The notes beneath the pieces are model-generated. The model made no database searches. It was not told where the DNA came from and saw only the letters and a program-made list of their open reading frames with translations. From NCBI RefSeq assembly GCF_007845675.1, contig NZ_VOBR01000027.1:21031-77983 (forward strand): a stretch of 56,953 nucleotides of DNA, in the 5' to 3' direction. The stretch comes from Lentzea tibetensis. GTDB taxonomy: Bacteria; Actinomycetota; Actinomycetes; Mycobacteriales; Pseudonocardiaceae. The position numbers and the translations under genes were made by a program. Shown here piece by piece: positions 1 to 56,953 of the stretch. Position 1 is the stretch's first letter. Every line of letters begins with the position of its first letter.

Positions 1-538
1 CCCCGCGGCCGCGCCCCCCCCCCCCGCCCGGGGGGGTCGGGGCGCCCCCGCCGCTTCCGCGCAGGTACTCGCGTGCGCCCTGATCGCCGGCCGCGGACGC
101 CATGACTCCCGCGAAGTGGCCCCGTCCGATGAGGACCGGATGACCGGGCTCGCCGTCGTAGGTCGCACGGGCCAGTGCGTCCGGCGCCGCCAGCTCCGCG
201 AGCCGGGTGATCGCCTCGGCCGTGACGCCCGGTGTGTCGACCGGCAGCACGACCACCGCGTCCGCCGCGCCGACCGCGCGCAGCCCGACCCGCAGCGACG
301 AACCCATGCCGCTCGCCCAGTCCGGGTTGTCGACGAGCGTCACGCCGTCCAGCGCGGCTCGGGCGCGCACCTCGTCCGCGGCCGCGCCGAGCACCACGAC
401 CACCGGCTCCAGTCCGGCTCGGACGAGTGTTCTCGCGGCCGACTCGACGAAGAGGGAACCGTTGTGGGACACCAAAGCCTTCGGAGTGCCGAACCGGCGG
501 CCGGCCCCCGCGGCGAGCAGGAGGCCGGCCACGCGCAT
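1..538 (-). CDS. MocA/MobA-like nucleotidyltransferase, 3' end cut by window edge
   Basis: Reading leftwards from ATG at 538, the protein opens with the N-terminal signature LAAGAGRRFGTPK (residues about 8-20), the nucleotide-binding loop of MobA/MocA-like NTP transferases (NTP_transf_3). A VLPVDTPG motif (metal-binding Asp) and a DNPDWASGMGSSL motif follow, as in MocA, which cytidylylates molybdopterin for molybdenum hydroxylases. The LAAG...TPK form favours MocA-type over MobA (LAGG...DK), but the substrate is inferred. About 179 codons are present and no stop is reached. The last 15-20 codons read as Gly/Pro/Arg-rich filler from a G/C homopolymer-rich edge, so the true C-terminus is not visible. 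The start lies 10 bases after the GH105 stop with no good Shine-Dalgarno, so it may be translated by read-on. Confidence 0.8.
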   Translation of the reverse strand, partial: MRVAGLLLAAGAGRRFGTPKALVSHNGSLFVESAARTLVRAGLEPVVVVLGAAADEVRARAALDGVTLVDNPDWASGMGSSLRVGLRAVGAADAVVVLPVDTPGVTAEAITRLAELAAPDALARATYDGEPGHPVLIGRGHFAGVMASAAGDQGAREYLRGSGGGAPTPPGGGGGRGRG

Positions 539-548
539 GGTTCGCAAC

Positions 549-1745
549 CTATCCCACGAACCCGTTCCGGGCGCGGAGCTGCTCGTTCATGATCAGGAAC
601 GCGCCGAGCCCGTGGAAGTCGTTCACCGCGCGCGGGCGCTCGTAGTAGAACGGCAGATCGCCCACGTTGGTGCCGATGCAGATCTCGGCGAGGCTGGTCA
701 GCCCCTCACCGTCGAGCGACATCCGGTCCAGCACGCCCGCGTACCCCTTGCGCGCCACGCCGTTGTAGGACGGCGAGAGGTAGCCGCGCTGGATGCCGCG
801 CGAGATCGCGAACGCGTACATCGACGTGCACGACGTCTCGGTCCAGTTGGCCGAGTCGCCGCCCTTGTCGACGACCTGGAACCAGCGGCCGGTCGAGGCG
901 TCCTGGTGCTGCGCGATCCCGCGCACGAGCCTGCGCAGCACGTCGATCAGCTTCTGCCGGTCCGGGTGGTGGCCGGGCAGGTCCTCCAGCACTTCGATGA
1001 CCGTCATCGCGTACCAGCCCATCGCGCGGCCCCAGAAGTACGCGGACCGGCCGGTCTGCTTGTCCGACCACGGCGTCTGACGCGACTCGTCGAATGCGTG
1101 GTGGAACAGGCCGTTGGGGTTCTGCAGGTTGCGCGCGTAGACGAGGAGCTGCCGGACCGCCTCGGTGTACGCCCAGTGCTGCTCACCGAACGCGACGCCG
1201 TGCTTCATGATGAACGGCACCACCATGTAGACGCCGTCCGACCACAGTTGCCAGTCGCGGGTGCCGGACTCGGCGTGCCAGAACCCGCCCTCCTTGGTCC
1301 GCTTGTAGGTGTTCAGCTTCGCGCGGATCTGCTGGCTCGCCGTGCGGTAGCGGGCGTCACCGGTCTCGGAGTGCAGGATCGGGAACATCTGCCCCGAGCG
1401 CATCGCGTCGAGGTTGGTGAACGAGCGGTCCATCGTGCCGTCCGGCTTGACGAACCGGTCGTACCAGGCCTTGACGTAGTCGAGGTACGCCTTGTTGCCG
1501 GTGCGCTTGTAGACCAGGTACTGGCCGTACAGGAACAGGCCTCGGGTGTAGCCCCACCCGCCGAACGTCTCGGGCGTGTACCGCTTCATGGTCGACTCGA
1601 CCACCGCGACCGACCAGTCGGTGCGCTCCTTGGCCTCGATCTCGCGCTCGACGCCGGCGTGCGCCGTGCCGGTCGCTCCGAGACCCAGTGCGACACCTCC
1701 CGCGACGGCTCCGAGCTTGACGAAGTCGCGCCTGGACGTGGTCAT
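549..1745 (-). CDS. Tat-exported GH105/GH88-type unsaturated uronyl hydrolase (copy 1)
   Basis: The 398-residue protein begins with a twin-arginine signal (SRRDFVKLG, residues 4-12, cleavage after AHA about residue 30). The remainder aligns by eye with unsaturated rhamnogalacturonyl hydrolases (YteR type): GGWGYTRGL, TNLDAM (Asp about 113) and WSDGVYM (Asp about 170, the position of the catalytic acid in YteR). These enzymes hydrate and remove the 4,5-unsaturated galacturonyl residue left by pectin or rhamnogalacturonan lyases. Family members in Bacillus are cytoplasmic, so export is notable. A GAGAGGAG Shine-Dalgarno precedes the ATG. A second, Sec-exported paralogue lies at 38832-39974 with near-identical local motifs. 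It is downstream of and co-directional with the epoxide hydrolase gene, 69 bases away. Confidence 0.88.
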   Translation of the reverse strand: MTTSRRDFVKLGAVAGGVALGLGATGTAHAGVEREIEAKERTDWSVAVVESTMKRYTPETFGGWGYTRGLFLYGQYLVYKRTGNKAYLDYVKAWYDRFVKPDGTMDRSFTNLDAMRSGQMFPILHSETGDARYRTASQQIRAKLNTYKRTKEGGFWHAESGTRDWQLWSDGVYMVVPFIMKHGVAFGEQHWAYTEAVRQLLVYARNLQNPNGLFHHAFDESRQTPWSDKQTGRSAYFWGRAMGWYAMTVIEVLEDLPGHHPDRQKLIDVLRRLVRGIAQHQDASTGRWFQVVDKGGDSANWTETSCTSMYAFAISRGIQRGYLSPSYNGVARKGYAGVLDRMSLDGEGLTSLAEICIGTNVGDLPFYYERPRAVNDFHGLGAFLIMNEQLRARNGFVG

Positions 1746-1814
1746 GGTGCTCCTCTCGGGGATCTGCCCAAGGCGGCGGCACCACAGACCTAACCAGGCG
1801 CAAAGCTCCGATGT

Positions 1815-2639
1815 CTAGGCGAGATGTTCGAGCAAAAGGGTGCTCGTTGCCTCTGGAACCTCTTCAGGGATCCAATGTGTGACGTCTTCGATCATCTCGA
1901 ACCGGTAGGGCCCGGTGACCCAGTTCTCGGTGTCGAACGCGGCCGTCGAGCCGAACACGACGTCCTCGGTCGACCAGACGTACATGGTCTTGACGGTGAC
2001 CTTGTCCGCGACGCCGCCCGGCTTGCCCGCGCGGTACCAGTTGAGCGCGGCCGTCAGCGCGCCCGGCTCCTGCAGCCGCTGGACGTACTCGTCGACGTGC
2101 GACTGCCTGACCCGCCACTCGAACATCTGCCGCAGCGCGTGCGCGTTGTTCTCCAGCATCCGGCGCTCGGTGCTCTTCTCGCGCCACTCCGTCATGTAGC
2201 GGGAACGCAGCTGCTGGTCCTCGTCCGTCTGCAGGGCGTTCTTCAGTGCCCCAGGGTGCGGCGTCGACAGCACCGCGAGCGTGCGCAGCCGGTCCGGGTG
2301 GTCGATCGCGGTCCACCACGCGACCGCGCCACCCCAGTCGTGGCCGACGAGGTCGAACTCGCCCCAGCCGAGCTGGTCCGCGACGTCCAGCACGTCCTGC
2401 ACGAGCTGCGTCACGCCGTACTCGGCCGCGTGCTCCGGGCGCACGCCGGGGGAGTAGCCGCGCTGGTCGAACGCGACCGCGCGGTAGCCGTTCGAGCCCA
2501 GCACGCCGACCTGGTGCTCCCAGGCGAGCGCGGCCTCGGGGAAACCGTGCAGCAGCAGCACGGGCCGCCCGTCCTCGGGTCCGCTCGCGATGGCGTCGAA
2601 CGATCCGGCTTCGGTGGTGATGCTGAGCTGTTCGATCAC
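1815..2639 (-). CDS. epoxide-hydrolase-like alpha/beta hydrolase
   Basis: A 274-residue alpha/beta hydrolase. The oxyanion-hole motif HGFPE (about 31-35) and the nucleophile elbow GHDWGGAVAW (Asp about 101) are those of epoxide hydrolases and haloalkane dehalogenases, where Asp rather than Ser attacks the substrate. The C-terminal DVTHWIPEE supplies the His. The HGFP form and the Asp-Trp pair favour epoxide hydrolase. I place the start at GTG 2639, because the open frame further upstream encodes a basic stretch unlike the family. No signal peptide is seen, so it is probably cytoplasmic. Substrate unknown. Confidence 0.82.
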   Translation of the reverse strand: MIEQLSITTEAGSFDAIASGPEDGRPVLLLHGFPEAALAWEHQVGVLGSNGYRAVAFDQRGYSPGVRPEHAAEYGVTQLVQDVLDVADQLGWGEFDLVGHDWGGAVAWWTAIDHPDRLRTLAVLSTPHPGALKNALQTDEDQQLRSRYMTEWREKSTERRMLENNAHALRQMFEWRVRQSHVDEYVQRLQEPGALTAALNWYRAGKPGGVADKVTVKTMYVWSTEDVVFGSTAAFDTENWVTGPYRFEMIEDVTHWIPEEVPEATSTLLLEHLA

Positions 2640-2732
2640 ACTCGAACAGTAGTGGCCGGTCGCGACGAAGGGGCATCGCCTCCGGTGCCACCCGGAGGTT
2701 GAGGTCCGGACCCAAGTGAACGGCCGCGTCAA

Positions 2733-3218
2733 TCAGGATGATCGTGTGACAGTGACGGTGGCTTTCACCGTCACGCCGGCAGGCAGACTCACGATTCCAC
2801 TGGTGAAACCGTTCTGCTGCATCTTGTTGAGCGCCTCAGTCAGGACACCCGACGCTTGGCTGTCCGCCAGGTAGACGAATATCTGGTACTTGCCCGGTCC
2901 GCCGAGCGAGAACTCAGAACTCCAGTCGCCGCCGTCAGGTGACGGCAGGGCAACACGTTCCGACGGATACCAATCACCGATACCCGTGGTGCGGACGACC
3001 ACCCACAAGTCGCTCCCCAGGGGAATGTCCCTGGCGCGTCCACCGATCTTGTGGTCCGGGCCGACCAGCACTTCGTCCGATTTCGGGGTCGATATCGACG
3101 CCGATGCCGCGGTCAGTTTGCTGTAGAACTCCTTGCCCGGCTGGATCGCTGCGACCGCGAGCGCGAGTATCGATACGAAGAGACTCCAGCCTGCAATCCT
3201 GGTCGACGACGCGTTCAC
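2733..3218 (-). CDS. hypothetical membrane-anchored protein
   Basis: A 161-residue protein starting at GTG 3218 behind a close GGAGGT. Residues about 9-26 form one hydrophobic segment (WSLFVSILALAVAAI) that could be an uncleaved N-terminal anchor. The rest is soluble and beta-rich (IGGRARDIPLGSDLWVVV, GKYQIFVYLA, ending in a Val/Thr-rich strand), resembling a small Ig-like or carbohydrate-binding fold, but I do not recognise a family. It is followed on the same strand by the epoxide hydrolase gene after a 93-base gap. Function unknown. Confidence 0.6.
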   Translation of the reverse strand: MNASSTRIAGWSLFVSILALAVAAIQPGKEFYSKLTAASASISTPKSDEVLVGPDHKIGGRARDIPLGSDLWVVVRTTGIGDWYPSERVALPSPDGGDWSSEFSLGGPGKYQIFVYLADSQASGVLTEALNKMQQNGFTSGIVSLPAGVTVKATVTVTRSS

Positions 3219-3428
3219 GAGACCTCCAGCCTTGATGGCTTTGGTCGTACTTCGCCATCGGGCATCGGTTCCTTACACGACGACTGCGTGTCTGCCCGGA
3301 CGGAGCAGTACGCGCCGGTAAGGCACGGACAACCCGCGCGATTGGTCAACTATGTGCCGGGCGGTCCGCGTGAGTGTGATCTGCGTCGCACCGTTGATCC
3401 CCGCGCTTTCCCCGCACGAATATCTGGC

Positions 3429-4118
3429 GTGCATCCTCGCGTCGACGTGCTGACACCACAGGCCGATACGAAGGCAGTCGTGCTCGTGCTCCACGGCGGT
3501 CGCCAGGTCGGTCACGCGCCCGTGCGCCGGACCAACCTCGCGTACCTGCGGATGGTTCCGCTGGCGAAGGCGCTGCGCAGACCCGGCCTCGAGGTGCGGG
3601 TCACGCGCTACCGCAAGCGCGGCTGGAACGCGCCCGACCTGGACCCGGTGCGCGACGCCGAGTGGGCGCTCGACCGGATCGCCGAGCAGCACCCCGGCAA
3701 GCCCGTCGTGCTCGTCGGGCACTCGATGGGCGCGCGCACCGCGTTGCGCGTCGCGGCCCATCCGCAGGTGACGGCTGTGTGTGCGTTGGCGCCGTGGATC
3801 GAGCACGGTGAGCCGTACGAGCAGCTCGCCGGTCGCTCGCTGCTCATCGCCCACGGCGACCAGGAGCGGACGACCGACCCCGCACTGTCCTATCGGTACG
3901 CGACGCGGGCGAAGCAGGTCACCGAGCGGACCGCGCGGTTCTCCGTGCGGGGCGACGGGCACGCGATGCTCAGGCGCGCGGGTGACTGGACGCGGTTGGT
4001 CAGGGACTTCGTGTGGGGCGAGCTGGGGTTCGAACCGGTCGCACCGGACATCGCGAACGCCATGCGTGAGGCCTCCCCTCACGGACTCGACGTCCCACTC
4101 GGAGGAGCACGTGTCTGA
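3429..4118 (+). CDS. alpha/beta hydrolase, first gene of the lipid-modification operon
   Basis: From GTG 3429 (GTG 3447 is an equally possible in-frame start) the product is about 229 residues with a Ser hydrolase fold: LHGG oxyanion loop, GHSMGAR nucleophile elbow, AHGDQ acid and GDGHAML histidine. The frame stays open upstream to 3051, but the residues there are Arg-rich and unlike any hydrolase. The stop overlaps the next gene by 8 bases, so translation is coupled to the FAD oxidase. A lipase/esterase or thioesterase role fits the operon, but the substrate cannot be read from the sequence. Confidence 0.75.
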   Translation: MHPRVDVLTPQADTKAVVLVLHGGRQVGHAPVRRTNLAYLRMVPLAKALRRPGLEVRVTRYRKRGWNAPDLDPVRDAEWALDRIAEQHPGKPVVLVGHSMGARTALRVAAHPQVTAVCALAPWIEHGEPYEQLAGRSLLIAHGDQERTTDPALSYRYATRAKQVTERTARFSVRGDGHAMLRRAGDWTRLVRDFVWGELGFEPVAPDIANAMREASPHGLDVPLGGARV

Positions 4119-5367
4119 TCGCAGGGTCGCCGTGATCGGCAGCGGAGTCGCCGGGCTCACCGCCGCCTACCTGCTGCAACGCCAGTACGCCGTCACGCTG
4201 TTCGAGTCCGACGACCGGCTCGGCGGCCACGCGCACACCCACGAGCTGCCCACCGCGGACGGCGGCGTGGTCAACGTCGACAGCGGGTTCATCGTCCACA
4301 ACGAACGGACGTACCCGAACCTGATCAGACTGTTCCGCGAGCTGGGGGTGTCCACTCAGGACTCCGAGATGTCGATGAGCGTGCGCTGCGACGGGTGCGG
4401 GCTCGAGTACGCGGGTGCGCGGAAGCTGGCCGGTCTGTTCGCCCGGCCCGCCAACGCGGCCAACCCGCGCTACCTGCGGATGCTCGCCGAGGTCACCCGG
4501 TTCCACCGGCACGCGCGGCGGGTGCTGGAGCAGCCCGGTGCGCACGACGCCACGCTCGGCGCGTTCCTCGCGATCGGCGGGTACTCGCGGTACTTCGTCG
4601 ACCACTTCATCATCCCGGTGGTGAGCGCCGTGTGGTCGTCCGGCGCCGAGCTGAGCGGGCAGTACCCGGCGCGCTACCTGTTCGAGTTCCTCGCCAACCA
4701 CGGCATGCTGTCGATCGGTGGCACGCCGCAGTGGAAGACCGTCGTCGGGGGCAGTCGCTCGTACGTCGAGCGCGCGGTGAAGAACCTGACCGCGGTGCAC
4801 GTGTCGACGCCGATCCGGTCGGTGTCGCGTGGTGCCGACTCCGTCGAGCTGCGTGACGACGCCGGCCAGGTGCACGTGGTGGACAAGGTCGTCATCGCGA
4901 CGCACCCCGACCAGGCGCTGCGGATGCTGGCCGATCCGACGCCGGAGGAGAAGGACGTGCTCAGCGCGTTCCGCTACTCCCGCAACGAGACCCGGCTGCA
5001 CACCGACCCGTCCGTCCTGCCGCGCGCGGCCGGTGCGCGGGCGTCGTGGAACCTGCTGAAGCGCGGGTGCGGCGACAACGGGCCGGTGCTCGTCAGCTAC
5101 GACATGAACCGGCTGATGCGGCTCACCGAGCCGCTCGACTACGTCGTCACGCTGAACGCGCACGAAGTGCCGGCGGAGCGCACGCTCGCCACGATGGTCT
5201 ACGAGCATCCCGTCTACACGCCGGAATCCGTTGCGGCACAACGGCGACTGCCCTCGCTGTTGTCGTCCTCGACCGCGTTCGCCGGTGCCTACCACGGGTG
5301 GGGGTTCCACGAGGACGGCTGCGCATCAGGAGTGCGCGCCGCGCAGCACTTCGGAGTCTCCTGGTGA
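4111..5367 (+). CDS. FAD-dependent amine-oxidase-type oxidoreductase (Rv0449c-like)
   Basis: The 418-residue product starts at GTG 4111 with GGAGGA at 4101-4106. Its N-terminus VAVIGSGVAGLTAAYLL is a Rossmann FAD-binding motif, followed by the amine-oxidase FAD-contact motif DRLGGHAHT and VDSGFIVHNERTYPNL. It resembles the flavoproteins found beside DUF1365 and Cfa proteins across bacteria, including Rv0449c in the mycobacterial sigK locus. It presumably oxidises or desaturates a lipid acyl chain, though the reaction is not established. It overlaps the upstream hydrolase by 8 bases, and the downstream DUF1365 gene through TGATG. Confidence 0.87.
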   Translation: MSDRRVAVIGSGVAGLTAAYLLQRQYAVTLFESDDRLGGHAHTHELPTADGGVVNVDSGFIVHNERTYPNLIRLFRELGVSTQDSEMSMSVRCDGCGLEYAGARKLAGLFARPANAANPRYLRMLAEVTRFHRHARRVLEQPGAHDATLGAFLAIGGYSRYFVDHFIIPVVSAVWSSGAELSGQYPARYLFEFLANHGMLSIGGTPQWKTVVGGSRSYVERAVKNLTAVHVSTPIRSVSRGADSVELRDDAGQVHVVDKVVIATHPDQALRMLADPTPEEKDVLSAFRYSRNETRLHTDPSVLPRAAGARASWNLLKRGCGDNGPVLVSYDMNRLMRLTEPLDYVVTLNAHEVPAERTLATMVYEHPVYTPESVAAQRRLPSLLSSSTAFAGAYHGWGFHEDGCASGVRAAQHFGVSW

Positions 5368-6074
5368 TGCGGCCCGAAATGCTCTACGACGTGGAGATCA
5401 GCCACGCCAGGCGGGAGCGCATCGATCGCGCGTTCAGCCATCGGGCGTACCTGTGGCTGGTCGACCTGGACCGGCTGCCGCGGTTGCCGTGGTGGCTCAG
5501 GCCGTTCGCCCGCTTCGACTCGCGCGATCACTTCGGCTCGCCGTCGCGGTCCATCCGGGAGAACCTGGACGAGTGGCTGCGAGGTCACGGCATCGACCTG
5601 GGTGGCGGGCAGGTGCTGATGCTCGCCAACGCCCGCGTGCTCGGCCACGTGTTCAACCCGATCACCGTCTACTGGTGCCACGACGCGTCCGGCGCGCTGG
5701 CGTGCGTGGTCGCCGAGGTGCACAACACCTACGGCGAGCGGCACAGCTACCTGCTGCACCCGGACGACTCCGGACGAGCCCGAGTGGACAAGGCGTTCTA
5801 CGTCTCGCCGTTCCTCGATCTCGGCGGTCACTACGTGATGAGACTGCCGAAGCCGGGAAACCAACTTTCCGTGACCATCGCGTTGCGCCAGAACGGAAAG
5901 ACGCCCTTCAGTGCGAGCATGCGGGGGACCGGCCGGCCGGCCACCCCGCGCGAACTGGTGCGCCTGCTCGTGCGCATGCCGTTGATGACCCACCGCGTGT
6001 CCGCGTTGATCCGCCGTCACGGCATCGCGCTGTTCCTGAGGCGCCTGCCGATCACGTCGAGGAGTAGTCAGTGA
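5367..6074 (+). CDS. DUF1365 family protein (Rv0448c-like)
   Basis: A 235-residue DUF1365 protein, with start ATG 5367 sharing a base with the preceding TGA. Recognisable family segments are SHRAYLWLVDLDRLP, LANARVLGHVFNPITVYWC, AEVHNTYGERHSYLL and DKAFYVSPFLDLGGHY. No catalytic mechanism is known for the family. Its near-invariant neighbours are an FAD amine oxidase and a Cfa-type methyltransferase, as here, which implies a shared lipid-modification pathway. The 3' end overlaps the next gene by GTGA. Confidence 0.9.
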   Translation: MRPEMLYDVEISHARRERIDRAFSHRAYLWLVDLDRLPRLPWWLRPFARFDSRDHFGSPSRSIRENLDEWLRGHGIDLGGGQVLMLANARVLGHVFNPITVYWCHDASGALACVVAEVHNTYGERHSYLLHPDDSGRARVDKAFYVSPFLDLGGHYVMRLPKPGNQLSVTIALRQNGKTPFSASMRGTGRPATPRELVRLLVRMPLMTHRVSALIRRHGIALFLRRLPITSRSSQ

Positions 6075-7285
6075 GTACGCTCTCGCTTCCCGTTCCCAAC
6101 CAGGGGATCTGGCCTGGGCTGCACGCCGCGCCGCGCTCGCCGATGCGGGCCCGCATCGCCGCATCGCTGTTCCGCAAGGCTGTGCGCACCCTGCCGGTGT
6201 CGATCGTGCTGCCGGACGGGCGGAGAATGGGCGCCGGTGGCCCGATCATGCACCTGCACCGCCCGGCCGCGTTCTTCCACCGCCTCGGTGCCGACGCCAA
6301 GATCGGCTTCGGCGAGGCGTACATGGTCGGCGACTGGTCGTCGTCCGAACTGGCCGACGTGCTGTCCGCGTTCGCCGCGCGGCTGACGACGCTGGTGCCG
6401 CCGAAGCTGCAACTGCTGCGCCGCTGGGTCGACCGCAGGCACCCGTCGACCGACCGCAACGACGTGACCGGCTCGCGCAGCAACATCCAGCGGCACTACG
6501 ACCTGTCGAACGAGCTGTTCGCGTCGTTCCTCGACGAGACCATGACCTACTCGTCCGCCTGGTTCGACGGCGTCATGGATCTCCGCTCGGCTCAGCTGCG
6601 CAAGATCGACGGCGTGCTGGACTACGCGGGCGTCCGGGCGGGGTCTCGGGTGCTGGAGATCGGCACGGGCTGGGGAGCGCTCGCGATCCGGGCCGCTCAG
6701 CGCGGCGCCACTGTCACCTCGCTGACCATCTCAGCGGAGCAGCGCAAGCTCGCCCAGGAGCGGATCCACGCGGCCGGCCTGTCCGACCGGGTCTCCGTGG
6801 AGCTGCGCGACTACCGCGAGGAACGCGGTGTGTACGACGCCGTGGTGAGCGTGGAGATGATCGAGGCCGTCGGCCGCGAGTACTGGCCCGCGTACTTCTC
6901 GATGCTGCACCGCGTGCTGGAACCGGGCGGCCGCGTCGGCCTCCAGGCGATCACCATGCCGCACGACCGCATGCTCGCCAGCGCGTCCAGCTACACCTGG
7001 ATCCACAAGTACATCTTCCCGGGCGGCCTGATCCCGTCCGTCCGCGCGATCGAACAGAACGTTCATTCCACATCGCTGCGAATTTCTTCGTCTCGCGAGT
7101 TCGGCCAGGACTACGCCGAGACCCTGCGACGGTGGCGGTCGACCTTCCTCGGGCGATGGGACGAGATCGCCTCGCTGGGCTTCGACGACACCTTCCGCCG
7201 CATGTGGGAGTTCTACCTGGCCTACTCCGAAGCCGGGTTCCGAGTCGGCTATCTGGGCGTACGCCAGTTCGCAATCGTCAAGTGA
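6071..7285 (+). CDS. ufaA1: cyclopropane-fatty-acyl-phospholipid synthase family methyltransferase (UfaA1-like)
   Basis: The 404-residue protein starts at GTG 6071, overlapping the DUF1365 stop. It has an N-terminal lipid-binding region and a SAM-binding methyltransferase domain: VLEIGTGWGALAIRAA (motif I), ITISAEQ, VSVEMIEAVG and the Cfa hallmark YIFPGGLIPS. Such enzymes transfer a methylene or methyl group from SAM to the double bond of phospholipid acyl chains. The gene order FAD oxidase-DUF1365-Cfa matches Rv0449c-Rv0448c-Rv0447c (ufaA1), so a modified or branched fatty acid rather than simple cyclopropanation is possible. The symbol is by analogy. Confidence 0.88.
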   Translation: MSTLSLPVPNQGIWPGLHAAPRSPMRARIAASLFRKAVRTLPVSIVLPDGRRMGAGGPIMHLHRPAAFFHRLGADAKIGFGEAYMVGDWSSSELADVLSAFAARLTTLVPPKLQLLRRWVDRRHPSTDRNDVTGSRSNIQRHYDLSNELFASFLDETMTYSSAWFDGVMDLRSAQLRKIDGVLDYAGVRAGSRVLEIGTGWGALAIRAAQRGATVTSLTISAEQRKLAQERIHAAGLSDRVSVELRDYREERGVYDAVVSVEMIEAVGREYWPAYFSMLHRVLEPGGRVGLQAITMPHDRMLASASSYTWIHKYIFPGGLIPSVRAIEQNVHSTSLRISSSREFGQDYAETLRRWRSTFLGRWDEIASLGFDDTFRRMWEFYLAYSEAGFRVGYLGVRQFAIVK

Positions 7286-7310
7286 CTAGGCCGTTGGGAG
7301 CACGTCTTAG

Positions 7311-7342
7311 CCCGGACGGGTGCCGATCGCCCCACGTCCGGG
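7311..7342 (+). terminator. possible terminator hairpin after the lipid operon
   Basis: An 8-bp inverted repeat CCCGGACG / CGTCCGGG with a 16-base loop lies 25 bases after the Cfa stop. It has no T-run, which is common for actinobacterial terminators. It is modest, so this call is tentative. Confidence 0.4.
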
Positions 7343-7429
7343 AGGTTCGTGGTCCTCTTGTCAGGTAGCGGTATCAGATGGCTCGCTGCGGCCTCTTCTC
7401 CAGTGAAGCCCAACGTGACGCTGATGGTG

Positions 7430-7436
7430 AGGAGGT
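7430..7436 (+). promoter_or_regulatory. Shine-Dalgarno that decides the sigma-factor start
   Basis: AGGAGGT, 7 bases before ATG 7444, points to 7444 as the start of the sigma factor rather than the upstream in-frame ATG at 7378, which has no ribosome binding site. Confidence 0.75.
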
Positions 7437-7443
7437 CGCCGGG

Positions 7444-8109
7444 ATGGTCCAACCCACAGCCGTGCGAACCGGTGGCGGTGTCGGAGTCCTCGATGTCCCT
7501 ACTGTTCCCATGCGCAGGCGGGTTCGGCCGGTGGTCTCCAACCAGTGGCTGGCGGAGGCCGAGTTCACCGATCTCGTCGACGCCGCCCTCGACGGGGACA
7601 GACGCGCGGTCGAGCACCTGCTGGCGCGAATCCAACCCCTGATCGTGCGCTACTGCCGCGCACGCGTCGGGTCACGGGAACGCACCCTGGTCTCGGCCGA
7701 GGACATCGCCCAAGAGGTCTGCCTCGCCGTGCTCGGCGCGCTGGCCAAGTACCGCTACGAGCCCCAGTCGTTCCTCGCGTTCGTGTACGGCATCGCCGCT
7801 CACAAGGTCGCCGACGCTCGGCGGCGCGCTGTTCGGTCTCGTGCCGAGGTCATGCCCGAGTTGCCCGACTGTCCTGCCTTGGAGGACGGGCCTGAGCAGC
7901 GGGCCATGAACGGTGAGATGTTGCAGCAGGTTGTTCGGTTGCTCCACAAGTTGCCGAATCGGCAGCGGGAGATCCTGGTGTTGCGGGTCGCCGTTGGGTT
8001 GTCGGCTGAGGAGACTGCGCTTGCTGTGCACTCCACTCCTGGGGCTGTGCGGGTTGCTCAGCATCGGGCGTTGGCCAAGATGCGGGAGATGTTGGCTGAG
8101 GAGTCCTGA
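7444..8109 (+). CDS. shbA: ECF-type RNA polymerase sigma factor, ShbA/SigD group
   Basis: A 221-residue sigma-70 family protein. Region 2 is seen as LIVRYCRARVGSRE...SAEDIAQEVCLAV and FLAFVYGIAAHKVADARRRA. Region 4 is LPNRQREILVLRVAVGLSAEETA...STPGAVRVAQHRAL. The combination RYCRxRVG plus FVYGIAAHKVADA is typical of SigD of mycobacteria and ShbA of streptomycetes, where ShbA drives transcription of the principal sigma gene. No anti-sigma gene is adjacent. Codons in the last third (from about 7880) use T-ending third positions far more than neighbours, sliding into the unusual GT-rich DNA that follows. Confidence 0.85.
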   Translation: MVQPTAVRTGGGVGVLDVPTVPMRRRVRPVVSNQWLAEAEFTDLVDAALDGDRRAVEHLLARIQPLIVRYCRARVGSRERTLVSAEDIAQEVCLAVLGALAKYRYEPQSFLAFVYGIAAHKVADARRRAVRSRAEVMPELPDCPALEDGPEQRAMNGEMLQQVVRLLHKLPNRQREILVLRVAVGLSAEETALAVHSTPGAVRVAQHRALAKMREMLAEES

Positions 8110-8164
8110 GCTGTTGGGTGTTGGGTTTCGGGCTTGGGTTTTCGGGCTTGGGTTTTCGCGGTGT

Positions 8165-8297
8165 GGGGTGGGGAGGTCCTCGCTGATCACCTCACGGTCG
8201 CCATATTTTCAGGTCGGGGTCAAGACAAAAAGACGTCTTGACCCCGACCTGAAAATATGGCAAGGCTGCGCCTGATCAGCGAGGACCTCCCCACCCC
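8165..8297. repeat. nested double palindrome (133 bp)
   Basis: Outer arms of 25 bases (8165-8189 and 8273-8297) are perfect inverse complements. Inner arms of 26 bases (8201-8226 and 8235-8260) are also perfect and enclose the 8-base loop AAAAAGAC. Only 11-12 base spacers separate inner from outer arms. The inner arm contains AT-rich CCATATTTTC, unusual for this genome. It could be a REP/MITE-like element or a remnant of a mobile element. A terminator alone would not need two long perfect stems. Confidence 0.9.
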
Positions 8298-8400
8298 CTG
8301 CCCTCCGGGAAAGTTTGTTCTGATCATTTGGCTGCCGGTTTGTGCTCGGGGGCCGCGCCCGTTCGGCAATGCGGGGGTTGGCAGTGCGGCGGGCGCTCCT

Positions 8401-8579
8401 TATCTTTTGGTATCTGCCGGTTTCGTCGGGCTCTCTTGGTACGTGCCGGTTTCGGCGGTGCTCCCTTGGTACCCGCCGGTTTGGGCGGCGCTCTCTTGAT
8501 ACCTGCCGGTATAGGCGGTGCTCCCTTGGCATCCGCCGGTTGGGCTGTGCTCTCTTGGTGCCTGCCGGTCGCGGTGGGT
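8401..8579. repeat. 30-bp degenerate tandem repeat, about 6 copies
   Basis: Units of 30 bases (one of 29) run head to tail with consensus CTCYCTTGGTACCTGCCGGT followed by about 10 variable bases. Starts are near 8401, 8431, 8461, 8491, 8521 and 8550. Copies differ at several positions each, so the array is old. A 30-base period keeps reading frame, but no credible protein results on either strand. Confidence 0.85.
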
Positions 8580-8587
8580 CGCCTGGC

Positions 8588-9025
8588 GTGCTGGCTTCGC
8601 CTCGCTCGCCGGGTGTCCGCCGCGCCGCAGAAGTCGCGGGCTTCCGCAACCCTGAGTCGTGCGGCGCCGCGTCTGCGCGGCCGGGATTGTCGGTGCTGGC
8701 TGGGAGCATCGATTCGGGGGTTCTCGCGGGCGGGGACGCCTGCGTGAGCATGGCTGCCTTCCGGGCCTGCCACGCTTCTGCCGGTGGGGCTGGTGCTCGC
8801 TGCGCTTCTGCCGGCGGTGTGTGGCTCGCCTTCGTTTCTGCTGGTCCGTGGCGCGTTGCTCGGTGTGCTGGCTCCGCTTCGCTCGCGGGGGTGTCCGCCG
8901 TGCCGCAGAAAGTGCAGCCTGTCGCACCCCGGTTTCGTGGTTGGTGCGTCGGCGGGGCCGGGGATTGTCGGTGCTGGCTGGGAGCATCGATTCGGGGGTT
9001 CTCATGTGCGGAGGACGCCTGCGGG
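8588..9025. repeat. diverged direct duplication of about 160 bp, offset 278 bp
   Basis: Segment 8588-8745 reappears at about 8866-9025. The best-conserved core is 41 bases, identical at 8685-8725 and 8963-9003 (it contains GGGAGCATCGATTCGGGGGT). Flanking parts (GTGTCCGCCG.GCCGCAGAA and GGACGCCTGCG.GAGC) match with substitutions. Confidence 0.75.
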
Positions 9026-9162
9026 AGCGCGCGCGGAAGCCGGGTTGAGCGGAGTGAGCGGCAGCCGGGGCGAGGCAGATACCCCATACCCGGCGAAACG
9101 TGCCCGGTGCCACACCCCGTCACTACCAGGCTGACCACCCCTCAGCCTGGCAAAGTGTGGCC

Positions 9163-10194
9163 ATGACGGAGCCAGCGGACTTCGACGTGCTGCTATCCGG
9201 GACGGTGTTCCTGGACATCATCTTCACGGGCCTCCCGCGGCCCCCGGCAGCAGGCACAGAGGTCTGGGCCGAGGGCCTGGGCTCATGTCCTGGCGGAATA
9301 GCCAACCTCGCGGTCGCGCTGAGGCGGCTCGAGCTCCGCACCGCGCTGGCCGCCGCCTTCGGTGAAGACGCTTACGGGGACTTCTGCTGGGACGTACTGG
9401 CCGACCAAGAGGGTGTGGACCTCAGTTACTGCCGCCGGTTCTACGGGTGGCATTCCCCGGTGACGGTCTCGATGGCCATGGACAGGGACCGGAGCATGGT
9501 CACTCACGGCCATCAGGCGCCGATCACCGCTGACGATCTGCTCAAGCCGCCGCCCAAGACGAAGGCTTGCTTCGTCCACGTCGAGCCGGAGCCGGACGAG
9601 TGGGTGCGGACGGCCAAGCGGAACGGGGCGTTGCTGTTCGCCGACATCGGGTGGGATCGGACCGAGGCGTGGGCGCCTGAGCTGCTGAAACGGCTCGACG
9701 GGTATGACGTGTTCCTGCCCAACCACGCTGAGGCGCAGTTGTACACGCGCACGGACACGCCGGAGAAAGCGGCCAAGCAGCTGGCCGAGCACGTGCCGGT
9801 CGTGGTGGTCACCCGAGGGGGCGGGGGAGCGGTGGCCGTCGACCAGACCACGAACGAAGTGGTGGACGTGCCGGGGCTCAACGTCGCTCAGCTCGATGCG
9901 ACTGGGGCGGGGGACGTGTTTGGGGCGGGGTTCGTCATGGGCACTCTCGCCGGGTGGCCGTTGGAGCACCGGGTGCGGTTCGCGAACCTGTGCGCGGCGT
10001 TGTCGGTGCAGCACTTCGGCGGAAGCTTGAGCGCGCCGGGCTGGGGGGACATCGCGGTGTGGTGGCGAACGGTCAGCAGGCGGCAGGACGACGAGCTCGC
10101 CAAGTACGGGTTCCTGGACGACGTGTTGCCGCACCACGCCGGGGTGGAGGTGAGAAGGGCCAGTCCGACCATCGGGCTGCGGATACTCCGGTAG
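9163..10194 (+). CDS. PfkB/ribokinase-family carbohydrate kinase
   Basis: From ATG 9163 the product has 343 residues. The first PfkB signature is visible as PGGIANLAVALRRLEL (about 43-58) and the second as DATGAGDVFGAGFVMG, whose Asp is the catalytic base (GAGD anion hole). VVVTRGGGGAVAVD precedes it. Members phosphorylate sugars or nucleosides with ATP in the cytoplasm. The substrate is not deducible. The gene stands alone between the repeat region and the PBP gene, and no other sugar-metabolism gene adjoins it. Confidence 0.87.
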   Translation: MTEPADFDVLLSGTVFLDIIFTGLPRPPAAGTEVWAEGLGSCPGGIANLAVALRRLELRTALAAAFGEDAYGDFCWDVLADQEGVDLSYCRRFYGWHSPVTVSMAMDRDRSMVTHGHQAPITADDLLKPPPKTKACFVHVEPEPDEWVRTAKRNGALLFADIGWDRTEAWAPELLKRLDGYDVFLPNHAEAQLYTRTDTPEKAAKQLAEHVPVVVVTRGGGGAVAVDQTTNEVVDVPGLNVAQLDATGAGDVFGAGFVMGTLAGWPLEHRVRFANLCAALSVQHFGGSLSAPGWGDIAVWWRTVSRRQDDELAKYGFLDDVLPHHAGVEVRRASPTIGLRILR

Positions 10195-10290
10195 GTTGAA
10201 ATCAGTCGATCAGCGGAAGCAACCTCGCAGGGGTCTCGCGCGACTAATCATGCAGGGGATCTCAGGGGTTGGAAGGAGTGGCGGTTTCTC

Positions 10291-12405
10291 GTGTTCGCCG
10301 CGCGTGCGTCAGGTCTGGTCAAGTTGGTGGGGTTGTGCCTGACGGCGGGTGTGCTGCTCGCCGCCATGATGTTCCCCGTCGTGGGCGGGCTCGGGCTCGC
10401 GTCGAACCGGGCGGCCGACACCGTCGACCAGACGTCGGGTGAGTTGGCCAAGGGCGAGCTGCCGCTCGTCACGACCATCCTCGACATGAACGGCGCGCCG
10501 ATCGCCTACCTGTACGACCAGTACCGGATTCCGTTGGAGCCCAACCAGATCGCCGACACGATGAAGGCGGCGATCATCGCGATCGAGGACAAGCGATTCT
10601 ACGACCACCAGGGCGTCGACTGGCAGGGCGTCATGCGCGCCGCCGCCAAGGCCGGTGTGGAGGGCGAGACCAGCCAGGGCGCCTCGACGCTGACGCAGCA
10701 GTACGTCAAGAACTACATGGCCTTCGTGCTCGGCGCGGACGACGAGTCCGCCGCGTGGGAGAAGGCCACCGAGGCGACCATCGGCCGCAAGATGCGGGAG
10801 GCGCGGGTCGCGCTCCAGGTCGAGCAGCAGATGAAGAAGGACGAGATCCTCGCCGGATACCTCAACATCGTGCCGCTCGGCAACCAGACCTACGGCGTCG
10901 GTGCGGCGGCCAAGGCGTACTTCGGCACCACCGCGGACAAGCTGACCGTGCCGCAGGCCGCGCTGCTCGCCGCCATCGCGAACCGGCCCAGCTCGCTCAA
11001 CCCCGGCACGAACCCGGACAAGGCGCTGGAGCGCCGCAACCTGGTGATCGACCGGATGAAGGACAACCGCGCGTTCGGCGACGACGCCGAAGAGGCGAAG
11101 AAGAAGGCCGAGGAGTACAAGGCCGCGCCGCTCGGCGTCGTGCCGGACCTGCAGATCCTGCCCAAGGGCTGCGTCGGCGCCGGTGACGGCCCGATCTACG
11201 GCTTCTTCTGCGAGTACCTCCTCGAGTACCTGCAGAAGTCCGGCATCACGAAGAAGCAGCTGCAGCGCGGCGGCCTCACGATCCACACGACGATGGACCC
11301 GGACGCCACGAAGGCCGCGAAGGCGTCGGCCGAGCAGCAGGTCGCCAAGACCACCAACGGCGTCGCGAACGCCATGTCGATCGTCGCGCCCGGCCAGGAC
11401 AAGCACCGGGTGCGCGCGCTGGTCGCGAACCGGGACTTCGGCAACAACGCCGAGCTCGGCCAGACCGCGCGGCCCATCCCGGCCGAGGTCGTCCCGTTCG
11501 GCGCCGGCTCGATCGCCAAGGTGTTCACCGCGGCGGCCGCGCTGGACAAGGGCGTCGCCGGCATCGACAAGACCATCGACGTCCCGAAGGTCTACACGTC
11601 CAGGGTCTACCGCGACGGCAACAAGGGCTACACCGTCAAGAACGCCGGTGACTACAAGGACAAGATGACGCTTACCGAGGCGCTCGCGAGCTCGCCGAAC
11701 ACCGGGTTCATCATCCTGTCCGAGAAGGCCGGCCTGAACAACGTCGTCGACATGGCCTACAAGCTGGGCATGCGGGAGACGCTCCAGGGCGTCAACCTCG
11801 GCGGCGAGCCGCTCAAGGCGGACAAGTCGAACGGTCCCTCGCAGGGCGACCAGTTCAAGCAGGGCAACATGGGCTCGTTCACCCTCGGACCGGGCGCGAC
11901 CAGCATCCTCGAGCTGTCGAACGTGGCGGCCACGCTGATGAGCGACGGCCGCTGGTGCCCGCCGACGCCGGTGGAGAAGGTGCTCGACCGCGACGGCAAG
12001 GAGATCGCGCTCAAGGAGCAGCCGTGCGAGGAGGCGGTCAACCCCGACCTCGCCCACGCGATGGTGCAGGGCATGAGCAAGGACACCATCAGCGGCACGG
12101 CGGCCGACGCGGCGCGCAACGCGGGCTGGACCCGGCCGGCGATGGGCAAGACCGGCACCACGGAGAACCACCACTCGGTCGCGTTCCTGGCCGCGACGCC
12201 GCAGTACGCGGGCGCCGTGATGACCTACGCGGACGGCAACAACCCGCAGGCGATCTGCCCCAACCCGATCCGCCTCTGCGGCAACGCCAGCGGTGTGTTC
12301 GGCGGCCAGGTCGCGGCGCCGACGTGGTTCAACGCGATGAAGGCGATCCACGACAGCAAGGGGTTGCCGCCGGCACCGCTTCCGCAGGCGACGCGCTACC
12401 GGTGA
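10291..12405 (+). CDS. class A penicillin-binding protein (transglycosylase-transpeptidase)
   Basis: The 704-residue protein has one N-terminal membrane segment (about residues 10-35). The GT51 glycosyltransferase domain shows IEDKRFYDHQGVD (catalytic Glu about 99), GASTLTQQYVKN and KDEILAGYLNIVPLG. The transpeptidase domain follows with SIAK (Ser about 407, Lys 410), SPN (about 468-470) and KTGT (about 620). It polymerises and cross-links peptidoglycan outside the membrane. There is no PASTA domain and the C-terminus is short. The start is GTG 10291, with GGAAGGAG about 12 bases upstream. A strong terminator follows, so it looks monocistronic. Confidence 0.93.
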   Translation: MFAARASGLVKLVGLCLTAGVLLAAMMFPVVGGLGLASNRAADTVDQTSGELAKGELPLVTTILDMNGAPIAYLYDQYRIPLEPNQIADTMKAAIIAIEDKRFYDHQGVDWQGVMRAAAKAGVEGETSQGASTLTQQYVKNYMAFVLGADDESAAWEKATEATIGRKMREARVALQVEQQMKKDEILAGYLNIVPLGNQTYGVGAAAKAYFGTTADKLTVPQAALLAAIANRPSSLNPGTNPDKALERRNLVIDRMKDNRAFGDDAEEAKKKAEEYKAAPLGVVPDLQILPKGCVGAGDGPIYGFFCEYLLEYLQKSGITKKQLQRGGLTIHTTMDPDATKAAKASAEQQVAKTTNGVANAMSIVAPGQDKHRVRALVANRDFGNNAELGQTARPIPAEVVPFGAGSIAKVFTAAAALDKGVAGIDKTIDVPKVYTSRVYRDGNKGYTVKNAGDYKDKMTLTEALASSPNTGFIILSEKAGLNNVVDMAYKLGMRETLQGVNLGGEPLKADKSNGPSQGDQFKQGNMGSFTLGPGATSILELSNVAATLMSDGRWCPPTPVEKVLDRDGKEIALKEQPCEEAVNPDLAHAMVQGMSKDTISGTAADAARNAGWTRPAMGKTGTTENHHSVAFLAATPQYAGAVMTYADGNNPQAICPNPIRLCGNASGVFGGQVAAPTWFNAMKAIHDSKGLPPAPLPQATRYR

Positions 12406-12433
12406 ATCTTTCACGATAAAGCTACTGACCAGC

Positions 12434-12475
12434 AACAACGGCCGGGCCAGCAATGGTCCGGCCGTTGTTATTTTT
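12434..12475 (+). terminator. rho-independent terminator after the PBP gene
   Basis: A 15-bp stem (AACAACGGCCGGGCC / GGTCCGGCCGTTGTT, one G-U pair) with a 6-base loop is followed by ATTTTT. This is a classical intrinsic terminator 29 bases after the PBP stop. Confidence 0.9.
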
Positions 12476-12691
12476 GGGCCAGCACGTCTCGATACGCTGT
12501 GTAGTCGAACGTGGGCTTAGTCACCCAAACGCCCTGTTGGGTTTGTCTTTCGCCATCACATCGGGTTACGTTCCCTGCCGCATGTCACGGTTCGGTCTCG
12601 AAGAGGACACGGAGTCGCGCCCCGAAGCGGCACCAAGTCGGATCCCCCGCCGACGTCCTGACCGGACTCCCCGATGCATGGAGGCACTACA

Positions 12692-13468
12692 TTGGCTCGG
12701 CACCGCACGGAGGGTGAAAGACAGGTCGTCCGCACGAAGGCGGCGGCAATCGTGGTCGCGGCAGGCGCACTCGCAGGAGTTGCGGGCATCGCCAACGCGA
12801 CCGGTGGTCCCCAGGGCCGCGACATCGTCCCGATGGCAGGCAGCACCGATCTCGCCGCCGCGCTCGTCGCGACGCAGCAGGTGCAGGACGGCGGCCCGAT
12901 CCGCACGGTCCACGCCATCAACCCCGGCAGCGAGACCGTCAAGCTGCTCCAGGCGGAGCAGATCCAGGCGCAGTACCACGTGCGCCAGGCGCTCCAGACC
13001 GCGCAGGACGGCTACAACGTCCGGCAGGAGGCCATCCGCAAGGAGCAGGCCCGGCTGGCCGCTGAGGCCGAGGCCAAGCGCCCCAAGTGCGTGAAGCCCA
13101 CCCAGGGCACGTTCACGTCCGGGTTCGGTGCCCGCTGGGGCACCTCGCACAACGGCGTGGACATCGCGAACGCCATCGGCACGCCGATCCTGTCCGCGAT
13201 GAACGGCGTCGTCGTCGAGGCCGGCCCCGCCAGCGGCTTCGGCCTGTGGGTCCGCGTGCAGCACGACGACGGCACGATCACCGTCTACGGCCACGTCGAC
13301 ACCATCACCGCCCAGAAGGGCACCAAGGTCCGCGCGGGCGACCAGATCGCCACGATGGGCAACCGCGGCCAGTCCACCGGTCCGCACCTGCACTTCGAGG
13401 TCTGGGTCGGCGGCTCGCAGAAGATCAACCCCGTCGGCTGGCTCGCGGAGCGCGGCGTCTCCCTGTGA
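12692..13468 (+). CDS. secreted M23 (LytM-type) metallopeptidase
   Basis: The preferred start is TTG 12692, 7 bases behind GGAGG (12680-12684). An ATG at 12674 is in frame but would overlap that site. The 258-residue product has a signal-anchor-like segment (about 15-37), a helical or coiled region rich in Gln/Ala/Glu (about 85-130) and a C-terminal LytM domain. The zinc ligands are HNGVD (His 153, Asp 157) and HLHFE (His 234), with YGHVD supplying a further His. These enzymes cut peptidoglycan stem peptides, or activate amidases if degenerate; all ligands are present here. Two hairpins follow the stop. Confidence 0.88.
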   Translation: MARHRTEGERQVVRTKAAAIVVAAGALAGVAGIANATGGPQGRDIVPMAGSTDLAAALVATQQVQDGGPIRTVHAINPGSETVKLLQAEQIQAQYHVRQALQTAQDGYNVRQEAIRKEQARLAAEAEAKRPKCVKPTQGTFTSGFGARWGTSHNGVDIANAIGTPILSAMNGVVVEAGPASGFGLWVRVQHDDGTITVYGHVDTITAQKGTKVRAGDQIATMGNRGQSTGPHLHFEVWVGGSQKINPVGWLAERGVSL

Positions 13469-13552
13469 TGTGGCCTTTCGGCCACAGCGGTGACCGATCA
13501 CCTTGACTTAGCCTCCCGTTCCGCGCCCAGGTGAACCCTGGCGCGGAACGGG
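13469..13552 (+). terminator. double hairpin terminator after the M23 gene
   Basis: Hairpin one is TGTGGCC-TTTC-GGCCACA (13469-13486). Hairpin two has a 13-bp perfect stem CCCGTTCCGCGCC / GGCGCGGAACGGG (13515-13552). The second ends 9 bases before the next start codon, so it separates the two transcription units. Confidence 0.65.
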
Positions 13553-13561
13553 TGGTGTCAC

Positions 13562-15088
13562 GTGATCTTCCGCAGCCCGCTGCCGCCGGTGCCGATCCCC
13601 GATCGCACGCTCACCGAGCACGTGCTGGCAGGCGCCGCCGCCCGAGCGGACCGGCCCGCCGTCGTCGACGGGCTCACCGGTGACCTCATCACCTACGGCG
13701 AGCTGGCGCGGCGGGTCGAACTGGCCGCTGCCGGGCTCGTGCGGCTCGGCGTACGGTCAGGTGACGTGGTCGCGCTGGTCAGCCACAACCAACCCCTGTT
13801 CGCGGTCGCGCTGCACGCCATCACCGCGGCGGGAGCGACCGTCGCCCTCGTCAACCCGGCGCTCACCCCGGCCGAGATCGGGCACCTGTTGACGATCTCG
13901 CGCGCGACCGTCGCGATCTGCTCCCGCCAGTCGGCGGGCGCCGTCCGCGCGACGGGCTTCCCGGTGCTCCCGCTCGAGGACCTCCCAGACGGTCGGGCGC
14001 CGCTGCCGCGCCGCGACCCCGCCACGACGGCCGCCGCGATCCTCTTCTCCAGCGGCACCACCGGCGTCACCAAGGCCGTGCGGCACACGCACCGCGGCCT
14101 CGTCGCGAACCTGGAGCAGACCAGGGCGGGCTGGCGCCTCACCGAGCACGACGTGCTGGCGGCCGTGCTCCCGTTCTTCCACGTCTTCGGCTTCTCGATC
14201 GTCCTGAACTCCGGGCTGCTCGCGGGCGCGACCGTGGTCGCGATGCCCAGGTTCGACGCCACCGGCTACCTCGGCCTGCTCCGGCGGCACGGCGTGACGC
14301 GCGCGTACCTCGTACCGCCGATGGTCGCCGCGCTCGCGTCGTCCGGCGAGACCCCCGACCTCCCCGCGCTGCGCTACGCCGTGTGCGGCGCCGCGCCGCT
14401 CGACGACGAGCAGCGCGCGCGTGCCGAGCTCGTGCTCGGCTGCCCCATCCGGCAGGGCTACGGGCTGACCGAAGCGGGCGGCACGCACCAGACGTTCGAC
14501 GACGACTTCGCGGCGGGCGACGCGCGCGCCGTCGGCACGCTGTCGCCCGGCACCGAGGCGCGCCTGGTCGAGCCGGGCACGCGGATCGACGTCGCGCCCG
14601 GTCGGCCCGGTGAGCTGCTGATCAGGGGACCGCAGGTCATGGCGGGCTACGTCGGTGAGGACGAGGCGACGGCCGCGGCGCTCGGCGACGGCTGGCTGAG
14701 CACCGGCGACCTGATGTCGGTCGACGAGGCAGGCCGGTTCCACGTGCTGGACCGCATCAAGGAGATGATCAAGTACAAGGGCTACCAGGTCGCGCCCGCC
14801 GAGCTCGAGGCGTTGCTGCGCACGCACGAGCTCGTCGCGGACGCCGCCGTCGTCGGGGTGCCCGACGCGGTGGCAGGCGAGGTGCCCAAGGCGTTCGTGG
14901 TGCTCAGCGGACCGCTCGACGCCGACGAGCTGATCTCGTGGGTAGCGGCGAGAATCGCTCCCTACAAGAAGGTGCGGGCCGTCGAGTTCGTCACACACGT
15001 ACCCCGGTCGGTGTCCGGCAAGATCCTTCGGAGGCTGCTCAGTGGCGAAAGCGCGTGCGCGGCCGGACCGTCAGTGAATCGCGGGTGA
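13562..15088 (+). CDS. AMP-binding acyl-CoA ligase (4-coumarate/fatty-acyl-CoA ligase-like)
   Basis: A 508-residue adenylate-forming enzyme starting at GTG 13562. Core motifs are present: the P-loop-like LFSSGTTGVTKAV (about 162-174), FFHVFGF, YGLTEAGG (A5), GWLSTGDLM (A7), LDRIKEMIKYKGYQVAP (A8) and the catalytic Lys near PRSVSGKILRR (A10). It activates a carboxylic acid as acyl-AMP and transfers it to CoA. The overall pattern resembles plant 4CL-type and medium-chain ligases, but the acid is not predictable. The downstream hypothetical gene begins 24 bases later and may be co-transcribed. Confidence 0.9.
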   Translation: MIFRSPLPPVPIPDRTLTEHVLAGAAARADRPAVVDGLTGDLITYGELARRVELAAAGLVRLGVRSGDVVALVSHNQPLFAVALHAITAAGATVALVNPALTPAEIGHLLTISRATVAICSRQSAGAVRATGFPVLPLEDLPDGRAPLPRRDPATTAAAILFSSGTTGVTKAVRHTHRGLVANLEQTRAGWRLTEHDVLAAVLPFFHVFGFSIVLNSGLLAGATVVAMPRFDATGYLGLLRRHGVTRAYLVPPMVAALASSGETPDLPALRYAVCGAAPLDDEQRARAELVLGCPIRQGYGLTEAGGTHQTFDDDFAAGDARAVGTLSPGTEARLVEPGTRIDVAPGRPGELLIRGPQVMAGYVGEDEATAAALGDGWLSTGDLMSVDEAGRFHVLDRIKEMIKYKGYQVAPAELEALLRTHELVADAAVVGVPDAVAGEVPKAFVVLSGPLDADELISWVAARIAPYKKVRAVEFVTHVPRSVSGKILRRLLSGESACAAGPSVNRG

Positions 15089-15112
15089 CGCCAAGGGGCT
15101 GAACACCAGAAG

Positions 15113-15784
15113 ATGACCGCACAAGCGCTTCGGATGCGCCGAAGGTCCTCAGTGGACCTCCCGGTGCTCTGCCTGCCCGCTGCCACCTCACCCTGTCGCG
15201 GGTGCTGCGACCTTCGAGAACCGGTCGGCCCGCCGCCGGCTGACCCCGTCGCGCGCGCCGTCCACCGGTGGGTGCTCGGGCATCACGGCGCGTTCCTGGC
15301 GTGGCGGTTCCTCGCGGACGCGTTGCGGCGCAACGACGTTCGCTGCGCGGTGCTCGGCTACGACACGTACTCGAGCATGCTGGAGTACTCGGGCAGCTGC
15401 ACCCGCGAGGTCTACGAAGAGGCGATCCGGCCGCTGATGACGGCCGCGCACCCGGCGTTCAGCGGCCGCTGGGCACGGGACTACGAGCCGATTCCGGCGC
15501 TCCTGCGCACCGCGCGAGCAGCGCTCGGCCGGGAGCGCGCCGCGCCGCTGACCGCCGCCAGCAGGCGGAACCTGCTCGCTCACCAGGCCGTGGTGCGCAA
15601 GCTCGTGCCGGGCGGGCCGTCGCTGCTGCGCGGCTCTGGGCGTGACGTGCACGCGCCGCCGACGGACCACGAGCGGGACCTGTTCGACGAGTTCTTCCTG
15701 GTGAGCCGCGGTCCCTGCTGCGAGCGGCGCTACCGCGCGCAGGTGCGTCGCGTGTTCGCCGCCATCCTGGTCGACGTTCCCTGA
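15113..15784 (+). CDS. hypothetical protein, Cys-containing, actinobacterial
   Basis: A 223-residue protein I cannot assign. Its N-terminus holds CRGCC, then a helical body with HRWVLGHHGAFLAWRFL, YDTYSSMLEYSGSCT and FSGRWARDYEPIPALL, and near the C-terminus GPCCERRYRAQVRR. Conserved-looking His, Cys and acidic clusters hint at an enzyme or metal binding. No signal peptide is convincing. It sits 24 bases behind the acyl-CoA ligase and could act with it. Confidence 0.6.
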   Translation: MTAQALRMRRRSSVDLPVLCLPAATSPCRGCCDLREPVGPPPADPVARAVHRWVLGHHGAFLAWRFLADALRRNDVRCAVLGYDTYSSMLEYSGSCTREVYEEAIRPLMTAAHPAFSGRWARDYEPIPALLRTARAALGRERAAPLTAASRRNLLAHQAVVRKLVPGGPSLLRGSGRDVHAPPTDHERDLFDEFFLVSRGPCCERRYRAQVRRVFAAILVDVP

Positions 15785-15804
15785 CTCGAAAGAGCTAAGC
15801 CTGC

Positions 15805-15822
15805 ATACCGACTGGTCGGTAT
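15805..15822. promoter_or_regulatory. TetR-type operator palindrome
   Basis: ATACCGAC-TG-GTCGGTAT is a perfect 8+8 palindrome with a 2-base centre, the form typical of TetR-family operators. It lies 42 bases upstream of the oxidoreductase start, in the promoter region of an operon whose second gene is a TetR regulator, so autoregulation is likely. Confidence 0.75.
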
Positions 15823-15864
15823 TCGGGTAGGGTGTGGCCCAAGTCTTGGACTTGGAGGCGTTTC

Positions 15865-16815
15865 ATGGGTCGTTGGGGCATCACGATGCCGCTGGTCGGC
15901 ACGTCGGTTCTGGAGCACCGCGCGCTGGTCGAGGAGCTGGCCGGGCTCGGGTACACCGACATCTGGTCGGCCGAGACGGCGGGCCACGACGCCTTCACGC
16001 CGCTCGCGCTCGCGTCGCAGTGGACCGACCTGCGGCTCGGCACGGCCATCGCGCCGGTCTACACGCGCGGACCGGCCACGCTGGCGATGCAGACCGCGAC
16101 GCTCGCCGAGGTGTCGCACGGCCGGTTCGTGCTCGGCATCGGCTCGTCGTCGCCCGCGATCGTGCAGAAGTGGAACGCGATCCCGTTCGAGGAGCCGTTC
16201 AAGCGCACGCGCGACACCCTGCGCTTCCTGAAGGCCGCGCTCGCGGGCGAGAAGGTGACGCACGAGTACGACACGTTCTCGGTCAGCGGCTTCAAGCTGG
16301 AGAACGCGCCCGCGCAGAAGGTGCCGATCATGCTCGCCGCGCTGCGGCCGAACATGCTCCGCCTGGCCGCGCGCGAGGCCGACGGCGCGATCACCAACTG
16401 GCTCGGCGCGGACGACGTGCCGAAGGTGCGCGAGGAGCTGGGCGGCGAGGCCGAGCTGGCGGCCCGGATCTTCGTCTGCCCGACCGAGGACACGGACGCG
16501 GCACGCGCGCTCGGTCGGATGCTGATCAGCTCGTACATGACGGTGCCCGCCTACGCGGCGTTCCACGAGTGGCTCGGCCGCGGCGAGGCCATGCGGCCGA
16601 TGCAGGAGGCGTGGGCCGCGGGCGACCGCAAGGGCGCGAACAAGGCCGTGCCGGACGAGGTCGTCGACCAGCTGATCATCCACGGCAGCGTCGACCACTG
16701 CCGCGCGCAGGTCGCGAAGTACCAGGCGAACGGCGTCGACACGCCGATCATCGCGCTGCTGCCGACCGGCGCGGACCAGTTCGACCTGGTGCGCGCGCTG
16801 GCGCCGGGGGCCTGA
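15865..16815 (+). CDS. LLM-class F420-dependent oxidoreductase (putative)
   Basis: A 316-residue luciferase-like TIM-barrel protein starting at ATG 15865 (GGAGG at 15854-15858). Family traits include GYTDIWSAE, TDLRLGTAIAPVYTRGP, TLAEVSHGRFVLGIGSSS and PIMLAALRPNMLRLAAREADGAITNW. Such proteins use F420H2 or FMN. In actinomycetes the LGIG...LAA.G.ML pattern usually indicates F420, so the cofactor is inference. It is co-transcribed with the TetR gene one base downstream and probably controlled by it. Confidence 0.88.
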   Translation: MGRWGITMPLVGTSVLEHRALVEELAGLGYTDIWSAETAGHDAFTPLALASQWTDLRLGTAIAPVYTRGPATLAMQTATLAEVSHGRFVLGIGSSSPAIVQKWNAIPFEEPFKRTRDTLRFLKAALAGEKVTHEYDTFSVSGFKLENAPAQKVPIMLAALRPNMLRLAAREADGAITNWLGADDVPKVREELGGEAELAARIFVCPTEDTDAARALGRMLISSYMTVPAYAAFHEWLGRGEAMRPMQEAWAAGDRKGANKAVPDEVVDQLIIHGSVDHCRAQVAKYQANGVDTPIIALLPTGADQFDLVRALAPGA

Positions 16816-16816
16816 C

Positions 16817-17425
16817 GTGGCGCGCCGAGGGGGAGTGGGCGAGCTCAGCAGGACCGAGCAGCGGATCATGGACGCGGCGGTCAGGCTGTTCGCGGCCAAG
16901 GGCTTCGACGCGACGACCGTGCAGGAGATCGTCGACGCGGCCGAGGTCACGAAGGGCGCGCTGTACCACTACTTCGGCGCCAAGGACGACCTGCTGTTCG
17001 AGATCTACCGGTCGCTGATCAACGAGCAGATGGCCGACATGGACCGGATCGTGTCCGAGGAGGCCGACCCGGCCGCCACGGTCCGGTCGATCCTCGTAGG
17101 CCTCGTCGAGACGACCGCGGGCCGGGTCGACGAGACCGCGGTGTTCGTGCGCGAGATGCACCGCCTCGACGCGGACCGGATGACCGAGTTCCGTGCCGAG
17201 CGTCGGCGATTCCACGAGACGTTCCGCGCGGTGATCGAGAAGGCGCAGGCGCGTGGTCAGTTCAGCGACGTCGTGCCCGCCGAGACCGCCGTGCTGATCG
17301 CGCTGGGCGTCGTCAACCAGCTGCCCACGTGGTACCGGCCGGACGGTCCGAAGTCGCCGACGCAGCTGGGCGAGGAGATCGCGGACTTCGTGCTGGCCGC
17401 TCTGCACAACCGGGCGACCGCCTGA
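16817..17425 (+). CDS. TetR-family transcriptional regulator
   Basis: The 202-residue regulator has an N-terminal helix-turn-helix (AAVRLFAAKGFDATTVQEIVDAAE...KGALYHYFGAKDDLL). The C-terminal ligand domain contains WYRPDGPKSPTQLGEEIADF, a pattern found in KstR2/FadR-like acyl-CoA-sensing TetRs. One base separates it from the oxidoreductase stop. The perfect palindrome at 15805-15822 is its likely operator. An acyl-CoA or steroid-derived ligand is a guess from the C-terminal resemblance. Confidence 0.9.
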   Translation: MARRGGVGELSRTEQRIMDAAVRLFAAKGFDATTVQEIVDAAEVTKGALYHYFGAKDDLLFEIYRSLINEQMADMDRIVSEEADPAATVRSILVGLVETTAGRVDETAVFVREMHRLDADRMTEFRAERRRFHETFRAVIEKAQARGQFSDVVPAETAVLIALGVVNQLPTWYRPDGPKSPTQLGEEIADFVLAALHNRATA

Positions 17426-17469
17426 CGGTCGGCAACGCGGCGGACGTTGCGACCGAGGCGTTCCAGCGG

Positions 17470-17928
17470 TTACTTCGAGGCGTGCGCGCGGAGTGCTTCG
17501 AGCGCCTTGTCCGCGTGCGCGTTCATGTTGAACTCGGACTTGATGACCTCGAGCACGGTCCGGTCCCGGTCGATCACGAACGTGTGCCGCTTGACGGGCA
17601 ACGGCCCGAACCGGCGCTTCACGCCGAACTGCTCGGCGACCAGGCCGTCGGTGTCCGACAGCAACGGGAAGCCGACGTCGTAGGTGTCGGCGAAGCGGTG
17701 CTGGCGGCCGACCGAGTCGCGGCTGATGCCGACCCGCTGCGCGCCCGCGGCCCTGAACTCGGCGGCGAGGTCGCGGAAGTGGCAGGTCTCGGCGGTGCAG
17801 CCGCCGGTCATCGCGGCCGGGTAGAAGAACAGGACGACCGGTCCGCCGCTCAGCAGCTCGCCGAGCGAGCTCAGCTGGTTGTGCTGGTCGGGCAGGGTGA
17901 AGTCGGGGGCGAGGTCGCCGGGCTTCAT
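17470..17928 (-). CDS. bcp: Bcp/PrxQ-type peroxiredoxin
   Basis: A 152-residue atypical 2-Cys peroxiredoxin. PDFTLPDQ opens the fold. FYPAAMTGGCTAETC carries the peroxidatic Cys (about 44) and the resolving Cys five residues later (about 49), the Bcp arrangement. GISRDSVGRQHRFAD and FPLLSDTDGLVAEQFGV follow. It reduces peroxides with thioredoxin in the cytoplasm. It is transcribed divergently from the LacI gene, with only 22 bases between start codons. Confidence 0.93.
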   Translation of the reverse strand: MKPGDLAPDFTLPDQHNQLSSLGELLSGGPVVLFFYPAAMTGGCTAETCHFRDLAAEFRAAGAQRVGISRDSVGRQHRFADTYDVGFPLLSDTDGLVAEQFGVKRRFGPLPVKRHTFVIDRDRTVLEVIKSEFNMNAHADKALEALRAHASK

Positions 17929-17950
17929 GGATCTCCAATACGCTCGGGCC

Positions 17951-18871
17951 GTGACCAGCATGTCCGATGTGGCGAAGGCCGCGGGGGTGTCGGCTGCGAC
18001 GGTATCGCGCGCGCTGCGCGGTGAGCCGGGGGTCTCCGAGGCGACCCGCCAGCACGTCAGCGACGTCGCCAGACGCATGAAGTACGCGATCGCTCGCGAC
18101 GCGTCGAGCCTTGCGGGCGGCCGACGGTACGCCATCGCCGTCCTGACCTCGACGGTGAGTCCCCTACTCGCGGGTGCGGAGGGAGCGCTGCGGCAGGCGG
18201 GGTACGACGTGCTGCTCTACGTGCTCGGTGATTCCACGTCGCGGCAGCGGTTCTTCGACGAGAACCCGCTCGGCAGGCGGGTCGACGGCGTGCTGCTGTT
18301 GTCCATGAACCTCACCGAGGCCGAGTCCGCGGGGCTGGCCGAGCTCGCCGTGCCGACCATCGCCATCGACGACAACGACCTGCGCGACTCGGTGCGGGTG
18401 GCCGCGGAGCACCTGATCGCGCTCGGGCACCGGGACATCGCGCTCGTGCTGGCCGACGGCGTCGACGAGTCGTACGACGAGATCCTCGTCCAGGCCGGCC
18501 TGGACGTCCCTCCCGAGTGGACGGTCTGGTGCTCGCCGACGGTTGACGGCGGCGAGCAGGTCGTCGAGGTGCTGCTCGACGGGCCGCGCATGCCGACCGC
18601 GGTGATCAGCTCCAGCGGTGCCGCGGCCGTCGGGATCTTCCTGCGCGTGCAGCGCGACGGGCGGTCGGTGCCCGAGGACGTGTCGATCGTGAGCCTCGAC
18701 GGGCAGGAGATCACCCGCGTCGTCGGGCTCACCGCCGTCGAGGGCGCGTTCCGCGAGCAGGGCGAGCACGCGGTGGCCGACCTGCTGACGTTGATCCGCG
18801 GCGGTGAGGTCACACCGGCGGACCAACCGCTGCGGCTGATCGTCAGGAACTCGACCACTAGGGTTCGGTAG
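17951..18871 (+). CDS. LacI-family regulator, unusually short
   Basis: Start GTG 17951 (ATG 17960 is an alternative). The 306-residue product has the HTH SMSDVAKAAGVSAATVSRAL and hinge, then a periplasmic-binding-protein-like domain (RYAIAVLTS, GYDVLLYVLG, DGVLLLSMN). It is about 30 residues shorter than typical LacI members: the segment after HLIALGHRDIALV drops the usual loop, and the ligand-contact region looks reduced. It precedes RidA (one-base overlap) and, 480 bases on, malQ, so maltodextrin control is possible but unproven. Confidence 0.87.
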   Translation: MTSMSDVAKAAGVSAATVSRALRGEPGVSEATRQHVSDVARRMKYAIARDASSLAGGRRYAIAVLTSTVSPLLAGAEGALRQAGYDVLLYVLGDSTSRQRFFDENPLGRRVDGVLLLSMNLTEAESAGLAELAVPTIAIDDNDLRDSVRVAAEHLIALGHRDIALVLADGVDESYDEILVQAGLDVPPEWTVWCSPTVDGGEQVVEVLLDGPRMPTAVISSSGAAAVGIFLRVQRDGRSVPEDVSIVSLDGQEITRVVGLTAVEGAFREQGEHAVADLLTLIRGGEVTPADQPLRLIVRNSTTRVR

Positions 18872-19278
18872 TGCCCATCGAACAGCGTCTGACCGACGTC
18901 TCCGCACTGCCCCCGTCGCCCGGCTACGCCCACGCGGTGACCGTGTCCGGACGCCTGGCGTTCGTGTCCGGCCAGGTGGCGATCGACAAGGCCGGCAAGG
19001 TCGTCGGCGCTGACGACCTCGGCGCGCAGACGCGGCAGGCGCTGAGCAACCTGCACGCGATCATCACGGAGCTGGGCGCGGACTGGTCGGACGTCATCCG
19101 CTTCACCTGGTACATGCTCGACGTGTCCGAGGTGCAGACCGTCCGCGACGTGCGCGACGAGCTGATCCGGCCGGCACTGGGCGACGCGCACAACCCGGCG
19201 AGCACGCTGATCCAGGTGGCGGCGTTGTTCGGGCCGGAATTCCTCATCGAGGTCGACGCCGTCGTCGCACTCCCTTAG
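18871..19278 (+). CDS. RidA/YjgF-family imine deaminase-like protein
   Basis: A 135-residue RidA-superfamily protein. Its GTG start overlaps the LacI stop by one base. Family features are GRLAFVSGQVAID, QTRQALSNLHAIITELGADWSDVIRFTWYMLD and NPASTLIQVAALFGPEFLIEVDAVVALP. The canonical substrate-binding Arg seen in RidA (pattern R-x-x-V-x-V) is replaced around PASTLIQVAAL, so it may belong to a RidA subfamily without imine deaminase activity. Likely cytoplasmic trimer. Confidence 0.87.
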   Translation: MPIEQRLTDVSALPPSPGYAHAVTVSGRLAFVSGQVAIDKAGKVVGADDLGAQTRQALSNLHAIITELGADWSDVIRFTWYMLDVSEVQTVRDVRDELIRPALGDAHNPASTLIQVAALFGPEFLIEVDAVVALP

Positions 19279-19351
19279 AACCTGCCCCATCCGGGTGACC
19301 AGGGACCATTTGCTCTGGCTATGCGCACCGAGCTGTGACATAGCTTTAACC

Positions 19352-21121
19352 GTGGATGAGCAGCTGCGCCGCCTGGCAGACGAACATGGCGTCGCCACTC
19401 ATTACGAGAACTCCGACCAGCGTCGCGTCGAGGTCGACGAGGACGTCGTGCGAGCGATCCTCGGCCAGCTCCACGCGAATGATCCGAAACCCGAGCTGCC
19501 GCACACGATCGTGCTCCGCGAAGGCGAGACCGCGGACCTCAGGGGACCGGCGACGATCCACCTCGAGGACGGCACCGAGCTGGCCGCGGACCGGCACCTG
19601 CCCGCCGACCTGCCGCTCGGCTGGCACCGGATCACCACCGCGAGCCAGCAGATCACGCTCGCCGTCGCACCCCGCAAGCTGCCCGAGGTGCCGAGGGCGT
19701 GGGGCTGGATGCTGCAGCTCTACGCCGCGAGATCCGATGAATCATGGGGAATGGGCGACTTCGGCGACCTCGCGACGATCGCCAGGAGATCCAGTCTGGA
19801 GCTGGACGCCGGCGTGCTGCTGGTGAACCCGGTGCAGGCCATCAGCCCGACGCACCCGGTCGAGCGCTCGCCGTACTCGCCGAGCAGCCGCCGGTACGCG
19901 AACCCGTTGTACCTGCGTGTCGTGGACACGGCGGCCTATCTCGTGGCCGACGGGGAAACGCGCCGGAAAGTCCGCGAGCTCAAACCGGAGAACCGGGAGC
20001 TCATCGACTACGACGAGATCTGGGACGCCAAGCGAAAAGCCTTCGAACTGCTGTGGCGCGACGAGCCGCAGGAGATGGACGAAGACCTCCGAACTTTCGC
20101 CACGTTCTGCGCGATCGCGGAAACCGAAGGGCCGGACTGGCGGGAATGGCCGGAAAAGCAGCAGAATCCGGAAACCGCTGACGCGCCCGAGGAAAGAATC
20201 CGCTTCCACGCGTGGCTCCAGCACCTCTGCACGGCCCAGCTGGACGAGGTCCGGCTCGCCGCGCACGAGGCGGGCATGGCGGTCGGCGTCATCCACGACC
20301 TGCCGGTCGGCGTGCACCCCGGCGGCGCGGACACGTGGGCCGATCGGGACGTCTACGCGAACGCCACGGTCGGCGCGCCGCCGGACGCGTTCAGCCGCGA
20401 CGGCCAGGACTGGAACCTCCCGCCGTGGCGGCCGGACAAGCTCGCCGAGACCGGCTACGAGCCGTTCCGCCAGGTGCTGCGCAGCGTCCTGCGGCACGGC
20501 GACGGCATCCGCATCGACCACGTCGCCGGGCTGTGGCGGCTGTGGTGGATCCCGGAGGGCGAGCCGCCGGGCCGCGGCACCTACGTGCACTACGACGCGG
20601 ACGCGATGCTCGGCGTGCTCGCGCTCGAAGCGCACCGCGCCGGAGCCGTGGTCGTCGGCGAGGATTTGGGCACCGTCGAGCCCGTGGTCACCAAGACGTT
20701 GCAGGAGAACGGGATGCTGACCTCGGCCGTGCTGTGGTTCCAGCGCGACTGGGACGCGCCCGGCCACCCGCTCATCCCGCCGAGGCAGTGGAGCGCAGGG
20801 GCGATGGCCAGCATCTCGACGCACGACCTGCCGACGGCGGCCACCTACCTCGCCGAGCACCCCGAGTTCGCGGATCTCATGCGCGCCGAAGGGCTCGACG
20901 CGGGCGACGAGGTGGCCGGTGCGCACGCGTTGCTGGCGCAGGCGCCGTGCGCGCTCGTGCTGACCTCGCCGCAGGACGCGCTGCGCGAGACCAGGCAGCC
21001 GAACGTGCCCGGCACGATCGACGAGCACCCGAACTGGCGCATCCCGCTCCCGGTACCGCTGGAAGAGTTCTTCTCCCGCGTCCGCGACGTGATACGTCCA
21101 CTGCGGGTGAGGGCCGAATGA
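19352..21121 (+). CDS. malQ: 4-alpha-glucanotransferase (amylomaltase)
   Basis: Start GTG 19352 gives 589 residues beginning DEQLRRLADEHGVAT, as in actinobacterial MalQ. GTG 19295 is possible but unneeded. GH77 motifs include SWGMGDFGDL, NPLYL, GVIHDLPVGVHPGGADTW, GIRIDHVAGLWRLWWIPEG (nucleophile Asp), VVGEDLGTVEP (acid/base Glu) and STHDLPT (stabiliser Asp). It transfers alpha-1,4-glucan segments between maltodextrins, feeding longer chains to GlgX and TreY downstream. An RxE-rich N-terminal extension is normal for the actinobacterial type. It heads the glycogen/trehalose block. Confidence 0.92.
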   Translation: MDEQLRRLADEHGVATHYENSDQRRVEVDEDVVRAILGQLHANDPKPELPHTIVLREGETADLRGPATIHLEDGTELAADRHLPADLPLGWHRITTASQQITLAVAPRKLPEVPRAWGWMLQLYAARSDESWGMGDFGDLATIARRSSLELDAGVLLVNPVQAISPTHPVERSPYSPSSRRYANPLYLRVVDTAAYLVADGETRRKVRELKPENRELIDYDEIWDAKRKAFELLWRDEPQEMDEDLRTFATFCAIAETEGPDWREWPEKQQNPETADAPEERIRFHAWLQHLCTAQLDEVRLAAHEAGMAVGVIHDLPVGVHPGGADTWADRDVYANATVGAPPDAFSRDGQDWNLPPWRPDKLAETGYEPFRQVLRSVLRHGDGIRIDHVAGLWRLWWIPEGEPPGRGTYVHYDADAMLGVLALEAHRAGAVVVGEDLGTVEPVVTKTLQENGMLTSAVLWFQRDWDAPGHPLIPPRQWSAGAMASISTHDLPTAATYLAEHPEFADLMRAEGLDAGDEVAGAHALLAQAPCALVLTSPQDALRETRQPNVPGTIDEHPNWRIPLPVPLEEFFSRVRDVIRPLRVRAE

Positions 21122-21209
21122 GACGAAACATGCACGTTACTGCAGGCGATGGCCCTGCGGAGTACTGTAATTCCGTCACCCGGCGGAGACTTTGGAGGTG
21201 GCGTTTTCG

Positions 21210-21512
21210 ATGAGTTCTGCCGTGAGCACGCAGAATCGGACTGACGTGCTGGAACTGGCCGTCGAGCAGGTGCTGGCCGCGGTGCGGCCCGCCGCACTCG
21301 GCGACCCGGTGATCGGGGCACGGCGCGCGGAGGAGTCCCTGCGCGACGCTCTGCGGGACGCCCGCCCGAGCACGGACAACCTGGCGCTGCTGCAGGCACT
21401 CGCGTGTGCCGAGGCGGCGTGCGAACACCTCAAGTACTGCGAGATCCAGGAAGCGCGCACGCTGCTGACGGCGGCGCGCGGTCAACTGGTGCTGGCCCAC
21501 GAGAGGATGTGA
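21210..21512 (+). CDS. small helical hypothetical protein upstream of glgX
   Basis: A 100-residue protein from ATG 21210 (GGAGG at 21194-21198, 11 bases away). It is almost entirely helical with Ala/Leu heptads (ALRDARPSTDNLALLQALACAEAACEHL) and has no signal. I do not know the family. It lies between malQ and glgX on the same strand, so it may be an accessory or regulatory protein of glycogen breakdown. Confidence 0.6.
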   Translation: MSSAVSTQNRTDVLELAVEQVLAAVRPAALGDPVIGARRAEESLRDALRDARPSTDNLALLQALACAEAACEHLKYCEIQEARTLLTAARGQLVLAHERM

Positions 21513-21528
21513 CGCCGCACGCGTGACG

Positions 21529-21549
21529 GGGTACTAGGGTCGTGTACCC
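21529..21549. promoter_or_regulatory. inverted repeat before glgX
   Basis: GGGTAC - 9 bases - GTACCC is a perfect 6+6 inverted repeat 22 bases before the glgX start. The spacer holds TAGGGT, a possible -10 element. It could be an operator for the glgX-treY-treZ operon; the protein that binds it is not evident. Confidence 0.4.
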
Positions 21550-21570
21550 ACACATCCTGTGAGGAGCATT

Positions 21571-23684
<2,114 letters not shown>

Positions 23685-23685
<1 letters not shown>

Positions 23686-25766
23686 TGCACTCGACCTACC
23701 GCGTGCAGTTCACGCCGGGCTTCACGTTCCACGACGGCGTCCGGGTGCTCAACTACCTGCGCAGGCTCGGCGTCGGCGCGCTCTACGCGTCGCCGATGCT
23801 CGACGCGCGGGAGGGGTCGACGCACGGCTACGACGTGGTCGACCCGACCCGCGCACGGCAGGAGCTCGGCGGCGACCAGGGCCGGGCTGTTCTCCAGGAA
23901 GAGCTGCGGCGCAGGGGAATGGGCCTCGTCGTCGACATCGTGCCGAACCACATGGCCGTGCCGAACCCGTGGTGGGACGACGTCCTCGCGCACGGCCGGA
24001 AGTCGCAGTACGCCGCGTTCTTCGACATCGACTGGTCCGAGGGCAAGGTGCTGCTGCCGGTGCTGCCGGAGGACGCGGCCGACGAGGAGCACGAGCACTA
24101 CCGCAAGGTCGACTGGCGGCGCGGCAACACCGAGCTGAACTACCGCAGGTTCTTCGACATCACCGAGCTCGCCGCGCTGCGCGTCGAGGAGCAGGAGGTG
24201 TTCGACGCGACGCACGACGAGGTGCTGTCGTGGCAGGCGGACGGCCTGCGCGTCGACCACCCGGACGGGCTCGCCGACCCCGGCGGCTACTTCCGCAGGC
24301 TGCGCGAGCGCACCGGCGCGTGGATCGTCGTCGAGAAGATCCTCGGGCCGGACGAGGAGCTGCCGCAGAGCTGGCCGGTCGACGGCACCACGGGCTACGA
24401 CGCGCTGCGCGAGATCTGCGGCGTGTTCATCGACCGGGCCGCGGAATCGTACTTTCGGGGTGATTTCCACACCGTCGAGCACGACAGCCGCGAACTCGTC
24501 GCGAACACGATCCTGGCCGCCGAGGTGGGCCGGATCGCCAGGCTGGTCAAGGACGTCGACCACACCGAGGCGTGCGTCGCCGTCGCCGAGGTGATGGTCA
24601 ACTTCCCGGTCTACCGGTCGTACCTGCCGGAGGGCTGGAGCCACTGGGAGCAGGCCGTCGCGCGGTCGTCGAGCCCGGCCGTGCGCGCGCTGGACGAGCA
24701 GGTGCGGGCGGATCCGCACGGCGAGCTGGCCACCCGGTTCCAGCAGACGTCCGGCATGGTCGTCGCGAAGGGCACCGAGGACACCGCGTTCTACCGGTAC
24801 ACGAACTTCGTGGCGCTCAACGAGGTCGGCGGCGCACCGGACCGGTTCGGCGTGTCCGTCGACGAGTTCCACTACCGCGCGGCGCACCGCGAGTCCGCGT
24901 TCCCGCGTTCGATGACGACCCTGTCGACGCACGACACCAAGCGTTCCGAGGACGTCCGGGCGCGGCTGGCCGTGCTCGCGGAGATCCCCGAGGACTACCG
25001 GGCCGCCGAGTGGCGGTGGAGCGAGAAGCACGGCCTGCCCGAGCCGACGCTGAACGAGCTGGCGTGGCAGTCGCTGCTCGGCGCGTGGCCGATCAGCGCC
25101 GAACGGCTGGAGCGCTACCTCGAGAAGGCCTCGCGCGAAGCCAAGATCGCGACGTCGTGGGTCGACCGCAACGAGCGGTTCGACGAGGTGGTCCAGGCGT
25201 GGCCCGTCGACCTGCTCGCGGATTCCGCTGTGGTGCAGGAGATCAGCGCGTTCGTCGACCGGATCACGCCTGCCGGGTGGTCGAACTCGTTGGGGCAGAA
25301 GCTGGTCCAGCTCACCGCGCCCGGTGTGCCGGACGTGTACCAGGGCACCGAGCTGTGGGACTTCTCGCTCGTCGACCCGGACAACCGCCGCCCGGTCGAC
25401 TACGAGCTGCGCTCGGAACTGCTGGGGCGCATCGAGTCCGGCTGGCTGCCGGAGGTCGACTCGACCGGTGCCGCGAAGCTGCTCGTCGTGCAGCGGGCGC
25501 TGTCGGTGCGCGCGTCGTTGTCCGGGTACCGGCCGATGTTCGCCGAGGGCCCGTCCGCGGCGCACGTGCTCGCGTTCCAGCGGGGCGACGTCGTGACGGT
25601 CGCGACGCGGTTGCCGATGGGGCTCTCGCACTCCGGCTGGCGGGACTCCGTGCTGCCGTTGCCACCGGGTGAGTGGACGGACGTCTTGACAGGCCGTCCG
25701 GCCGTCGCGGAGCTGTCTCACCTGCTCGAGGTGTATCCGGTGGCGCTTCTCACCAGGAATAGGTGA
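23685..25766 (+). CDS. treY: maltooligosyltrehalose synthase
   Basis: A 693-residue TreY. The N-terminal STYRVQFTPGFTFHDGVRVLNYL and YASPMLDAREGSTHGYDVVDP are diagnostic. LVVDIVPNHMA, LRVDHPDGLADP (nucleophile Asp), IVVEKILGPDE (Glu) and STHDTKRSEDVRAR complete the GH13_26 signature. It converts the reducing-end alpha-1,4 linkage of maltodextrins to alpha,alpha-1,1. It is somewhat shorter than many TreY proteins (about 720-830), mostly in linkers. The ATG overlaps the glgX stop. Confidence 0.95.
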
Positions 25767-25798
25767 ACCGGAGAAGGTCTCGCGGACGTGGTCGCGCT

Positions 25799-26128
25799 AT
25801 GGGTTTGTGGGATCACTACGAGGCGCTCACCGCCGAGCACCGGGCAGAACTGGATTCGTTGACGCCGGAGCAGCGCCGGTGCGCTCTCGACGAGTGGCAG
25901 TCGAGACGCGCGGCGGTGGCGGCGATGAGGGACGCGGTGGCCAGCACGGCGGGCGTCCTCGACGTGACCGTGGACCTGCTCATACTCGAGCTGAAGCACC
26001 AGGAGGACGAGAACCGCCGCAACGCGCTCGTCGACTTCATGATCGAGATCTGCGGGACGGCTGCCGCAGCGCGCGCGTTCGTCGAGGGCAAGCCGCCGGG
26101 GGACGTGTTGGAGGCGTTCGGGCGCTAG
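25799..26128 (+). CDS. small acidic helical protein between treY and treZ
   Basis: About 109 residues from ATG 25799. GTG 25763, overlapping the treY stop, is an alternative start that adds a basic N-terminus. The protein is all-helical (LDSLTPEQRRCALDEWQSRRAAVAAMRDAV, then LILELKHQEDENRRNALVDFMIEICG). I do not recognise a family. Its position inside the treY-treZ operon, 10 bases before treZ, makes an accessory role in trehalose synthesis plausible. Confidence 0.6.
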   Translation: MGLWDHYEALTAEHRAELDSLTPEQRRCALDEWQSRRAAVAAMRDAVASTAGVLDVTVDLLILELKHQEDENRRNALVDFMIEICGTAAAARAFVEGKPPGDVLEAFGR

Positions 26129-26138
26129 CCTTCGTCGG

Positions 26139-27827
26139 GTGAACTTCTCCGTCTGGGCGCCGAACGCAGACAAGGTCCTGATCCGCGTGGACGGGAAGGA
26201 CCACGAGATGACCCGCGTCGTCGACACCTGGCTCACGACCCTGCGGCCGGGCCACGGCACCGACTACTGCTACGTCGTCGACGGCGAGGCTCTGCCCGAT
26301 CCGCGGTCGCGGTGGCAGCCCAACGGCGTGCACGAGCCGTCGCGCGTCTACGAGCACACGTTCGCGTGGACCGACCAGCACTGGACCGGCCGCGCGCTGC
26401 CCGGTGGCGTCATCTACGAGCTGCACATCGGTACGTTCACGGCCGCCGGCACGTTCGACGCGGCCATCGGGAAGCTGGACCACCTGGCCGACCTCGGTGT
26501 GACCCACGTCGAGGTGATGCCGGTGAACTCGTTCGACGGCGTCGACGGCTGGGGTTACGACGGCGTGCTGTGGGGCGCGGTGCACGAGCCCTACGGCGGA
26601 CCGGACGGCTTCAAGCGGTTCGTGGACGCGTGCCACGACCGCGGGCTCGCGGTGCTGCTCGACGTGGTCTACAACCACCTCGGTCCCTCCGGCGCGTACC
26701 TCGACCGGTTCGGTCCCTACTTCGCGGGTCGCAACGACTGGGGCCCCGGCCTCAATCTCGACGGTCCCGGCAGCGATGCCGTGCGGGCCTACGTCATCGA
26801 CAACGCGCTGTCCTGGCTGCGGGACTTCCACGTCGACGGTCTGCGCCTCGACGCCGTGCACGCGTTGAACGACCGGAGCGCGGTGCACCTGCTGGAGCAG
26901 CTCGCGATCGAGGTGGACGCGCTGTCCGCGCGCGTCCGCAGGCCGTTGACGCTGATCGCCGAGTCCGACCTCAACGACGCCCGCCTGGTAACTGCTCGCG
27001 AAGGCGGCGGGACCGGCCTGCACGCGCAGTGGTCCGACGACCTGCACCACTGCCTGCACGTCGCGCTGACCGGGGAGACCGACGGCTACTACGCGGACTT
27101 CCCCGGCATGCTGCACGCGACGCTGGAGAACGTCTTCCACCACGCGGGCACGTGGTCGTCGTTCCGCGGCCGCAAGCACGGCAAGCCGGTGGACAAGCAC
27201 CTGATCCCCGGCCACCGCTTCCTCGGGTACCTGCAGAACCACGACCAGATCGGCAACCGCGCGATCGGTGACCGGCTGACCGCCACCGTCCCGCCCGAGC
27301 GGCTGCTCGCCGCCGCCGCGATCGTGTTCGGTTCCCCGTACACCCCGATGATCTTCATGGGGGAGGAGTGGGCGGCGCGCACGCCGTGGCAGTTCTTCGC
27401 GTCGTTCCCGGATCCCGAGCTGGCCGAAGCGGTGCGGACGGGCCGCAGGCGCGAGTTCGCGCGGCACGGCTGGGGTGAGTCGGACGTGCCGGACCCGATG
27501 GACCCGGCGACCGTCGAACGGTCGCGGCTGCGGTGGTCCGAACTCGACGAGAACGCGTCGTTCCACGAGACCTACCGCGCGCTGATCGCGTTGCGCAGGG
27601 ACCACCCGGATCTCGCGGACCCGCGGCTGGACCAGTTCTTCGTCGAGTCGAGCAACTCGTGCTTCGTGCTGTTCCGCGGAGATCTGCGGGTGATCGCGAA
27701 CCTCGGTCCCGAGCCGTATCGCTACGTGCCCGCCTCCGAGGTCGTGTTCGCGTCGCCGTCGGTGTCGTTCTCGCCGTCGGACATGGCCGTCGTGGTTCCC
27801 CCGGACTCGTTCGCGGTGGTCAGGTAA
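26139..27827 (+). CDS. treZ: maltooligosyltrehalose trehalohydrolase
   Basis: A 562-residue TreZ beginning NFSVWAPNADKV (CBM48-like N-terminal domain). The GH13_10 barrel shows LLDVVYNHLGPSGAYL, VDGLRLDAVHAL (nucleophile Asp), LIAESDLNDARLV (Glu) and LQNHDQIGNRA (Asp). It releases trehalose from maltooligosyltrehalose, completing the TreY-TreZ route. The GTG start lies 10 bases after the small gene. Its last 106 bases overlap, tail to tail, the 3' end of the ANTAR gene on the other strand. Confidence 0.95.
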   Translation: MNFSVWAPNADKVLIRVDGKDHEMTRVVDTWLTTLRPGHGTDYCYVVDGEALPDPRSRWQPNGVHEPSRVYEHTFAWTDQHWTGRALPGGVIYELHIGTFTAAGTFDAAIGKLDHLADLGVTHVEVMPVNSFDGVDGWGYDGVLWGAVHEPYGGPDGFKRFVDACHDRGLAVLLDVVYNHLGPSGAYLDRFGPYFAGRNDWGPGLNLDGPGSDAVRAYVIDNALSWLRDFHVDGLRLDAVHALNDRSAVHLLEQLAIEVDALSARVRRPLTLIAESDLNDARLVTAREGGGTGLHAQWSDDLHHCLHVALTGETDGYYADFPGMLHATLENVFHHAGTWSSFRGRKHGKPVDKHLIPGHRFLGYLQNHDQIGNRAIGDRLTATVPPERLLAAAAIVFGSPYTPMIFMGEEWAARTPWQFFASFPDPELAEAVRTGRRREFARHGWGESDVPDPMDPATVERSRLRWSELDENASFHETYRALIALRRDHPDLADPRLDQFFVESSNSCFVLFRGDLRVIANLGPEPYRYVPASEVVFASPSVSFSPSDMAVVVPPDSFAVVR

Positions 27828-28117
27828 TCCCACAGCGCCTGGTCCGCAGGGGCGACCGGGTTGCCGAGGTGCGCGGTGACGAACGCGGTCACGAGTCTTC
27901 GCGCCGCGATGTGCAGCTTGATGTTGTGGTGCTGCGAGAGCTGCACGAGCAGCTCGAACGCCTGGTGCGGCGTGCAGGGTGTGCGGGCGGCGATGAGGCC
28001 GGTCGCTTGCCCGATGACCGTGCGGTTCTGCAGCGCCTTGCGCAGGCCTGCCACCTCGGCCTCGAGAGCGGCGATACTCGCTGACACCGCCGGGCTCCTT
28101 TCGCGTCGCTGGGTCAT
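27722..28117 (-). CDS. ANTAR-domain protein
   Basis: A 131-residue protein. Residues about 15-75 form an ANTAR RNA-binding domain: coiled LEAEVAGLRKALQNR, then TVIGQATGLIAARTPCTPHQAFELLVQLSQHHNIKLHIAARRLV. No GAF or receiver domain precedes it, so it is a stand-alone ANTAR, perhaps an antiterminator working with an unseen partner. The last 30 or so residues are low-complexity (Thr/Asp/Asn/Gly) and are translated antisense to the treZ 3' end, so this tail looks secondarily acquired by stop-codon loss. Confidence 0.85.
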   Translation of the reverse strand: MTQRRERSPAVSASIAALEAEVAGLRKALQNRTVIGQATGLIAARTPCTPHQAFELLVQLSQHHNIKLHIAARRLVTAFVTAHLGNPVAPADQALWDYLTTANESGGTTTAMSDGENDTDGDANTTSEAGT

Positions 28118-28219
28118 TTCGGCACGCCAGCAACGCGACAGGCTGCGGGAGGCACCCAGGGCAAGCCGCTACTGGCTTGCGGCTGGGTTCTCAACCGCGA
28201 GAGATCACTTTAGCCTCTC

Positions 28220-28244
28220 GTTTCGCACCTCGGCCCTGGGGTAA
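28220..28244 (+). promoter_or_regulatory. sigma-B-like promoter of csbD
   Basis: GTTT - 15 bases - GGGTAA matches the actinobacterial stress-sigma consensus (GNNT-N14-16-GGGTAC/T) except for the last base. The -10 ends 9 bases before the csbD ATG, so the transcript would be leaderless or nearly so. No ribosome binding site precedes that ATG. Confidence 0.55.
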
Positions 28245-28253
28245 CCGGTAGGC

Positions 28254-28436
28254 ATGGGTACCGATGACAAGTTCGAGAACAAGGCTGAGGAACTCAAGGG
28301 TCGCGCGAAGGAGAAGCTGGGCGAGGCGACCGACAACGAGCAGTGGGAGGCCGAGGGCCGGGCCGAGCGCGCCAAGGGTGCGCTGAAGCAGGCCGGCGAG
28401 AAGGTCAAGGACGCCTTCCGCAGCGACCACAAGTAG
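28254..28436 (+). CDS. csbD: CsbD-like stress protein
   Basis: A 60-residue CsbD-family protein. DKFENKAEELKGRAKEKLGEATDNEQWEAEG is the family's helical, Lys/Glu-rich core. CsbD is a sigma-B regulon member in Bacillus with unknown biochemical role. A sigma-B-like promoter lies directly upstream here. The udgX start follows the stop by 8 bases, so the two may share a message. Confidence 0.9.
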   Translation: MGTDDKFENKAEELKGRAKEKLGEATDNEQWEAEGRAERAKGALKQAGEKVKDAFRSDHK

Positions 28437-28444
28437 ACGCTTCC

Positions 28445-29046
28445 GTGAGCGCCGCCGCGTTCGTCCCCGCCGGGGCGAGCCTGGCGGCGCTCCGTCGTGC
28501 GGCGGTCGAGTGCCGTGGCTGTGACCTCTACCAGCACGCGGATCGGACCGTTTCGGCGAGGGACCGTCGCACGCGCGGATCGTCATGGTGGGCGAGCAGC
28601 CCGGTGATCGCGAGGACGTCGAAGGTCACCCGTTCGTCGGGCCCGCCGGCCGGCTGTTGGACAAGGCGCTGGACGAGGTCGGCATCGACCGCGGGCAGGT
28701 GTACCTGACGAACGCGGTCAAGCACTTCAAGTTCACCGAGCGCGGCAAGCGGCGCATCCACGCGCAGCCGAAGCGGTCCGAGGTCCTGGCCTGCCTGCCG
28801 TGGCTCTCCGCCGAGCTGGACGTGATCGAGCCGCGGCTGGTCGTGGTTCTGGGTGCCGTCGCGGCGAAAGCGCTGTTGGGGCCGAGCTTCAAGCTGACCG
28901 CTCACCGCGGTGAGGTGCTGCCGGGGGAGCACTACGACCTGATCGCGACCGTGCACCCGTCCGCCGTGCTGCGCGCACCGGAGCGGGACAAGGCCTACGC
29001 CGAGTTCGTCGCGGATCTCAGGGTCGTCAAGAAGGTCCGGGTGTAG
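28445..29046 (+). pseudogene. udgX: UdgX-type uracil-DNA glycosylase with a one-base frameshift
   Basis: Reading from GTG 28445 (SAAAFVPAG...LAALRRAAVECRGCDLY) gives the N-terminus of UdgX, including the CxxC of the iron-sulfur site. That frame then fails. From about 28552 a different frame continues with FGEGPSHARIVMVGEQPGD, EGHPFVGPAGRLLDKALDE, the UdgX-specific KRRIH loop (GKRRIHAQP) and the C-terminal VHPSAVLR, ending at 29046. One base is missing near TTTC at 28551-28554; restoring it would give the expected TVFGEGP. UdgX binds uracil-DNA covalently through the His of KRRIH. As written the gene is broken. Translation could restart at ATG 28585, but that product would lose two cluster cysteines. 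A sequencing error is possible. Confidence 0.85.
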
Positions 29047-29048
29047 GA

Positions 29049-29216
29049 CGACCCCCGGACTGCTTCCCCGCGCTAGGAGTAGCGGGGCCGAGCGGGACCA
29101 AGTGCTCGGAGTCCGGGGGTCGGGTGGCTGCCTGGTATTCACCAGGGGGTCACCGGTTGGTGGTCCTAGCGGACAGCCACCTCACGAGTCCCGTAGCTAT
29201 ACAACTGCGGACCACC
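29049..29216 (+). ncRNA. candidate structured RNA: two tandem three-way junctions
   Basis: Stem P1 has 13 perfect pairs (29049-29061 with 29110-29122) and encloses two adjacent hairpins: 29066-29087 (CGCTA-GGAG-TAGCG apex) and CCGAGC/GCTCGG (29088-29109). One base later, P4 (GTGGCTG 29124-29130 with CAGCCAC 29174-29180) encloses CCTGGT-ATTC-ACCAGG (29131-29146) and an 8-pair hairpin with loop GGTT (29147-29166). GGACCACC at 29209-29216 can pair perfectly with 29159-29166, competing with the last hairpin. P1 could serve partly as the udgX terminator, but that would not explain the rest. I do not recognise a known RNA class. Folding was by eye. Confidence 0.5.
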
Positions 29217-29397
29217 TCCTCTCATGTGTAAGGCGAACTTATGCGGTGATCACGGGCGTCGCAACGGAGTTTCGCCGAAAACGTATTCATCGGACCGTTA
29301 CCCACTCTTGACCCTGTGTGGGCCACGTCATACGCTGCGCAACTAGTACACATCCGATCTTTCGTTACCGCCGCCGCGGACACGAAGGGGTTGTGCA
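29217..29397. other. gene-free leader of the GH95-like gene
   Basis: Together with the structured segment before it, this completes a 351-base gap without a convincing gene. It contains a 40-codon open frame (29224-29346) with no ribosome binding site, which I do not believe, and the promoter at 29308-29336. Confidence 0.6.
29308..29336 (+). promoter_or_regulatory. housekeeping-type promoter of the GH95-like gene
   Basis: TTGACC - 17 bases - TACGCT is a near-consensus sigma-70/HrdB promoter. The expected start point near 29343 leaves a leader of about 55 bases before GTG 29398. Confidence 0.65.
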
Positions 29398-32250
29398 GTG
29401 GACCTCTCGCGGCGAGGGCTGCTCGGTGGCGTCATGGCGGGTGCGGCGTTGACCGCTCTACCGGTGAACGCGGAGGCGGCCCCCACGGATGTGGAGATCA
29501 CCGGTGGTGCGTCGATCAGGAACCGGATGCGCACCGACCAGGAGTGGTCGCGGTTCCTCGCCGGGCAGGACCTCGTCTGGCAGCGCGTGCCGCGCGCCTG
29601 GTACGAGGGTCCCTTCCTGGGCAACGGTTTCCTGGCCATGCAGGTCTACCGCGAGCCGGGTGCGAACGCGCTGCGGTTCACCGTCGACCACGCCAAGGTG
29701 CAGGACCACAGACCCGAGTTCGGCAACGAGTGGGGCGTGGCGCGGCTGCCCGTCGGACGGCTGCTGCTCACCCCGGTCGGCAAGATCACCGGGGTCGACC
29801 TGCGCCTCGACCTGTGGAACGCCGAGCTGCGCGGCACCGTGCTCACCGACAAGGGCGAGCTGGCCGTCCGCGCGTTCATCCACGCCCAGAAGTCGTTGCT
29901 GCTGCTGGACGTCCGGCCGACCTCGGGTGAGCGCGAGTTCAAGCTGGAGTACCAGGCGCTGGACGCGCTGAGCCCGCGCACCATCCGCGAGCCACCGCCC
30001 AAGACGTTCCCGCTCAACCCGAAGCCGACGACGCGCACCGAGAACGGCACGACGATCGTCACGCAGGAGATGGTCGCCGGCGGGCAGACCGCGACGGCGT
30101 ACTGGACGCGGAAACGGCACGGCCGCACGGACTTCGCGCTGTCCGTGACGCACACCTTCCCGGATCGGGCCGCGGACGCGATCGTCCGCGACACGGTGGC
30201 GCGGGCCCAGGCGACGCCGTCCGAGGTGCTGCGCCACCAGCACCAGAAGTGGTGGCACCGCTTCTACCGCGCGAGCTTCGTGTCCGTGCCGGACGCGCTG
30301 ATGCAGAGCTTCTACTGGATCCAGTTGTACAAGCTCGCGTCCGCGGCCCGCGCCGAGGCGCCGATCATGCCGACCACCGGGCCGTGGCTGGAGCCGACGC
30401 CGTGGCCTTCGGTGTGGTTCAACCTCAACGCGCAGCTCGAGTACTGGCCCGTCTACGGCGCCAACCATCTCGACCTCGACCCGATCCCGCGCACCATCTC
30501 GCAGAACCAGCAGATCCTCGTCGACGCGCTGCGCCCCGAGTTCCGCACCGACTCGATGGGCCTGCGCCGCAGTGCCGATCCAACGTTCCAGGACGCCGGG
30601 TTCGTCGGCTCGCCGCTGCACCCGTCGCCGGATCCCGAGCTGGGCAACCTGCCGTGGCTGCTGCACAACGCGTGGCTGTCCTACCGGCACACCATGGACG
30701 AGACGATCCTGCGCGACACGGTGTTCCCGGTGCTGCGCCGGTCCACCAACTACTACCTGCACTTCCTGCGCAAGGGCAACGACGGCAAGCTGCACCTGCT
30801 GCCGACCTACTCGCCCGAGTACGGCGTCGCGCCGGACTGCAACTTCGATCTCGGTCTGCTGCGCTGGAGCTGCCGCACGCTGCTGGACTCCGCGCGGATC
30901 CTGAAGATCAGCGACCCGCTCGCGCCCAAGTGGCAGGAAGTGCTCGACACGCTCGTCGACTACCCGGCCGACGCGAACGGGTTCATGATCGGCGCGGGCG
31001 TGCCGTTCGCCAAGTCGCACCGGCACTACTCGCACATGCTCGCCGTCTACCCGCTGCACCTGGTCAACTGGGAGCAGCCGCAGTCGCGCGACCTCATCGA
31101 GAAGTCGTTGCGGCACTGGCTGAGCTTCGAGGGATCGCTCCGCGGCTTCACGTTCACCGGCGCGGCGTCGATCGCGGCGCAGATGACGCGCGGCGACGAG
31201 GCGCTGCGGTACCTGCGCGAGTTCGTGGCGCGGTTCGCGCAGCCGAACACCATGTACTTCGAGGCCGGTCCGGTCATCGAGACGCCGTTGTCCGGCGCGA
31301 AGTCGTTGCAGGACATGCTGTGCCAGAGCTGGGGTGACGTGATCCGGATCTTCCCGGCCGTCCCGTCGGCCTGGAAGGACGTGGTGCTGCACGACTTCCG
31401 CACCGAGGGCGCGTTCCTCGTCAGCGCGGTGCGCAAGGAGGGCGTCACGCAGTTCGTGCGCGTGCGGTCCGAGGCCGGTGCGCCGTGCCGCGTCCGCACC
31501 GGGATCGCGGGCAAGCTGAAGGTGCACGGGTGCGCGCGCTGGCGGGTCGAGGGTGACGTGGTCGTGCTGGAGCTGCACCGCGGCCAGGAGGCCGTGATCC
31601 ACGCGGCGGGCGCGCACCCGGACTTCACCATCGCGCCGGTGAAGATCACCGAGCCCGCTCGTGCGTGGGGGCTGCCCGCGTTGCCGCCGGGCGGTGTCGC
31701 GGCACCGGTCGACATCACGGGGCTCTTCGACAACGACGGGTTGAGCAACGAGTTCACCAGCCGGGACGGCGACTTCGACGGCGCGGGCAACACCTACCCC
31801 GCCGCACAGGTGCCGCAGACCGGGGGAGTGACCGACGACGGCATCCCGTTCGAGTTCACCAACGGCGACGAGGCGAGCAAGAACAACGTCATCGCGGCTG
31901 GCCAGACCATCGCGATGCCCGCGGGCAGGTACGCGAAGCTGCACCTGCTGGCCGCCGCCGACACCGGCAACGTCGACGCACCCGGTGTCGCGACCTATGT
32001 GGACGGTACGACCGCGCCGATCCGCTTCGCCGTGACGGCATGGCGTTCGGGACCGCAGTTCGGTGAGAGCGAGCCGATCACCACGACGCTGATGCACACG
32101 CCGTCCGGGCCGCAGCAGGCGAAGGTCGCGATCTTCCACCAGGTGATCGGGCTCGACCCCGCGCGCGACCTCGCGTCCATCACGTTGCCGAAGCTGGCGG
32201 GTCCACGCCTGCACGTCTTCGGCATCACCTTGGAGAAAGCCAAGGCCTGA
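29398..32250 (+). CDS. Tat-exported GH95-like glycoside hydrolase with C-terminal beta domain
   Basis: A 950-residue protein (GTG 29398, AAGGGG 7 bases upstream) with a Tat signal (SRRGLLGG, cleavage about residue 28). The (alpha/alpha)6-barrel shows FNLNAQLEYWPVY, equivalent to the NxN...NYW motif of GH95 whose Asn residues help catalysis, and HRHYSHMLAVYPL, equivalent to HRHxSHLxxxYP. GH95 enzymes are alpha-L-fucosidases or alpha-L-galactosidases; sequences this divergent may have other exo-activities. From about residue 730 a beta-rich domain follows (VDITGLFDNDGLSNE...DGDFDGAGNTYPA), like carbohydrate-associated domains on secreted actinobacterial hydrolases. It starts a three-gene secreted-enzyme block. 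Confidence 0.8.
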   Translation: MDLSRRGLLGGVMAGAALTALPVNAEAAPTDVEITGGASIRNRMRTDQEWSRFLAGQDLVWQRVPRAWYEGPFLGNGFLAMQVYREPGANALRFTVDHAKVQDHRPEFGNEWGVARLPVGRLLLTPVGKITGVDLRLDLWNAELRGTVLTDKGELAVRAFIHAQKSLLLLDVRPTSGEREFKLEYQALDALSPRTIREPPPKTFPLNPKPTTRTENGTTIVTQEMVAGGQTATAYWTRKRHGRTDFALSVTHTFPDRAADAIVRDTVARAQATPSEVLRHQHQKWWHRFYRASFVSVPDALMQSFYWIQLYKLASAARAEAPIMPTTGPWLEPTPWPSVWFNLNAQLEYWPVYGANHLDLDPIPRTISQNQQILVDALRPEFRTDSMGLRRSADPTFQDAGFVGSPLHPSPDPELGNLPWLLHNAWLSYRHTMDETILRDTVFPVLRRSTNYYLHFLRKGNDGKLHLLPTYSPEYGVAPDCNFDLGLLRWSCRTLLDSARILKISDPLAPKWQEVLDTLVDYPADANGFMIGAGVPFAKSHRHYSHMLAVYPLHLVNWEQPQSRDLIEKSLRHWLSFEGSLRGFTFTGAASIAAQMTRGDEALRYLREFVARFAQPNTMYFEAGPVIETPLSGAKSLQDMLCQSWGDVIRIFPAVPSAWKDVVLHDFRTEGAFLVSAVRKEGVTQFVRVRSEAGAPCRVRTGIAGKLKVHGCARWRVEGDVVVLELHRGQEAVIHAAGAHPDFTIAPVKITEPARAWGLPALPPGGVAAPVDITGLFDNDGLSNEFTSRDGDFDGAGNTYPAAQVPQTGGVTDDGIPFEFTNGDEASKNNVIAAGQTIAMPAGRYAKLHLLAAADTGNVDAPGVATYVDGTTAPIRFAVTAWRSGPQFGESEPITTTLMHTPSGPQQAKVAIFHQVIGLDPARDLASITLPKLAGPRLHVFGITLEKAKA

Positions 32251-32299
32251 CTTCCACGGATACCGCCGCCGCCGAAGGAGAGATCCGAAGGAGGCACCA

Positions 32300-33088
32300 A
32301 TGTCAGAGCTGACTCGTCGAGACGCCGTGAAACTCGGCGCGCTCGGAGCCGTCACCCTGGGGGGTCTGGCCGCTCGTCCCGCGTACGCCGACCCCGTGAT
32401 CCAGGCGGACTGGGTGCTGAAGTGGAGCCCGAACCCGGCGACGGACGGCCTGCGCGCGTTCGAGGGACTGGAGGACGACCGCTCCGGTTCGCACAAGCCG
32501 GTCAAGCACATCTACGTCGAGGGCGACCACTTCCGGTTCGACATGCACACCCGTGACCGCGACGGCTCGGACCGGCAGCGCAACGAGTCCAAGGGCATGC
32601 GCTCGGGCAACACCGTGCACAAGATCATGAAAGACGAGACCTGGAAGATCACCTACCAGGCGTTCTGGCCGTCGTCGCTGACCGCGACGACGCGGTTCTG
32701 CCACATCTTCCAGATGAAGGTCCAGGACGTCGGTGGTCCACTGTGGACGCTTACACCGCGGGCGAAGGACAAGCCCACCATGACCGTGGACACGAGGCGC
32801 GACAACGACGCGCTCACGTCGCACGACGCCGGCGACTACACGGCGATGCAGAACAAGTGGGTTGACGTCGAGTGGGACTTCAAGGCGTCCAACAGCGGCG
32901 GCTACCTGCACTGGAAGATCAGCGACGCGGGCACCGTGCTCGCCGACGGACGCACGACCGCCGTGGACCTGTGGCGGGACAAGAACTACCTGCGGCCCAA
33001 GTGGGGCATCTACCGCAGCATCGAGAGCGCAGGCCTGAAGGACTGTTACCAGCTCATCCGCAACTACAGGGGATACAAGTGGCAGTAG
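32300..33088 (+). CDS. Tat-exported putative polysaccharide lyase (jelly-roll fold)
   Basis: A 262-residue protein with GGAGGC before ATG 32300 and a Tat signal (TRRDAVKLGALG, cleavage after AYA about residue 30). The body has features of the heparin-lyase-I/PL20-like jelly roll: HIYVEGDHFRFDMHTRDRDG, WKITYQAFWP, CHIFQMK, WVDVEWDFKAS and near the end PKWGIYRSIES. This resembles Pfam polysaccharide lyases acting on uronic-acid polymers. Family placement is from overall pattern only; the substrate could be a pectin or another polyuronate. It overlaps the GH27 gene by 10 bases. Confidence 0.6.
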   Translation: MSELTRRDAVKLGALGAVTLGGLAARPAYADPVIQADWVLKWSPNPATDGLRAFEGLEDDRSGSHKPVKHIYVEGDHFRFDMHTRDRDGSDRQRNESKGMRSGNTVHKIMKDETWKITYQAFWPSSLTATTRFCHIFQMKVQDVGGPLWTLTPRAKDKPTMTVDTRRDNDALTSHDAGDYTAMQNKWVDVEWDFKASNSGGYLHWKISDAGTVLADGRTTAVDLWRDKNYLRPKWGIYRSIESAGLKDCYQLIRNYRGYKWQ

Positions 33089-35091
33089 TGAGAACGATCG
33101 TCACGACGCTGGCGCTCGTCGCCGCGTCACTCGCGGTACCCGCGTCGGTGATCCAGGCACCGCCCGCGGTCGCCGCGGAGCCCGAGCTCGCGATGACCCC
33201 GCCGATGGGGTTCAACAACTGGAACGCCACGGGTTGTGACGTCGACGAGAAGCTCATCAGGGACATGGCGGACATCTTCGTGTCCTCCGGCCTGAAGGAG
33301 GCGGGCTACCAGTACGTCAACGTCGACGACTGCTGGGCCGACGCCGAGCGCGACCCGGCGACCGGCAGGCTGCGCAACCACCCGACGAAGTTCCCCAGCG
33401 GCATCAAGGCGCTCGGGGACTACATCCACTCGAAGGGCCTGAAGTTCGGCATCTACACGAGCGCGGGCACGCAGACGTGCGCGAAGACGATGCCGGGCGG
33501 TCTCGACCACGAGGAGATCGATGCGCAGACGTTCGCCGACTGGGGCGTCGACTACCTCAAGTACGACAACTGCAACAACCAGAACCGCCCGTTCCTCGAG
33601 CGGTACACGAAGATGCGCGACGCGTTGAAGAAGACCGGGCGTCCCATCGTGTTCTCGATCTGCGAGTGGGGTCAGAACAAGCCGTGGGAGTGGGGCAAGG
33701 GCGTCGGCCAGCTCTGGCGCACCACGGGTGACATCAACGACACCTACACCAAGATGATCGAGATCCTGAAGCTGAACGCGCCGCTGGCGTCCTACGGCGG
33801 TCCGGGCCACTGGAACGACCCGGACATGCTGGAGGTCGGCAACGGTGGCATGACGAACACCGAGTACCGCAGCCACTTCAACCTGTGGGCGGTCATGGCC
33901 GCGCCGCTGCTGATCGGCTCGGACCTGCGCAAGGTGTCCAAAGCGGATTTCGACATCCTGCTGAACTCCGACGTCATCGCGGTCAACCAGGACAAGCTCG
34001 GCGCGCAGGGCACGGTGCTCAAGAACGCCAACGGTCACTGGGTCTTCGTCAAGCCGCTGGCCAACGGCGACAAGGCGGTCACGTTCTTCAACGAGGGCGA
34101 GGTCAACGCGACGATCTCCACCACGGCGCAGGAGATCGGCCTGCCGCGCAGCATCGGCTACACCGTGCGGGACCTGTGGCAGCACAAGGATCTGCAGTCC
34201 GCGGGCACCCTCACGGCGTCACTGCCGCCGCACGGCAGCGCGATGTTCCGCATCAAGGCGTCGCAGGACTGGTTCCGCCACGAGCCGTCCATCGACGCGG
34301 CGATCGACGTGGCCGCCCCGCACCAGGGCATTCCCGGCACCATCGTGCCCGCGGGCGAGCCGTTCACGACGACCGTGACGGCGACCAACCAGGCACCGAT
34401 CCCCGTGCTGGACGCCTCGGTGGCCTTGAAGGCACCGCAGGGCTGGAAGGTCGAGCGGATCAAGTCGGAGCGCAAACACGTTCTGCTGCCGGGCAAAGCG
34501 GTGTCCGGGACCTGGCGCATCACGCCACCCGCCGGGGTGAGCCCCGGTGACTACCAGCTCGGCGGCGGGCTGGAGATGACGTGGGTGGGCCACGGCAGGC
34601 TGACCCGCACGTCCGGCTCGGGTCTGCTCGTGCCCGGTGCACCTCCTGCCGGTGTCGTCGACCTGGCGACGGTGAAGACCACCAAGGAACGCGGTGGCTA
34701 CGGCCCGATCGAGCGCAACATGTCCAACGGCGGCCCCAAGGGCAACGACGGCAAGCCCATGGCCATCAACGGGAAGAAGTACGCCACGGGCCTCGGCGGG
34801 CACGCACCGTCCGAGGTGATCCTCTACGTCGGCGGCAAGTGCTCGGCGTTCCAGGCCGACGTCGGCATCGACGACGAGCGCGACGCCGTGATGATGGGCT
34901 CGGCGACGTTCGAGGTGTGGGCCGACGGCAAGAAGGTGGCGGACAGCGGCCTGCGCACCTGGCAGGACGACGCGGTGACGCTGAACGCGTCCCTCGCCGG
35001 CGCGAAGTTCCTGCGCCTGGTCATCACCGACGGCGGCGACGGCGTCCGGTACGACCGAGGCGACTTCGCCACGCCGGTTCTCACCTGCTGA
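33079..35091 (+). CDS. secreted GH27 alpha-galactosidase with NEW3 and NPCBM domains
   Basis: A 670-residue enzyme. I use GTG 33079 with AGGGG just upstream; GTG 33088 is also possible. A Sec signal ends near VAAEP (about 31-35). The GH27 barrel shows TPPMGFNNWNA, YVNVDDCW, YLKYDNC (nucleophile Asp about 163) and WRTTGDI (acid/base Asp about 218), plus WNDPDML. A NEW3-type domain (VTATNQAPIPVLDASVAL, about 420-520) and a C-terminal NPCBM galactose-binding module (GYGPIERNMSNGG...GLGGHAPSEV, about 530-670) follow. It removes terminal alpha-galactose. It is the last gene of the block, followed by a strong terminator. Confidence 0.92.
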   Translation: MAVVRTIVTTLALVAASLAVPASVIQAPPAVAAEPELAMTPPMGFNNWNATGCDVDEKLIRDMADIFVSSGLKEAGYQYVNVDDCWADAERDPATGRLRNHPTKFPSGIKALGDYIHSKGLKFGIYTSAGTQTCAKTMPGGLDHEEIDAQTFADWGVDYLKYDNCNNQNRPFLERYTKMRDALKKTGRPIVFSICEWGQNKPWEWGKGVGQLWRTTGDINDTYTKMIEILKLNAPLASYGGPGHWNDPDMLEVGNGGMTNTEYRSHFNLWAVMAAPLLIGSDLRKVSKADFDILLNSDVIAVNQDKLGAQGTVLKNANGHWVFVKPLANGDKAVTFFNEGEVNATISTTAQEIGLPRSIGYTVRDLWQHKDLQSAGTLTASLPPHGSAMFRIKASQDWFRHEPSIDAAIDVAAPHQGIPGTIVPAGEPFTTTVTATNQAPIPVLDASVALKAPQGWKVERIKSERKHVLLPGKAVSGTWRITPPAGVSPGDYQLGGGLEMTWVGHGRLTRTSGSGLLVPGAPPAGVVDLATVKTTKERGGYGPIERNMSNGGPKGNDGKPMAINGKKYATGLGGHAPSEVILYVGGKCSAFQADVGIDDERDAVMMGSATFEVWADGKKVADSGLRTWQDDAVTLNASLAGAKFLRLVITDGGDGVRYDRGDFATPVLTC

Positions 35092-35104
35092 CCCGGTAGT
35101 GCCG

Positions 35105-35143
35105 TCAGGGCCGCGCTTGCGGACTCCGCAAGCGTGGCCCTGA
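35105..35143 (+). terminator. strong terminator after the GH27 gene
   Basis: An 18-bp stem with one G-U pair (TCAGGGCCGCGCTTGCGG-ACT-CCGC...CCTGA) lies 13 bases after the stop and is followed by TGGTTT. Confidence 0.85.
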
Positions 35144-35168
35144 TGGTTTCACCAGGTCAGAACCAGCT

Positions 35169-35366
35169 CTGGTAGGCGAGCACCCGCTGGCCGAGTCGCT
35201 CACGACGGCGTTGATGCTGGCGTTGCAGGCGGTCGGCAGGCCGGGGGAGGCGCTGACGTCGTACCAGCGGATCAGGCGCCGTCTCGTGGACGAGCTGGGG
35301 CTGGATCCTGGACCGCAGCTGCGGGCGGCGCATCAGGCGATCCTGCGCGGTGGACGAACCGGCTGA
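35169..35366 (+). pseudogene. 3' fragment of a SARP/BTAD-domain regulator gene
   Basis: The plus-strand frame encodes LVGEHPLAESLTTALMLALQ, AVGRPGEALTSYQRIRRRLV and DELGLDPGPQLRAAHQAIL, then a stop at 35364. This is the C-terminal half of a bacterial transcriptional activation domain (BTAD) as in SARP/AfsR regulators: LxxEHPLRExL...GRxxEALxxYxRxRRxLxxELGLxPGPxLRxLxxxIL. The DNA-binding part and any start are missing; upstream is the GH27 terminator. The fragment overlaps the 3' end of the amino-acid permease gene on the opposite strand (35272-35366). Confidence 0.88.
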
Positions 35367-36636
35367 ACGCCAGCACCACCAGCACGAGGACGGCGGTCGA
35401 CAGGATCTGCACGCGGGCCTGGTCGTCGAGCAGCATCAGCACGATCACGCCACCCATCCCGGCCAGCGCGAGCCAGGTCAGGTACGGGTAGCCCCACATG
35501 GGCACGGCGGGCGCGACCATCGTCCGCCGCAACCGCAGCTCCGACACGGCGACGAACGCCCACACGACGAGCAGCGCTGAGCCGACCGCGTTGAGCAGGT
35601 AGAGGAAGATCGTGTCCGGCCACAGCAGGTTGAGCACCACGGACACGAACCCGAACGCGGTGGACGCGAGCACCGCGTAGCGCGGCACCCCGTGCCACGT
35701 GTCGAGCATCTTCCGCGGCGCCTCACCGCGTTCGGCGAGCGAGTAGAGCATCCGGGCAGCGCCGAACAGCGTCGCGTTGATGGCGCTGAGCAGTGCGACG
35801 AACACGACCACGTTCATGATCTGGCCGGCACCGGGCACGCCGATGCGATCGAGCACCGCGACGTACGGGCTGGCGCCGACTTCGGCCGAGTCCCACGGCA
35901 GCAGCGTCACGATGACGACCATGGAACCCAGGTAGAACACGAGCAGCCGGAACATCGACGAGCGGACGGCCTTGCCGACGGCGCGCTTCGGGTCCTCGGC
36001 GTCCGCGGCGGCGATCGTCACGACCTCGATGCCGCCGAACGCGAACACCACGGCGAGCAGGCCGGCCGCGACGCCACCCCAGCCGTGCGGCAGGAAGTCG
36101 CGGAGGTTCGTGAAGCCGACGGCCGAGGTGTCCGGCAGCAGGCCGAAGATCGCCAGGCCGCCGAGGATCAGGAAGATGATGATCGCGGCCACCTTGAGCG
36201 CCGCGAACCAGAACTCGAACTCGCCGAACGAGCGGACCGGTGCCAGGTTCACCGCGGTCAGCACCGACATGAACAGCAGCACCCACGCCCACTGGGGGAT
36301 CGCGGGCCACCAGGACGTCGCGAGCGTCGCCGCGCCGGTCGCCTCGACTGCCAGCACCACCACGACCGTCGACCAGTAGACCCAGCCGACGGTGAAGCCC
36401 GCCCACTGGCCGAGCGCCTTCTCGGCGTGCACGGAGAACGCGCCGCGCGACGGGTACTCGGCGGCCATCTCCGCGAGCATCCGCATCACCAGCAGGGCGA
36501 GCAGACCGGCCAGGGTGAAGGACACCAGGATGCCCGGACCGGCGACCGCGATGCCGGCGCCGGTGCCGACGAAGAGGCCCGCACCGATCACACCGCCCAG
36601 GGCGATCATGGAGAGATGACGCTGACGCAGGGACAT
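35272..36636 (-). CDS. amino-acid permease (APC superfamily), C-tail read through SARP remnant
   Basis: From ATG 36636 (GGAG 7 bases upstream) the product has about 454 residues and 12 hydrophobic segments. RQRHLSMIALGGVIGAGLFVGTGAGI is the AAT-family (LysP/GabP/ProY) opening, and EYPSRGAFSVHAEKALG and FAFGGIEVVTIAAADAEDP are further signatures. It imports an amino acid by proton symport. The membrane domain ends near VLAFSRFVHRA. The last 27 or so residues (Ala/Pro-rich) are translated antisense to the SARP fragment, suggesting that the original 3' end was replaced. Substrate unknown; GABA or a basic amino acid would suit the gabT operon 7 kb away, but that link is weak. Confidence 0.88.
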   Translation of the reverse strand: MSLRQRHLSMIALGGVIGAGLFVGTGAGIAVAGPGILVSFTLAGLLALLVMRMLAEMAAEYPSRGAFSVHAEKALGQWAGFTVGWVYWSTVVVVLAVEATGAATLATSWWPAIPQWAWVLLFMSVLTAVNLAPVRSFGEFEFWFAALKVAAIIIFLILGGLAIFGLLPDTSAVGFTNLRDFLPHGWGGVAAGLLAVVFAFGGIEVVTIAAADAEDPKRAVGKAVRSSMFRLLVFYLGSMVVIVTLLPWDSAEVGASPYVAVLDRIGVPGAGQIMNVVVFVALLSAINATLFGAARMLYSLAERGEAPRKMLDTWHGVPRYAVLASTAFGFVSVVLNLLWPDTIFLYLLNAVGSALLVVWAFVAVSELRLRRTMVAPAVPMWGYPYLTWLALAGMGGVIVLMLLDDQARVQILSTAVLVLVVLAFSRFVHRAGSPDAPPAAAVQDPAPARPRDGA

Positions 36637-36742
36637 GCTCATTCTCCAGTTCAAGTGAGGCGATAGCGGAAGAATAGTGAATTCATGGTGGCGAGGAGTG
36701 AAATATTGTGACCTAGGCAACAAGCCGAAGTGGGTGAGGACG

Positions 36743-37207
36743 ATGGCAGTCGTACAGCAAGAGGGTTTGGGCGATTTCTCAGTCTTCGAGGAGTTGTTCT
36801 CCAGCTGGGAGTGGCTCGTCCTGCGGGCGGGCTCCCGCCTGCTGCTGAACACCGACCACCAGGTCAGCGCGGTCGAGCTCCCGATGGGGATCGGCGGCGA
36901 GGTGCAGCACTACCTGGCGGTGCGGATGCTCGCCGGTCCCGTGGTGGTGTTGCCCGGTGCGCCCGCGCGCTGGCTCATCCTCACGCAGTCCGCTGACGAA
37001 GCGTCGCAGGTCAACCTGATTCGTCTGCGGGCACGCGGTGCGCTCACCCACCGGAGCGGGACGCTCGTGCCGCTGCCGCCCAGTCGTACCGACCGCGGTG
37101 ACGTCACCTGGCTCGGCTCACCTCCCGTCGGTCGCCCGTTCCTGCCGCCCTACAGCGCGGTCGTGGCGTCCGTCCGCGCGGTGACCGAGTCGGCGGGTAT
37201 TCGTTGA
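36743..37207 (+). CDS. hypothetical protein, possibly prim-pol-related
   Basis: About 154 residues from ATG 36743 (GAGGA immediately upstream). Sequence features are FEELFSSWEWLVLRAGSRLLLNTDHQVSAVELP, VVVLPGAPARWLILTQ and LVPLPPSRTDRGDVTWLGSPP. The last resembles the C-terminal LPPS...G...W motif of short actinobacterial proteins annotated as prim-pol-like, but the catalytic Asp residues of primase-polymerases are not visible. I would not assign activity. A DUF3626 gene follows after 19 bases. Confidence 0.55.
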   Translation: MAVVQQEGLGDFSVFEELFSSWEWLVLRAGSRLLLNTDHQVSAVELPMGIGGEVQHYLAVRMLAGPVVVLPGAPARWLILTQSADEASQVNLIRLRARGALTHRSGTLVPLPPSRTDRGDVTWLGSPPVGRPFLPPYSAVVASVRAVTESAGIR

Positions 37208-37226
37208 CCACGGCAGAATAGGCGAT

Positions 37227-37997
37227 GTGTGGGAGAACGCTATCGCGCATGTGGCGGCATTGTCGGTGGGAGATCCGGTCGATCCGTCGTTGCGCGTCAG
37301 TCTGAACTTCCACCCTGATCGCGGTCGAATTCTGTCGTTTCTCTATCGCGACGGCGTCTATCGGTCTCAATTCGAGACGGGCACCAGCAACGGTGGTCTC
37401 GGCGGCGCGCGGCACGAGTGGGAGAGCCGGTTGTTCGGCGGGGTGTACGACGAGGCGCCGCCCGCGCACCGGCCCAAGTACGGGGCGCTGAACTTCCGGC
37501 GCAAGCAGGCCGGGGGAGCACCCCGGTTCGGCTCGGCGCACTTCCGGCTGAACGCGGCGACGCTGGCGCGGACGACGTTCTGCTACCCGGACAGCGTGTT
37601 CGAGCCGGTCGACTTCGGAACGGCCGAGCGGATGTCGCTGGTGGACCTGGCCTCAGCGGACACCAAGGACGCGTTGGACGACTACGTCGAGGCGCACGTG
37701 CACGGCCCGGTCGGCATCGGCGGCGACGTCGAGGCGCTGGTGCTGGACCCGTGCTACCGCGGCACCGAGGTCGAGGACCTCGCGCACCGGCTGCCGTGCC
37801 GCGTGGAGTGGCACCGCGGTTTCCGGCTGCACGTGTCGGACCTCGACCCCGGATACCGGGGGCCCGAGATCGCCGCGCTCGGGCACGCGCTGGCGCGGAA
37901 CGGGTTCCTCGACGCCAGGATCGTCGGTGAGGCGGTGGGGTCGCACGACCCGCAGGACCTCAAGCGGTTGTGGCACTGCATAGCGAGATTCGGCTAG
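37227..37997 (+). CDS. DUF3626 family protein
   Basis: A 256-residue protein from GTG 37227. It has DUF3626 hallmarks: LNFHPDRGRILSFLYRDGVYRSQFETGTSNGGL, WESRLFGGVYD, KYGALNFRRKQAGGAPRFGSAHFRL, FCYPDSVFEP, and DDYVEAHVHGPVGIGGDVEALVLDPCYRGT. The Arg/His/Glu clusters suggest an enzyme, possibly ADP-ribosyltransferase-like (SAHFRL), but no function is established. It runs towards the CAP gene with a 12-base gap between stops. Confidence 0.85.
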   Translation: MWENAIAHVAALSVGDPVDPSLRVSLNFHPDRGRILSFLYRDGVYRSQFETGTSNGGLGGARHEWESRLFGGVYDEAPPAHRPKYGALNFRRKQAGGAPRFGSAHFRLNAATLARTTFCYPDSVFEPVDFGTAERMSLVDLASADTKDALDDYVEAHVHGPVGIGGDVEALVLDPCYRGTEVEDLAHRLPCRVEWHRGFRLHVSDLDPGYRGPEIAALGHALARNGFLDARIVGEAVGSHDPQDLKRLWHCIARFG

Positions 37998-38009
37998 ACC
38001 GGCCGGCTT

Positions 38010-38534
38010 TCAGGCGGGTCGCCGGACGTTGTCCACGAACTTGCCGAGCGTGTTGCCGCGCTTGGCGAAGTTCACGACCACGTAGGTGCCGGACCGGCCC
38101 TGGGCGAGCCCGACGCCGACCAGCGTGGACGACTGCCACACGAGCGCGGTGAAGTGCAGCTTGGTGTAGTCGACGTTCCCCGCGTTGTACTCCTTGGCGT
38201 AGTCGTACCCGCGGCTCTCGCCGTACCAGTTCTCGATCGCCTTGGTCGCGACGGCGTCCAGCGCCCTGGTGCGGCTGCCGACCGCGTACAGGTTCTCGCC
38301 GTACAGGTTGTTCGGGCGGTGCTCGAACGTGTCGGTTGTCTGGAGGTGGTCGGCCCATTCCTGAGCTGTTCGGGTGACCTCGGGGTCGACCGTCAGCGGG
38401 GCAGCGCCGTGCTTGGCGCGGTGCTTGTTGATGAGCTCGACGGTGACCGCCACGGGGTCGGCCGGAGCGGCGTACGCGGTGCCCGGAACGACGAGGGCGA
38501 GCACGGCTGCGATTACGGGGAGCAATTGGCGCAT
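38010..38534 (-). CDS. secreted CAP/SCP-domain protein
   Basis: A 174-residue protein with a Sec signal peptide (LLPVIAAVLALVVPGTAYA, residues 4-22). CAP-superfamily features are ELINKHRAKHGAAPLTVDPEVTRTAQEWADHL, ENLYAVGS, IENWYGESRGYDY, and HFTALVWQSSTLVGVGLAQG...YVVVNF. The CAP1 His and Glu positions are partly kept (HFTALVW, GENL). Bacterial CAP proteins are extracellular with uncertain roles. It is divergent from the 19-codon ORF 199 bases away. Confidence 0.88.
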   Translation of the reverse strand: MRQLLPVIAAVLALVVPGTAYAAPADPVAVTVELINKHRAKHGAAPLTVDPEVTRTAQEWADHLQTTDTFEHRPNNLYGENLYAVGSRTRALDAVATKAIENWYGESRGYDYAKEYNAGNVDYTKLHFTALVWQSSTLVGVGLAQGRSGTYVVVNFAKRGNTLGKFVDNVRRPA

Positions 38535-38733
38535 GACTCGGTTGTCCCCGATTGGGCTAACCGGAGCAACACTTTCGGGTGTCTCAACTGGCGCTAGGTG
38601 ATCGTCTCGCGCCTGAGTGTGACGAAGACCACAGCAATGTGCTGGTTCACCCGTCCCATTTGTCTTAACTCGCGATTACTCGCCCGTAACGCCCGTACGG
38701 TGTGATTCGAGACACGTTTGAGAGGAGGCGGAC

Positions 38734-38793
38734 ATGGGAAATGTCGGGATTCTGGACGACGAGGACGGCGGCTACGTCCGCGGGTACGACTAG
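38734..38793 (+). CDS. 19-residue acidic mini-protein, isolated unit
   Basis: ATG 38734 follows GAGAGGAGG (38721-38729, 5-base spacing), one of the strongest ribosome binding sites in the window. The ORF encodes MGNVGILDDEDGGYVRGYD and stops at 38793. A perfect terminator hairpin begins 5 bases later. No downstream gene on this strand could use it as a leader peptide, because the neighbour is convergent. I do not recognise the peptide. It lacks Cys, Ser and Thr, so a lanthipeptide is excluded. Confidence 0.55.
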   Translation: MGNVGILDDEDGGYVRGYD

Positions 38794-38797
38794 CGGG

Positions 38798-38823
38798 CCG
38801 TGAGGGGGCGTTCCCCCTCACGG
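38798..38823. terminator. bidirectional terminator between mini-ORF and GH105
   Basis: CCGTGAGGGGG-CGTT-CCCCCTCACGG is a perfect 11-bp stem with a tetraloop. It sits between two convergent stops (38793 plus, 38832 minus) and can serve both. Confidence 0.8.
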
Positions 38824-38831
38824 TCGCGAGG

Positions 38832-39974
38832 TCAGCCCGAGGTGCGGGCCAGCTGTTCGTTCATGATCAGGAACGCGCCGAGGCCGTGGAAGTCGTTGGT
38901 GTTGCGCGGACGTGCGTAGTAGTAGTCCGCGTTGCCGACGTTCGTGCCCTCGGAGATGTCCTTGATGTCGGTCAGTCCGCTGGAGTTGACCGACGCCTTC
39001 GCGAGCACGCCCTGGTAGCCCTTGGTCGCGACCGGCTTGTACTCCGGGCCGAGCCAGCCGCGCTCGACACCGCGCGACAGCATGAACGTGTACATCGACG
39101 ACGCCGAGGTCTCGGTCCAGTTCTTCGAGTTCGAGCACTTGTCGACGATCTGGCACCACCGGCCGGTCGCCTGGTCCTGGTAGCGGGTGTAGCCCTTCGC
39201 CAGGTGCTGGACGATCGCGATGAGGTCAGCGCGGCCGGGGTGGTTCGCGGGCAGGATGTCCAGCAGATCGATCGCGGTCATGCCGAACCAGCCGATGGCG
39301 CGCGCCCAGTGCTCAGCCGAATGCTTGCCGGGGTTCTTGGCCCACGACTCGGAGCCGTCCGCGTCGTAGGCGTGCCACAGCAGGCCGTCGTCGGACTTCA
39401 GGTGCGCGAAGTACGCCTTCATGTTCCGCACGGCCTCGTCGTAGCCGTAGGGCTGGTTGTACGCCTTGGCGTACATGGCGATGAACGGCTGCGCCATGTA
39501 GACGCCGTCCGCCCACAGCTGCCCGACCTTGCTGGTGGCGTGGTACATGCCGCCGTCGGACGTGCGCGGGTAGCTGGTGAACTTGGCGCGGACCTTGTCC
39601 GCCGCCTTCTTGTACTTGTCCTGTCCGGTTTCCTGGTGCAGGATCACGAACAGCGTCGCGGACCGCATGGCGTCCAGGTTGGTGTAGCCCTGGTCCGTGC
39701 TGCCGTCCGCCTTAACGAAGCGGTCCGCCCACGCCTTGATGTAGTCCAGGTACTTCTTCTCGCCGGTGCGCTTGTAGACGAGGTACTGCCCGTACAGGTA
39801 GAGGCCTCGGGTGTAGCCCCATCCGCCGAGCTTGTCCGGCGTGTAGCGCTTCATGGTCGAGTCGATCACTGCCTTCGACCAGTCCGCTGGCGGTGCCGCC
39901 GCCGCCGTTGTGGTCGCCGGAGCTGTCAAGGCCACCGTGGTGGCGAGGATGCCGAGGAATCGAGCTGTCCTCAC
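38832..39974 (-). CDS. Sec-exported GH105/GH88-type unsaturated uronyl hydrolase (copy 2)
   Basis: A 380-residue paralogue of the protein at 549-1745. Shared stretches include STMKRYTP, GGWGYTRGL, YGQYLVYKRTG, TNLDAMRS and W.DGVYM (catalytic-type Asp about 156), and a common C-terminus (DFHGLGAFLIMNEQL). The signal is Sec-type (FLGILATTVALTAPATTTAAAA) instead of Tat. It presumably removes unsaturated galacturonyl caps from rhamnogalacturonan fragments outside the cell. A LacI gene lies directly upstream on the same strand and a near-palindromic AAAGCTTT site sits between them. Confidence 0.9.
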   Translation of the reverse strand: MRTARFLGILATTVALTAPATTTAAAAPPADWSKAVIDSTMKRYTPDKLGGWGYTRGLYLYGQYLVYKRTGEKKYLDYIKAWADRFVKADGSTDQGYTNLDAMRSATLFVILHQETGQDKYKKAADKVRAKFTSYPRTSDGGMYHATSKVGQLWADGVYMAQPFIAMYAKAYNQPYGYDEAVRNMKAYFAHLKSDDGLLWHAYDADGSESWAKNPGKHSAEHWARAIGWFGMTAIDLLDILPANHPGRADLIAIVQHLAKGYTRYQDQATGRWCQIVDKCSNSKNWTETSASSMYTFMLSRGVERGWLGPEYKPVATKGYQGVLAKASVNSSGLTDIKDISEGTNVGNADYYYARPRNTNDFHGLGAFLIMNEQLARTSG

Positions 39975-40042
39975 GACGTGTTCCTCCCTACGTGCCCGGA
40001 ACGGGCAGGTGCACCGACGGCGGCGGAAGGACGTCAGACGAC

Positions 40043-40054
40043 GAAAAGCTTTCC
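40043..40054. promoter_or_regulatory. possible LacI-family operator before GH105 copy 2
   Basis: GAAAAGCTTTCC has a perfect AAAGCTTT core and imperfect flanks. It lies in the short gap between the LacI gene and GH105, about 70 bases before the GH105 start. LacI operators usually have a central CG, so this is a weak candidate. Confidence 0.35.
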
Positions 40055-40071
40055 GGGTGCTGCCAGCTTCG

Positions 40072-41028
40072 TCAAGAGAACATCGGAGCTTTCCCGGTGC
40101 TGGCGCGGGGCACCAGTCGCGTCGGCAGCTCGCGGCACTCGGCCGGGCCGCCCGCCAGCCGGTCGACGAGCAGGTCGACCGCGACCCGCCCGGCCTCCTC
40201 GGTGGGCATCGCGACGGTGGTCAGCGGCGGGTGGCACATCGCCGCGTAGAGGATGTTGTCGAACCCGGTGACGCTGATGTCCTCCGGCACCCTGATCCCG
40301 CGCGTGGAGAGGTGGCTCAGCACGCCGAGCGCCATCAGGTCGTTGTAGGCGATGATCGCCGTCGCGCCGGTGGAAAGCGCTTGCCGTGCTCCTTCGACGC
40401 CGCCGTCGAAGGTCGGCTCGAACGGGCCGAGCCTCCTCGCGCGGTCGGCGAGACCGACGAGCCTGCGCCGGTGTGACCACGACTGCTCCGGTCCGCCCAG
40501 GTAGACGCGGTCGGTGTGGCCGAGCTCCGCCAGGTGCTCGACGACCTGCGCCATGCCGGAGGCGCTGTCCATCAGCACCGAGGAAACGCCTGGCAGCGTG
40601 CGGTTGAGCAGCACCATGGGTGTGGTGTCGGCGAGCTCGGCGACCTGGTCGTCGTCCAGCAGGGACGCGCACAGCACCACGCCGTCCACCTGGGCCGCCA
40701 TGGTGCGGACGAGCGCGTCCTCCGCGGCCACCCTGCTGTCGCAGAAGAACACCGCGCAGCCGGCCTCGTGGGCGCGGGACTGCACGCCGCGCAGCACCGC
40801 GGGGTAGAAGGGGTTCTCCAGGTCGGGCACCACGATCCCGAGGTTGCCGGTGCGCCCGGTGATCAGGCTGCGGGCGGCGCGGTTCGGCTCGTAGCCCAAA
40901 CCGCGCACCACCTCGAGCACCCGCTGCCGGGTCGCTTCCTTGACCAGGCCGGGCGCGCTGAGCGCGCGGGAGACCGTCGACACGGAGACCCGTGCCTGCC
41001 TGGCGACATCCCTGATCGTCACCGCCAC
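40072..41028 (-). CDS. LacI-family transcriptional regulator
   Basis: A 318-residue LacI protein from GTG 41028 (GTG 41022 also possible). The HTH is VTIRDVARQARVSVSTVSRAL. The hinge and effector domain show GYEPNRAARSLITGRTGNLGIVVPDLENPFYPAVLRG, EHLAELGHTDRVYLGG and VTGFDNILYAAMCHPPLTTV. It sits directly upstream of GH105 copy 2 on the same strand and probably senses a rhamnogalacturonan-derived sugar. Effector and targets are inference. An 11-bp inverted repeat lies 49 bases upstream of its start. Confidence 0.92.
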   Translation of the reverse strand: MAVTIRDVARQARVSVSTVSRALSAPGLVKEATRQRVLEVVRGLGYEPNRAARSLITGRTGNLGIVVPDLENPFYPAVLRGVQSRAHEAGCAVFFCDSRVAAEDALVRTMAAQVDGVVLCASLLDDDQVAELADTTPMVLLNRTLPGVSSVLMDSASGMAQVVEHLAELGHTDRVYLGGPEQSWSHRRRLVGLADRARRLGPFEPTFDGGVEGARQALSTGATAIIAYNDLMALGVLSHLSTRGIRVPEDISVTGFDNILYAAMCHPPLTTVAMPTEEAGRVAVDLLVDRLAGGPAECRELPTRLVPRASTGKAPMFS

Positions 41029-41077
41029 ATCGAAATCATGACAGTCAAGGTCAAGATCGCCCGATTCATCCGAGGTC

Positions 41078-41105
41078 TGTTGACTGACTGATGGGTCAGT
41101 CAACA
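41078..41105. promoter_or_regulatory. perfect inverted repeat between LacI and protease genes
   Basis: TGTTGACTGAC - TGATGG - GTCAGTCAACA: 11-base perfect arms with a 6-base spacer, in the divergent promoter region of the LacI gene and the S1 protease. The TTGACTGAC...GTCAGTCAA form is typical of TetR-type operators rather than LacI ones. No TetR gene is near. Confidence 0.65.
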
Positions 41106-41190
41106 AACCGACGATCGTACGTGGTGAACGATCAGAAACGCGTGCAAATCTCATGTCCCACCGTCACGGGCTCGACGGGAAGGACACACC

Positions 41191-41874
41191 ATGAAGATCA
41201 GATCAACCCTGCTCGGCGTGGTTCTGCTGTTCGGTGCGGCCCCGGCGGCACAGGCCGCGGACATCGACGTGAAGATCATCGGTGGTGAAGAGGTCGCCAG
41301 CGCCCCGTGGGTGACCGGCCTGTACTGGGACGACTGGTTCGGCTGCTCGGCGTCGGTGATCGCTCAGCGCTGGGTGCTCACTGCGCGGCACTGCGTCGGT
41401 GACCTACCGACCCACGTGATGATCGGGAACGTGAACATCGGCCAGGGCAGGCGCGTGAACGTCGACCGCGGGCAGGTCTCTCCCGTCGGTGACGTGGCGC
41501 TGCTGCACCTGGCCTCCAACGCGAACACGACGTTCGCGCAACTGGCCTCCCAGGACCCGAGGGCGGGAGCGACGAACTACATCTACGGATGGGGGACGTA
41601 TGAGGTCGGTGAGGGCAAACCGGTGTCACCGCGGCTCAAACGCGCCGCGGTCACGGTCACAGGTCCGGGCAGGGACGCCTACAACGGCCGCGCGATCGAC
41701 AGCAAGTGGGCCTCCGGAGCCACCGGCGGAACCGCCGGTTACGGCGACTCCGGAGGACCTCAGATGAGCGGCAACGTCCAGGTCGGCGTCTGCTCGACCG
41801 GCGACTACGTGAACGTGCAGTACGCCAGCGTCGCGGCCAACCGCTCCTGGATCCGTCAGGTGTCGGGGGTCTAG
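41191..41874 (+). CDS. secreted trypsin-like serine protease (S1)
   Basis: A 227-residue preproprotease. GGAAGGA precedes ATG 41191. The signal peptide (LLGVVLLFGAAPAAQA) is followed by a very short propeptide and the IIGG N-terminus (about 29-32) created on activation. The triad is TARHC (His about 67), GDVALLHL (Asp about 101) and GYGDSGGP (Ser about 187). The S1 specificity residue appears to lie in the Gly-rich GATGGTAGYG segment, so trypsin-like preference is uncertain. It converges with the aldehyde dehydrogenase, with stops overlapping by 4 bases. Confidence 0.92.
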   Translation: MKIRSTLLGVVLLFGAAPAAQAADIDVKIIGGEEVASAPWVTGLYWDDWFGCSASVIAQRWVLTARHCVGDLPTHVMIGNVNIGQGRRVNVDRGQVSPVGDVALLHLASNANTTFAQLASQDPRAGATNYIYGWGTYEVGEGKPVSPRLKRAAVTVTGPGRDAYNGRAIDSKWASGATGGTAGYGDSGGPQMSGNVQVGVCSTGDYVNVQYASVAANRSWIRQVSGV

Positions 41875-43193
41875 AGCTCGATGCCCGTCAGCACCAGCAC
41901 GCGGGGCTCCGTCAGGTCGTCCATCGCCGAGCGGAGCCCTTCGCGACCGATACCGGACTCCTTCACGCCGCCGTACGGCATCTGGTCCGCCCGGTACGAC
42001 GGCACGTCGCCCACGATCACACCACCCACCGCGAGGTGCTTCGCGGCCCGGAAGGCGACCCGGACGTCGGTGGTGAACACCCCGGCCTGCAGGCCGTAGC
42101 GCGACGCGTTGACCCGGTCGAACGCCTCGTCGGTGCTGTCCACGGAGGACAGCACCACGACCGGGCCGAACACCTCCTCCGCGTTGACCTTCGCGTCCTC
42201 GGGCACGTTGGTCAGCACGGTGGGGGCGTAGCTCGCACCGTCACGGGTGCCGCCGGTCAGCACGGTGGCACCCGCCGCAACGGCCTCGTCCACCCACTGC
42301 TCGACGCGCTCGGCGGCGGCCAGGTTGATCAGCGGCCCGACCTCCTCCGCAGGGTCGAGCTTGCGCACCTGTGCGACGACCGCGTCGGCGACCTCGTCGA
42401 ACCGGTCGCTGTGCACGTACACGCGCTGCACCGAGATGCACGACTGGCCGCCCTGGTACATGGCGAACGTCGCGATCCGCTGCGCCGCCCAGTCCACGTC
42501 GGTCCAATCCGGACAGACGACGACCGCGGCGTTGCCACCCAGCTCGAGCGTGACGTGCTTGCGCGGCACGCGGTCCCGGATGCCCCAGCCGACCGGACCG
42601 GAACCGGTGAACGACACGACCGGCAGCCGCGGGTCCTCGACCAGGCGCGCGGTGTCCTCGTTCGAGATGTGCAGCACGGCCCAGGCGCCGTCGGGCAGAT
42701 CCGTCTCGGCCAGGATCTCGCCGAGCAGGAACGCCGTGCGCGGCGTCGCGGGCGCGGGCTTGAGGATGATCGGCGCGCCGACCGCGATCGCCGGGGCGAC
42801 CTTGTGCGCCACCAGGTTCAGCGGGAAGTTGAACGGCGCGATGCCCAGGACCGGGCCCCGCGCGGTGCTGCGGACGAGCGCGACGCGGCCCTCGGCTGCC
42901 GGGTCGGTGTCGAGGCGCTGCAGCTCGCCGGAGAACCGGCGCGCCTCCTCGGCCGCCCAGCGGAACGTCGAGACCGCGCGGGCCACCTCGAGCCGCGCCC
43001 ACTTGAGCGGCTTGCCCGACTCCTCGTTGATGAGCTGGGCGAACTCCTCGGCGCGCTCGCCGATGCGGCGGGAGATGAGGTCGAGCGCCGTGGCGCGGAC
43101 GTGGGCGGGGGAGCCGGCGAACGCCGGTGCCACCGCGTGTGCGGCGGCGACCGCGCGTTCGACGTCCTCAGGGGTGTTGAACGGGGTGGTCAC
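41871..43193 (-). CDS. NAD(P)-dependent aldehyde dehydrogenase (gabD-like)
   Basis: A 440-residue ALDH starting at GTG 43193, with AAGGAG 7 bases upstream. Motifs: FNFPLNLVAHKVAPAIAVG, VSFTGSGPVGWGI (NAD binding), TLELGGNAAVVV (general base Glu about 217) and GGQSCISVQR (nucleophile Cys about 252). Together with the class III aminotransferase upstream it would oxidise the semialdehyde from GABA or another omega-amino acid. It is short at the N-terminus compared with 450-480 residues for succinate-semialdehyde dehydrogenases, but complete in core motifs. Confidence 0.92.
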   Translation of the reverse strand: MTTPFNTPEDVERAVAAAHAVAPAFAGSPAHVRATALDLISRRIGERAEEFAQLINEESGKPLKWARLEVARAVSTFRWAAEEARRFSGELQRLDTDPAAEGRVALVRSTARGPVLGIAPFNFPLNLVAHKVAPAIAVGAPIILKPAPATPRTAFLLGEILAETDLPDGAWAVLHISNEDTARLVEDPRLPVVSFTGSGPVGWGIRDRVPRKHVTLELGGNAAVVVCPDWTDVDWAAQRIATFAMYQGGQSCISVQRVYVHSDRFDEVADAVVAQVRKLDPAEEVGPLINLAAAERVEQWVDEAVAAGATVLTGGTRDGASYAPTVLTNVPEDAKVNAEEVFGPVVVLSSVDSTDEAFDRVNASRYGLQAGVFTTDVRVAFRAAKHLAVGGVIVGDVPSYRADQMPYGGVKESGIGREGLRSAMDDLTEPRVLVLTGIEL

Positions 43194-43378
43194 TCACGTG
43201 CTCCTTGGAAGAAGTCGATGCCCTCCGCCTGCTCCGCCAGATGGCGGTGGGCGAGTTGTCCACAGATCGCCGAACGATCGTTTTGGCTGGTCAGGGAGCT
43301 GTAGACTGGCTCCGGGGTCGCCCCCCGGGATGGGTGGGGGCTGCGCTCGTCGCGGTTCGAAGCGGGGGCGGCGGTCAT
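43190..43378 (-). CDS. 62-residue protein coupled between aminotransferase and ALDH
   Basis: Its ATG (43378) overlaps the aminotransferase stop as ATGA, and its own stop overlaps the ALDH GTG start as GTGA. Double coupling argues for a real, translated gene. The product is basic in its first half and ends AHRHLAEQAEGIDFFQGARE; one Cys (AICGQLAH) is present. No family is recognised. It may be an accessory subunit, or only a translational bridge keeping ribosomes on the message. Confidence 0.6.
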   Translation of the reverse strand: MTAAPASNRDERSPHPSRGATPEPVYSSLTSQNDRSAICGQLAHRHLAEQAEGIDFFQGARE

Positions 43379-44655
43379 GGGATCGCTCCTTCCAAGATGT
43401 CCAGGCCCTCGGCCAGGACCTCATCCGGGATTACGAGCGGCGGAAGCAAACGGATCACGTTTCCGTAGGTTCCGCACGTCAGCACCACCACACCTTGTTC
43501 GTGACAGGCTTTGGCTACCTTCGCGGCAACATCGGGGGTCCGCTCGGTGAACTCGATGGCCAGCATCGCGCCGCGGCCGCGGATGTCACCGATGACGTCG
43601 GTCCGCTCAGCCACCTTGCGCAGGCGCGGGACCACGATCTCCTCGATGCGCCGGGCCGCGGTGTTGAGGTCGCGGTCGCGCATGGTGCGGATGGCGCCGA
43701 GCGCGGCGGCGCAGGCCACCGGGTTGCCGCCGTAGGTGCCACCGAGGCCGCCGGTGTGCACGGCGTCCAGGATCTCGGCGCGGCCGGTGACGGCGGCCAG
43801 CGGCAGGCCGCCCGCGATGCCCTTCGCGGTGGTGATGAGGTCGGGGACGACGCCCTCGTGGTCGCTGGCGAACCAGTCGCCGGTGCGGCAGAAACCGGTC
43901 TGGATCTCGTCTGCGATGAACAGCGCGCCGTTCGCGCGGCACCACGAAGCCACCGACGGCAGGAAGCCCTTCGCGGGGACGATGAAACCGCCCTCGCCCT
44001 GGATCGGCTCGATCACCACGGCGGCCACGTTGTCCGCGCCGACCTGCTTCTCGATCGCGGCGATGGCGCGCGCGGCGGCCTCGACGCCGTCGAGACCGTC
44101 GTGGAACGGGTACGACATCGGCACCCGGTACACCTCGGGCGCGAACGGCCCGAAGCGGTGCTTGTACGGCATGTTCTTGGCGGTCAGCGCCATCGTGAGG
44201 TTCGTGCGGCCGTGGTAGCCGTGGTCGAACACGACGACGGCCTGCCTGCCCGTGGTGTGCCTGGCGATCTTGACCGCGTTCTCGACGGCCTCCGCGCCCG
44301 AGTTGAACAGCACCGAGCGCTTCTCGTGGTCGCCCGGCGTCAGCTCGTTGAGGTGCTCGCACACCTCGAGGTAGCCCTCGTACGGCGTGATCATGAAGCA
44401 GGTGTGGCTGAACCGGTCGATCTGCGCGTGCACGGCCTCGGCCACGGCCGGAGCCGGGTTGCCGACGTTCGTCACGGCGATGCCGGAGCCCAGGTCGATG
44501 AGCTGGTTGCCGTCGACGTCGAACAGCACGCCGTCGTCGGCCGACTCGATGAACACGGGGAGCGTGGAGCCCACACCAGCGGCCACCGCGCCCTTGCGGC
44601 GGGCGGACAGCTCGAGGGACCTGGGGCCGGGGATCGCGGTTCGCAGGCGGGTCAT
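43375..44655 (-). CDS. gabT: class III aminotransferase, GABA transaminase type
   Basis: A 426-residue PLP enzyme from ATG 44655. Motifs: NSGAEAVENAVKIARHTTGR, FDHGYHGRTNLTMALT, VVIEPIQGEGGFIVP, LFIADEIQTGFCRTG (Asp about 249 binds the PLP pyridine) and TTAKGIAGGLPLAAV (Schiff-base Lys about 278). These fit 4-aminobutyrate transaminases (GabT), which yield succinate semialdehyde for the ALDH two genes downstream. Other omega-amines are possible. It is divergent from the PucR regulator, 79 bases between starts. Confidence 0.9.
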   Translation of the reverse strand: MTRLRTAIPGPRSLELSARRKGAVAAGVGSTLPVFIESADDGVLFDVDGNQLIDLGSGIAVTNVGNPAPAVAEAVHAQIDRFSHTCFMITPYEGYLEVCEHLNELTPGDHEKRSVLFNSGAEAVENAVKIARHTTGRQAVVVFDHGYHGRTNLTMALTAKNMPYKHRFGPFAPEVYRVPMSYPFHDGLDGVEAAARAIAAIEKQVGADNVAAVVIEPIQGEGGFIVPAKGFLPSVASWCRANGALFIADEIQTGFCRTGDWFASDHEGVVPDLITTAKGIAGGLPLAAVTGRAEILDAVHTGGLGGTYGGNPVACAAALGAIRTMRDRDLNTAARRIEEIVVPRLRKVAERTDVIGDIRGRGAMLAIEFTERTPDVAAKVAKACHEQGVVVLTCGTYGNVIRLLPPLVIPDEVLAEGLDILEGAIP

Positions 44656-44734
44656 GGACTCAGAATGCTCCTGGTCACAGCTGCGCGCAGTGTCAGAACT
44701 GGCGCATTCTCGGCGAGAAGATGTACAAAGTGGC

Positions 44735-46009
44735 ATGCCTCTGACGGTCGCTGAACTGGCTCGTGACCTGCGGTTGCCGGTCCACGCGGGCGACCTGGCG
44801 CGCCGGATCGGCTGGGTGCACGGCACCGAGCTGGCCGACCCGACGCCGTTCCTCGAGGGCGGCGAGCTGCTGCTCACCACCGGACTCGCGCTGGATGACT
44901 TCGACGGTTACGTCGAACGCCTCGTGGCGGCGGGCGTGGTGGGGCTCGGGTTCGGGACGGGGCTGAGCCACGCGACCGTGCCCGAGTCGCTGATGTCGGC
45001 AGCGGAGGAGGCGGGGCTCGCGCTGCTGGAGGTGCCCCGCAAGGTGCCGTTCATCGCGATCAGCAAGGCCGTGTCGCGGGCACTCGCGAAGGACGACTAC
45101 GCCGCGCTGACCAGGACCAGCGAGGCGCAGCGCGCGTTGACCAGGGCCGCGGTGCGGTCGGACGGCGTCGCGGCGACCGTGCGCAGGCTGGGGCAGTGGG
45201 TCGACGGCTGGGTGGTGCTGCTCGACGCGGCGGGCGTCCAGACCCACGGAGCGCGGGTGCCGCCGCCGATGGGCCCGGAGATCGCCCGGCTGCGCGCGGC
45301 GGGCGGGCTCGCGAGCGCCGCGTTCGAGATCGACGGGCAGCACGTGTTCCTGCAGCTGCTCGGTTCCAAGGCGCGCGGCTTCCTCGCGGTGGGCACGCGG
45401 AGTCCGCTCGACCCGGCCGACCGCAGCATCGTGAACACCGCCGCCTCGCTGCTGGCGCTGGCACTCGCGCAGAGCGACGCGGTCGATGCCGCGCAACGGT
45501 CTTTGCGCACCGCCGAGTTCCGGCTGATGCTGGCCGGGCACCCCGGCCCGCCCGGACCGTTCCGCGTGTTCCTCACCGACGCGCCACCGGACGGCGACGT
45601 CTTCTGGGCGGAGGTCGGCGGGGACGTGGTCGTACTCGCCTCGTCGCTCGACGACTACATCGCCGCTTCGTCGATGACGACCGAGGTGGCCGCCGGCTAC
45701 CGGGAAGCCTTGCGCGCCAGGGATGCCCGCGTGCGGACGTTCGAGGACCTGGCCGGCGCCGGACTCATGTCGCGCGTGCGGGATCCCGCCGCGTTCGCCC
45801 AAGCGTTGTTGCGGCCGCTGGACGAGCAGACGCGCGAGTCGCTGCGGGTGTGGCTGGGCCAGCACGGCCAGTGGGACCCGGCCGCGGCACGACTCGGCGT
45901 GCACCGGCACACGCTGCGGAACCGGATCCGGCGCGCCGAGGAGCTGCTGGGCCGTTCGCTCGACTCGCCGGGCGCGCGGGCCGAGCTCTGGCTGGCGCTG
46001 AACGTCTAG
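44735..46009 (+). CDS. PucR-family transcriptional regulator
   Basis: A 424-residue protein from ATG 44735. The N-terminal PucR domain (PLTVAELARDLRLPVHAGDLARRIGWVHGTELADPTPFLEGGELLLTTG) is complete. The C-terminal HTH_30 is AARLGVHRHTLRNRIRRAEELLG (about 390-412). PucR-type proteins activate catabolic genes in response to the substrate. The divergent arrangement makes it the likely regulator of gabT-ALDH. Stops of this gene and the intradiol gene overlap at CTAG. Confidence 0.92.
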   Translation: MPLTVAELARDLRLPVHAGDLARRIGWVHGTELADPTPFLEGGELLLTTGLALDDFDGYVERLVAAGVVGLGFGTGLSHATVPESLMSAAEEAGLALLEVPRKVPFIAISKAVSRALAKDDYAALTRTSEAQRALTRAAVRSDGVAATVRRLGQWVDGWVVLLDAAGVQTHGARVPPPMGPEIARLRAAGGLASAAFEIDGQHVFLQLLGSKARGFLAVGTRSPLDPADRSIVNTAASLLALALAQSDAVDAAQRSLRTAEFRLMLAGHPGPPGPFRVFLTDAPPDGDVFWAEVGGDVVVLASSLDDYIAASSMTTEVAAGYREALRARDARVRTFEDLAGAGLMSRVRDPAAFAQALLRPLDEQTRESLRVWLGQHGQWDPAAARLGVHRHTLRNRIRRAEELLGRSLDSPGARAELWLALNV

Positions 46010-46809
46010 ACGGGCACGGAAAGCGTTGCGGTGTAACCGGAGCCGACGTCGCCCGAGATCGCGGCGAGCTGCTGGTCGTGACCGTCGCGGAACACCATGT
46101 CGCTGTCCAGGCTGGTGCGGGACATGTTGCTGACGCTCTGCGTGTACCCGGTGGTGCCGTAGACCTCCTTGCTGGTCTTCTCGGGCAGCGCGAGCTGCGA
46201 CGTGGTGATCTTGTTGCCCGCCTTGGTCGCCTCGGCGAGGCTCGGGTACACCTCGAAGTGGACGTGCGGCCAGCGCCCCGAGTAGGCGGCGGGGAAGATG
46301 CTGGTGAAGGTGACCTTGCCGGACGCGTCCGCCTCCTGCACGCCGCGCAGGTAGTTCTCGGACGTGACGCCCTGCGAGTACATCGAGTACTTGCCGTCGA
46401 TGTCGCAGTGCCACAGGTACACCGCCGCGCCCGCGTAGGGCTTGCAGCCGTTGCCGGAGTCCTGGACGGTCAGCTCGATCTTCAGCGGCACGCCCTCCGC
46501 CGTGCGCGAGCCGGAGCCGAAGCTGGTGCGGATGTCGCCGCGCACGATGCCGCTCTCGGTGAGGATGTTCGGCCCGTTCGAGCCGTCACCGGGGTACGGG
46601 CCCGCGGTCTCCTCCGGGATCGGTGACGCGCACGTGGTGGTGCCATCAGCGGACGTGGTGGTCGTGGTGGTGGCCGACGAGCCCGACGTGCTGGGGGAGG
46701 CGCACGCGACGAGCGTCGTCAGCCCGGCCCCGCCGATCAGCGTCAGCGCGCGCCTGCGGTTCAGCGTGGCGAGGTCGAACTGGAGGCCCATGTCGTGGAG
46801 TTCGGTCAT
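46006..46809 (-). CDS. lipoprotein of the intradiol ring-cleavage dioxygenase family
   Basis: From ATG 46809 the product has 267 residues. An Arg-rich start (LNRRRALTLIGG) and lipobox LVAC give a Tat-type lipoprotein signal, then a Ser/Thr-rich linker (TSGSSATTTTTTSADG). The dioxygenase beta-sandwich shows EETAGPYPGDGS, GAAVYLWHCDIDGKYSMY (Tyr ligand candidates) and GRWPHVHFEVYP (His-x-His ligands). Catechol dioxygenases are cytoplasmic; exported members of this kind are widespread in actinomycetes and their substrate is unclear. It could act on plant phenolics near the pectin genes. Confidence 0.85.
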   Translation of the reverse strand: MTELHDMGLQFDLATLNRRRALTLIGGAGLTTLVACASPSTSGSSATTTTTTSADGTTTCASPIPEETAGPYPGDGSNGPNILTESGIVRGDIRTSFGSGSRTAEGVPLKIELTVQDSGNGCKPYAGAAVYLWHCDIDGKYSMYSQGVTSENYLRGVQEADASGKVTFTSIFPAAYSGRWPHVHFEVYPSLAEATKAGNKITTSQLALPEKTSKEVYGTTGYTQSVSNMSRTSLDSDMVFRDGHDQQLAAISGDVGSGYTATLSVPV

Positions 46810-46868
46810 GGGACCCAATGTGCGCCGGAATGCTGTGAGCCGCCTGTGGAGGAGCTGTACGTGGAACG

Positions 46869-46904
46869 GGTCGTGAGTGGCCGTCACAGCGACCACTCAC
46901 GACC
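46869..46904 (-). terminator. terminator of the GH28-GH28-GH31 operon
   Basis: GGTCGTGAGTGG and CCACTCACGACC form a perfect 12-bp stem with a 12-base loop just after the GH31 stop (minus strand). Confidence 0.75.
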
Positions 46905-46909
46905 TTCGA

Positions 46910-49297
46910 TCAGGCCAGGGTGAGGACCACCGTGCTGTGCCCGTTTCGGGGTTTGAGCTTCAGCACGGTGCCGCCGAACGAGCCCGCGCCCGCATGCGCC
47001 GTCCAGCCCGTTTCCTGACCTCGCAGCTGCTCGAGCGACGACGACGCGAGGGGCGTCCCGTCGACGAGCACCTGCTTCACACCACCCGGCACCAGCAGCT
47101 GGGACTCGTCGGGAGCCCCGCGCAGCGTCAGCACCAGGTGCTTGCCGTAGCGCGCCGACCTCAGCGTGCCGCCGTGCGGACTGGTGTACGAGCCGTTGCT
47201 GTCCGGCGACACGAGCCAGCCCGCGCGGTCGCGGCGGTCCAGGTCGTTGACGCCCCACGGCTTCGCCCACACGTCCGGCGTGCGGAAGTTCAGCGGGGTT
47301 GCCGCGGAAGCGCGCAGGTACAACGGGAACTCGTCCAAAGTGGACATCCGCGTGATCTTGCGGCCACCGGTGACCGTGGTCCCGGCGAACAGGTCCACCC
47401 ACTTGCCCGGCGGCAGCCACACGTCCACCGGCGTCGGCTGGCCCGCGGCGCCGTCGGCCTCCGCGCGGTCCGCCGTCACCGGTGCTGCCAGCAGGTCCGG
47501 GCCGACCATGAACTGCTGGTCGGCCGCCCACGCCTCCTCGGAAGCGGGGTACTGGAACGCCATCGGCTGCGTGATCGGCGTGCCGTCGCGGTGTGCCGTC
47601 CGCGCCTGCTGGTACAGGTACGGGAACAGCTCGTAGTGCAGCACGGCCGCGCGCCGGAACCGCTCGAAGGTCGCCGCGTCGTACACCCACGGCGTCGAGT
47701 TGCGGCCCGAGCTGCCGACCTGGAACACCGGCGACACCGCGGACATCTGCGACCACCGCACGAACAGCGACTCCGACGGACCGCCGCCGAGGTTGCGGTA
47801 GCCGCCGGTGTCCGAGCCCTGCACCGGGTGGCCACTGATGTACGAGTTGATGCCGCGCCGGGTGCTCAGCCGCAGGCCGTCGAAGCTCATGTCCGCGTCG
47901 GCCTGCCAGAAGCCGCGCAACACGGTCGGCATGCCGTCACCGCCCGCGCGGAACAACGTCGTGTAGTTGTCGCCGTGCACCTTGCGCAGCATCTTCACCA
48001 CGGACTCGGCGTACAGCTGCGGGTACTGGTTGTGGATCAACGTGCCAGGCCCGCCGGCGAACGTCGTCTCCTCGAAGTTGTGCTCCTCGCCCCGGTCGCC
48101 CTTGACCATGTTGACGCCCATCCGGAACACGGACTCGAGCCGTGCCTCGTAGTGCGCCCGCGCCACCGGGTTCGTGAGGTCGATGTCCCACACGTTGGTG
48201 CGGTCGGACTGCGCGAACGAGCCTGCCGGGTAGTCGTGCGGGCACTCCTTGCCGTCCGAGGCCTTCGACAGGAACGGTGCCACCCACACGCCCAGGTTCA
48301 CGCCGCGCGACTTCATCCAGTTGATCGTCGCCTGCGCGTCCGGGTACATCGTCTTGTCGAACTTCAACGCGCCGATGCACGCGTACGTCGGCCGGGCGCC
48401 TTCCGGGCCCTGCTCCCACGGGTTGTCGACCCACAGCGTGTCCAGCGGCACGCCCCGCTGCTGGAACTGCGTGACGTCCTCGACGACCTCGTCGGAGTGG
48501 TTGTACTTGTCCCGCCACTTCGTCAGCGCGAACTGGCGCGCGGGCGGCAGCGTCGGCGTGCCGACCTTCTTGAAGTAGGCGGCGTTCACCTTCGCCGGCG
48601 AGCCCGAGTAGACCTCGTAGTCCAGCCGGTTCGTCTTGAAGCACAGCTGGATCCGGTCCGGCACACCGTATTTCACCGGGCACGGCGCGGGCTTGTCGTC
48701 GCAGTGCGTGTCCGCCGCGGCACCGGGGAACGCGGTCCGCCCGATCGCCTTGGTGTCGGCGTAGACGCCGTAGCCCTTGCTGGAGGTGAAGAAGGTGCTC
48801 GGCGCGCCGTTCTTGTTGCACCTGCCGAAGTTCGACGCGCCGACGAACACCGCCTTGTTCAGCAGCACCTTGCCGCGCAGGTCGATGAACATGGTGTGCG
48901 CGCCGCCGCCGAGGAAGTGCTCGTCGAGCGATCCGGTCAGGTTCGAGAACACCTGTGAGACACCCGTGTCCGGGCGCAACGCCGTGCTGACCCGCAGCCC
49001 GCGCTCGGTGCGGGTCACCACGACGTCCGCGCTGCGTCCGGGTTCCGTGGTGGCCACGACGTACTTGACGCCGTGGGGAACCCGTTGCCGCGAAACGAGG
49101 TTCGTCAGCTGGTGTTCCGTGCCGTCGGTCAGCCGGTAGCCGGACTCGCGTTGCCCGTTCAGCACCTTCCGGTCTTTGAAATCGAGCTGGAACGGCGCCT
49201 TCCGCACGTCCCAGCCGAGTCCGTCACCGGCCAGCGCGGTCGGCGGAGCGACGACGAGTCCAGCGGCGATCAGTGCCAGCGCGAGCAACCGCCTCAT
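46910..49297 (-). CDS. secreted GH31 alpha-glycosidase
   Basis: A 795-residue protein with a Sec signal (LLALALIAAGLVVAPPTALAG). A beta-sandwich N-domain is followed by the GH31 barrel: ARQFALTKWRDKYN, DTLWVDNPWE, GVNLGVWVAPFLSK, MVKGDRGEE (nucleophile Asp, K-x-D-x-G-E type as in YicI) and FWQADADMSFDG (candidate acid/base Asp), then SGHPVQGSDTGGYR. The KxDxGE form groups with alpha-xylosidase/alpha-glucosidase-like bacterial members. Specificity is not readable; in context a side-chain alpha-glycosidase of plant polysaccharide is likely. Its ATG overlaps the GH28 stop (ATGA). Confidence 0.88.
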   Translation of the reverse strand: MRRLLALALIAAGLVVAPPTALAGDGLGWDVRKAPFQLDFKDRKVLNGQRESGYRLTDGTEHQLTNLVSRQRVPHGVKYVVATTEPGRSADVVVTRTERGLRVSTALRPDTGVSQVFSNLTGSLDEHFLGGGAHTMFIDLRGKVLLNKAVFVGASNFGRCNKNGAPSTFFTSSKGYGVYADTKAIGRTAFPGAAADTHCDDKPAPCPVKYGVPDRIQLCFKTNRLDYEVYSGSPAKVNAAYFKKVGTPTLPPARQFALTKWRDKYNHSDEVVEDVTQFQQRGVPLDTLWVDNPWEQGPEGARPTYACIGALKFDKTMYPDAQATINWMKSRGVNLGVWVAPFLSKASDGKECPHDYPAGSFAQSDRTNVWDIDLTNPVARAHYEARLESVFRMGVNMVKGDRGEEHNFEETTFAGGPGTLIHNQYPQLYAESVVKMLRKVHGDNYTTLFRAGGDGMPTVLRGFWQADADMSFDGLRLSTRRGINSYISGHPVQGSDTGGYRNLGGGPSESLFVRWSQMSAVSPVFQVGSSGRNSTPWVYDAATFERFRRAAVLHYELFPYLYQQARTAHRDGTPITQPMAFQYPASEEAWAADQQFMVGPDLLAAPVTADRAEADGAAGQPTPVDVWLPPGKWVDLFAGTTVTGGRKITRMSTLDEFPLYLRASAATPLNFRTPDVWAKPWGVNDLDRRDRAGWLVSPDSNGSYTSPHGGTLRSARYGKHLVLTLRGAPDESQLLVPGGVKQVLVDGTPLASSSLEQLRGQETGWTAHAGAGSFGGTVLKLKPRNGHSTVVLTLA

Positions 49298-50670
49298 GCG
49301 GGCTTCCCGTTGATCGTCGTGTTCCGGAACACCAGGTTGTCGGTCTGCTCGACGAGGTTCAGCTCGGTGATGTTCGCGAAGGTGCTGTTGGAGATCGTCA
49401 CGTTGCGGATGTGGCTCTGCTCGAAGCCCTTGAAGAAGGCCGCGATCCGCCCGCCGTCGATCACCATGCCGTCCACGGTGACGTTGTTGATCTGCGGGAA
49501 GTGCCCCTTGGTGCCACCGTTCTGGTAGAACATCGACACGAACAGGATCTCGCGTTCGACACCCCAGCCCTTGAAGTTCTTCAGGTGGATGTTGTCGACG
49601 ACGCCGCCGCGGTCCTGGTTGGTCTTGATGTAGAGCGCGTGCTTGATCGGGTAGCGGCCGGGGAAGTCCGGCGAGTTGATGACGCAGTCCCGCGCGAAGA
49701 TCTTCGAGACACCACCGGACATCTCACTGCCGATGGTGATGCCACCCCAGCGGCCGGAGAACTTGCACCGCTCCACGACAACGTGGGTGGTCGGGATGCC
49801 GACCCGCCGTCCGTCCGCATCCCGACCGGACTTCGCCACAACGCAGTCGTCGTTCGTGTTGAAGCGAGAGTCAGCCACGTACGCGTAGCTGCACGAGTCG
49901 AGGTCGACGCCGTCGCCCTGCGAGTTCGTGCTGTACACCTCGATGTTGCGAATGGTGATGTTCCGCGAGAACACCATGTGCACCGACCACATGGCCGGGT
50001 TCTTGATGAAGACGTCGGAGATGAGGATGTTGCGGCACCGGAAGAACTGGATCATGTTGGGGCGCAGGTTCTTGCCCGTGCCCATGATCCGCTGCTCGAC
50101 CGGGACGCCGTCCTCGCCCATCTTGCGCAGCTCCGGTGTCGCTCCCGCGCCCCACGAAGACCACTTGCCGCTCGGCGCGTCACCGTCGATCGTGCCGGGA
50201 CCGGTGATCGCGATGTCGTGCTGCTCGAAGGCGTAGATGAACGCCTGGTAGTTGTAGCAGAGCGTGCCTTCCCAGCGGGTCAGCACGAGCGGCAGGTAGT
50301 CGTTCGGGTCGGTGCTGAACTTCAGCGTCGCGTCCTTCGCGACGTGGAGCTCCACATTGGACAGCATGCGGATGCCGCCGGTGAGGAACGTGCCCGCGGG
50401 AATCACAACACGTCCCCCACCGGCCCGGTGACACGCCGAGATGGCGTGGTGGAACGCGGTGGTGTTCTTGGTGACCCCGTCGCCCTTGGCGCCGTAGTCG
50501 GTGACGAGGAAGTCCTTCCTGCGGAACGTCGGGGGGCGGATGCGCGCCTTGATCAGCGGCACCTCGCACCACGGGTCCAGCGGGGCGGCCTCGCTGATGC
50601 CGGGAGTGAGCAGGACTCCGGCGGTGGTGAGACCGGTCAGGCTCGCGAAATCACGACGGGACAAGGGCAC
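49294..50670 (-). CDS. Tat-exported GH28 polygalacturonase/rhamnogalacturonan hydrolase (second in operon)
   Basis: A 458-residue right-handed beta-helix enzyme with a Tat signal (SRRDFASLTGL). The N-terminal YGAKGDGVTKNTTAFHHAI is the usual GH28 opening. Catalytic positions: SQGDGVDLDS (Asp about 253, for NTDG) and NTNDDCVVAKSGRD (Asp 274, 275, for GDDC). The GHG motif normally before SIGS is GRWGG (about 306-310), and the R-I-K site reads YIKT. Loss of the GHG His is unusual for polygalacturonases and hints at different subsites, perhaps an exo- or rhamnogalacturonan-type enzyme. 10 bases separate it from the first GH28. Confidence 0.87.
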   Translation of the reverse strand: MPLSRRDFASLTGLTTAGVLLTPGISEAAPLDPWCEVPLIKARIRPPTFRRKDFLVTDYGAKGDGVTKNTTAFHHAISACHRAGGGRVVIPAGTFLTGGIRMLSNVELHVAKDATLKFSTDPNDYLPLVLTRWEGTLCYNYQAFIYAFEQHDIAITGPGTIDGDAPSGKWSSWGAGATPELRKMGEDGVPVEQRIMGTGKNLRPNMIQFFRCRNILISDVFIKNPAMWSVHMVFSRNITIRNIEVYSTNSQGDGVDLDSCSYAYVADSRFNTNDDCVVAKSGRDADGRRVGIPTTHVVVERCKFSGRWGGITIGSEMSGGVSKIFARDCVINSPDFPGRYPIKHALYIKTNQDRGGVVDNIHLKNFKGWGVEREILFVSMFYQNGGTKGHFPQINNVTVDGMVIDGGRIAAFFKGFEQSHIRNVTISNSTFANITELNLVEQTDNLVFRNTTINGKPA

Positions 50671-50680
50671 CGGGGGCTCC

Positions 50681-52126
50681 TCAGGCGGGCTTGCCGTTGA
50701 TTGTGACGTTCGTGAAGGTCGTGCCGTCGGCGTTCTTCACCGATGGCTTGGCGGTGGTCACGCTGGTGAACGTGCTGTTGGAGATCGCCACGTTCTTGAT
50801 GTGCGACTCGGACAGCCCGTCGAGCGTCACGGCGGTCTTCTTGACGCCGTTGACGGTGAAGTTCTCGGCGGTGATGTTCTGCACCTTGGGGTTCACGATC
50901 GGGCCGTAGCCGGGGCCGGTGAGGCTGTAGTTCAGCGTCACCATGATCGCCTCGCGGTCCACGTCGGTCGCCTTGATGCGCCGAGCGTGGATGTTCTCGA
51001 CGGTGCCGCCGCGCCGCTTGTTCGTCTTGATGTACAGGACGTGGAACGGCTTGTAGCTGGAGCCCTTCTTGACCGTGCAGTCCTGGAAGAAGACGTTGCG
51101 CACGCCGCCGGACATCTCGCTGCCGACCGTGAGCGCGCCCCAGCGGCCCTCGAACGAGCAGTTGTCGATGACGATGTTCTCGCTGGCCACGCCGACCCGG
51201 CGGCCGTCGATGTCACGGCCTGCCTTGATCGCGATGCCGTCGTCGCCGCAGTCGAAGCGGCAGCCGGTGATGTGCACGTACTGGCTGGCCTCGGGGTCGC
51301 AGCCGTCGACCATGGCGCCGCGGCTGTAGACGAAGACGTTGCGCACGGTCACGTTCGTGGACAGCACCGGGTGGATGTTCCACATCGCGGAGTTCTTGAG
51401 GTTGACGCCCTCGACGAGGATGTTCTTGCACTCGTAGAGCGTCACCATGTTGGGCTTGAGGAAGTGGCCCATGCCGAACTTGCGGTCGGCGATCGGCTTG
51501 TTCTCCACCGCCCACTTCTGCAGCTGCTCCCAGTCGGGCTGGCGCTTGCCGTCGTAGCCGAACCAGGGTCCGGACGAGGCCTGGCCGTCGATCGTGCCGG
51601 AGCCGGTGATCGCGATGTTGTCGGCCTTGCGGGCGTAGATGAACGACGAGAAGTTCATGCACTCGATGCCCTGCCAGCGCGTGAACACCATCGGGAAGTC
51701 CTTGGCGTCGGTGCTGAACTTGATCGTCGCGCCTTGCGAGACGACCAGGTTCACATTGCTGAGCAACGTGATCGCACCGGTCAGGAAGCTGCCGGCTGGG
51801 ACGACGACCTGGCCGCCGCCCGCCTTGTTGCAGGCCTCGATGGCTTTGCGGAACGCATCGGTGTTCTTCGTCTTGCCGTCGCCCTTGGCGCCGTAAGCGG
51901 TGATGTCGAACTTGGCGTCCGGGAATGTCGGAGGCTTGATCTTCGCGAGGATCTCCGGCACCGCGTCCCACGGGGACGCAGCAGCCTGAACAGGGGTTTC
52001 AGCAGGTGCGGGTGCTGCTGGTGCCGCGAGCGCCGGGGCTTCGAGGAGGGAGCTGGAGAGCAGTGTCGCTCCTGCCGCGACACCGGTGACCTTGATGAAG
52101 TCGCGACGCGAGTGGTCAGTCGCCAT
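50681..52126 (-). CDS. Tat-exported GH28 polygalacturonase/rhamnogalacturonan hydrolase (first in operon)
   Basis: A 481-residue paralogue of the next gene, from ATG 52126 (AAGGACGG upstream). Tat signal SRRDFIKVTGVAAGA, then an Ala/Pro linker to about residue 50. GH28 motifs: YGAKGDGKTKNTDAFRKAI, MVDGCDPEAS (Asp about 274), CGDDGIAIKAGRD (Asp 295, 296), GRWGALTVGSEMSGGV (GHG replaced by GRWG as in the paralogue) and LYIKTN. Both copies share the VGSEMSGGVRN/K pattern, so they arose by tandem duplication. It heads the operon; a perfect inverted repeat lies upstream. Confidence 0.9.
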   Translation of the reverse strand: MATDHSRRDFIKVTGVAAGATLLSSSLLEAPALAAPAAPAPAETPVQAAASPWDAVPEILAKIKPPTFPDAKFDITAYGAKGDGKTKNTDAFRKAIEACNKAGGGQVVVPAGSFLTGAITLLSNVNLVVSQGATIKFSTDAKDFPMVFTRWQGIECMNFSSFIYARKADNIAITGSGTIDGQASSGPWFGYDGKRQPDWEQLQKWAVENKPIADRKFGMGHFLKPNMVTLYECKNILVEGVNLKNSAMWNIHPVLSTNVTVRNVFVYSRGAMVDGCDPEASQYVHITGCRFDCGDDGIAIKAGRDIDGRRVGVASENIVIDNCSFEGRWGALTVGSEMSGGVRNVFFQDCTVKKGSSYKPFHVLYIKTNKRRGGTVENIHARRIKATDVDREAIMVTLNYSLTGPGYGPIVNPKVQNITAENFTVNGVKKTAVTLDGLSESHIKNVAISNSTFTSVTTAKPSVKNADGTTFTNVTINGKPA

Positions 52127-52185
52127 GAGCCGTCCTTTCGCCACAAACGGCGTGCGGGTGTTACACGTGCGGCGGCGGCGGCGTA

Positions 52186-52204
52186 AAAAGGTTGAAAACC
52201 TTTT
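52186..52204. promoter_or_regulatory. operator-like palindrome between GH28 operon and regulator
   Basis: AAAAGGTT-GAA-AACCTTTT is a perfect 8+8 palindrome, AT-rich in otherwise very GC-rich DNA, 60 bases upstream of the GH28 start and 69 bases upstream of the divergent regulator gene. It could be the binding site of that regulator or of a LacI protein. Confidence 0.7.
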
Positions 52205-52272
52205 CACCGTGAAGGTCTACACCTGGTTTTGGCCCCGAGTCAACCGCTGGGAGCGGTCGGCATACTGACCTG

Positions 52273-53232
52273 ATGCTCGGCGTCATCGGCCTGCGTCCCG
52301 CAGAGCAGAGGGTCTACGAGGTCCTGGTCGAGAGCCGGCCGAGGACGCTGGTGGAGCTCCAGCGCACGCTGGGGCTGTCCGTCCAGCAGCTGCGCCCGGT
52401 GCTCCGGTCGTTGCGCGCCAAGGGGTTGGTGACCAGGTCAGGGCCTCGCTACGGCGCCGTCGCGCCGGACGTCGCGCTGAGCGTGCTGTTCCTGCACCGC
52501 GAGGAGGAGCTGCGGCAGGCCCGCGGGCACGCCGCGGTGCTCCAGGAGCGGTACCGGGCGGTCGTCGGCGGCAACGCGGGGGACCTGGTCGAGGTCGTGC
52601 ACGGCACCGAGGCCATCTCACGGCGCGTCGACCTGGTCATCCGCAGCGCGCACGACGAGGTGCGGTTCGTCGACAAGCCGCCGTACGCGCGGCAGCCGAG
52701 CACGCTGCACCCGGCCGAACGCGACCTGCTCGAGCGGGGTGTGCGGTTCCGCGGCATCTACGAGCGCTCGGCGCTCGACCTGCACGACCTGCGCGCCGAC
52801 GTGGAGGCCGGGGTGACGCTGGGCGAGGAGGCGCGGGTGCTGGTCGACGTGCCGACCAAGATGGTGCTCGCCGACTCGCACCTGGGGATCATGCCGCTGC
52901 GCACCACGCCTGCCGCACTGGAGAGCGCGGTGGTCGTGCACCCGTCGGCGCTGCTCGACGCGCTGGGCGCGTTGTTCACGACGCTGTGGAGCCGGGCCGT
53001 GCCGCTGGCGGTGACGACCTCGGACGAGCCGGCCGGGCTGTCGGAGGAGGACGCCCGGCTGCTGGCGCTGCTGACCACGGGCCTGCCGGATCGCAGCATC
53101 GCGAAGCAGCTCGGCCTGTCGTACCGCACCTACCAGCGCCGTCTGCACGGGCTGATGACGTTGCTGGGCGCGGAGACCCGCTTCCAGGCGGGCCTCCGCG
53201 CCGCGGCGAGAGGCTGGGTGTCCCTCAGCTGA
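52273..53232 (+). CDS. TrmB-like/LuxR-type regulator
   Basis: A 319-residue protein. The N-terminus is a TrmB-type winged helix (LRPAEQRVYEVLVESRPRTLVELQRTLGLSVQQLRPVLRSL). The middle holds a helical and phospholipase-D-like fold (VEVVHGTEAISRRVDLVIRSAHDEVRFVDKPPY). The C-terminus is a LuxR-like HTH (EDARLLALLTTGLPDRSIAKQLGLSYRTYQRRLHGLMTLLGA). Regulators of this two-HTH type are common in actinomycetes. Divergent placement suggests control of the GH28-GH31 operon. It converges with the S8 peptidase, stops overlapping by 8 bases. Confidence 0.88.
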   Translation: MLGVIGLRPAEQRVYEVLVESRPRTLVELQRTLGLSVQQLRPVLRSLRAKGLVTRSGPRYGAVAPDVALSVLFLHREEELRQARGHAAVLQERYRAVVGGNAGDLVEVVHGTEAISRRVDLVIRSAHDEVRFVDKPPYARQPSTLHPAERDLLERGVRFRGIYERSALDLHDLRADVEAGVTLGEEARVLVDVPTKMVLADSHLGIMPLRTTPAALESAVVVHPSALLDALGALFTTLWSRAVPLAVTTSDEPAGLSEEDARLLALLTTGLPDRSIAKQLGLSYRTYQRRLHGLMTLLGAETRFQAGLRAAARGWVSLS

Positions 53233-56200
53233 CCGCGTAGGCGTTCTGCATCGTCTGGGTCACCGTGTTGCCGCTCGCGTCCCTGGCCTCCGTGCGCAGG
53301 GACACCATGCCTGTTGCCGGGTTCTTCAGCGTCACCTTCCAGGTGTTGTTCGCCGGAGACGTCGTTGCGGGGAGCCAGGTCTTGCCGTCGGTCGAGTAGC
53401 TGAGGGTCAGGCGGGTGATCGGGCGGGTCGACGTCGCGTCGATGGTGAACGTGTAGTCGGCGCCGGGTGGGGCGGTGTTCGTCAGCGACAGCGGGAACCG
53501 GTGGTGCAGCTGGATCAGCGGTTGCTGAGCGCACGACTGGGCCTGCTGGTAGCAGGTGAAACCTTTGGGCGGCTTCGTCGTTGACGGAGACGAGGTGAAC
53601 GTCCAGCTCGTGTCCACCTTGCCGGCCAGGCGGAACAGCGCGGCGCTCGGCGCTCCGTACTGGGCCGTGGGGGAGTGCGTGTCGGTGGTGGTCAGGCGGT
53701 AGGTCGCCGGGGCCGGTTCCAGCGGGAACGTGGGGAACGGCGCGAAGGGGTTGGCGCTGTCCGGCGGGATCTCCTGGTCGCCCTTGAAGAGCTTCGTGGT
53801 CGTGGCGACCTTGTGCTTGCCGTTCTCGTAGGGGTTCGTGAAGTGACCGGGTGTGCCGTCACCCCAGTTGAGCGGCGGCACGAGCACGTCGCCGACGCGG
53901 CACGGGTTGCACAGCTGCCGCCACACCTCGCCGTCCGGGTAACGCGCCGGGTGGTCGGGTTGCAGCGACACCGCGCCGTTGTGGATCGGTGCCGCGAACC
54001 ACGTCTCGTCCGGACGGGTGCGCTCGCCCGGCTTGTAGACGTTCTGCTGGTACATCGACATCGCCGCGCGGCCGCCCTTCTCGTCCGTTCCGTTGAGCGT
54101 CACCACGCGCTTCCACACCATCCGCGCGTCGGCAGGCCCGACGTACTCGGTCCACCTGGCGGGCACCGGGAACGTGACGCCGCTGAGGAACTGCGTCTGC
54201 CACAGTCCGGTCGGGAACGGGTACCAGGTCTTCTGCACGGACAGGCCGGGCTTCTCCGCGTGGTACGAGGTGTTCACGCGCACCAGGTCGTCGCGGTTGA
54301 TCGTGCGGACGTGGTCGGCCGGGATCCCGTTGGGGTCGAGGAAGCTGAGGTTGAACACCTCGTCCGGCTGCGGCCGCACGTCGATGGTGACCTCCGCGCC
54401 CACCTTGTCCGCCTCCGCTCGGCTGATCGACACGGTCGGCACAGTGGCGCTGGACAGGCCGCTGATGGGCACCGCGCCGGGGGAGTCGACGTACGCGATC
54501 ACCAGTGCCGCCTTGGCGTTCGCGGCGGCGGCCTGGGTCGCCGCCTTGAACACGGCGGTGGTCGGGTCACCGGGACCGGTCGGCGCCGGGATGCGCACGA
54601 GCACCGCCTTGCCGGTGATGTCACCACCGGTCACGACCGGCAGCGTGCGCTTGCCGGGCAGTTTCGCGGCGAGCGTGCCCGCGTCGTACTCCGGGTGCAA
54701 CGGTCCCATGTCGACGGCCTTGCGGTGCAGGGTCGCGGTGTCCTGCAAGGAGATCGCGCCCTGCTTCGCCGCGGGCACCGGCGTGACGTACGGCTGCCAC
54801 GTGGTGGCGCCGAGCACCAGACCGGCCTCGTCGATGTGCCCTGGAACGACCCGGCGCAGCATGATCGTCCGGTCGCGCTGGTCGACCGGGACCGGTGCGG
54901 TCACGCCCACGGGCACGGCCTGCCGCGCGTCGAGCGTGAGGTCGCGTTCGCCGTCGACCTTCAGCTCCGGCGCGGACAACCCGGTCCAGCGGCGACCGTC
55001 GAGACGCGGTTCCTTCGACCACGTCATCGCCGAGTACGTGCCGCCCGGTACGTCCACCGAGCCCTCGCCGTCCACGACGTCGAACGCGAAGTTCACGTCC
55101 AGGTCGAACGGGTCGTTGGTGTTGTCCCGCCCACCGCTGTCGTCGATGAGCTGGCCGAGCGTCGCGGGCACCGGCTTGCCGGACGAGTCCTTCACGTGCA
55201 CGTGCACGGAGAACCGTTCCGGCGCCAGGTACATGCTGACCGGCGTGCGGAAATCGCCGCTCGCCGTCACGACGCCGCCGTACGCGCCGGCCGCGGTGAG
55301 GTCGGCGGACAGCGTGGTGCTCGTCTTGCCGTGCGCGGGCACGACGAGGTGCGAGGAGCTCGTCTGCAGAGCTGCCGCCCGACCGTCCCAGCCCTGGAAC
55401 GACGTGTGCAGGTCGAGCGAGAGCGGTGCGTCGGAGTCGTTGTGGTACACCAGTTCCTGGCCGTTCAGCGTCGCGTACGCCGGCCGGCTGACCGCCCGCG
55501 CGACGTCCAGCACGCCGGAACCCTGTTCGTGCCAGCGGAGTCCCGCGTCCTTCGCGCTGCTCACCAGCGCGCTCTTCAGCGCCTCACCGGTCCAGCTCGG
55601 GTGCTGCTGGGCCAGCAGTGCGGCGGCACCGCTGACGTGCGGCGTCGCCATGGACGTGCCGGACGCGGCGGTGCGCAGGTCGTCGACCGGCGCGCCCATC
55701 GAGGTGCCCGCCGCGCGGGCCGCGACGATGCCCGCGCCGGGCGCGACGATCTCCGGCTTCACCGCCGCGTCACCGAGCCTCGGCCCGCGGCTGCTGAAGT
55801 CGGTGATCCGGTTCTCCCGGTCGACCGCACCGACGGTCAGCGCCTTCGTCGCCGCACCGGGCGTGGTGACGGTGCGCGGACCGGGTCCGTTGTTGCCCGC
55901 CGCGACGACGAACAGCACGCCGGTGCGGGCGGACAGGTCGTCGACCAGCGCGCTCAGCTCGTCGGAACCGTCCGTCGGCTCGCCGCCCATGCTGAGGTTG
56001 ACGATCTTCGCCCCGTGCGTCGACGCCCACTCGATGCCGGCCATGATCCGCGACGTCTCGCCCTCGCCGGACGCGTCGAACACCTTGGCCACCACCAGCT
56101 TCGCGCCCGGCGCGACACCGGTGACGATCGACGCGACGTGCGTGCCGTGGCCGTGCAGGTCGGCGACGTCTGGTTCGTCGGTGAAGTTCTCGGCCGCCAC

Positions 56201-56863
56201 GACCTTCCCCGCGACCGCCGGGTGGTCGGCGTCGATGCCGGTGTCGACGACGGCCACCGTGGTGCCGGCGCCGTCGAGCCCGGCCTGCCACGCGGCGGGC
56301 GCGCCGATCTGCTTGACGCTGCGGTCGAGCGACACCTTCACGGGCTTGTCGAGCAGCACCTTCTTGGCCGCACCGAGCGACTCCCAGAACCGTTCGGCGT
56401 CGGCCTTGTGCACGCGGACGCCGGAGGCGCCGATGCTCGCGACCCTCGTGTGCTGGTCCGCGGCGGACAACGCCATCGGGCCGTCCGACGTGACGAGCAC
56501 CGGAAGGGTGGACGTCTCCTCGTCCGCGAGTCCCTGGCGCACCAGCGCGGTCACGTTGAACAGCGCGCGGGACACCTTGCCGGACGCGACGAGCGGAACG
56601 GCGTCCGACGGCACGACGTGCAGGCCGTCGTCGTCGGTGAAGGTCTGGAACACCGGTGGTGGTTGATCGGCACGGGGTGCCGGTTCCACTTGGACCGAGC
56701 GCTTCCCGTCCCCTTCCTCCGCATAACGCACCACGTCACCCGTGATGAGGGTGACGTGGTGGACGGCGGCGGCCGTCTGCGGCGGCGGAGCCGGTGGCGC
56801 GGGGGAGTCGGTGGGGGAGACAGCGGGCAGGGGCAGCAGCAAGAGAAACGGCAGCAGGCGCAT
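53225..56863 (-). CDS. large secreted S8 (subtilisin-like) serine peptidase
   Basis: A 1212-residue preproenzyme from ATG 56863. Signal peptide RLLPFLLLLPLPAVSP, then a prodomain (to about 180). Catalytic domain: VAVVDTGIDADH (Asp about 207), LHGHGTHVAS (His about 239), AAGNNGPGP (oxyanion Asn) and SGTSMATPHVSGAAA (Ser about 404). The long C-terminal part has beta-sandwich modules and a PA-like insertion (GGDITGKAVLVRI...AAAANAKAALVI, about 750-800). It ends in Thr/Ser-rich strands (TFTIDATSTRPITRLTLSYSTDG). Such kiwellin-sized S8 proteins are extracellular. No immunity or lantibiotic genes adjoin it. Confidence 0.92.
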   Translation of the reverse strand: MRLLPFLLLLPLPAVSPTDSPAPPAPPPQTAAAVHHVTLITGDVVRYAEEGDGKRSVQVEPAPRADQPPPVFQTFTDDDGLHVVPSDAVPLVASGKVSRALFNVTALVRQGLADEETSTLPVLVTSDGPMALSAADQHTRVASIGASGVRVHKADAERFWESLGAAKKVLLDKPVKVSLDRSVKQIGAPAAWQAGLDGAGTTVAVVDTGIDADHPAVAGKVVAAENFTDEPDVADLHGHGTHVASIVTGVAPGAKLVVAKVFDASGEGETSRIMAGIEWASTHGAKIVNLSMGGEPTDGSDELSALVDDLSARTGVLFVVAAGNNGPGPRTVTTPGAATKALTVGAVDRENRITDFSSRGPRLGDAAVKPEIVAPGAGIVAARAAGTSMGAPVDDLRTAASGTSMATPHVSGAAALLAQQHPSWTGEALKSALVSSAKDAGLRWHEQGSGVLDVARAVSRPAYATLNGQELVYHNDSDAPLSLDLHTSFQGWDGRAAALQTSSSHLVVPAHGKTSTTLSADLTAAGAYGGVVTASGDFRTPVSMYLAPERFSVHVHVKDSSGKPVPATLGQLIDDSGGRDNTNDPFDLDVNFAFDVVDGEGSVDVPGGTYSAMTWSKEPRLDGRRWTGLSAPELKVDGERDLTLDARQAVPVGVTAPVPVDQRDRTIMLRRVVPGHIDEAGLVLGATTWQPYVTPVPAAKQGAISLQDTATLHRKAVDMGPLHPEYDAGTLAAKLPGKRTLPVVTGGDITGKAVLVRIPAPTGPGDPTTAVFKAATQAAAANAKAALVIAYVDSPGAVPISGLSSATVPTVSISRAEADKVGAEVTIDVRPQPDEVFNLSFLDPNGIPADHVRTINRDDLVRVNTSYHAEKPGLSVQKTWYPFPTGLWQTQFLSGVTFPVPARWTEYVGPADARMVWKRVVTLNGTDEKGGRAAMSMYQQNVYKPGERTRPDETWFAAPIHNGAVSLQPDHPARYPDGEVWRQLCNPCRVGDVLVPPLNWGDGTPGHFTNPYENGKHKVATTTKLFKGDQEIPPDSANPFAPFPTFPLEPAPATYRLTTTDTHSPTAQYGAPSAALFRLAGKVDTSWTFTSSPSTTKPPKGFTCYQQAQSCAQQPLIQLHHRFPLSLTNTAPPGADYTFTIDATSTRPITRLTLSYSTDGKTWLPATTSPANNTWKVTLKNPATGMVSLRTEARDASGNTVTQTMQNAYAVS

Positions 56864-56953
56864 GGCGTCGAGAGTGAGGCCGTGCGCCTTGCTGTGAAAT
56901 GAGAAACGGCGGCGCGGTGGTTGGCACAAAGAAACACCGCCCCCCAGGGGTGC

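Follow-up and report, generated by a model that had tools for sequence, protein, structure and literature searches.

A predicted micro-ORF within the fold of a minus-strand RF02471 (Ms_IGR-5) RNA of Lentzea tibetensis: a candidate for translation-controlled RNA folding

Short open reading frames (ORFs) within structured RNAs are known from dual-function small RNAs (sRNAs), such as SgrS/SgrT and RNAIII/hld, and from leader-peptide attenuators, such as trpL and ermCL. The RNA described here resembles both kinds in carrying a putative short ORF within a structured RNA, so placed that translation and folding would share bases. It differs from the attenuators in having no lineage-shared downstream gene in cis, and from both kinds in that its ORF threads a pseudoknot and is kept more strictly than the peptide. 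Ms1 and the 6S-like RNAs are comparable as structured sRNAs of Actinobacteria, and Ms1 is known to bind the RNA polymerase core (PMC4191392). However, no 6S or Ms1-type match was found in the Rfam scan, for which Rfam may hold no Ms1 model, Ms1 is listed apart from IGR-5 in PMC10454040, and the term IGR does not occur in the available text of the RIP-seq paper PMC11077062.

The closest described system is RF02471 (Ms_IGR-5) itself, an already known family of actinobacterial sRNAs whose function is not stated in the available literature passages on it. Its transcripts have been reported in S. lividans, with RNA-seq validation (PMC8079986), in S. avermitilis (PMC8780764) and in M. smegmatis (PMC10454040), and in M. 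abscessus and M. smegmatis its homologues were covered by ribosome-protected reads (PMC4974804). Such footprints are weak evidence of translation, since most E. coli ncRNAs show one, as the available part of the same paper indicates. The term IGR-5 does not occur in the available text of PMC3828370, and the small ORF named near Rv0813c in PMC11133741 is a different one. In the passages on RF02471 or IGR-5 covered, no ORF or pseudoknot was described, and the peptide strings of the micro-ORF gave one unrelated match in the literature. The present locus is like the family in its full-length match above the gathering score, with transcripts reported in Streptomyces and Mycobacterium, and departs from it in that the cmscan alignment shows no pseudoknot and, in place of helix P1, has the 5′ GGUGGU paired with GCUGCC. 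What appears to be new here, as read from sequence comparison, is an extended 16S-complementary element, a micro-ORF, a pseudoknot and a reach beyond the phylum in the family name.

In the window (the whole stretch of 56,953 nucleotides of Lentzea tibetensis DNA that was analysed), the RNA segment is flanked by a uracil-DNA-glycosylase gene (udgX; PF03167; 28453-29046, plus strand), whose stop codon occupies 29044-29046, and by a GH95 gene (29398-32250). When the whole window was compared with 4227 Rfam models at gathering score, the sole match was RF02471 at 29229-29043 on the minus strand, with 99.5 bits against a gathering score of 45 (cmscan) and an alignment covering positions 1-184 of the 184 of the model, on the model's own strand. 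It is practically certain that the segment encodes an RF02471 RNA on the minus strand, as an RNA gene of ~187 nt (29043..29229) with its 5′ end at about 29229, so the “unannotated” RNA of an earlier note has an Rfam identity. As for udgX, it is apparently split over two reading frames near 28550, by a sequencing error or as a pseudogene: in the ORF that opens with ATG 28585, the UDG domain match begins at residue 2 and at profile position 13, and a plausible N-terminal part reads in a different frame from that ORF.

The earlier note had proposed a structured RNA on the plus strand, of which the structure proved real and the strand wrong. The folding energy was -100.1 kcal/mol (z -5.24) on the plus strand and -92.3 kcal/mol (z -4.15) on the minus strand, neither being reached by any of 200 shuffles; the plus strand folds better, and thermodynamics does not decide the strand. 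The minus strand is assigned because of the Rfam match, the recurrent promoter, the micro-ORF and the wobble bias of helices P2 and P3, which are described below. A plus-strand riboswitch-like leader or udgX 3′ UTR would agree with the good folding of that strand and with a stem that begins three bases past the udgX stop codon, but it is highly improbable, because the Rfam match, the promoter, the ORF and the wobble bias of P2 all point to the minus strand and the neighbours differ in other lineages; the 3′ UTR put forward in the earlier note is unsupported as the main identity. The best reading, to which a probability of roughly 0.45 is given, is a free-standing translated RNA whose fold the ribosome would open.

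The distribution of the RNA was followed in three phylum groups. RF02471 matched in 49 of 61 relatives, including all 25 genomes of the genus (own genome counted) and 5 of 12 in the rest of the family, in 57 of the 296 genomes of a phylum draw (26 over the gathering score), and in 17/24, 18/149 and 2/3 genomes of three deep classes; none of 14 well-known control genomes matched. A model of the 5′ part made here (R1), which was built from ORF-carrying sequences and whose loci lean towards ORF carriers, matched in 119 of the same 296 genomes, mostly once per genome and twice in four. A second R1 match in the window (45677-45704, plus strand, 18.6 bits, E 0.0016) is probably due to chance. The RNA was also carried by two contigs of the pattern scan, from metagenome-assembled genomes (MAGs) labelled Zixibacteria (L097) and Spirochaetia (L114), with DNA of 48 and 51.5% G+C, respectively. 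R1 matched in 47 of 132 genomes of the phylum of the former and in 12 of 247 of the phylum of the latter, once in each genome, the weakest Spirochaetia-group match (L232) looking false. The Rfam gathering score was passed by five of the eight Zixibacteria-group loci scanned (L233, L234, L236, L237 and L097) and by none of eight Spirochaetia-group loci, the best of which reached 40.8 bits and one of which (L227) gave no match. The G+C of the loci of these two groups spans 0.28 to 0.66, an argument against contamination. Phage or plasmid cargo was considered and rejected, with no phage match, no exact pattern match in viral_contigs and one partial match in the plasmid set (NZ_LN868939.1:133583-133645, Nocardia farcinica, 33% of the query); that record, of 2.66 Mb, is large for a plasmid.

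The genes surrounding the RNA differ among its carriers. When flanking ORFs of at least 130 residues within 1.5 kb were grouped over 118 named loci, the largest groups held 28 and 27 loci, corresponding to a YgfZ-like gene upstream and a convergent FABP-like gene downstream in mycobacteria and some others, whereas Amycolatopsis relatives had a Nei-like neighbour and streptomycetes a citrate-synthase-like gene more than 1 kb downstream (all names being read from the proteins); neighbours varied in the Zixibacteria and Spirochaetia phyla. Since no neighbour was conserved across lineages among these 118 loci and the other-phylum loci compared, the RNA is taken as free-standing. The largest cluster of co-oriented downstream ORFs comprised 14 of the 118 loci, at a median distance of 497 bases, and may consist of antisense ORFs. 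With udgX convergent and no co-oriented downstream gene common to lineages, the shared gene that would mark a cis-acting leader was not found and the riboswitch-like leader of the earlier note is not supported; no known riboswitch model matched in the Rfam scan of the window. Its other suggestion, a candidate trans-acting RNA, fits an RNA that is conserved, has a promoter-like sequence of its own and covaries strongly.

The putative promoter comprises TTGCGA (29264-29259), a 17-base spacer and TAAGTT (29241-29236), spanning 29236..29264 on the minus strand. TTG, 16-19 bases and TANNNT were found at this position in 147 of 197 loci; shuffles gave 0.78 on average and 3 at most. This set lacks L086, L112, L128, L169 and L176, in which the pattern was not found, as well as L102, L137, L193 and L212, and the first of two hits was used for L059 and L115. 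A simple consensus scan of the window segment returned neither a promoter nor a terminator, so that the promoter is apparent by comparison alone. At the opposite end, folding placed a 3′ terminal stem, P4 (29122-29110 with 29061-29049; 29049..29122, minus strand), with inner hairpins, which is possibly a terminator; a scan of the P4 region found no terminator-like T run. It corresponds to the 13-pair P1 of the earlier note (29049-29061 with 29110-29122), whose two abutting inner hairpins, one with a GGAG loop, are present in the sequence, as is the second structured part beyond it. The GGAG loop is thus located in the terminal stem, the inner part of which is variable among relatives, both in length and in sequence. 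On the udgX side, this stem begins three bases past the stop codon, and it might also end the udgX transcript, serving both convergent genes, udgX and the RNA gene, as a terminator that works in two directions.

Near its 5′ end, the RNA carries an extended Shine-Dalgarno (SD) sequence of 15 bases (29209..29223, minus strand), found by comparison, that is complementary, G-U pairs counted, to the 16-base sequence GGAUCACCUCCUUUCU, which we take to be the 16S rRNA tail. In 195 of the 197 loci, 15 or 16 contiguous bases of the 5′ element could pair with this tail when G-U was counted, and runs of 7-16 were obtained with Watson-Crick pairs only. The first 15 bases of the assumed tail occur once in the own genome, at a putative 16S site, and the 9.36 Mb genome has 11 copies of AGGAGGTGRTCC, against four of the backward control. 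These comparisons support an extended SD with the capacity to pair along almost all of the 16S tail, which would make it a landing site of unusual length for ribosomes. The earlier note had pointed out that ACCTCCTCTC resembles the anti-SD end of 16S rRNA; this resemblance turned out to be the mirror image of the arrangement: the minus-strand RNA is itself complementary to that end, and GGACCACC and ACCTCCTC on the plus strand are the complement of its SD element.

Such pairing could also serve a ribosome trap or 16S-tail binder, in which the RNA would hold 30S subunits or terminating ribosomes, as a brake or a sensor of free ribosomes, through the extended SD and a second SD-like GAGGUG nine bases ahead of the stop codon, the ORF merely keeping ribosomes placed. 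This reading, which is judged unlikely, is favoured by the 195 of 197 loci that pair with 15-16 tail bases, by GAGGTG ahead of the stop codon in nearly all loci (120 of 175 having been retrieved by a pattern that fixes it) and by the ribosome-protected reads over homologues (PMC4974804). However, a strict start-to-stop ORF exceeds what such putative binding needs, and two loci (L287 and L288) have GGAGGTA at the second site.

The translated RNA preferred here would be read from a micro-ORF of 12 codons with a TTG start and the stop TAG (29166..29204, minus strand), identified by comparison of relatives. In actinomycetes, a start codon 10-13 bases past GGAGG opens a 12-codon ORF. TTG (99 loci), ATG (42) or GTG (21) stood exactly 12 codons ahead of the stop in 162 of 175 loci, and the stops, all at one place, were TAG in 145, TGA in 18 and TAA in 12; L102 was excluded from this count for its two pattern hits, and 120 of the 175 loci had been retrieved by a pattern that fixes codons 7-11 and leaves start and stop free. 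None of 120 distinct micro-ORFs had an in-frame stop, compared with 24 and 118 of the 120 in the other two frames and with 34.8 expected to have one when codons 2-7 were shuffled; codons 2-4 vary freely. Under a common rule across groups, by which the start lies 6-17 bases past GGAGG and the stop close to the P3 site, an ORF beginning with ATG, GTG or TTG was present in 145/145 distinct actinomycete sequences (22.1 in shuffles), in 18/19 of the Zixibacteria group (2.1), in 11/11 of the Spirochaetia group (1.1) and in 19/39 of the mostly deep actinobacterial classes (5.0). When CTG, ATT, ATC and ATA were also allowed, the counts were 19/19 (6.5), 11/11 (2.8) and 38/39 (10.6) for the last three; beyond the common starts, the deep classes need CTG, ATT or ATC, and L048 has no start of any kind. 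Identical stretches were counted once, groups follow locus numbers, “deep classes” includes one actinomycete (L046), and four loci were excluded: L232, which was judged false, L219 and L233, which lie close to a contig end, and L114, a duplicate of L220. Among twenty further deep loci chosen from the R1 search, 18 were located by script, with an ORF in 17 and a common start in 16; in L287 and L288, which the script missed, and L290, which it misplaced, the ORF was open when the printed sequences were read.

ATT or ATC at the start position was observed in L187, L188, L189, L202, L203, L207, L209, L211 and L051 (5′ part), all of deep actinobacterial classes, where the start adjoins a very strong SD. 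Sensitivity to initiation factor 3 would be expected of such starts, a hint that the RNA has some part in start-codon stringency.

By comparison, therefore, a conserved ORF with a putative ribosome-binding site is present, as in dual-function sRNAs, and the micro-ORF is probably translated. That the ORF is a by-product of the conserved sequence of a non-coding sRNA is improbable: the conservation of its 3′ half as RNA speaks for it, but the ORF occurs in 145/145 sequences against 22.1 expected from shuffles, not one of 120 ORFs has an in-frame stop where the other frames have stops in 24 and 118, three kinds of stop codon share one place, and the frame is kept although the ORF ranges from 10 to 17 codons between groups. 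It is likewise doubtful that the RNA is a mini-mRNA with a 10-17 residue peptide as its product and a structure that only tunes translation or stability. In most groups the peptide ends in T/P-x-E-V-A/T-x-x, its E-V is kept in actinomycetes and in the Zixibacteria and Spirochaetia groups, and start and stop codons interchange, as such a product would allow. On the other hand, codons 2-4 vary freely, and the GAG GTG codons are almost invariant in DNA and sit in P2 (120 of the 175 loci coming from the pattern that fixes them); since the 3′ half of the ORF is conserved as RNA (P2), its peptide conservation is not independent. Moreover, L201, L205, L206, L208 and L213 use another frame over the conserved GGAGGTGGC, giving peptides that end in GGGSS or GGGSR, and their ORF is still open from start to stop; the ORF is thus kept more strictly than its peptide.

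In a free-standing translated RNA with a ribosome-opened fold, ORF and structure would be interlaced. The helices lie on the minus strand. P1 joins 29225..29228, the last pair being A-C in the window, with 29183..29186; P2 joins 29173..29181, within the ORF, with 29123..29131; P3 joins 29165..29170, which includes the stop codon, with 29141..29146; and a pseudoknot joins GGGACU in codons 5-6 of the ORF (29187..29192) with GGUCCC in the loop of the 3′ hairpin (29094..29099). All four were tested column by column on two alignments, A1 (the window and 38 loci hand-picked out of L001-L056; 39 sequences) and A2 (the window and 69 of 124 candidates, near-duplicates removed and deep classes omitted; 70 sequences). 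Cells changed on both sides numbered 95 in A1 (29.9 in shuffles) and 90 in A2 (39.7), values reached by none of 500 shuffles in either case, and paired cells fell from 88-90% to 30-43% when the partners were slid by 1-3 columns. The covariation among relatives that the earlier note had proposed to look for is therefore strong, for the minus-strand P1, pseudoknot, P2 and P3. Wobble cells of A2, read on the minus strand, numbered 70 G-U and 1 A-C in P2 and 74 and 33 in P3; the pseudoknot had 18 and 22, P1 had 1 and 8, and the totals were 163 and 64; P1 and the pseudoknot taken alone showed no bias towards the minus strand.

In the pseudoknot, GGAC of the ORF pairs with GUCC of the loop, and GGAU in the ORF goes with AUCC in 16 of 18 loci, L092 and L152 retaining GUCC; many of the 16 are related, so they do not represent 16 events. 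L045 combines CGAC in the ORF with GUCG in the loop, and the corresponding pairs of the Spirochaetia group are GACC and GGUC, in 6/6 loci, and GACU and AGUC, in 4/5. A free-search permutation test (175 distinct of 184 usable loci, 13 having been dropped because P2 was not located) gave a mean of 14.08 against 12.84 (z 8.5); the column-wise covariation tests are cleaner. Taken from these sequence comparisons, the pseudoknot between codons 5-6 and the 3′ hairpin loop very probably exists. It is not essential to every member, since it is not evident in the L201 group, whose ORF lacks GGAC though the 5′ GGUCC is kept (L213 has a GUCC in the 3′ hairpin), and none was seen in the Zixibacteria group, which has a plain T-run hairpin instead. 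A start-codon hairpin between the 5′ GUCC and the GGAC of the ORF was rejected: 91.7% of its cells pair, with no double-sided changes and with shuffles equalling it.

A further pairing concerns the SD itself. The complementarity described in the earlier note between GGACCACC (29209-29216) and GGTGGTCC (29159-29166), with its continuation, is present in the sequence, and on the minus strand it places GGACCACC at 29159..29166, able to mask the SD (29209-29216), as comparison and folding indicate. The minimum-energy fold of the window RNA (-95.3) has the SD paired with GGACCACC, which follows the stop codon; an energy of -87.5 was obtained for the conserved fold, with the pseudoknot uncounted. 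Runs of pairing with GGAGGTGGTCC, counted from the base after the stop codon with G-U allowed, were at least 7 pairs long in 14/17 same-genus loci against 43/180 others and at least 9 in 10/17 against 6/180, the window's own run being 7, or 8 if the final stop-codon base is included. From these counts, the competing helix is enriched in this lineage; as a family-wide feature it was rejected, given the 43/180 outside the genus at 7 or more pairs, and it may be a local refinement. The switch proposed in the earlier note is plausible in another form, in which strands of the SD and the ORF are shared between helices and, in this lineage, one more helix can mask the SD.

Taken together, promoter, SD, ORF, helices, pseudoknot, spread and the lack of a lineage-wide neighbour are supported by comparison, and a design shared for the most part by relatives in other phyla suggests that a translating ribosome controls the folding of the RNA. 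In such a mechanism, 30S subunits would load on the extended SD and translate the micro-ORF, and the ribosome would have to open the three helices P1-P3 and the pseudoknot, each of which has its 5′ strand in the ORF or beside the SD; because these bases are shared, translation and folding would be mutually exclusive. Without a ribosome, the RNA would close into the knotted fold. The SD could, in this lineage, also be masked by an additional helix, formed by GGUGGUCC and GGACCACC. The two forms might differ in stability or in the strands exposed, such as the 3′ arm of P2, which is rich in C. Since no neighbouring gene is shared across lineages, the output would be exerted in trans; regulation of something in trans is only weakly indicated. 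That translation-controlled folding is the purpose of the RNA is put forward tentatively, at somewhat less than an even chance.

More tentative still is the possibility that RNAs of this class, found in at least three phyla and usually in one copy per genome where present, are free-standing trans-acting sensors of ribosome availability, initiation or termination, with a core formed by a landing site for nearly the whole 16S tail and an ORF of 10-17 codons that is tied, in most groups, by a pseudoknot to the 3′ hairpin. In sum, an sRNA family filed without a function, as far as the available literature passages tell, has by comparison a conserved micro-ORF, an extended 16S-complementary SD, a pseudoknot and a cross-phylum reach, and is a candidate for a new means by which cells sense or use ribosomes.
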